From the IMG/VR virus record IMGVR_UViG_3300012919_000027, positions 1 through 29,302 of that record: 29,302 bases of DNA. The stretch is one strand, 5' to 3'. Source of the DNA: a virus. A program made the translations under genes and the position numbers. The notes below the pieces were generated by a model. That model was given only the letters and a program-made list of their open reading frames with translations, was not told the DNA's origin and did not search any database. This document shows, in pieces, positions 1-29,302 of the stretch (within the stretch, counting starts at the first letter, position 1; each line of letters begins with the position of its first letter).

Positions 1-122
1 TAAACACCAGCATCTTGTTGCTGGGGATATCAAAGTAAACATATCTCTTGACTAAAAGGAACTCGCAAGCTCGTACTATATTATTGGGTTATCTGGCTAC
101 ATATTAATTTAATCTAACTGTA

Positions 123-145
123 CCCCCTCTGGGGGGGCTGGGGGG
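123..145. other. C-run/G-run element, possible packaging or structured site
   Basis: Five C (123-127), TCT, seven G (131-137), CT and six G (140-145) stand out sharply from the AT-rich surroundings. The C-run can pair with the first G-run across a 3-base loop, or the G-runs could stack. The position just upstream of the terminase operon fits a cohesive-end or packaging-recognition region, since such sites commonly neighbour terminase genes. That role is inference from position only. Confidence 0.3.
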
Positions 146-186
146 AAAATCGCGACTCTGTTACGGTAAGTAGTCCTACTCAAACA

Positions 187-211
187 TTTTTAGCTTGAAA
201 AGCTCTAAAAA
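187..211. repeat. AT-rich stem-loop before first gene
   Basis: AGCTT (192-196) pairs with AAGCT (200-204) across a GAA loop, and the flanking TTTTT (187-191) can pair with AAAAA (207-211) around a 2-base bulge. It ends about 20 bases before the AGGAGGT ribosome site of the first gene. It might shape the leader RNA; no function is shown by the sequence. Confidence 0.35.
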
Positions 212-239
212 ATATTTAATGGTTAGTTAGGAGGTCGCT

Positions 240-530
240 ATGGCAAAAACACCAGCTTGGACTAGAAAAGAGGGTAAGAACCCTAAAGGTGGTTTGAATG
301 CGAAAGGCAGAGCAAGCTACAAGAAGGGTACTCTAAAGCCACCTGTTAAAAGAGGTGATAATCCTCGTCGTGCTTCTTTCTTAGCAAGGATGGGTGGAAT
401 GAGAGGACCAGAAAGGGATTCCAAAGGAAGACCTACTAGACTTCTTCTTAGTTTAAGAGCTTGGGGTGCAAGTTCGAAAGCAGATGCAAAAGCCAAAGCA
501 AGGGCAATTAGTAAAAGGAATAAAGCATAA
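240..530 (+). CDS. Small basic DUF6321-like phage protein
   Basis: This 96-residue, very basic protein has the pattern AWTRKEGKNPKGGLNAKGR near its N-terminus (residues 6-24), then NPRRASFLARMGGM and a C-terminal SLRAWGASSKADA segment. I recognise this arrangement as the DUF6321 family, small proteins frequent in marine phages, often beside terminase genes. The biochemical role is unknown; the high Lys/Arg content suggests nucleic-acid binding, which is inference. The ATG start is set by AGGAGGT about 5 bases upstream. It is the first gene of a run of overlapping genes ending in the large terminase, and its TAA overlaps the next ATG by one base (TAATG). Confidence 0.75.
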   Translation: MAKTPAWTRKEGKNPKGGLNAKGRASYKKGTLKPPVKRGDNPRRASFLARMGGMRGPERDSKGRPTRLLLSLRAWGASSKADAKAKARAISKRNKA

Positions 531-694
531 TGGCAGTAAACGCAGCTGGTAATTATACCAAACCTTCAATGAGAAAGAGTTTATTCAACAGAATCAAAGC
601 TGGTAGTAAAGGTGGCAAACCTGGTCAATGGTCAGCAAGAAAGGCACAGATGCTGGCTAGGATGTATAAAGCCAAAGGTGGAGGTTACACTTGA
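530..694 (+). CDS. 54-residue basic protein, resembles N-terminal part of DUF5872
   Basis: The frame encodes 54 residues containing SKGGKPGQWSARKAQM and a C-terminal YKAKGGGYT. This 'GQWSARKAQ...YK..GGGY' pattern is what I recall from the first half of DUF5872 proteins, basic proteins of phages and large algal viruses with no known activity. The ATG overlaps the preceding TAA by one base, and the TGA is overlapped by the TTG start of the next gene. No separate strong Shine-Dalgarno is visible, so expression probably depends on coupling to the upstream gene. The family call is from memory of the pattern; existence as a gene is supported by the tight overlaps and conserved-looking motifs. Confidence 0.7.
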   Translation: MAVNAAGNYTKPSMRKSLFNRIKAGSKGGKPGQWSARKAQMLARMYKAKGGGYT

Positions 695-924
695 AAGCTC
701 CTCAACGATCTTTATTTAATTGGGGTAAGCAGAAGTGGAGAACTTCTGATGGTTCTCCATCAAAAGGTAAGAAAAGATATTTACCAGATAAGGCTTGGAA
801 GTCTTTGAGTGCTGGTGAGAAAGCGGCAACGAATCGTGCTAAAGCAGAAGGTAATAGAAAAGGAAAACAATTTGTTAAACAACCTAAGAGTATTGCTAAG
901 AAAGTGAGGAAGTATCGAACATGA
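691..924 (+). CDS. 77-residue basic protein, resembles C-terminal part of DUF5872
   Basis: This 77-residue protein starts at TTG (691) inside the preceding stop (TTGA overlap), with GGAGG about 7 bases upstream. It contains KWRTSDGSPSKGKKRYLP (residues 15-32), AWKSLSAGEKAATNRAKAEG and KGKQFVKQPKSIAKKVRKYR at the C-terminus. The pattern matches the second half of DUF5872 proteins as I remember them, so this gene and its 54-residue neighbour look like one protein divided over two frames. Function is unknown. Its TGA overlaps the ATG of the next small gene (ATGA). Confidence 0.75.
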   Translation: MKAPQRSLFNWGKQKWRTSDGSPSKGKKRYLPDKAWKSLSAGEKAATNRAKAEGNRKGKQFVKQPKSIAKKVRKYRT

Positions 925-1028
925 GTATGCTATTAAAAATATTATTTTTTTGGTTGCCTTCAAAGAAGGCTAAGCCAACTACACCAAAATATCTATCTAA
1001 ACGTACCAAACGTACTAAAAAGAAATGA
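921..1028 (+). CDS. 35-residue putative membrane micro-protein
   Basis: A 35-residue frame lies exactly between two ATGA start/stop overlaps (921-924 and 1025-1028). It begins MSMLLKILFFWLP, a short hydrophobic stretch, followed by a strongly basic tail rich in Lys, Arg and Thr. The geometry suggests it is really translated by coupling. The hydrophobic segment is short for a full membrane span. I know no family for it. Confidence 0.55.
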   Translation: MSMLLKILFFWLPSKKAKPTTPKYLSKRTKRTKKK

Positions 1029-1219
1029 GCTTTTATCATAAGCTAAATCAAGAGGATCGTAGAATATTAAGGCATGTAGTAAAAACTGTACACATGAAAT
1101 ACTATCCAAAAGATTTTATAACTGATTATGAAGCTGATAAACTGATAGCAAGTATTCAATCAGAAACTTTAGAAAGTTTATTAGAAACTGGTAAGAATTA
1201 TAAAATAGATCAAAGATAG
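1025..1219 (+). CDS. Hypothetical protein preceding large terminase
   Basis: A 64-residue charged protein that starts at an ATGA overlap with the preceding micro-gene; its TAG stop overlaps the GTG start of the large terminase (TAGTG). It is predicted helical and lacks membrane segments. Position directly before the large subunit is where many phages encode the small terminase, but the protein is shorter than T7 gp18 (about 89 residues) and I see no DNA-binding motif, so the small-terminase role is only a positional guess. Confidence 0.6.
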   Translation: MSFYHKLNQEDRRILRHVVKTVHMKYYPKDFITDYEADKLIASIQSETLESLLETGKNYKIDQR

Positions 1220-2736
1220 TGCATACCTTTACTTACAAACCAGACGGTCAAACTATAAAAACATTTATGAAGGACTCTAATTTTTTTAGAGGTATAAGAG
1301 GTCCGGTTGGTTCTGGTAAGTCAGTTGCTTGTTGTGTTGAGGTATTTAGAAGAAGCTTGGAGCAACATAAGAACAAGGAAGGTAAGCGTAAAAGTCGTTG
1401 GGCTATTATTAGAAACACTAATCCACAGTTAAGAACGACTACTATAAAGACTTGGCTTGATTGGTTTCCAGAAGATGTATGGGGTAAGTTTCATTGGTCA
1501 GTACCTTATACTCATCATATACAACAAGATGAATTAGACATTGAGGTTCTTTTCTTAGCTTTGGATAGACCAGAAGATGTTAAGAAGCTTCTTTCTTTGG
1601 AACTTACTGGTATTTGGATTAACGAGGCAAGGGAAGTACCCAAGAGTATTATTGATGCGTGTACTATGCGTGTTGGTCGTTATCCTTCTATGCGTGAGGG
1701 TGGACCAAGTTGGTCTGGTGTCATTGCAGATACCAATGCTCCAGAAGAAGATCATTGGTGGGCAATCATGGCTGGAGAAGTTCCGATACCAGATTACATT
1801 CCTAAAGAGCAAGCTAAGATGTTAATCAAACCAGATAATTGGTCTTTCTTTGTTCAACCACCAGCTATGGAAGAAAAGCTTGATGAGAAAGGTGATGTTA
1901 ATACTTATGTACCAAATAAGAAAGCTGAGAATAATAGTAATATACTTGATACTTATTATCCCAATCTTATTCGTGGTAAGACTAAAAGCTGGATAGATGT
2001 TTATGTTATGAATCGTTTAGGTTCTATACAGGAAGGTAAACCAGTTTACCCTCAATTTGTTAGTGAAACTCATATTGCTCAAGAAGAAATACCGATTGCT
2101 ATCGGTGTACCTTTGTACATTGGTGTTGACTTTGGACTTACTCCAGCCGCAGTTTTTGGTCAGAAGGTTAGAGGTCGTTGGTTAATACAATCAGAGATTG
2201 TAGCGATTGATATGGGTATTGTTAGATTTGCAGAACTGTTAAGACAAGAGATAGCAACACGGTTTTCTGGTCTTGATGTAAATATTATTGGTGATCCAGC
2301 TGGTGACTTTAGAGCGCAAACAGATGAATCGACTCCATTTCAGATTTTAAGAGGTGCTGGTCTTAGGGCAATACCAGCTCCATCCAATAGTGTTGATCTT
2401 AGATTAGAGTCAGTTTCATCACAGTTAACAAAAATGTCAGATGGTCAACCAGCTTTTTTAATAGACAGAAGGTGTCCTTCTCTGATAAAAGGCTTTCAAG
2501 GTGGGTATTGTTATAGGAGGATGCAAGTGTCAGGAGAACGCTATGATGACAAACCAGAAAAGAATATGTACTCCCATATTCATGATGCTTTGCAGTATTT
2601 AATGTTAGGTGCTGGTGAAGGCAGACAATTAATTTCTGGACAACAACCCCTTTCTTCGTTTAATGCTAAGAGAGACTATGATGTATTTAAAAGAAAACCT
2701 ATGAAACAAAGATTTAATTTTTGGTCAAGAATGTAA
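1219..2736 (+). CDS. Terminase large subunit
   Basis: This 505-residue protein is the packaging motor that drives DNA into the procapsid through the portal and cuts the concatemer. The N-terminal ATPase domain shows a Walker A motif GPVGSGKS (residues 28-35) and a Walker B-like GIWINEA (131-137) with E136 as likely catalytic glutamate. The C-terminal RNase H-like nuclease domain shows YIGVDFG (300-306, D304), GDPAG (358-362, D359) and HDALQY (455-460, D456), the expected acidic triad. The start is GTG, overlapping the upstream TAG; the next in-frame ATG (residue 17) would leave too little sequence before the Walker A motif. The length is normal for the family. Confidence 0.95.
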   Translation: MHTFTYKPDGQTIKTFMKDSNFFRGIRGPVGSGKSVACCVEVFRRSLEQHKNKEGKRKSRWAIIRNTNPQLRTTTIKTWLDWFPEDVWGKFHWSVPYTHHIQQDELDIEVLFLALDRPEDVKKLLSLELTGIWINEAREVPKSIIDACTMRVGRYPSMREGGPSWSGVIADTNAPEEDHWWAIMAGEVPIPDYIPKEQAKMLIKPDNWSFFVQPPAMEEKLDEKGDVNTYVPNKKAENNSNILDTYYPNLIRGKTKSWIDVYVMNRLGSIQEGKPVYPQFVSETHIAQEEIPIAIGVPLYIGVDFGLTPAAVFGQKVRGRWLIQSEIVAIDMGIVRFAELLRQEIATRFSGLDVNIIGDPAGDFRAQTDESTPFQILRGAGLRAIPAPSNSVDLRLESVSSQLTKMSDGQPAFLIDRRCPSLIKGFQGGYCYRRMQVSGERYDDKPEKNMYSHIHDALQYLMLGAGEGRQLISGQQPLSSFNAKRDYDVFKRKPMKQRFNFWSRM

Positions 2737-2748
2737 GGAGATTGTACA

Positions 2749-3033
2749 ATGTGTTTTGGTGGTGGTAGTAGTGCGCCTGTTAAAGACCCAGAAGCTGAAA
2801 GGCAACAGGAACTTGAAAGAGAAAAACAACAAGCTCAAATTAAAGCAAACAAAGCAGCGCAAGTACAGAGAACTGTTGTTTATAATCAACCATTAGCATC
2901 TGGTCCAAAAGAACCAGATACAGTTTCATCTGCTTTGTCAAAAGCTGGTATGCCGAGAAAAAGAATTAAAGGAGCGCAATCTTTAATTACTGGTTCTAGG
3001 GGTGGTAAAGGTTTTTATTCAAGATTAGGATAA
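2749..3033 (+). CDS. Conserved small phage protein between terminase and portal
   Basis: A 94-residue protein beginning MCFGGGSSAP, followed by a Glu/Gln/Lys-rich helical region (about 13-40) and a C-terminus with SLITGSRGGKGFYSRLG. Small proteins with a Gly-rich N-terminus and a 'SLITG..GG.GFY' tail occur at this place in many podovirus-like genomes; the function is not known to me. GGAG lies about 8 bases before the ATG. It sits 12 bases after the terminase and 4 bases before the portal gene, so it probably belongs to head assembly. Confidence 0.65.
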   Translation: MCFGGGSSAPVKDPEAERQQELEREKQQAQIKANKAAQVQRTVVYNQPLASGPKEPDTVSSALSKAGMPRKRIKGAQSLITGSRGGKGFYSRLG

Positions 3034-3037
3034 CATT

Positions 3038-4582
3038 ATGCACAAAGAAGCTAAAGACTTTTTACATAAATATGAAAAAGCTAAGACGCATAGAGAAAAC
3101 TTTATACCATTATTTGAAGAGTGTTATGAATACTCTATGCCTCAAAGAGAATCTTTTTATACTGAATCTGTTGGTCAGAGAAGAGATGAAAAGATATTTG
3201 ATGAAACAGCAGTAGTTGGTGTACAGGAATTTGCATCTAGGTTACAAGCTGGTTTAGTTCCTAACTTTGCTAGGTGGGCTGACTTTGTTGCTGGTTCTGA
3301 AGTACCCAAAGAACAAAGAGAAGAAGTTAATAATGATCTTGATGAAGTTACTGACTATGTGTTTGAGGTATTACAAAACTCTAACTTTGGTCAAGAGGTT
3401 CATGAATCTTTTATGGACTTAGCAGTAGGCACTGGTGTACTTCATGTTGCTGAAGGTGATGCAGTACACCCTGTTAATTTTTCTGCTATTCCATTACCTC
3501 ATGTTGTTTTAGATACTGGACCAGATGATAAGATAGATCATATTTTTAGAGAAAGAAAAGTAAGATATTCTGATTTACCAATACTATATCCTAATGGTTC
3601 GTTTAGTCCTAAGATTGCACAACTTATGCAAAATAGTCCAGAAGTAAAAACAAATGTTCTTGAGGTTATTTGTAAAGATTATTCTAAGATAAATGAAGAT
3701 GCTTTTTTATCTTATGTCATTGAGATGGGTGATAAAGATATAATATCTTTTGATAGCTTTAAAGGAGTAGGATCAAATCCATTTATTTGTTTTCGTTGGT
3801 CTAAATGTGCTGGTGAAGTATATGGTCGTGGTCCACTTATGAATGCATTAAGTGCAATTAAAACAACTAACCTTACTGTACAGTTAGTGTTGGAAAATGC
3901 ACAAATGGCTATCTCTGGTATTTATCAATTGGATGATGATGGTATTATCAATCCAGATACAATTAGTTTAGTACCTGGTACAGTTATACCTAAAGCACCA
4001 AACTCTGCTGGATTGCAACCGATTAGGGCTGCTGGTAACTTTGATGTTAGTCAGTTTATTTTAAACGATATGCGTTTAAATATTAAGAGAGCTTTGTATA
4101 ATGAGATGCTTGGTGATCCTAATAAAACTCCAGCTACTGCTACTGAGATTGCAGAACGTATGGCTGATTTATCCAGACAGATTGGTTCTGCATTTGGTAG
4201 GTTACAATCAGAATTGGTACAACCAGTTCTTCAAAGGGTTATATTTATTCTTAAGAAACAAGGTAGAATAGAAATTCCTACTGTAAATGGTAGACAAGTA
4301 AAGGTACGTTCTGTATCTCCATTAAGTCAAGGACAAGCAAAGCAAGATATAAACAATACTGCACAATGGATGCAGTTAGTTCAACAAAGTTTTGGTCCAG
4401 AGATTATGAATTTATTAGTTAGTGGTGAGGAAGTTGCTAGTCATTTAGCTAAGAAATTCAATGTACCAGATAGTTTAATTAGAGATGCAAGTGAAAGACA
4501 AGAGCTTGTACAGTTAATGCAACAGGCTCAACAGTTGCAACAAGCTCAACAACAACAGGGAGAGGAAGTTGTCCAACAATAA
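3038..4582 (+). CDS. Portal (head-to-tail connecting) protein
   Basis: The 514-residue product resembles the T7 gp8-type 'bacteriophage head to tail connecting protein' family: the N-terminal RENFIPLFEECYEYSMPQ segment, the central FRWSKCAGEVYGRGP (YGRGP at 262-266) followed by a long helix with LVLENAQMA, and the segment TPATATEIAERMADLSRQIG in the C-terminal half. Twelve copies should form the ring at one capsid vertex that docks the terminase and the tail. The C-terminus is unusually Gln-rich (LMQQAQQLQQAQQQQ). AGGA is about 7 bases before the ATG. The stop lies inside the next gene's first codons. Confidence 0.93.
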   Translation: MHKEAKDFLHKYEKAKTHRENFIPLFEECYEYSMPQRESFYTESVGQRRDEKIFDETAVVGVQEFASRLQAGLVPNFARWADFVAGSEVPKEQREEVNNDLDEVTDYVFEVLQNSNFGQEVHESFMDLAVGTGVLHVAEGDAVHPVNFSAIPLPHVVLDTGPDDKIDHIFRERKVRYSDLPILYPNGSFSPKIAQLMQNSPEVKTNVLEVICKDYSKINEDAFLSYVIEMGDKDIISFDSFKGVGSNPFICFRWSKCAGEVYGRGPLMNALSAIKTTNLTVQLVLENAQMAISGIYQLDDDGIINPDTISLVPGTVIPKAPNSAGLQPIRAAGNFDVSQFILNDMRLNIKRALYNEMLGDPNKTPATATEIAERMADLSRQIGSAFGRLQSELVQPVLQRVIFILKKQGRIEIPTVNGRQVKVRSVSPLSQGQAKQDINNTAQWMQLVQQSFGPEIMNLLVSGEEVASHLAKKFNVPDSLIRDASERQELVQLMQQAQQLQQAQQQQGEEVVQQ

Positions 4583-4832
4583 ACATATTGGTGTAGATGG
4601 AATAGAAAGAAGTAAACAAGAAGATATAAGAATAAGTATGGATATACAATCCTTATTTAAAACACCGAATGGTCAATCGGTATTAAAGTATTTAAGAAAA
4701 CTTACAATAGAATATGTTAATGGTCCGAATATAAGTGATAGTGCTTTACGTCATCATGAGGGTCAAAGATATTTGTATGCTATTATAGAACGTAGAATTA
4801 ATCATGCTGAAAAGGAGAGCAGTAATGTCTGA
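4569..4832 (+). CDS. Bbp19-like small phage protein
   Basis: An 87-residue protein translated from TTG (4569) with GGGAGAGGA just upstream, overlapping the portal gene by 14 bases. The segment FKTPNGQSVLKYLRK (about 30-44) and the later HHEGQRYLYAII (about 62-73) match the pattern of the small Bbp19-like proteins found between portal and scaffold in podoviruses such as the Bordetella phage group. The role is not established; its place suggests involvement in head assembly. The gene overlaps the scaffold gene by 8 bases if the scaffold starts at 4825. Confidence 0.68.
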   Translation: MSNNKHIGVDGIERSKQEDIRISMDIQSLFKTPNGQSVLKYLRKLTIEYVNGPNISDSALRHHEGQRYLYAIIERRINHAEKESSNV

Positions 4833-5607
4833 AGAAACACAAACAGTATCAGAAGCAATGGAACAACAGACCCCTGACATAAGTGACAGAAGTGACATAA
4901 AATCAGAGGAAAAGGATTTTGTAACTGCTGAAGATCAAGCACCAGCAAGACCAGAGTGGTTACCAGAAAAGTTTAAAACACCAGAAGCTTTGTTAGAATC
5001 GTATAGTAATCTTGAGAAGAAACAAGGTCAGAAAGAAAGTGATTTAAGAGAAGCTTGGGAAAAAGAATTAAATGAACAAGCTTATGCTGATAGACCAGAA
5101 AGTGCTGGTGATTATGTATTACCTAAAAGTATTGATGAATCTTTAGCTCCAGATAATAAAATGCTAGATTGGTGGTCTAAGTTTTCTTGGGAAAATGGTA
5201 TGAGCCAAGAAGAATTTGAAGCTGGTATTAATATGTTTGAACAAGAAAGAGAATCAATAATTGGTTCTATTGAGTCTAATAGGGAAGATGAAGTAAAGAA
5301 ACTTGGTGATAATGCAGAAGAAAGAATACAAGCTACTGCATTATTTGCACAAAAGTTTTTTCCAGAAAACCTTATGCCAGCTATAGAAAGACTTACAGAA
5401 ACATCTGAAGGTATACAAGCAATAGAACATATTATGGAAAGTATAAAGCAAGGTGGTAATATAGATACTGAACCAGCTAATCGTTTAGATTTACAGACTT
5501 TAGAGTCTATGATGAATGATGAACGATATTGGAATCCAGCTAAGAAAGATTTAAATTATATCCGTGAAGTAACAGAAGGTTATAATAAATTAAATGGAGT
5601 AGGATAA
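4825..5607 (+). CDS. Capsid assembly scaffolding protein
   Basis: A 260-residue acidic, helix-rich protein with an Asp/Glu-rich N-terminus and a PEWLPEKFKTPEALLESY segment from residue 43, a signature of T7 gp9-like scaffold proteins. The scaffold should guide capsid protein into procapsids and leave before or during packaging. A longer frame opens at ATG 4804, but AAGGAGAG at 4812-4819 sits properly only before ATG 4825, so that start is chosen. The place between portal and capsid is the expected one. Low sequence complexity and many Glu residues are normal for scaffolds. Confidence 0.87.
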   Translation: MSEETQTVSEAMEQQTPDISDRSDIKSEEKDFVTAEDQAPARPEWLPEKFKTPEALLESYSNLEKKQGQKESDLREAWEKELNEQAYADRPESAGDYVLPKSIDESLAPDNKMLDWWSKFSWENGMSQEEFEAGINMFEQERESIIGSIESNREDEVKKLGDNAEERIQATALFAQKFFPENLMPAIERLTETSEGIQAIEHIMESIKQGGNIDTEPANRLDLQTLESMMNDERYWNPAKKDLNYIREVTEGYNKLNGVG

Positions 5608-6099
5608 TTGTTATCTTGTGTTCATTCTAATTTAGATCATGTAGATTATTTGTGTGTTAATCTTCGTGATGAAGATGAAGAAGAATTAAAAGCTATGAAC
5701 ATAGATGGTCGCTATGCTTTAGCTTTTCCATTTACACAAAATCATTCTCTTACATTTACTATTCTTGATGATGAAACACCATTAGCTATGTTTGGTACAA
5801 TACCAGCTAGAAACAATGAAGCTAGAATATGGATGCTTTGTACAAATGAATTTCAAAACAATTATAGAGAAATTTGCAGACACGCTAGAGATTTTATTGA
5901 GTTGTTGCAATCTAGTTACAGTACTATTTATAACGTCGTTCCAGCTAATAATAAAAGGACAATACGTTTTTTAAGGTTCTGTGGCTTCCAGTTTAGTGAG
6001 AAAATAAATATTAATGATGTAGATTTTATTAAATTTTTTCGTTGCAATAGTTTTTATAATGATGTTAATAATAAAGAGTCACGACCTGTAATGCACTGA
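5608..6099 (+). CDS. T7 gp13-like protein (GNAT-like fold), putative internal/assembly protein
   Basis: A 163-residue protein from TTG (5608), directly after the scaffold stop, with GGAGTAGGA upstream. The segment STIYNVVPANNKRTIRFLRFCGFQF (about 108-132) is similar to T7 gp13, where WNYV..GN...IRFLK..GA.F occupies the same relative place; this looks like the end of an acetyltransferase-type fold. T7 gp13 (138 residues) is needed for virion assembly but is not a proven enzyme. In T7 the gene lies after the tail tubular genes, whereas here it lies between scaffold and capsid. Enzymatic activity is not claimed. Confidence 0.68.
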   Translation: MLSCVHSNLDHVDYLCVNLRDEDEEELKAMNIDGRYALAFPFTQNHSLTFTILDDETPLAMFGTIPARNNEARIWMLCTNEFQNNYREICRHARDFIELLQSSYSTIYNVVPANNKRTIRFLRFCGFQFSEKININDVDFIKFFRCNSFYNDVNNKESRPVMH

Positions 6100-6117
6100 G
6101 CAACCCTTTATGGATAA

Positions 6118-6145
6118 TTGCTATGAGGTGATCTAATCAGATAAT
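6118..6145 (+). promoter_or_regulatory. Candidate sigma70-like promoter upstream of capsid gene
   Basis: TTGCTA (6118-6123) and GATAAT (6140-6145) are separated by 16 bases, matching consensus at 4 of 6 and 5 of 6 positions. Transcription would start near 6152 and give a leader of about 32 bases before the capsid ATG. In AT-rich DNA such matches can arise by chance, but this gap of about 84 bases is among the longest in the rightward block and precedes the most highly needed structural gene. Confidence 0.35.
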
Positions 6146-6152
6146 CGCATAG
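6121..6152. repeat. Imperfect inverted repeat upstream of capsid gene
   Basis: The arms CTATGAGGTGATCT (6121-6134) and AGATAATCGCATAG (6139-6152) pair with two mismatches and one G-U around the 4-base loop AATC. It covers the spacer and -10 of the candidate promoter, so it could be an operator-like dyad, an RNA processing hairpin or a 5' stabilising structure. No T-run follows, so it is not a standard terminator. Confidence 0.5.
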
Positions 6153-6183
6153 ACATTATTGAAACTTTATAGAGGAAATGCTT

Positions 6184-6999
6184 ATGGCAAATACTATATC
6201 TACAGCCTTTATAAAACAGTTTGAATCTGAAGTTCATATTGCCTATCAAAGAATGGGTAGTAAATTACGTAACACAGTTCGTACTGTTTCCAATGTTACT
6301 GGTAATGTTGTACGTTTTCAGAAGATTGGTACTGGCTCTGCATCAACTAAATCAAGAAATGGTTTAGTTACTCCAATGGAATTAGCTCACACTAATGTTG
6401 AATGTACTATGGCTGATTATTATGCAGCTGAGTATATCGATAAGTTAGACGAGCTAAAAACTAACATTGATGAAAGACAAGCTGTTGCAAAAAGTGCGGC
6501 GGCTGCATTAGGTCGTAAAACAGATGAAATACTCTACACTGCTATGGATTCTGGTGCTAATAGCACACAGATTCATGACACAAGTGGAGCTATTGAAAAA
6601 GCTGATTTACTTACTTTGTTTGAAACTATGGGTGCAGCTAACATTCCAGAAGATGGTGGAAGATACTTAGCTATGAATCCAAAAGGTTTTGCTGATTTAT
6701 TTTTAATAAATGAATTTGCAAGTTCAGACTATGTTGGTGATCAAAACCTTCCTTATGCTGGTGGAATGACTATGAAAAACTTTTTAGGTTTTCAAATCTT
6801 TTCTACTTCAGCAGTAACTGCTGGTAAGAATATGGCATATCATACTTCTGCTATTGGTTTAGGAATTGGTGCTGATGTATCAACTGAATTAAATTATGTG
6901 CCAGAAAGAGCTGCACATTTAACTACATCTATGATGAGCATGGGTGCTGTTGTTATTGATGACAATGGTATTTATGAAGTCCTAGATAATAATACATAG
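6184..6999 (+). CDS. Major capsid protein
   Basis: The 271-residue product resembles the short podovirus 'phage capsid protein' family: N-terminal FIKQFESEVHIAYQRMGSKL, then IDERQAVAKSAAAALGRKTD (about 96-115) and a C-terminal part with repeated Gly/Ala and aromatic beta segments. An HK97-like fold is expected from the family, not visible directly. AGAGGA at 6171-6176 is too close to ATG 6178 but properly spaced for ATG 6184, which is taken as the start. It follows the scaffold as in other podoviruses and lies between a candidate promoter and, after the next gene, a strong terminator, consistent with high expression. Confidence 0.85.
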   Translation: MANTISTAFIKQFESEVHIAYQRMGSKLRNTVRTVSNVTGNVVRFQKIGTGSASTKSRNGLVTPMELAHTNVECTMADYYAAEYIDKLDELKTNIDERQAVAKSAAAALGRKTDEILYTAMDSGANSTQIHDTSGAIEKADLLTLFETMGAANIPEDGGRYLAMNPKGFADLFLINEFASSDYVGDQNLPYAGGMTMKNFLGFQIFSTSAVTAGKNMAYHTSAIGLGIGADVSTELNYVPERAAHLTTSMMSMGAVVIDDNGIYEVLDNNT

Positions 7000-7010
7000 G
7001 AGGTAATTAT

Positions 7011-7277
7011 ATGGCTTATAGTGCTTCTGGTTTAACCCTTTGGACTATGAACGGAGATGGTCCAAAACTCTGGAACTACTCAACAACAGATACAATTGCA
7101 ACTGTTAATAGTGCAGGTTATTTTAATGATGCTGCAAATATGTTAAATGTTCGTGATGTTATCTGTGTTTCAGATACCAATGCTCCAACGACTCATTGGG
7201 TAAACGTACTATCAAACACTGGTTCTGTAGTAGATGTATCAGATGGTACAGCTATTGTAGAAACAGATGGTGACTAA
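7011..7277 (+). CDS. Putative capsid decoration/head protein
   Basis: An 88-residue protein directly after the capsid gene, preceded by AGGAGGTAATTAT and an ATG. It has the pattern LWTMNGDGPKLWNYSTTD followed by GYFNDAANMLNVRDVICVSD, a small beta-rich domain that I have often seen encoded next to capsid genes in marine phages. A decoration or head-fibre role is inferred from position and small size. It ends with tandem stops (TAA TAG) and a terminator 6 bases later. Confidence 0.6.
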   Translation: MAYSASGLTLWTMNGDGPKLWNYSTTDTIATVNSAGYFNDAANMLNVRDVICVSDTNAPTTHWVNVLSNTGSVVDVSDGTAIVETDGD

Positions 7278-7283
7278 TAGAGG

Positions 7284-7309
7284 AGGGGAGGGGTAAAACC
7301 CTCCCTTTT
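7284..7309 (+). terminator. Rho-independent terminator after capsid and decoration genes
   Basis: GGGAGGG (7286-7292) pairs perfectly with CCCTCCC (7299-7305) across a 6-base loop, followed by TTTT. This should stop most rightward transcripts after the capsid unit. The next gene begins only 6 bases after the T-run, so tail gene expression must rely on read-through or antitermination. Confidence 0.85.
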
Positions 7310-7314
7310 AAAAT

Positions 7315-7908
7315 ATGGCATTAACTCCAAGTGAAGCAAATACAGCACTTGATATTTGTAGTAGAGCTTTAATTTTAATTGGAGCAGAACCAATTAGTTC
7401 TTTTGATGATGGTTCAACGGAAGCCTTAGTATGTGTTAATCTTTATGAAGATGTAGTTCGTACTGCATTAACAAATACTAGATGGAGATTTGCTACTAAT
7501 CAAAAACAAATAAATAGATTAACAGATATACCAACAGGTAGATTTAACTTTGCATATCAAATACCACAAGATAATCTTATGGTTCATGCTGTAACTGTAA
7601 ATGATAATTTAATTGAGTATCAAATTTATGGTGATTTAATTTATTCAAACACATCAGAAAATGATGTAGTTATTGCAGATTATTCTTTTAGGGCATCTGA
7701 ATTAGATTTTCCTAGTTATTTTACATTAGCAGTACAGTTTTCTTTATCTGTTATATTAGCAACTTCTATAGCAAGAGATGCAAGTTTAGCACAATTAATG
7801 ACTGTTAGAGCAGATGGTGCAATGGCTAAAGCTAGAAGTTTAGATTCACAACAACAAACTACAAGAAGGCTTGAAACAAATAGGTTTATAACTGCAAGGC
7901 AAAGTTAA
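7315..7908 (+). CDS. Tail tubular protein A (T7 gp11-like)
   Basis: A 197-residue protein with the gp11-type N-terminus: ALDICSRALILIGAEPISSF, ALVCVNLYEDVVRTAL and NTRWRFATNQKQ, all within the first 70 residues, followed by a YQIPQD segment (about 82-87). In T7 twelve copies form the adaptor ring between portal and nozzle. The ATG lies 6 bases after a terminator T-run and has no normal Shine-Dalgarno; the only purine-rich run is buried in the terminator stem. The TAA overlaps the next ATG by one base. Confidence 0.9.
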   Translation: MALTPSEANTALDICSRALILIGAEPISSFDDGSTEALVCVNLYEDVVRTALTNTRWRFATNQKQINRLTDIPTGRFNFAYQIPQDNLMVHAVTVNDNLIEYQIYGDLIYSNTSENDVVIADYSFRASELDFPSYFTLAVQFSLSVILATSIARDASLAQLMTVRADGAMAKARSLDSQQQTTRRLETNRFITARQS

Positions 7909-10367
7909 TGCAGACATTTAGAATACCATTTACTAATTTTCAATTTGGTGAAATTAGTCCATCTATGATAGGTAGAACAGATGCAGAGGTATATAACAAA
8001 TCTGCACAAAAGCTAACTAACTTTTTTATTCGTAATGAAGGTGGTGTTATTAAAAGACCAGGTTTCAAAAAGAAATTAAATCTTGGTGCATCTGCTGGTA
8101 CTACGGATATTGGTTTAAGAATTATTCCTTTTATATTTAGTGATGATGAAAGATACATCATTGGTTTTACTGCTAATAGTATTAAGATAATAATACTTGA
8201 TTTTGATTCTAACGGTTCTCCCTCCAGTGGTGCAGTAACTTTGTTACAAACTATTACAACAGATATAGATGGTAACAACCTCCCATTTACTGCATCACTT
8301 ATTAAAGAAATAAACTTTGCACAAACTGGTGACGTAATGTTTTTATGTCATAATACTATGCAAACTTTAAAGCTGGTAAGAACTTCATTAATTACTTTTG
8401 AAGTATCTAATTTTACTTTTGATAAAAGAGCAGACAACAAACAAACGTATCAACCTTACTTTAGCTTCCAGCCACAGAATTTTACTATGACTCCTAGTGG
8501 TACATCTGGTTCTATAACTTTGACAGTTAAACCAACTGGTACAGTTAATAATTGGGCTAGTGGTCAATCTTATACAATTGGTACTTTGGTAAAAGATACC
8601 AATGCTAATTTAATATACAGAGTTAATACTGCACATACATCAAGTGGTGCTGAACCTTTATCTACAAATGCTAATGCAACAAAGTATTCTGCACAAAATT
8701 ACTTTGATACAACAGGTAATATATCTGGTAGTAATTATCCAGACTCTAAACATATTGGGATTACTATGAAGTTTAGAGGTCAAGAGATATTAATTACTTC
8801 TGTACAATCTGGTTCTCAAGCTACTGGTACTGTACAAGAAGAATTATTTACTAAGCTTGATATAAATGCTTTAAGAACAGTTAAAGGTTCTCCTAATATA
8901 GAAGTTACTATGCCTTTACATAATTTAAATGCTGGTGATAGTTTTACTATTTCAGAAACTACAGACGTTGGTGGTATAACCAACACTAATTTAAATGGAA
9001 CATATAGTGTTGAGACAATAGTTGATGATAATAAATTTACTTATAATTGTGGATCAAGTGCTAATAACTCTGAAGATGGTGGTGGTGCGCCTAAGATAGT
9101 TTCAGCTTCAGAAAGCTCTGACTTTGAAGAACAGTCTTTCTCTGAGTATCGTGGTTTTCCAAGAGCTATTTGTTTTCATGAAGGTAGGCTTTGGTTTGGT
9201 GGAACAACATCACAACCAGACGGTTTGTTTGGTAGTAAGACAAATCAGTTCTTTGACTTTAATGTTGGTAGTGCATTAGATAATGAGTCAATACAACTTA
9301 ACAGTAGTATTGGTCAGTTAGATAGTATTAAACATTTAATATCAAATAGAGATTTACAAGTCTTTACTGAAAGCTCTGAGTTTATTGTACCAGCTTATCA
9401 GAACACACCTATTACTCCATTGAATGCTATGATTCGTAGACAAACTCCTTATGGAGTTAGTCATGTAAAGCCTGTTGTGTTTGATGGTGCAACTATTTAT
9501 GTACAACGATCTGGTACTGTTATGAGAGAGTTTATCTTTTCAGATAAAGAGAATGCTTATATTTCTAATAGTGTATCTACACTATCATCTCATTTGATAA
9601 CAAATCCAAATGATATGACATCATTGCAAGCAGCAATTAACAGACCGGAATCTTATATATTCATTGTTAATACTGATGGTAAGATGGCAGTATTTAATTC
9701 TAATCGTGCTGAACAGAAAGCTGGATATACAGAGTTTACTTTTAATAGCACTGGTAGTTTTAAGTCGGTATGTACTGTTGATGAAAGAGTATTTTGTATT
9801 GTAGATAACAATGCTGGTGGTGGTACTAAATATTTTTATCTGGTTGAATTAGATAACACAACTAATTTAGATATGTCAGTTAGTGCATCTGGAAGTAATG
9901 GTGTATTTACAGTAGGAAATGGTTCTGGAGAAACCTTTGATAATGGTGCTGTACTAGATGTTATTGATGGTAATAACTATCTTGGTCAGCATACAGTAAG
10001 TGGTAATCAAATTAATGTTGCTAGCATTGATAGTTCATTATCAAGTGTTGAAATAGGATATGGTATTACACCAGAGTTAAAAACAAATCCATTGGATATT
10101 AATACATCAGAGGGTCCAACAACAGGTATGCTTAGAGGTTTAGGTCGTGTTGTTGTTGACATTCGTGATACTTTATCTATGACAATAAACTCTAAGAATT
10201 TAGAAATTAGGAATGTAACAGATGATCCTTCTCTTCCTAGAAGCTCAATATCTGGTAAAAGAGAAATAAGATTATTAGGTTATAGTCGTGATCCACAAAT
10301 AACAATTAGTCAACAACATCCATTATCTATGCAAGTTAATAGCATAGTAGCAGAGGTACAAATATAA
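7908..10367 (+). CDS. Tail tubular protein B / nozzle (T7 gp12-like)
   Basis: The 819-residue product starts with FRIPFTNFQFGEISPSMIGRTD, then KLTNFFIRNEGGVIKRPGFK (residues 36-55), the signature of gp12-type nozzle and stabilisation proteins. RGFPRAICFHEGRLWFGGT and a following SVSTLSSHLI segment are also typical. It should form the hexameric nozzle that carries fibres and seals the tail. The length is close to T7 gp12 (794). It overlaps its neighbours by one base on each side (TAATG). Confidence 0.9.
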   Translation: MQTFRIPFTNFQFGEISPSMIGRTDAEVYNKSAQKLTNFFIRNEGGVIKRPGFKKKLNLGASAGTTDIGLRIIPFIFSDDERYIIGFTANSIKIIILDFDSNGSPSSGAVTLLQTITTDIDGNNLPFTASLIKEINFAQTGDVMFLCHNTMQTLKLVRTSLITFEVSNFTFDKRADNKQTYQPYFSFQPQNFTMTPSGTSGSITLTVKPTGTVNNWASGQSYTIGTLVKDTNANLIYRVNTAHTSSGAEPLSTNANATKYSAQNYFDTTGNISGSNYPDSKHIGITMKFRGQEILITSVQSGSQATGTVQEELFTKLDINALRTVKGSPNIEVTMPLHNLNAGDSFTISETTDVGGITNTNLNGTYSVETIVDDNKFTYNCGSSANNSEDGGGAPKIVSASESSDFEEQSFSEYRGFPRAICFHEGRLWFGGTTSQPDGLFGSKTNQFFDFNVGSALDNESIQLNSSIGQLDSIKHLISNRDLQVFTESSEFIVPAYQNTPITPLNAMIRRQTPYGVSHVKPVVFDGATIYVQRSGTVMREFIFSDKENAYISNSVSTLSSHLITNPNDMTSLQAAINRPESYIFIVNTDGKMAVFNSNRAEQKAGYTEFTFNSTGSFKSVCTVDERVFCIVDNNAGGGTKYFYLVELDNTTNLDMSVSASGSNGVFTVGNGSGETFDNGAVLDVIDGNNYLGQHTVSGNQINVASIDSSLSSVEIGYGITPELKTNPLDINTSEGPTTGMLRGLGRVVVDIRDTLSMTINSKNLEIRNVTDDPSLPRSSISGKREIRLLGYSRDPQITISQQHPLSMQVNSIVAEVQI

Positions 10368-10819
10368 TGAATCCATTTACAGGTTTAGCAGTTTTATCTG
10401 GAGTACTTAGTATTATGACTGGTATTCAAGCTGGCAATGAAGCAATGAGAAAAGCAAGACAATCAGCTTATGATATTAAGTTAGAAAGAGAGAATGCAAA
10501 GATACAAGCTATGGCTCAACACAATGAAAGATATGCTGAGTATGAAACAATCATGGCACAATCAGAAGCTTGGTTAGGTTTTGCTAGCAGAGGTTATGAT
10601 CCATCAACTATGGCTGGTTTTAAGAGATCAAAGAAAGAATTACAAAAAGATATTGGTAGTATTAACTACACATCTTTAATGAGAGATTATAGATTAAGAG
10701 CAAAGCAACAAGAGGTTCTTTCATCTGGTGAGTATGCACGAACTGCTGCAATAACAACTGGATTTAACAATGCTATTCAGATGGCATATCGGCATCAAAC
10801 AACAAAGTTTGGAGTATAG
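10367..10819 (+). CDS. Internal virion protein (T7 gp14-like)
   Basis: A 150-residue protein with a hydrophobic N-terminus (GLAVLSGVLSIMTGIQAG, residues 5-22), then a helical, Ala/Gln/Glu-rich body with SEAWLGFASRGYDP (about 66-79). Size, N-terminal membrane-like segment and position between the nozzle and two giant proteins match T7 gp14, which is ejected into the outer membrane and forms part of the DNA channel. Direct sequence similarity to T7 gp14 is weak by eye, so the call rests mainly on architecture and order. Confidence 0.7.
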   Translation: MNPFTGLAVLSGVLSIMTGIQAGNEAMRKARQSAYDIKLERENAKIQAMAQHNERYAEYETIMAQSEAWLGFASRGYDPSTMAGFKRSKKELQKDIGSINYTSLMRDYRLRAKQQEVLSSGEYARTAAITTGFNNAIQMAYRHQTTKFGV

Positions 10820-13800
10820 ATGGCTATAGGTGTATATAAAAGTAAAGTATCAATACCAGAGATAGGTATTAATGTAGCAAGTTCTAATACAAAAACAAAC
10901 TCTCTGCAAAGTATTTCTAATTCTTACGCACAAACATCTAATTTATTTTTTCAAGCTGCTGGTGATGAAGCTAAGAAGGTAGCTACTGAGTTTGGTATGT
11001 CTGTTCCTATTGAAAAGGTAATGGGTATTAATGGTGATACTGGTATGCCAGAGGCTTACAGTTTACCAGAAAATTATGGAACAATAGCTATGGATGCTTT
11101 TAAGCGAGTTATTGACCAGAGATTCTTTGAAGCTATTGAGAATGATTATAGAGCTAAAGCTAAAGAATTATATACTAAATATTCTTTAGATGTAGCTGGT
11201 TTTGAAAATGCTTTCTTAGGATATACTGCTGAAGTAGTAGATGTTGCTCAAGGAAAGTTTAAAGAGTTTGCAAGAGAATTAGGTATTAACCAGACTAAAG
11301 GTTATGTAGCTAATATACGTTCTAATATTTATCAAGAAAGTTTAAGAAAAGCACAAGAGTTAAACCAAAAACAAAATGTTGATTTTATAGATATAATGCT
11401 TAATGGATCATTTAATTTTCAAAATCAACTTAATCAATTTGGTGTTCCTCGTGGTAGTGATTTTGGTGACTATCCAGATAGTTTTATACAAGATTCAATT
11501 AATGGATTTAGGGCAAGCAAACAAGCTTTAATAGATTCTGGTACAACAACAGAGGGAGAAGTTTTTGAAACAATAAGAGATGGTGTAAATATATTTTTAC
11601 AAGGTAGATTAAATACTATTTTAAATGATGAATTTTTTAAGAATAGTAGAGTTAATTCAGATATATTTATTAACTCAGTTAAATTAAGACGCACTCATAA
11701 AAATTTACCAAAAGAAGCAAATGAATTTATAAGAAGTTTTCTAAGTATTAATCCTAGTCAACAAATGGTTAATGACATGGTTACTATTTATAAAGGTGAC
11801 CAGACATTATTTGAATCACATAGACAAAGTTTAGCTGAGAATGCCACTACTAGACAAGATTCCATTAATAAAGTTCAACAAAGAAAACAAGAATTTAAAC
11901 AAGCTAATGATGTAAATAATTTTAAATACTTAATACAAAGAATAAAAGATCAAGAATTAAATAATGAAATTCGTAGTTATGGTGATATAAAAAATACTTT
12001 TTATGCAGGTAGAATAGAACATGACACTAATCAATTAAATAATAAATTAGACCCAAACAGAGGTTATCAAGGCGATAATGGAATATCAACATTGCTAGAT
12101 GATGCTGAAGGAGAAATTTTAAATCAAGGTTTTACAAATATTATTAAAAAAGTTGCTAATGCAATATCTACAGATACAAGTTCAGATACAATAAAAGATA
12201 TAGAAGCTTTTATAATGAGTGCTTATAGTGGTTCTGTTAAGCCAAATGAAGTTGATGAAAATTTGCTTGGTATACCAGCTGCAACTGAATTAAAAAATCT
12301 TTTAACACATTATCCTATTCCAGAAAATGTTGTAAAAGGATTTAAAAAAGAAAATGAATTTCAAAATCTAGATAGAATATTACAAAAAAGAATAGCACAA
12401 GAAAAGATAGATGCTCAATTACAAAAAGAAGATAGAGAAATTTTCCAAGCAAATCAATTAAGTATAAATAGAGATGTATTTTATGATAGATTTGATAATC
12501 AAAGTTTTAATATTCTTGATGAATTAAAAACAACAGGTAATTTTAATGAGGAATCCTACAATAAGTTATTGAACGATTTAAATTCACAAACAATGGTTAG
12601 AGGTGAGTTTGGTGGTAAATCTATATTAAGTGATGAGAAAAAAAATGAGTTAGAGAAAAAATTTAAAAGTGATGTTGCTTCTCAGTTAATTGCAAATGAA
12701 TTAATTAATTTTATAATAGAATCTGAAGGTACAGCAAAAGGTTTAGGCAAAGAAGATGTAAAACAAATAAGAGATTATTTTGATAGTGGATCAAAAGATA
12801 TACCTATACCAGAACCACTAAGAGTAAAGTTATCTCAATTAGAAAGAGAGTTTAACTTTAATGTAGTTGATAAAAAAAGAATGTTTCAATCTATATTAGA
12901 TAATTATAATGAGTATTATGATAAGAAAGAAGCTTTTAAAAATGAAATAAGATTTTACAATAGTCTTACAACAGGTGATAGAACAAATGTAGATGGTAAC
13001 CTTGTTGATAATGCAATAAGAAAAAGACATCAAATAGGTGATTTACCTTTTGATCCTTTCGATCATTATACATCACAGGATAGAAAGTTTGATCTACCAT
13101 TATTAGAAATGATAGCTAATGATAATGTTGGTAATGAACTATTTAAGGTTGTTAAAACATTTGCTAGTGATCCATCTAACTCTGCTTTTGAAAATAGAAA
13201 TATGAATTTTTTTATTAATTTTTTAAGAACTTTAAAACAGTTTCCAAGTGGTAATGGCAATCAAACAATAGATATTGTACCTACTAAGTTTACAAACGAT
13301 CCAGAAATAGCAAGATTATTTACTATTCTTGATATGACAGCAAGAGATGTAAACATTGATATATCATCTATTAAATCTAATATTGATTTAGTAAATAGTA
13401 ATATTGGTTTGTATAAAACTTGGTTAGATGAAAATAAAGATGATTTTAGAAATGATTCATTAGAAGATGAGATAAATAAACAACTAGGAACAAAAGGGTT
13501 AAGTCGTTTTAATAGTGCTAATTTTTTTAAGATGATAGATAATGAGTTGCCTGTTGCTGTTGCTTTAGGAACTGTAAGAGATAAAGCTTCTTTAGGTGTC
13601 TTTTTAAACAAAAGATATGGAGAAAGATACATTCAAAGTTCTGAGGTTCTTGAAAACTTTAATGATCCATCTGGAACAAATCGTACTAATAAAGCTTTAG
13701 AGATAACTATTCCTAATAAAGAAGTAAGAGATGCTACAAAAGATAGTATGATTTTAGAAGTTGCTATGCCTTTTTGGAAAGATCATCTTACAAGAATTGG

Positions 13801-14887
13801 TTCATCAATGGTTGAAGATGGTTTTGCATTAAAGTTTGGAGATAAGTTATATCCTAGTAAAAAAGATTATAAACCAGATAATATAATAAGTATTATTATA
13901 TCACCTAAACATAAGACAGATAATGACCCTATTGATGTTATCAGTACACTAGCTGATGGTTTTGAATATGCAGATAGGGGTATGTCTTTACCTAGAGAAG
14001 AATTATATGGTATGTTTTACAAAGGAAAAGGTATGTCAAGTCATATGCCTATGGGTGGGTTAATGAAAAAAAATCAACTTGATCCACTAACAGAACATCA
14101 TTATCAAACTATAGCAGATGGTAATTTTGTACAAAGAAACAATTTAACAAGTACAGTTTATGCTTCTACACTAGGTTTTGAAGTTAATGGTATTGAAGCA
14201 CATTTCTTACTACCTACTGTTTGGGATGGTAGGATAATGCCAATTAATACAGAAGAAGAAATTTCAGCTTTAGTTCAAAGAATAGAATCTACTGGTAAAT
14301 CTGTTTTTGATTATCCTTCTTTTAGCACACCATTAGAAGCTCAACAATATTATGAAGATGTAAAATTAAAATGGGCTAATATTGGTACAGATTCAGATGC
14401 TGCTTCATATCTTTTAGAAGTAAATAGTTTTGATTCAACTGATATTTTAACTGTAAATCCTTTTGATATTGCAGCTAAGTTTAATCGTTTAAAAAATATT
14501 GAACTTAATAATAAGTTAATAAAAGATGAAATGCGTGAGATGAATAAGTTAATATCAGATTATCGTCATACAAAGCTTTATAATATGCCATATAAGTTTA
14601 GACCACCAAATGAATTGTCTTTAGAAAAATCAAGAGAGTTAGTAAAAGAAATACAAATAGAAACTATTGATAAAAGAAATATAAAAAAAATGAATATAGT
14701 AGCACAGTTAAAATCAAATGTGCAACCAGTTAAAGATAACTTACAAGATTTTTTTATAAATTTATATTCAAGTCATTATGTAGATTTAGATGGATTGCCA
14801 GGTATAAATCAAATGGGTGTTCCTGAAAGTGGTGAACTATCTAATGAAACCATTGAGGCTATGCGATTAATAATGAGTAATCAATAA
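10820..14887 (+). CDS. Giant internal virion/ejection protein
   Basis: A 1355-residue, mostly helical, charged protein in the position of T7 gp15, but much longer (gp15 is about 747). The N-terminal part has the look of podovirus internal core proteins (SLQSISNSYAQTSNLFFQAA, about 28-47). Near the C-terminus (about residues 1115-1185) a small domain contains LGFEVNGIEAHFLLPTVWDG followed by FSTPLEAQQYYEDV, a segment that recurs in phage internal and transglycosylase-associated proteins. I see no lytic transglycosylase motif. It starts directly after the previous stop and overlaps the next ATG by one base, implying matched expression of the ejection proteins. Confidence 0.72.
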   Translation: MAIGVYKSKVSIPEIGINVASSNTKTNSLQSISNSYAQTSNLFFQAAGDEAKKVATEFGMSVPIEKVMGINGDTGMPEAYSLPENYGTIAMDAFKRVIDQRFFEAIENDYRAKAKELYTKYSLDVAGFENAFLGYTAEVVDVAQGKFKEFARELGINQTKGYVANIRSNIYQESLRKAQELNQKQNVDFIDIMLNGSFNFQNQLNQFGVPRGSDFGDYPDSFIQDSINGFRASKQALIDSGTTTEGEVFETIRDGVNIFLQGRLNTILNDEFFKNSRVNSDIFINSVKLRRTHKNLPKEANEFIRSFLSINPSQQMVNDMVTIYKGDQTLFESHRQSLAENATTRQDSINKVQQRKQEFKQANDVNNFKYLIQRIKDQELNNEIRSYGDIKNTFYAGRIEHDTNQLNNKLDPNRGYQGDNGISTLLDDAEGEILNQGFTNIIKKVANAISTDTSSDTIKDIEAFIMSAYSGSVKPNEVDENLLGIPAATELKNLLTHYPIPENVVKGFKKENEFQNLDRILQKRIAQEKIDAQLQKEDREIFQANQLSINRDVFYDRFDNQSFNILDELKTTGNFNEESYNKLLNDLNSQTMVRGEFGGKSILSDEKKNELEKKFKSDVASQLIANELINFIIESEGTAKGLGKEDVKQIRDYFDSGSKDIPIPEPLRVKLSQLEREFNFNVVDKKRMFQSILDNYNEYYDKKEAFKNEIRFYNSLTTGDRTNVDGNLVDNAIRKRHQIGDLPFDPFDHYTSQDRKFDLPLLEMIANDNVGNELFKVVKTFASDPSNSAFENRNMNFFINFLRTLKQFPSGNGNQTIDIVPTKFTNDPEIARLFTILDMTARDVNIDISSIKSNIDLVNSNIGLYKTWLDENKDDFRNDSLEDEINKQLGTKGLSRFNSANFFKMIDNELPVAVALGTVRDKASLGVFLNKRYGERYIQSSEVLENFNDPSGTNRTNKALEITIPNKEVRDATKDSMILEVAMPFWKDHLTRIGSSMVEDGFALKFGDKLYPSKKDYKPDNIISIIISPKHKTDNDPIDVISTLADGFEYADRGMSLPREELYGMFYKGKGMSSHMPMGGLMKKNQLDPLTEHHYQTIADGNFVQRNNLTSTVYASTLGFEVNGIEAHFLLPTVWDGRIMPINTEEEISALVQRIESTGKSVFDYPSFSTPLEAQQYYEDVKLKWANIGTDSDAASYLLEVNSFDSTDILTVNPFDIAAKFNRLKNIELNNKLIKDEMREMNKLISDYRHTKLYNMPYKFRPPNELSLEKSRELVKEIQIETIDKRNIKKMNIVAQLKSNVQPVKDNLQDFFINLYSSHYVDLDGLPGINQMGVPESGELSNETIEAMRLIMSNQ

Positions 14888-17800
14888 TGGATTTAGAAGA
14901 TATAAAAAAAGGTATTGTTCCAGATAACATAGGTTTAGCAAACGATAATAGACAAACTTATTCTACTGCTGTTCCTAGAAAAAGTAGTTTTTCAGAAGCA
15001 TGGTCAGCCATGATGGGTATAAGTTATGGTTCAATGTTATTTGAAGTAGATAATTATTTAAAACATAATGCAAGTTTGTTTGATGATTTAGATAACGGTA
15101 ACTTTAATGCATTAACATCAACTGATCCATTTATTGTAGAACAATTAGAAAGTTTAAATAATAGAGATATAAAAAATGATTTGATATTTGCTAGAAATAA
15201 AGAACATTTTTTAGGAATGATTGAGCAAAAATATCGTAGACTTGAGCAACATAAAACATTAGAAAATACAAGTTGGTCTACTTATATACCAGCATTAATA
15301 GCTGATCCTATAAATGGTGCTACAATTTTCTTTCCTATATTGCGTAGCAAATCTGTATGGGATGCTATGCGTAAATCAGCATTAATGACTACAGCTATTG
15401 TTGGACCACTTGAAACTGGTAGAGTATATGCTGATCCTACAGTTTCACCAATGGAAGGTTTGGCTACAACAACTGCATCTGTTCTTTTTAGTAGTGCTTT
15501 AACTGGTGTTGGTAGAGGTATATCAGATTACTTTACCAACAGAGCAAGAAAAGAAATATATAATCAAGTTACATCTGAAATGATAGCTACTGGTACGTTT
15601 AAACCAGATGGTATTTATAGAGATAGTAATGGAATGTTGCATGGTAACTTTACAGAGAATGTAAAGATAGCAAGATCAAGTGGTAAATCTATTTTTGATA
15701 CATCAGAAGAAGAACTTACTAAGATATTTAAAAACTTTTCTTATAATAAAATTATTACTAATCAAGCAAAAGTAAATGAATATCTAAGAAAAGAGAATAA
15801 AAATTTAACAGGAATACTTGGTGTTAATGGAAAAGACGGAAATATATATTTAAACTTTGAAGCTATAAAACGTAGTTACAAAGATTTTAAAAGTAAAACA
15901 AAAAGCAAAGCTGCAATACAACAATATAAAACACAATTAAAACAAGTTTATGATAATAAAGAAATTTCTGAAGCAACTTATAGACATCATTTAAATAAAA
16001 TAAAACATATAGATTTATTTAATAATGTTGATGAATATGCTAAGTTTATTTTATTACACGAATTACATCATACTACAAATCCAAGATTAAAATATGAGCG
16101 TTTAGGTTTGTATGAAGATCGTATTGATAATCTTGCACTTAACTTTCTTAGAGATGAAAGAAGTATAAGTGAGTATTCTGTTTTTAGAGATGGTGTTAAA
16201 ACCAAAATTAATCCAGATGATATTCCAGTATTAGATAATCCAAATAGTTTTGATACTAGTGGTTCTGGTGCTTTCTTAAACTCATGGGCTTACAAAGCTA
16301 TACCTACTCCTTATAAAAATTTTATTATGAACAAAGCTATTAATGATGATGTAAAAGAATTAATGCACAAATTAGGAAGTGACATGGGTATGAAGATGCA
16401 AAAGAATGCTCTTGGTATTCCTTCTGATTTTAGTGTTCATATAAAATCTAATACAGATCATGGCAAATGGGTAAGAGTATATGATGATATAATGAAAATA
16501 TACTCTGAAGATACTAATAAGAAAGTAACTGGTGTATTAGATTATAGAATATGGGGTGCTAAAACCTTTGATGATTGGATGAAGAACGTAAACAGACGTA
16601 TGGTTTTTAATGATTTAGATGGTGTTACTGCTGGTGAAAAGAAAGCTATTAAAATGTTTCAAAACTTTTGGAAAGAATGGGAACAAAGATTAATTGATGT
16701 TAATATGATTGGTACTCATCGTGGTTTGATTAATGAGATAGCTAGATTGGAAATAAGATTAAAAGAACTTGAAGCAACGCCAGCAATAAAAGGTGATTTA
16801 GATTACAATAAATTACAAATAGAAAGATACAAAGGTAAATTAGATGAGCTAAGATCAGATTTAAGTGCTAAAGTTGATACTTCTGTGCCTCAAAATGAAA
16901 TGAGTTTTTATGCTAGGTATTGGAATCATGATATGATTCTAGCTAATAAAGAAAAATTTACACAAATATTAGAAAAATGGTATGCACAAAATCCATATAT
17001 ATATGAGAAAGGTGTACAAAAATTATTATCAACAAATCCAGCAAGTGTAAGAAAAAGAGCAGATGAAACAGTATCAAAGATACTAGGTGAAACAGATGGT
17101 AACTTTGAACAATCTTTTGCTGGTTATAGTTCTAAACATACAAGACATAGAAACTTAAACATACCTAATAAACTTGTTTGGGAATTTATAGAACAAAATC
17201 CTATTAGTGTTATGAAGAACTATACAACAAGAGTTTCTCCAGAATATCATTTTAAAAATGATTTTAATGGTAGGTCATTAGAAGATGTGCAAGAGTTTAT
17301 TTACAATAGTGTATCTAAATCTAGTAATGTTAAATCAGCACAAAAAGCAGTTATGCAATTTACACATATGTATGATCGTGTTGTTGGTAATGTTGTTAAA
17401 GACCCAACTAAATTAAATCAAAGAGTCAGACAAGTGCTTAGTGACTTAGCTGGTTTAACTTATTTAGGTTCTGCTGGTTTTGCAACACTTACTGACTATG
17501 CAGCAATAGCTTTGCAAAGGGAAGCTGGTGCTTGGTTAAAGTTATCTTTTTCAATTATGGATGGTCAGAAAATATCTTTAAATGCCAAAGAAGGTAGATA
17601 TGCTGGTGAAGCTTTGGACATATTAAAAAATATGGAAGGTTTGAGATTGATAGATGATCTATCAAATAGAACAATAGATCGTGGATTATATAGTAAAGTT
17701 GCTGGTAAAGCCAAACAATTATTTTATTCTACAAACTTATTGGGTCCAGCTACAAACCTTGCAAAAAGATTAGAGTCTATCTTTAGAGCGCATCAAATTA

Positions 17801-18705
17801 TAGAAGATGCAATTAGTATTCAAAACAAAACAGCATCTAAACAAACTGTAGAAATGATGGCTAAGATGGGGTTTGGTATAAAAGAAATAGAAGAGATAGC
17901 TAAAAAAGCACCTTATGAAAGAAATACACCAAAAGGTTTATACTTAGCTAACTCTGATGGATGGTTAAAAGCTGGTGTTTCACGTGAAACATTAGATAAA
18001 TTTAGAAATTCAATGAACGCTGGTATTTTTAATACTGTTATTATGGCATCACCAGCAGATAAACCTATTATGATGGATGGTGTTTTTTATGTGCCTTGGC
18101 GTGTTGCTAAATATATTCCGGGAATGACAGAAAGCAAATCAGTTCGTGGTTATTCAAGAATAGAGAATGGTTTATTTTCATTGCCTTTTGCTTTTATGTC
18201 TTACTCGTTTGGTGCGGCAAATAAAATTACAGCAAGCTTGGCACAGAATACATTAAAGAATAAAGCTATGGGTTTTACTATGGCTATGGGTTTAGCTTAT
18301 ATGGGTTTACAATTACGATACAGAAACAGACCCTATGTATTAGAAAATATGTCTACTGAAGATAAGATAGCAAGAACATTTGATTATTCTGGTTTAGCTG
18401 CAATATACTCTGATATGTTTTACAGAGGATTATCTATTGGTACTAACTTAGGTTACTTTGAAAACTCACCAGTTAATCCAAAGTTTATATCTAAAGATAA
18501 AGCAGAAAGACCAATGGATGCTGCACTAGAAGTTATAGGCGCACCAGCTTCATTGCTTTGGGAATATAAAAGAGGTGTTGTTGATTTTTATAATGGTGAA
18601 GTTAATGAGGGTGTAAAGAGATTCCAAAGAAATTTACCGTTTGCTAAGATATGGTGGATGGAGAATTTAAGTAAAGACATAGGAAAGGTAGTAGGCAGAT
18701 GGTAA
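14887..18705 (+). CDS. Giant internal virion protein with HELHH metallopeptidase-like motif
   Basis: A 1272-residue protein in the position and size range of T7 gp16 (1318), which forms the periplasmic DNA-ejection tube. Residues 391-395 are HELHH, preceded by the hydrophobic AKFILL and followed by YEDRIDNLALNFL (409-421), where E410 could be the third zinc ligand of a gluzincin-like domain. An earlier GNIYLNFEAIKRSYKDF segment probably starts this domain. C-terminal hydrophobic stretches (about 1098-1115 and 1135-1150) could insert in the membrane. No lytic transglycosylase motif is visible, so the peptidoglycan-cutting domain of T7 gp16 seems absent or replaced. Proteolytic activity is inference from the motif. 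Confidence 0.75.
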   Translation: MDLEDIKKGIVPDNIGLANDNRQTYSTAVPRKSSFSEAWSAMMGISYGSMLFEVDNYLKHNASLFDDLDNGNFNALTSTDPFIVEQLESLNNRDIKNDLIFARNKEHFLGMIEQKYRRLEQHKTLENTSWSTYIPALIADPINGATIFFPILRSKSVWDAMRKSALMTTAIVGPLETGRVYADPTVSPMEGLATTTASVLFSSALTGVGRGISDYFTNRARKEIYNQVTSEMIATGTFKPDGIYRDSNGMLHGNFTENVKIARSSGKSIFDTSEEELTKIFKNFSYNKIITNQAKVNEYLRKENKNLTGILGVNGKDGNIYLNFEAIKRSYKDFKSKTKSKAAIQQYKTQLKQVYDNKEISEATYRHHLNKIKHIDLFNNVDEYAKFILLHELHHTTNPRLKYERLGLYEDRIDNLALNFLRDERSISEYSVFRDGVKTKINPDDIPVLDNPNSFDTSGSGAFLNSWAYKAIPTPYKNFIMNKAINDDVKELMHKLGSDMGMKMQKNALGIPSDFSVHIKSNTDHGKWVRVYDDIMKIYSEDTNKKVTGVLDYRIWGAKTFDDWMKNVNRRMVFNDLDGVTAGEKKAIKMFQNFWKEWEQRLIDVNMIGTHRGLINEIARLEIRLKELEATPAIKGDLDYNKLQIERYKGKLDELRSDLSAKVDTSVPQNEMSFYARYWNHDMILANKEKFTQILEKWYAQNPYIYEKGVQKLLSTNPASVRKRADETVSKILGETDGNFEQSFAGYSSKHTRHRNLNIPNKLVWEFIEQNPISVMKNYTTRVSPEYHFKNDFNGRSLEDVQEFIYNSVSKSSNVKSAQKAVMQFTHMYDRVVGNVVKDPTKLNQRVRQVLSDLAGLTYLGSAGFATLTDYAAIALQREAGAWLKLSFSIMDGQKISLNAKEGRYAGEALDILKNMEGLRLIDDLSNRTIDRGLYSKVAGKAKQLFYSTNLLGPATNLAKRLESIFRAHQIIEDAISIQNKTASKQTVEMMAKMGFGIKEIEEIAKKAPYERNTPKGLYLANSDGWLKAGVSRETLDKFRNSMNAGIFNTVIMASPADKPIMMDGVFYVPWRVAKYIPGMTESKSVRGYSRIENGLFSLPFAFMSYSFGAANKITASLAQNTLKNKAMGFTMAMGLAYMGLQLRYRNRPYVLENMSTEDKIARTFDYSGLAAIYSDMFYRGLSIGTNLGYFENSPVNPKFISKDKAERPMDAALEVIGAPASLLWEYKRGVVDFYNGEVNEGVKRFQRNLPFAKIWWMENLSKDIGKVVGRW

Positions 18706-18745
18706 TTTTTATTGAAAATATAATTAAAAGAGGTATGATTCAGCC

Positions 18746-20608
18746 ATGACTATAGATTTAACAGATAAACCACCACGAATATCGTATACAGTAGGTCAAG
18801 GTGTAACAACAACTTCGTTTGATACAGACTTTGAATTTTTTGATGCAACAGATTTAAAGGTAGTTGTTGATGGAACAACTAAAACAATTACTGAACACTA
18901 TACAGTTAGTGGTGGGAATGGTTCTACAGGCACAGTAACTATGTCAGTTACTGGTGCAACAGGTGGAAGTACAGTAATTATATATAGAGAAATACCATTA
19001 AGTAGATCAACTGACTTTCCAACATCTGGTGCTTTTCCTATAGCTACACTTAATACAGAATTAGACAGAACGGTTGCTTTGTTTGATGATCGTAAGGATC
19101 GTATTGATAGATCGATAAGATTACTTGATACAGATGATGCAGCAACTATGACACTACCAGCAAAAGCAAACAGAGTAGGTACTGTTCTTGGTTTTAACGC
19201 TACAACAGGTGCAGTAGAAGCTGGACCAACAATAGCAAATGTAAGTTCACTTTCTTCTATTACGTCTAATATTAACGCATTAGGACCAATAGCAGCAGAT
19301 ATAACAACATTAGCACATATACAAGATGGTACTTCAGCAACAAATGCAATTACAAAAGTAAGTGCAATACAAAGTCATGTTACAACTGTAGCTGGAATAG
19401 ACAGTAATGTAACAACTGTTGCTGGTAAAGCAAGTTTAATCACCTCTGACTTTGCAGCTGATATGGCATTAGTTACAGCCGATTTTGTTGCTGACGTAAA
19501 TACATTAGCAACATCAAATATTGTTGATGATTTAAATATACTTGCAACATCAGATATTGTTGATGACATGGCTTTACTTGCTACAAGTGATAATGTAACA
19601 GCAATGGGAAAACTAGGTGATGACACTGTTATTCAACATATGGCTAATTTAAATGCTAGTAATGTAATTACAAATATTGGGACTGTTGCAACAAATACTG
19701 AAAACGTAAATAAATTTGCAAATAGATATAGAATAGAATCTTCAGCTCCAACATCATCATTAGATGCTGGTGATTTATATTTTAATACAACTACAAATAG
19801 ATTAAGTTACTATGATGGTTCTGCTTGGAAATTAACAGGAGAATCTGCGGAAAGAACAATTACTACACACACAGTTACATCTGCTGGAACACAAACTATA
19901 AGTGTTTCTTACACTGTGGGATTGGTGGATGTTTATTTAAATGGAGTAAAGTTAAGTATTTCAAGTGGTGATGCTACTGCATCTAATGGATCATCAGTTG
20001 TTGTAACTGGTGCAAGCATTGGAGATATAATTGAGGTTGTTGCTTTATCTCCAGTTGATATTGCTACTCTTGGAACAGCATCTAGTAAAAATGTGGGTAT
20101 AGCAAATAATAATATACCTATTTTTACTAGTGGTGTAGCTGACAATGATTATCTTAAAGTAGATGGAACAACAATAGAAGGTCGAGATGCAGGTCAAGTG
20201 TTATCAGATATAGGTGCTGCTGCTTTAGCTGGAGCTACATTTACTGGTGGCATTAAAGAACAATCAACTGCAGGTGCTTTAAGCAATAGTAATCAAACAC
20301 TTACATTAGATTTATCTCTTTCAAATAATTTTACACTTACAACTGCAGCAGCTATTACTAATTTTGTTGTAAATAATCATACTGATGGTCAAGCAAGTAT
20401 ATTTACACTTAGAGTTACTTATTCAAATAGCGCCCACGACATTACCTGGACAAATACTAGCACTTCTGTATCTGTAAAATGGAGTGGTGGAACTGCACCT
20501 ACACAAAGTGACAGTGGTACAGATTTATATGTTTTCTTTGCAGACGCTTCTTCTAGTAATGTTCCTACAACTATCTATGGCTTTACAGCTGGTCAGGCAA
20601 TGGCATGA
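18746..20608 (+). CDS. Tail fibre protein with T7 gp17-like N-terminus
   Basis: A 620-residue fibre protein. Residues 1-150 follow the T7 tail-fibre N-terminal pattern (a FEFFDATDLKVVVDG segment, STVIIYREIPLSRSTDF, LDRTVALFDD), the part that attaches fibres to the nozzle. About 180-323 is repetitive, with VTTVAG units and then six consecutive 12-residue units from N252 (NTLATSNIVDDL, NILATSDIVDDM and others), probably a trimeric shaft. Near 335 SLDAGDLYFNTTTNRLSYYD is a common short fibre module, and the C-terminal half ends with a beta-domain containing SVKWSGGTAPTQ. The SD AAGAGG is about 12 bases from this ATG. Its TGA overlaps the next ATG (ATGA). Confidence 0.88.
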   Translation: MTIDLTDKPPRISYTVGQGVTTTSFDTDFEFFDATDLKVVVDGTTKTITEHYTVSGGNGSTGTVTMSVTGATGGSTVIIYREIPLSRSTDFPTSGAFPIATLNTELDRTVALFDDRKDRIDRSIRLLDTDDAATMTLPAKANRVGTVLGFNATTGAVEAGPTIANVSSLSSITSNINALGPIAADITTLAHIQDGTSATNAITKVSAIQSHVTTVAGIDSNVTTVAGKASLITSDFAADMALVTADFVADVNTLATSNIVDDLNILATSDIVDDMALLATSDNVTAMGKLGDDTVIQHMANLNASNVITNIGTVATNTENVNKFANRYRIESSAPTSSLDAGDLYFNTTTNRLSYYDGSAWKLTGESAERTITTHTVTSAGTQTISVSYTVGLVDVYLNGVKLSISSGDATASNGSSVVVTGASIGDIIEVVALSPVDIATLGTASSKNVGIANNNIPIFTSGVADNDYLKVDGTTIEGRDAGQVLSDIGAAALAGATFTGGIKEQSTAGALSNSNQTLTLDLSLSNNFTLTTAAAITNFVVNNHTDGQASIFTLRVTYSNSAHDITWTNTSTSVSVKWSGGTAPTQSDSGTDLYVFFADASSSNVPTTIYGFTAGQAMA

Positions 20609-22557
20609 GTAGTAACAAAAAATTACTAAAGGTTACAGCTACATCTGATCCTTTAAATGTAGAAGATGTATTTAGCACCCATCTTTATAAAGGAACAGGT
20701 ACTAATGGCCATCAAATTGTTAATGGAATTGATTTAACTCAAGGTGGAATGGTTTGGATAAAAAATCGTGATGGTAGTAATGGTGGTGTAATGGACACTG
20801 CCAGAGGTGTTGGTAAAATATTTCAAACTCATAATAATAGTGCAGAAGAAACAGAAGCAGGTAGTTATGGTTTAGCGTCTTTTAATGATGATGGGTTTCT
20901 TCTTAATCAAGAATTTCATGGTAGTACAAATGCAGCATCACATTATGTATCTTATACATTTAGAAAAGCACAAAAGTTTTTTGATGTTGTAACTTATAGT
21001 GGAACTGGTTCTGCTCGTACACTTTCACATTCTTTAGGTTCTGTGCCGGGAATGGTTATTATTAAAAGAAGAGATGTAGCTGCTACTTGGATGGTTTGGC
21101 ATAGATCGTTTCCTAGTCCATCAAATTCAGCTTTATATTTAGATGATACGTCTGATGTAGTTAGTAATTCTGCTTATTGGAATGACACTCATCATACAGC
21201 TTCTGCATTATCATTAGGTGACCATTACAATATTAATGCTAGTGGTGGAACGTATGTAGCTTATATTTTTGGACATGATGCTTCTGATGAAGGACTGATA
21301 CAATGTGGTAAAGTAACTACAGATGCTTCAAGTGTTGTTGACCCAATTAACTTAGGTTTTGAACCTCAGTGGGGATTATTTAAAACTGCTTCTGTTTCTG
21401 ATTGGGAATTGCATGATACCATGAGAGGGTGGAATATGCATCAGTTAAGAAAGCTTCAACCAAATACAAATGATGGTGAAGTAACTTATACTACACTTAG
21501 ATATTCTTATATTACAAGTACAGGTTTTGGAACATCAGGTTATTTTGCTGCTAGTAAAGATTTATATTACATGGTTATACGCAAAGCACCAATGGCTGAA
21601 CCTACTGCTGTAGCTGATGTATTTGCTTCTGGAGTTGGTGGTGTTTCAGTAGCTAATGATGGTACAGTTTTTAATGCAGGTTTTCCTGTTGATAAAACAA
21701 TTACTTTTCGTAATTTTGCTACTGGTGGCAATCGTGATGTAAGAGATAGAAAGCGTGGAGAAAATATTATATCTACAAACAGTAGTGCTGCTCAGTCCAC
21801 TGGTAGTACATATGAACGATTAGATAATAGTATTGGTATTGTTAATAGATCAGGAGGTAATGTTGGTCTTAATCAAAATTCTTATTATGCATTTAGAAGA
21901 GCGCCTAAGTTTTTTGATATAGTTACTTGGAAGGGAAATGATACTGCTAATAGAAGTATTACTCATCAATTAGGTGCAATTCCTGCAATGATTTGGGCTA
22001 AAAAAACAACAGAAACTGTTGGTACTACTAATGCTGATTGGCATGTTCTTCATGCAAATCATGCTATGTCAGGAACTGGGAATAGTTCTACAGGTGGTTT
22101 AAAATTAAATGCTACTGGAAATGATTATTATACCCATCAATGGGGTCACACTTATCCAACAAGTACTGCTGTTAATGTATCTTATGTAGCAGATGCACAG
22201 ATTCAATCATTGAATGATACAAGTGCTACTTATGTGGCTTATTTATTTGGTAATCTAAGTGGTATTAGTAAAGGTGGATCATTTAGTCATACATATGGTT
22301 CTAGCACAGATGTAGATTGTGGATTTAGTTCTGGCTCAAGGGTAGTTATTGTAAAAAGAGTTGATGCTAGTGGGACTAATTGGACTGTTTGGGATACTGT
22401 ACATGGCATTGTATCTGGTAATGACCCTTATCTTCCATTAAATTCAAATAGTTCATATCAGACAGGTAGTGATTACATTGATCCACTAAATAGTGGGTTT
22501 CAAATAACTAGTGACTTTAGTTCTGGTACGTTTATTTATTACGCAATCGCAAATTAA
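20605..22557 (+). CDS. Tail adhesin with duplicated DUF7483-like modules
   Basis: A 650-residue, Gly/Ser/Thr-rich beta protein. It contains repeated modules of the DUF7483 type found in marine phage tail proteins: FFDVVTYSGTG..LSHSLGSVPGMVIIKRR (from about 125) ending YVAYIFG, and again FFDIVTWKGND..ITHQLGAIPAMIWAKK (from about 436) ending YVAYLFG. The two copies are offset by 311 residues, and the flanking modules repeat as well, so the protein is nearly a tandem duplication. It follows the gp17-like fibre with an ATGA overlap, suggesting a receptor-binding tip or side fibre attached to it. The exact receptor cannot be inferred. Confidence 0.75.
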   Translation: MSSNKKLLKVTATSDPLNVEDVFSTHLYKGTGTNGHQIVNGIDLTQGGMVWIKNRDGSNGGVMDTARGVGKIFQTHNNSAEETEAGSYGLASFNDDGFLLNQEFHGSTNAASHYVSYTFRKAQKFFDVVTYSGTGSARTLSHSLGSVPGMVIIKRRDVAATWMVWHRSFPSPSNSALYLDDTSDVVSNSAYWNDTHHTASALSLGDHYNINASGGTYVAYIFGHDASDEGLIQCGKVTTDASSVVDPINLGFEPQWGLFKTASVSDWELHDTMRGWNMHQLRKLQPNTNDGEVTYTTLRYSYITSTGFGTSGYFAASKDLYYMVIRKAPMAEPTAVADVFASGVGGVSVANDGTVFNAGFPVDKTITFRNFATGGNRDVRDRKRGENIISTNSSAAQSTGSTYERLDNSIGIVNRSGGNVGLNQNSYYAFRRAPKFFDIVTWKGNDTANRSITHQLGAIPAMIWAKKTTETVGTTNADWHVLHANHAMSGTGNSSTGGLKLNATGNDYYTHQWGHTYPTSTAVNVSYVADAQIQSLNDTSATYVAYLFGNLSGISKGGSFSHTYGSSTDVDCGFSSGSRVVIVKRVDASGTNWTVWDTVHGIVSGNDPYLPLNSNSSYQTGSDYIDPLNSGFQITSDFSSGTFIYYAIAN

Positions 22558-22567
22558 GGAATTTATT

Positions 22568-23074
22568 ATGGCTGAGTTTAGACATTCTTCTGGAGCAATC
22601 AAAACTGAAAGTGAAATACGAGCAGACAATCCAAATACTTCATTTCCTAGAGGACCACTGTCTACAGAAACATTAACTAGATTAGGGTATGAAGGTGTGT
22701 TATCTACACCTAAACCAACTCCATCATCAACAACTAAAATAATTCAGAGAGATGGTGTAGAACAAAACTCTAAAAAGCAATGGGTAGAAAAGTGGAAAGA
22801 AGTTAATCGTCACGCTGATTACAAAGATAAAGATGGTAAAACAGTTACTAAAGCATCACAAGATAAAGCTTATCAAACTAGTTTAGATAACACACAAAAA
22901 GATGTTTTAAGAAATGAAAGGAAACCACTTCTTGAAGAAGCTGATTGGCAGATACACAAGCTTGAAGATAGTGGTGGTGATGCTAGCAAATGGAAAACTT
23001 ATCGACAAGAGTTAAGAGATATAACAAAGGCAAGTGACATTTATAATGTGACTTTCCCAAATAAACCTAGTTAG
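22568..23074 (+). CDS. Putative tail fibre assembly chaperone (long form)
   Basis: A 168-residue protein whose C-terminus (from about residue 118) reads RKPLLEEADWQIHKLED, then TYRQELRDI and VTFPNKP. This matches the 'LL.ETDW..........YRQALRDI...WP..P' pattern of phage tail assembly chaperones (Pfam Phage_tail_APC). These help fibres fold or attach and are usually encoded next to the fibre gene, as here. The N-terminal 110 residues start with a short segment AEFRHSSGAIKTESEIRADN and are otherwise charged. A longer frame opens inside the fibre gene at 22511, but TTAAGGA at 22554-22560 supports ATG 22568. Confidence 0.72.
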   Translation: MAEFRHSSGAIKTESEIRADNPNTSFPRGPLSTETLTRLGYEGVLSTPKPTPSSTTKIIQRDGVEQNSKKQWVEKWKEVNRHADYKDKDGKTVTKASQDKAYQTSLDNTQKDVLRNERKPLLEEADWQIHKLEDSGGDASKWKTYRQELRDITKASDIYNVTFPNKPS

Positions 23075-23083
23075 GAGTATAAA

Positions 23084-23896
23084 ATGAGTAGAGCAAAAGA
23101 CTTAGCATCTCTTGGTGACAATGCTGCAAATTTAGAAAATGCATTAAACAATGTATCTGAAGATAGTTCACCACAATTAGGTGGTGATTTAGACTTGGTA
23201 ACACATGATGTTGTAACAACTTCAAATAGAGATATTGAATTAAAACCTCATGGTACAGGTAAAGTAAAAGCACCAAGTACTCCAATGTTTCTTAATTTTA
23301 TACACGAAGAATCAGCAACAAATGCTGCAACTATAAATTTTACAAGTACTTACATTACTGATGATTACGATTTTTATGATGTTGTTTTTTCAGATGTTTC
23401 TCCAAATACAGATAATAGTTGGATGGGTATGAGGTTTGGTATTAGTAGTACTGTTTATACTGGTACAGATGATTATATGTATTACTTTTCTCATATTGTT
23501 CAACGCCATGCTGATGATTCTGGTGGTGCAGGGGAAAGCACAACTAGTATTAATGGATATGATGCAAGTGCAACTTCTTTCATTATACATAGATGGAATG
23601 AATATGGTATGGGTAATCAAAATGGAGAAAGTTACACAGCTAGAGTACGCTGTTTTAATTTAAGATCAACAACAACTTACCCACAAATTAAGATAATGGA
23701 AGGTGTTTCAAGAATGCAAAATAATTATTTCGCTACTATTTATCTAAGTATGGGGTGTATGAGAAATAAAAATGGAGCAGATTGTAGAACAGATAAAATA
23801 GATTATATTAGATTTTTTCCTTACTATAGTTCTACTGCTGACAACACATTTGCAGGTGGTAAATTCTCTTTATATGGAGGTAAGTTTCATGAGTAG
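23084..23896 (+). CDS. Putative third tail fibre / receptor-binding protein
   Basis: A 270-residue protein with a good TAGGAGT before the ATG. It begins with MSRAKDLASLGDN and continues with SSPQLGGDLDLVTHDV and IELKPHGTGKV, short linkers common at the N-termini of marine phage tail proteins. The rest is a beta-rich domain that ends IDYIRFFPYYSS then FAGGKFSLYGGKF, the closing strand pattern of a jelly-roll-like tail domain seen in phage receptor-binding proteins. It lies between two chaperone-like genes, which supports a fibre role. The specific receptor is unknown. Confidence 0.7.
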   Translation: MSRAKDLASLGDNAANLENALNNVSEDSSPQLGGDLDLVTHDVVTTSNRDIELKPHGTGKVKAPSTPMFLNFIHEESATNAATINFTSTYITDDYDFYDVVFSDVSPNTDNSWMGMRFGISSTVYTGTDDYMYYFSHIVQRHADDSGGAGESTTSINGYDASATSFIIHRWNEYGMGNQNGESYTARVRCFNLRSTTTYPQIKIMEGVSRMQNNYFATIYLSMGCMRNKNGADCRTDKIDYIRFFPYYSSTADNTFAGGKFSLYGGKFHE

Positions 23897-24128
23897 TCAT
23901 TTTGATGCAGAAGATTTAAAAAACTTAGATGCAATGACAAATAGAATGAAGTTGCAAGATATTCGTTTTAAAAGAAAACCTTTGTTAGAAGAAGCAGATC
24001 ATAAGATTTGGACACTTGAAGATAAAGGTTCTGATGCTAGTGCTTGGAAAGCTTATAGGGTTAAGCTACGTGATATGATGGATGGAGTTAATGTAGATAA
24101 TCCAACATTTCCAACTAAACCAAAATAA
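23889..24128 (+). CDS. Putative tail fibre assembly chaperone (short form)
   Basis: A 79-residue protein, nearly all of it matching the C-terminal domain of the 168-residue chaperone-like gene upstream: RKPLLEEADHKIWTLED (from residue 29), YRVKLRDM and a final NPTFPTKPK. The start at ATG 23889 is set by GGAGGT at 23876-23881; a longer frame from 23850 lacks such a site. It overlaps the end of the third fibre gene by 8 bases. A paralogue made by duplication of the chaperone domain is the simplest reading, perhaps dedicated to the neighbouring fibre. Confidence 0.7.
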   Translation: MSSHFDAEDLKNLDAMTNRMKLQDIRFKRKPLLEEADHKIWTLEDKGSDASAWKAYRVKLRDMMDGVNVDNPTFPTKPK

Positions 24129-24140
24129 GGAGGTGATACT

Positions 24141-24212
24141 ATGCCAAGAGGACCGGGAACTTATGGGACTAAAAAAGGTAGACCACCTAAACCGAAAGGC
24201 TCAAAGAAGTAA
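24141..24212 (+). CDS. 23-residue basic peptide with AT-hook-like GRPPKPKG motif
   Basis: A 24-codon frame is preceded by a near-perfect Shine-Dalgarno, AAGGAGGTGA, 5 to 6 bases before the ATG. It encodes a peptide starting MPRGPGTYG and ending TKKGRPPKPKGSKK. The KKGRPPK core resembles an AT-hook (minor-groove binding GRP flanked by Lys). Similar short GPGTYG...GRPPK peptides are, to my memory, common in marine phages near the lysis genes. Its stop overlaps the next ATG by one base (TAATG). The ribosome site is among the strongest in the window, so expression is likely; function is unknown. Confidence 0.7.
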   Translation: MPRGPGTYGTKKGRPPKPKGSKK

Positions 24213-24697
24213 TGTTCGATCCAGCATCGATAGCTACTGCTGTTAGTCTATCGACTGCTGCATTTAATAATATAAAGAAAGCATTTGCTATTGGTCGTGA
24301 TCTAGAAGGTATGTCTAGTGATCTATCAAGATGGATGAAAGCTAGCTCAGATATAGAACAAGCTGTTAAGTCTACAAAAAATCCTCCTTTTTATAAGAAG
24401 ATGTTAAGTGGTGACTCTGTTGAGGAAGCTGCAATGAAAAGTTTAGTTGCTCAAAAGACTTTAGAAAAGCAACGATATGAATTACAACAGTATGTTAAAT
24501 TTAAATTTGGTGTTAAAGCTTGGGATGATTTGCTAAAGATGGAAGGTAGTATTCGCAAACAAAGACAAGAGTTAGTTTATAAAAGACAAGAGTTCCAACA
24601 GAAATGTATTGAAGGATTCTTTTTTTGTGTGTTATTAGCTACTATTATTGGTTTTATTTTCTTTGTTATCTGGTTGAAGAAGCAACAAAATGTCTGA
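24212..24697 (+). CDS. C-terminally membrane-anchored coiled-coil protein
   Basis: A 161-residue protein with an Ala-rich N-terminal helix (FDPASIATAVSLSTAAFNN), a conserved-looking SRWMKASSDIEQAVKSTKNP (40-59), a charged helical region (about 78-131, RKQRQELVYKRQEFQQK) and one strong transmembrane helix (about 135-154) followed by KKQQNV. This layout is familiar from marine phage genomes, where it is annotated only as hypothetical. Its place before the holin genes hints at a role in lysis or membrane disruption, but this is inference. No signal peptide is present. Confidence 0.65.
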   Translation: MFDPASIATAVSLSTAAFNNIKKAFAIGRDLEGMSSDLSRWMKASSDIEQAVKSTKNPPFYKKMLSGDSVEEAAMKSLVAQKTLEKQRYELQQYVKFKFGVKAWDDLLKMEGSIRKQRQELVYKRQEFQQKCIEGFFFCVLLATIIGFIFFVIWLKKQQNV

Positions 24698-24782
24698 GAA
24701 AGATATTATATTTGTAATGATGGTTCTTTTGTCTTATGTTTGGTGTACATGGTATGAACCAAAATGGTTATTTATTAAGTGA
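24690..24782 (+). CDS. 30-residue putative membrane micro-protein
   Basis: A 30-residue frame overlaps the end of the preceding gene by 8 bases. It has one hydrophobic segment, IIFVMMVLLSYVW (about 6-18), and a short basic-aromatic tail. It fills the gap before the next membrane protein exactly. It could be a small lysis-associated membrane peptide; no family is recognised. Confidence 0.45.
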   Translation: MSEKDIIFVMMVLLSYVWCTWYEPKWLFIK

Positions 24783-24788
24783 GGTAAT

Positions 24789-24986
24789 ATGCCAGCTACA
24801 ATTATAGATGATTATAAAATATTCCCAAGACTTATGATGCTTGTGGTTACTATCCTAACTTATCAAAGTGTACATTGGTATATGGGATTAGATGATCCAA
24901 CGATACAACAAAGTGGATTAGTATCTGTTTGTGCTGGAATGCTTACAGGTTGTTTCGCCATATGGATGGGAAAGGAAGTAAAATGA
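24789..24986 (+). CDS. Small two-helix membrane protein, holin-like
   Basis: A 65-residue protein with GAGGT before the ATG and two hydrophobic segments, about 12-32 (FPRLMMLVVTILTYQSVHWY) and 41-60 (QSGLVSVCAGMLTGCFAIWM), and short charged ends. The size and two-span layout resemble class II holins or a holin partner. It overlaps the GTA-type holin gene by an ATGA junction, so the two may act together, for example as holin and antiholin. That is inference. Confidence 0.6.
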   Translation: MPATIIDDYKIFPRLMMLVVTILTYQSVHWYMGLDDPTIQQSGLVSVCAGMLTGCFAIWMGKEVK

Positions 24987-25384
24987 GTTTACTTACCAAC
25001 TTAATAGCTCCAGCAACACAACTACTAGATAAGTTTATAGAAGATAAAGATCAAAAAGCAAAGCTTGCACATGAGTTAGCAACAATGGCAGACAAGATGG
25101 CGCATGATGAACGACTTGCACAAATCTCAGTTAATAAAGAAGAAGCTTCTTCTGGAAGCATTTTTAAAGGTGGCTGGCGTCCTTTCATTGGTTGGGTCTG
25201 TGGGATTGCTTTTTTCTATCACTTTGTTTGTCAGCCTATTATTGTTTTTGTAATAGCTGTTGTTGGTATTGATATACCCACACTTCCTAAATTTGAAATG
25301 AACACATTGCTTACTGTTCTTGGTGGTATGCTAGGAATTGGAAGCTTACGCACATATGAAAAGCAGAAAGGACTTACAAAATAA
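24983..25384 (+). CDS. Three-TM holin (gene-transfer-agent release type)
   Basis: A 133-residue protein with a soluble helical N-terminus (LDKFIEDKDQKAKLAHELAT), a GGWRPFIGWVCGIAFFYHF junction (63-81), and three hydrophobic spans (about 66-82, 83-97, 106-120) ending LTVLGGMLGIGSLRTYEK (110-127). The WRP and LGGMLG.GSLRTYEK motifs are typical of the 'Holin of 3TMs, for gene-transfer release' family. It should open the inner membrane for the endolysin. ATG 24983, overlapping the preceding TGA, is preferred over an upstream frame start at 24929, with GGGAAAGGAAG before it. Confidence 0.85.
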   Translation: MSLLTNLIAPATQLLDKFIEDKDQKAKLAHELATMADKMAHDERLAQISVNKEEASSGSIFKGGWRPFIGWVCGIAFFYHFVCQPIIVFVIAVVGIDIPTLPKFEMNTLLTVLGGMLGIGSLRTYEKQKGLTK

Positions 25385-26073
25385 TGGCTTATAATGATGG
25401 TTATGGAGTTAAAGGAAAGTTTACATCTAATACTGGTAAGAAAGCTGCACAACAAAATAAAATAAAACAAGCTTCACAAAAACAAAAAGCAGTAAACTTT
25501 AGAGCTAATGAAAAAAAAAATCTAACCAGATCTATTGGGACTGCTGGACCAAAAGTAAGAGCAGATGGTACAGTTAAAGATGACAAACCTACTGCTGCAC
25601 AAAAGGTTGCATTTAGAGAACAAGAAGATACTTATCGTACTCATTCACCTGGTACTGTAGGGGATAAGTATTATAAAAATCCAGAAGGAACTGGTACTGG
25701 TCAAGGTGGTAGTGGTATTCCAAAAGATACAACCAAACAAACAAGTAGTGGTGTTGTAACGACAACAACTCCACCAGTTGAAAGACCAGAGTCTGTAGCA
25801 CCACAAACTGTTTCACCACTACAAGATGAAGTTATTGTTATTAATTTACCAGCAGAACAACCAACAGAAACATCTACAATGTCTGCATTAACTGTTGAAG
25901 AAGCAGCTAGTATATTTGCAACCGACACTATAGAACTTGATAGAGGTAATCAAATACCATTGTTATTAAAAGCTTTTGAAACTCAAACTTCTGCTTTATC
26001 GATTAAACCAAGATTAAGTTTAAATAAAAAAGGTACGTTTATTAGAGGCTTTGATGTAAATTTTAAATTTTAG
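25384..26073 (+). CDS. Unknown low-complexity protein between holin and endolysin
   Basis: A 229-residue protein starting one base inside the holin stop (TAATG). The N-terminal 70 residues are basic and rich in Lys/Gln, the middle (about 100-140) is Gly/Thr/Pro-rich and probably disordered, and the C-terminal 60 residues look folded (LTVEEAASIFATDTIEL and LSLNKKGTFIRGFDVNFKF). There is no signal peptide, lipobox or membrane span, so it does not look like a spanin. Placement in the lysis block suggests a late role, possibly virion or lysis related. No family is recognised. Confidence 0.6.
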   Translation: MAYNDGYGVKGKFTSNTGKKAAQQNKIKQASQKQKAVNFRANEKKNLTRSIGTAGPKVRADGTVKDDKPTAAQKVAFREQEDTYRTHSPGTVGDKYYKNPEGTGTGQGGSGIPKDTTKQTSSGVVTTTTPPVERPESVAPQTVSPLQDEVIVINLPAEQPTETSTMSALTVEEAASIFATDTIELDRGNQIPLLLKAFETQTSALSIKPRLSLNKKGTFIRGFDVNFKF

Positions 26074-26084
26074 AAAGGGTTATT

Positions 26085-26558
26085 ATGGCATTTAAATTAT
26101 CAAAGAGAAGTTTAAGTAAGTTAGAAGGTGTGCATCCAGAGTTAGTTAATGTTGTTAAACTGGCTATTACGCTTTCCAAAATAGATTTTGGAGTGACATT
26201 TGGCAAGCGAACTAAAAAAGAACAAGAAGCTTTAGTTAAAGCTGGTAGATCAAAGACACATAAAAGCTATCATCTTATTCAAACAGATGGGTACTCTCAT
26301 GCAGTAGACTTGATGGCTTATGCTAATGGTCCATGTTGGGAGTTAAATGTTTATGATGATCTTTGTGATGCAATGAAAAAAGCTTCAATGCAATTAGGTA
26401 ACATCCCAATAAAGTGGGGTGCTGCTTGGAGTGAAGGTAGTATTACTAGTTATAAAGGTACTGCTGAAGAAGCTATGAATGCATACATTGATCTTCGTCG
26501 TTCTCAAGGTCGACGACCTTTTCTGGATGGTCCCCATTTCGAACTAATGTACTTATAA
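26085..26558 (+). CDS. M15-family endolysin (L-Ala-D-Glu/D-Ala peptidase type)
   Basis: A 157-residue peptidoglycan peptidase. It has the phage M15 N-terminus SKRSLSKLEGVHPELVNVVK (6-25), GKRTKKEQEALVKAG (40-54), and the zinc site from H63 (SYH), D75 (HAVDL) and H151 (DGPHFEL), with E153 near the active site. It should cut peptide cross-bridges after the holin opens the membrane; no signal peptide is present. The spacing between H63 and D75 is a little longer than in the shortest family members. A Shine-Dalgarno-like AAAGGG lies before the ATG. Its last 86 bases overlap a gene on the opposite strand. Confidence 0.88.
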   Translation: MAFKLSKRSLSKLEGVHPELVNVVKLAITLSKIDFGVTFGKRTKKEQEALVKAGRSKTHKSYHLIQTDGYSHAVDLMAYANGPCWELNVYDDLCDAMKKASMQLGNIPIKWGAAWSEGSITSYKGTAEEAMNAYIDLRRSQGRRPFLDGPHFELMYL

Positions 26559-26805
26559 GTTCTACTGCTAGAGCTGAGTAACCAGCAATATCTTCATAAG
26601 AATCTATATGCAATGGGTCTTGTTTTAATCTCATTGCTTTTGTTAGTATCATCATAATACATACATCAAGATAGTTAAACTCTTGACCTTTGTACTCTGA
26701 CCAAGTCTTAGCTATTGATCTAAGATTGTCGTTAGGGTGTCCATAACTATGTTGTCTTTTGGTGAGGGTGTCACCTACTTTTCTTAGGAATTGTGATCTG
26801 TTCAT
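26473..26805 (-). CDS. DUF6378-like phage protein
   Basis: A 110-residue protein with AAGGAGA before the ATG. It carries RQHSYGHPNDNLRSIAKTWSEY (about 17-38), LDVCIMMILTKAMRL (46-60) and HIDSYEDIAGYSALAVEL (66-83), the pattern of DUF6378, a helical phage family of unknown function whose layout recalls MazG-like nucleotide pyrophosphohydrolases (a possibility only). It is the last gene of the leftward block, lies beyond a terminator-like hairpin, and its C-terminal part runs opposite to the endolysin end over 86 bases. Confidence 0.78.
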   Translation of the reverse strand: MNRSQFLRKVGDTLTKRQHSYGHPNDNLRSIAKTWSEYKGQEFNYLDVCIMMILTKAMRLKQDPLHIDSYEDIAGYSALAVELISTLVRNGDHPEKVVDLENDEDQCMHS

Positions 26806-26827
26806 TTGTTTCTCCTTGTAAAAAGAA

Positions 26828-26855
26828 GAGGCACTAGAGGGTGGTCTAGTGCCTC
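26828..26855. terminator. Strong hairpin with T-runs on both strands
   Basis: An 11-bp perfect stem (GAGGCACTAGA 26828-26838 with TCTAGTGCCTC 26845-26855) has a 6-base loop. On the minus strand it is followed by TTCTTTTT, a good intrinsic terminator for the SSB/recombination operon. On the plus strand a run of seven T lies about 12 bases after the stem (26868-26874). A weaker 7-bp repeat (GTCTATC 26860-26866 with GATAGAC 26885-26891) lies beside it. It probably stops leftward transcripts partly and rightward read-through as well. Confidence 0.75.
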
Positions 26856-26895
26856 CCGAGTCTATCGTTTTTTTGAAAGAGAGAGATAGACCCTC

Positions 26896-27303
26896 TTAAA
26901 ATGGAATCTCATCATCAATAACTTTAGCTGGTTCTTCTTTAGTAGAAAGAAGGTCAGTAGGTTTTTTGTTTTCTGACACTTGTAAACTAAGATAGTTCTT
27001 ATTACCACTATGTTGTTTCTTCCATGCAGCTAATCTTAATTTGGTGCCAGCATTTATTTCAAATCTTTCATGACAATTACCAGTATAATCTGGTGATGCA
27101 CTTAATGCATTATCATTCTCAAACAATGCACATAACTCTGTGTAACATTTAATGATTACCCTTCCAGCTTTAGTCATACTTCTAATCATTACTATCTTAT
27201 GTTCACTGCCTTCAATGTCAAGCTTTCCCTCTAATATAAAATCATTATTGGGAAAAGGTTGAAACACTGCTCCACTATTTTTATTGTCGTATTCTTCTGC
27301 CAT
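26896..27303 (-). CDS. Putative single-stranded DNA-binding protein
   Basis: A 135-residue protein with a YDNKNSGAVFQ start (5-15), a middle segment SPDYTGNCHERFEINAGTKL with later YLSLQVSENKKP, and a C-terminal tail ending DDEIPF. The acidic tail ending in I-P-F is the hallmark of bacterial SSB (E. coli DDDIPF), used to recruit partners. The 'YDN.N.GA.F' N-terminus occurs in marine phage proteins annotated as ssDNA-binding. Neighbouring annealing protein and exonuclease support the role. AAAGGAG lies before the ATG. Confidence 0.75.
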   Translation of the reverse strand: MAEEYDNKNSGAVFQPFPNNDFILEGKLDIEGSEHKIVMIRSMTKAGRVIIKCYTELCALFENDNALSASPDYTGNCHERFEINAGTKLRLAAWKKQHSGNKNYLSLQVSENKKPTDLLSTKEEPAKVIDDEIPF

Positions 27304-27316
27304 TTATCACTCCTTT

Positions 27317-27733
27317 TTAAAATGGTTTGTTTGGTTTCTTGCCAGTTGATACCCAATCACCATCATCTTCTGTAGAATCATCTGGCATTAGGTTTAGTAA
27401 TGCTTGTAGTGTATATCTTCTCATGTAAGTTATAGCACCACCAGTTCCTTGTGGACCTTTGTTATTGTTATCTAGTCTTACAGTAGAAAATATTTCAGAT
27501 TGACTTTTAGTATGGTGTAAACAACAGACTAAAGAATCTGAGGGAATAGCTGCACTTGAATTAAAAGACATTGTAAAACTTACTAATAAATCATTATCTT
27601 CCAATGACTTACCTACTGCATCCATAATATCTTTTAGTGTATGGAACTTACCAAACTGTGCATTGCCACTTTGCTTTAGTGGTTTAAATGTTTTTCTAGC
27701 TTTAGCTAGTGCTTTGTATACATCATCTTCCAT
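27317..27733 (-). CDS. ERF-family single-strand annealing protein
   Basis: A 138-residue recombinase with the ERF pattern: ALAKARKTFKPLKQSGN, FGKFHTLKDIMDAVGKSLED (27-46), LVCCLHHTKSQSEIFS (68-83) and PQGTGGAITYMRRYTLQALL (94-113), then an acidic DDSTEDDGD. ERF proteins anneal complementary single strands and work with a 5'-3' exonuclease. A frame opens at TTG 27739, but GGAGG, inside the last codons of the upstream gene, is properly spaced only for ATG 27733. The upstream TGA lies 2 bases before the ATG, so the genes are coupled. It is shorter than P22 Erf (204), mainly at the C-terminus. Confidence 0.88.
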   Translation of the reverse strand: MEDDVYKALAKARKTFKPLKQSGNAQFGKFHTLKDIMDAVGKSLEDNDLLVSFTMSFNSSAAIPSDSLVCCLHHTKSQSEIFSTVRLDNNNKGPQGTGGAITYMRRYTLQALLNLMPDDSTEDDGDWVSTGKKPNKPF

Positions 27734-27735
27734 TA

Positions 27736-27951
27736 TCAATCCTCCATACCTAATGCTTTTTTAGGATTTTTTCTAAACGATTCATTGTTATCTTGATATA
27801 GTTTCTTAAGATCAGACTCCCAATCTGATAAAGCATCTGCTTTAGTAACCCATCCCCATTGGTTCCATCTTTTTTTATTCCAGATAATATAGCCTTCTCC
27901 ACATATATCATCCCATTTTAATGTAGCGATTGAATATCTATATTTGCTCAT
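27736..27951 (-). CDS. Trp-rich 71-residue protein in recombination operon
   Basis: A 71-residue protein with TAGGAGAGAG before the ATG. It has six Trp (13, 24, 29, 32, 34, 44), a beta-like first half (YRYSIATLKWDD, GEGYIIWNKKRW) and a charged helical second half. It lies between the exonuclease and the annealing protein with 9-base and 2-base gaps, so the three should be made together. The family is unknown to me. An accessory to the recombinase or a host-nuclease inhibitor is possible, but only by context. Confidence 0.6.
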   Translation of the reverse strand: MSKYRYSIATLKWDDICGEGYIIWNKKRWNQWGWVTKADALSDWESDLKKLYQDNNESFRKNPKKALGMED

Positions 27952-27960
27952 TTCTCTCTC

Positions 27961-28734
27961 CTAATGAATAACAATTCTAATTGAACCACGCTTATCTCTA
28001 CGTAATGAAAGCTTGTCTGAATACAATTCTCTTTCATTCGGAGCAATAAGACTCTTTAATTCTTTCTTTGTTTCTTCGTGTTGTGAATGCTGACTTGAAG
28101 TTTCAAAGTAATTATCAACAAGACTAATAAAATAATTGTTTTGGTTTCCATTTCTTTTGACCATCTCGTTGATTAATACTTTATCAGTATCAATTTCAAC
28201 TTGGTCTTGAGTAGGGGGGGAAGTATCAGATGTAACATACTGCCAGAACTGAAACAATCTATCTTTCATAGTCTCAAGATAGTCACCGTTCTTAGCAACA
28301 TGGACACATTCCCATCTACGATTACCAAACTTATTAGCAAAGTAACAACTGCTTATGTTACTGATAAACATATAGAATTGTAACTGTGGCATATACCTAG
28401 TTAGCTGGTCCTCCATCTTATTATATTCATAAGTTTCTTTTGCTTCGACAATCGCCGCCCTGCTTTGGGTGGCGGCGTCGATTGTCCCTTTTAACGGAAC
28501 ACCATTCCAATTCATTTCAAATGTTTTTTGATAGTCAGTTAGTTGTTGTTTGTATTGGATAGTAAACCAATGCAGTATAAACTCTTCATTGTGTATACCG
28601 GATTGCACTGTAAAGTTATTTGATAAATCTTCTGGTTGTTCTTTACCAGTTTTGATTGACCATAGTTTAACCCAATCACCATTCATAATTTGAACAGCGT
28701 CTGAGCCACCAATAAATCCTATTCTATTGTTCAT
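27961..28734 (-). CDS. YqaJ/lambda-exonuclease-like recombination nuclease
   Basis: A 257-residue nuclease of the PD-(D/E)XK type. The N-terminus shows FIGGSDAVQIM (7-17) and LWSIKTGKEQPEDLS (24-38), with E50/E51 following, then TIDAA (D86) and IVEAKE (E97, K99), the catalytic D...ExK signature. LTRYMPQLQFYMFI (112-125) is the usual Q-rich helix of YqaJ proteins. It should digest 5' ends to make 3' single strands for the ERF protein. An in-frame ATG at 28752 is nearly at the predicted transcription start, while AGAGAGG fits ATG 28734, which is chosen. The D86-K99 coding stretch contains a GC-rich inverted repeat. Confidence 0.88.
   Translation of the reverse strand: MNNRIGFIGGSDAVQIMNGDWVKLWSIKTGKEQPEDLSNNFTVQSGIHNEEFILHWFTIQYKQQLTDYQKTFEMNWNGVPLKGTIDAATQSRAAIVEAKETYEYNKMEDQLTRYMPQLQFYMFISNISSCYFANKFGNRRWECVHVAKNGDYLETMKDRLFQFWQYVTSDTSPPTQDQVEIDTDKVLINEMVKRNGNQNNYFISLVDNYFETSSQHSQHEETKKELKSLIAPNERELYSDKLSLRRDKRGSIRIVIH
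28447..28490 (+). terminator. GC-rich intragenic hairpin, terminator-like on plus strand
   Basis: The arms GACAATCGCCGCC (28447-28459) and 28471-28486 pair over 13 bp with a 3-base bulge, around an 11-base loop. On the plus strand the stem is followed by CCTTTT. It lies within the active-site codons of the leftward exonuclease gene and is far more G+C-rich than the surrounding sequence. Terminator function on the plus strand is inference. Confidence 0.5.
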
Positions 28735-28757
28735 GGAACACCTCTCTTTCATATGTT

Positions 28758-28786
28758 CTTATATACTATTGACCCAAAAAAGTAAA
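28758..28786 (-). promoter_or_regulatory. Sigma70-like promoter for leftward recombination operon
   Basis: On the minus strand TTTACT (28786-28781) and TATAAG (28763-28758) are 17 bases apart, matching consensus at 4 and 5 of 6 positions. Transcription would start near 28751 and reach the exonuclease ATG at 28734 with a short leader that holds the AGAGAGG ribosome site. It lies in the gap of about 110 bases before the exonuclease gene. Confidence 0.6.
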
Positions 28787-28847
28787 TAGTTTATTACTGT
28801 TTAATAAAGTAGAAAAATGATTTTCTTTATAACCCTGCCTACAATAA

Positions 28848-29168
28848 CTAGGGTAACTTTTTGTTACCCTTTTTTTTTCTTTCACTTATGTTCCAGTATA
28901 AACCACCAAAACTTGAACGCTTTACGAAAGTACCCAATTTTTCTGATTCTTTTTTTATTTTTTCTAATGCTATTTGATCTCCTTTAATCAAATCTTTTTT
29001 TTGTACTAAACGTTGTTCTTCCCAATCAATATGAAATGTTTCAACTGTTTCATCTGGTCTGGTAAACTCTTGAGGAACATAAGGTAATGATATATCTACT
29101 ACTCTTGGTTCTCTTAACCATCTATCACGAAATACTTTTATCTTGTGGGTGTACTTTTTAATATCCAT
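28848..29168 (-). CDS. Hypothetical basic protein upstream of exonuclease
   Basis: A 106-residue protein with DISLPYVPQEFTRPDETVET (25-44), FHIDWEEQRLVQKKDLIKGD and a Lys-rich C-terminus. A frame begins at GTG 29177, but AAGTGAG is properly spaced only for ATG 29168, which overlaps the end of the preceding gene by 11 bases. No known family is recognised. The last 10 codons coincide with a plus-strand terminator hairpin, which may explain the poly-Lys tail (KKKGNKK). Confidence 0.6.
   Translation of the reverse strand: MDIKKYTHKIKVFRDRWLREPRVVDISLPYVPQEFTRPDETVETFHIDWEEQRLVQKKDLIKGDQIALEKIKKESEKLGTFVKRSSFGGLYWNISERKKKGNKKLP
28851..28878 (+). terminator. Rho-independent terminator on plus strand within a leftward gene
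   Basis: GGGTAAC (28851-28857) and GTTACCC (28863-28869) form a perfect 7-bp stem around TTTTT and are followed by nine T (28870-28878) on the plus strand. On the minus strand no T-run follows, so it acts only on rightward transcripts. It overlaps the final codons of the leftward 106-residue gene. Confidence 0.82.
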
Positions 29169-29301
29169 AATACTCACTTTCTGGTCTTTTCAATGGGGGT
29201 TTCTCTAAATAAAACTCTTCATATTTGTATGTCTTACTGCATTTAAATCCCTCACCATAGATTCTATCTGACCACATTTGGCAAGCTTCTTCAGTATCAA
29301 A
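29158..29301 (-). CDS. Partial leftward gene, truncated by window edge
   Basis: A frame open from the window end encodes the last 47 residues of a protein beginning, within the window, FDTEEACQMWSDRIYGEGF and ending KRPESEYYGY before TAA (29158-29160). It overlaps the start of the next leftward gene by 11 bases, typical of a real operon neighbour. The start lies outside the window, or a short version could begin at the internal ATG (29277). The function cannot be judged. Confidence 0.55.
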   Translation of the reverse strand, partial: FDTEEACQMWSDRIYGEGFKCSKTYKYEEFYLEKPPLKRPESEYYGY

Positions 29302-29302
29302 A

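Follow-up and report, generated by a model that had tools for sequence, protein, structure and literature searches.

Does a protein that very likely enters the host cell together with the phage DNA carry a zinc peptidase, and if so, is this peptidase part of the ejection machinery or a passenger on it? The question is raised by the string HELHH in a large ORF of the window, the whole stretch of DNA that was analysed (virus record IMGVR_UViG_3300012919_000027, 29,302 bases). An initial annotation placed this ORF at the gp16 position and saw the pattern of a gluzincin in it, with three possible roles for a protease: processing of phage proteins, cutting of host proteins at the entry site, or maturation of the ejection channel.

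The gp16-type protein and its genomic setting

The genes follow one another in the order terminase, portal, capsid, tail tubes, ORFs at the gp14, gp15 and gp16 positions, tail fibres, holin and endolysin. The features that set the frame are:

1219..2736, + strand, terminase large subunit (PHROG 2, E 4.7e-18)
3038..4582, + strand, portal / head-tail adaptor (PHROG 332, E 3.5e-93)
7908..10367, + strand, tail protein of gp12 type (PHROG 376, E 1e-104)
10367..10819, + strand, small ORF of 150 residues at the gp14 position (weak assignment, by position)
10820..14887, + strand, internal virion protein of 1355 residues at the gp15 position, with no lytic transglycosylase domain detected
14887..18705, + strand, internal virion / ejection protein of gp16 type (P0001), 1,272 residues

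P0001 has homologues in many viral contigs. The gp16-type profile PHROG 342 matches its residues 23-996 with an E-value of 1.4e-23, starting at profile position 213, and thus omits the N-terminal part in which T7 has its transglycosylase. A wrong gene call for 14887-18705 is ruled out by this profile match and by the gene order, which together assign P0001 to the T7 gp16-type ejection proteins. In T7, the N-terminal part of gp16 is periplasmic and its C-terminal part is membrane-bound or cytoplasmic; the transglycosylase domain is phage-specific and can shift to gp15 (review PMC8954989). Neither Pfam searches of the proteins at the gp15 and gp16 positions nor T7 and phage transglycosylase queries against the related marine loci turned up a lytic transglycosylase. 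The carrier phages are uncultured and probably marine.

Three further observations concern this setting. Residues ~1080-1200 of the gp15-position protein resemble a separate module, the stretch GLMKKNQ...NGIEAHFLLPTVWDGRIMP...TGKSVFDYPSF being kept in the three relatives L001, L002 and L003. Within the gp16 gene, comparison with L001 gives a dS of 0.012 over residues 427-950 and of 0.71 over residues 950-1139; this jump marks a recombination breakpoint around residue 950 (about position 17734). At the end of the fragment, genes for SSB-like, Erf-like annealing and RecE-like exonuclease proteins (26896-28752, minus strand) run opposite to the structural genes and make up a recombination module.

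Signature and predicted fold of the zincin domain

The features within the gp16 gene that bear on the question are:

15706..16164, + strand, zincin domain at site A, residues 274-426 (supported by AlphaFold2 pLDDT, clean absence in relative L036 and homology to the site-B domain of relative L096)
16057..16071, + strand, HELHH, residues 391-395 (predicted zinc ligands H391 and H395, predicted general base E392; covered by the domain HMM)
16114..16128, + strand, E410-x3-D414 (predicted third zinc ligand E410 at 16114-16116, D414 at 16126-16128)
17965..17976, + strand, site B, residues 1027-1030 (empty in the window phage, occupied by a zincin domain in many relatives)

HELHH and the YEDRIDNLAL that follows it were confirmed at the annotated place, and both are invariant within the window clade (L001, 97% identity; L002 and L003, 72%), where dN/dS points to constraint, being 0.10 against L001, a value based on 7 changes only, and 0.34 against L002. 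An HExxH string alone proves nothing, since T7 gp16 (L253) holds HERLH at residue 559, which warns against motif-only calls. A protein of P0001 composition would by chance hold ~0.018 HExxH, and the extended pattern HExxH-x(8-30)-E-x3-[DN] arises in 0.24% of shuffles. We accepted the motif as real because it is conserved in homologous copies that lie at another place in gp16 homologues.

We compared 66 distinct copies, picked for HExxH so that H391, E392 and H395 are present in 66/66 by selection. Among positions not selected for, F387 and E410 are found in 66/66, and at position 414 there are 62 copies with N and 4 with D, the window having D; Y409, I413 and A417 are each conserved in 65/66. 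The signature common to all copies is HExxH...E-x3-[DN], of the thermolysin-like gluzincin type; in thermolysin the third-ligand Glu and the D/N are likewise spaced at +0 and +4. The invariance of E410 and of D/N at 414, the predicted helix-helix arrangement and weak zincin-type fold matches support the proposed gluzincin pattern, in which E410 would be the third ligand. The motif is conserved in the active copies of relatives, and the predicted helix arrangement is compatible with a metal site; T7 gp16 showed no sign of a zincin domain, as had been stated. Overall, the gluzincin signature and the homology of the copies are well supported.

The fold was predicted with AlphaFold2 from window residues 146-605 and nine sequences, model residues 121-280 corresponding to window residues 266-425. 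The domain, of about 150 residues, is the best-folded part of the model, with pLDDT mostly of 57-87 per 10-residue block; the mean over the whole model is 51, and little outside the domain is confident. HExxH is predicted on one helix (model 236-252) and E410 on the next (model 261-283). When the Foldseek matches were compared again with VIA, the best one, which is modest, was the YbeY-type protein AQ_1354 (1oz9; Z 6.3, 110 residues, model 123-281). It was followed by equally modest matches to TM1509 (Z 4.9), which we take to be YbeY-type, and, across the domain, to the minigluzincin selecase (4qhf; Z 3.8). Foldseek returned nothing significant in PDB or BFVD, the best PDB match having an E-value of 0.49, and sequence searches of the PDB with the domain gave nothing significant. 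The only Pfam zincin family to match was DUF4344 (PF14247, a putative metallopeptidase), on the HExxH and Glu helices, with E 7e-4 and 19.9 bits (17.4 bits in the genome search); with a cut-off of 29.6 bits, the domain falls outside this family by Pfam's rule. We read the domain as zinc-protease-type and gluzincin-like, predicted to bind zinc and to cleave.

Two sites, degenerate copies and movement between scaffolds

Searches with the whole protein, or with the domain of the window clade, recovered the same three contigs only. The wider family was reached through a scan with the tail protein and a scan with the gp16 C-terminus, which yielded gp16 homologues of graded similarity. In the tail-protein scan, which is blind to the domain, 10 distinct proteins were found to carry HExxH...YE..I[ND].LA at residues about 880-1040. 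This place, site B, lies ~600 residues downstream of site A and directly upstream of a conserved stretch, FR.A...GI.NT...GTPADKPI. A domain scan then gave 166 encoding stretches, of which 80 were kept. When every ORF of every locus was searched with a profile, each domain match with an identifiable scaffold fell in a gp16-type protein. About 60 distinct copies, among them almost all of the 66 compared above, occupy site B; none of them is degenerate and all keep H, E, H and E410. Five rows with the label 'other' and the truncated ORFs L225 and L200 belong to site B too. In four loci (L237, ORF at 3481; L078, ORF at 14659; L227; L235), ~48-234 extra residues separate the HExxH helix from the Glu helix. 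They may be further nested domains; Pfam found nothing in the extra stretch of L078.

Occupancy of both sites could be read from the alignment. The span at site A measures 280 residues in the window but only 121 in L036, which cleanly lacks the domain although the scaffolds are 65-66% identical, and 96 in L039 and L118. The span at site B measures 50 residues in the window, 172 in L091 and L106, 181 in L141 and 243 in L096. Within this alignment no protein carries the domain at both sites. The nearest scaffold relatives of the window (L036, L039, L043 and L037) all lack the domain, as checked by alignment or, for L043, by length and HMM only. In long gp16 proteins lacking the domain, a replacement effector was sought with Pfam and no match was obtained.

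At site A, active copies are confined to the window clade and L075, a small sample of two window-clade lineages plus L075, while about a dozen copies are degenerate. The Hodr-type clade has F..KKE[VI][YL][RK] in this region and YENR[IL]N further on; the two histidines are gone and the Glu of the second helix is mostly kept. A second degenerate group (L049, L053, L058 and L067) has lost the ligand Glu as well. The active-domain HMM still detects degenerate copies, with E-values down to 1.4e-6, and AlphaFold2 predicts for them strands and helices in a similar order, pLDDT reaching 85. The best structure matches of the model of the degenerate L018 copy (m816a29536f95) were chains of the baculovirus nucleocapsid cap, with weak Z-scores of about 3-3.4. 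In L075 (ORF at 4869, residues 287-479), site A of a single gp16 holds an active and a degenerate copy in tandem. Since most N-terminal copies elsewhere have lost the histidines of the motif, the domain can be retained for a non-catalytic role.

The copy closest to that of the window is the site-B domain of L096 (34% identity over 155 residues, E 8e-24), which shares an insert before the HExxH helix. In the domain tree, the window, L002 and L096 form one clade with support 100/100; a single clade of all site-A copies is rejected (p-AU 0.0016), as is one that unites the degenerate copies and the window clade (p-AU 0.0002). The scaffold tree places the window with the domain-less L036, L039, L043 and L037 (support 98), and a pairing of the window with L096 is rejected (p-AU 8e-69); the label 'none' in this tree takes in the Hodr-type loci L012, L018, L161, L145 and L152, which hold a weak degenerate copy under the HMM cut-off, a point that leaves the neighbours of the window untouched. 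Because the domain tree joins the window to L096 while the scaffold tree rejects this pairing, the domain has moved between scaffolds and sites. On these trees, the domain of the window is not simply inherited at site A along with the degenerate copies. As the scaffold neighbours of the window are empty, a move from a site-B donor into site A is the more economical direction. With two slots, and with relatives in which it is absent or dead, the domain looks like a swappable cargo and not like a fixed part of the injection machine.

Possible roles and comparison with known systems

The explanation that we favour, and to which we give an even chance, is that residues 274-426 constitute a gluzincin-type zinc metallopeptidase cargo of an ejected gp16-type protein, which acts in trans on a protein of the host or of a superinfecting phage. 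The domain would ride into the cell as the gp16-type protein enters with the DNA, bind zinc through H391, H395 and E410, with E392 as the base and D414 beside the site, and cut its target during the first minutes of infection. We judged a trans-acting effector likelier than a built-in step of ejection because the domain occupies two unrelated scaffold positions and is dispensable in close relatives. For the same reasons channel maturation, one of the roles initially envisaged, is less likely; the cutting of host proteins and the processing of phage proteins are, like it, roles that we infer. Somewhat more tentatively, gp16-type ejection proteins of podoviruses may possess defined cargo slots between which, and between phage lineages, a phage-specific gluzincin family hops to cut a host protein in an arms race, its dead copies having become structural. 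If true, this would be an injected-protease arms-race system so far unrecognised in T7-type phages.

The main rival is that the domain cuts gp16 itself or the adjoining gp15-type protein, freeing functional pieces before packaging or after ejection. Such self-processing has been proposed for zincins of injected phage proteins, with the cleavage of P1 DdrB as a precedent, but N4 vRNAP carries a domain of this kind and is packaged without being cut (PMC5512222). Close relatives moreover do without the domain, and as it precedes the conserved C-terminal core in some proteins and lies within it in others, a cut at one relative site would give very different products; we hold self-processing to be unlikely. 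A structural or binding module, in which the zincin fold would serve as an adaptor to the host envelope, to DNA or to other ejection proteins and its catalytic residues would be incidental or vestigial, seems if anything less likely still. The degenerate site-A copies without histidines, which persist in several lineages with a similar predicted order of strands and helices, are what this account would explain, yet the 60-odd site-B copies and the window clade all keep H, E, H and E410, and the conserved positions gather around the predicted active site.

A non-proteolytic metal-dependent hydrolase, such as a YbeY-like RNase or a cell-wall amide hydrolase on a zincin-like fold, appears improbable. 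AQ_1354 is the top fold match, and a wall-opening activity may be wanted where no lytic transglycosylase is detected at the gp15 and gp16 positions; however, the E-x3-[DN] helix of the third ligand fits gluzincin peptidases and differs from the ligand set of YbeY, which is made of three histidines. The idea that HELHH is a chance string in an ordinary helical part of gp16 deserves hardly any credence: the HERLH of T7 gp16 shows that such strings can arise, but homologous copies with the same signature elsewhere in gp16 refute it, the pattern having a p of about 0.002 for a single protein.

Little is settled about the role of ejected phage proteins during the first minutes of infection. An enzyme-like domain that is mobile, absent from close relatives and dead in others suggests that gp16 delivers effectors besides DNA. 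The trans-acting cargo reading is concretely testable, as the domain is small, has two mutable residues and lends itself to a cleavage assay, and the dead copies offer a way to study how an enzyme is converted into a structural part.

Zincin domains are already known in injected phage proteins, namely N4 vRNAP, P1 DdrB and many polyvalent proteins (Iyer et al. 2017, PMC5512222), and a 2025 structure paper on N4 vRNAP points out its HExxH motif (PMC12633501). The text of Iyer et al. makes no mention of gp16 or T7-like phages, and the ejection-protein review PMC8954989 mentions neither proteases nor zinc. Our literature search found no earlier description of a zincin in an internal virion protein, of this family or of movement between two slots. 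Among 50,697 phage records, no active form was found at the sensitivity used, and to date this form may have been seen in uncultured phages alone. A match to a 'Ro-like' protein of a Streptomyces phage (E 0.7) was judged to be chance, and 69 pattern hits in bacterial genomes included no relatives at close range.

The domain shares with gluzincins and minigluzincins (thermolysin signature; selecase 4qhf) the HExxH helix, the Glu on the next helix and E-x3-D/N, but PDB searches detect no sequence similarity to them and its activity is predicted. DUF4344 is the best-matching family over both helices, although below the Pfam cut-off. The gp16-type protein of Pelagibacter phage EXVC031P Hodr (WDQ27578.1) has a homologous scaffold with a homologous domain at site A; it differs in reading KKEVYR in place of HELHH, both histidines being lost while the YE/FE motif is kept. 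T7 gp16 and PHROG 342 resemble P0001 in gene-order position, in size and in a profile match across most of the protein, whereas P0001 lacks a match to the N-terminal lytic transglycosylase and has the zincin domain. A close parallel in design is offered by the metallopeptidase domains of polyvalent proteins, which likewise combine HExxH with a Glu on the next helix, at variable positions, in large proteins that enter, or are expected to enter, the host with the DNA. Here, in contrast, the weak match to DUF4344 is the only one by sequence between the domain and a named zincin family, its carrier is a gp16-type ejection protein whose delivery is deduced from homology to gp16, and a single scaffold family has two defined slots for it, either of which may be used, together with empty slots and dead copies.
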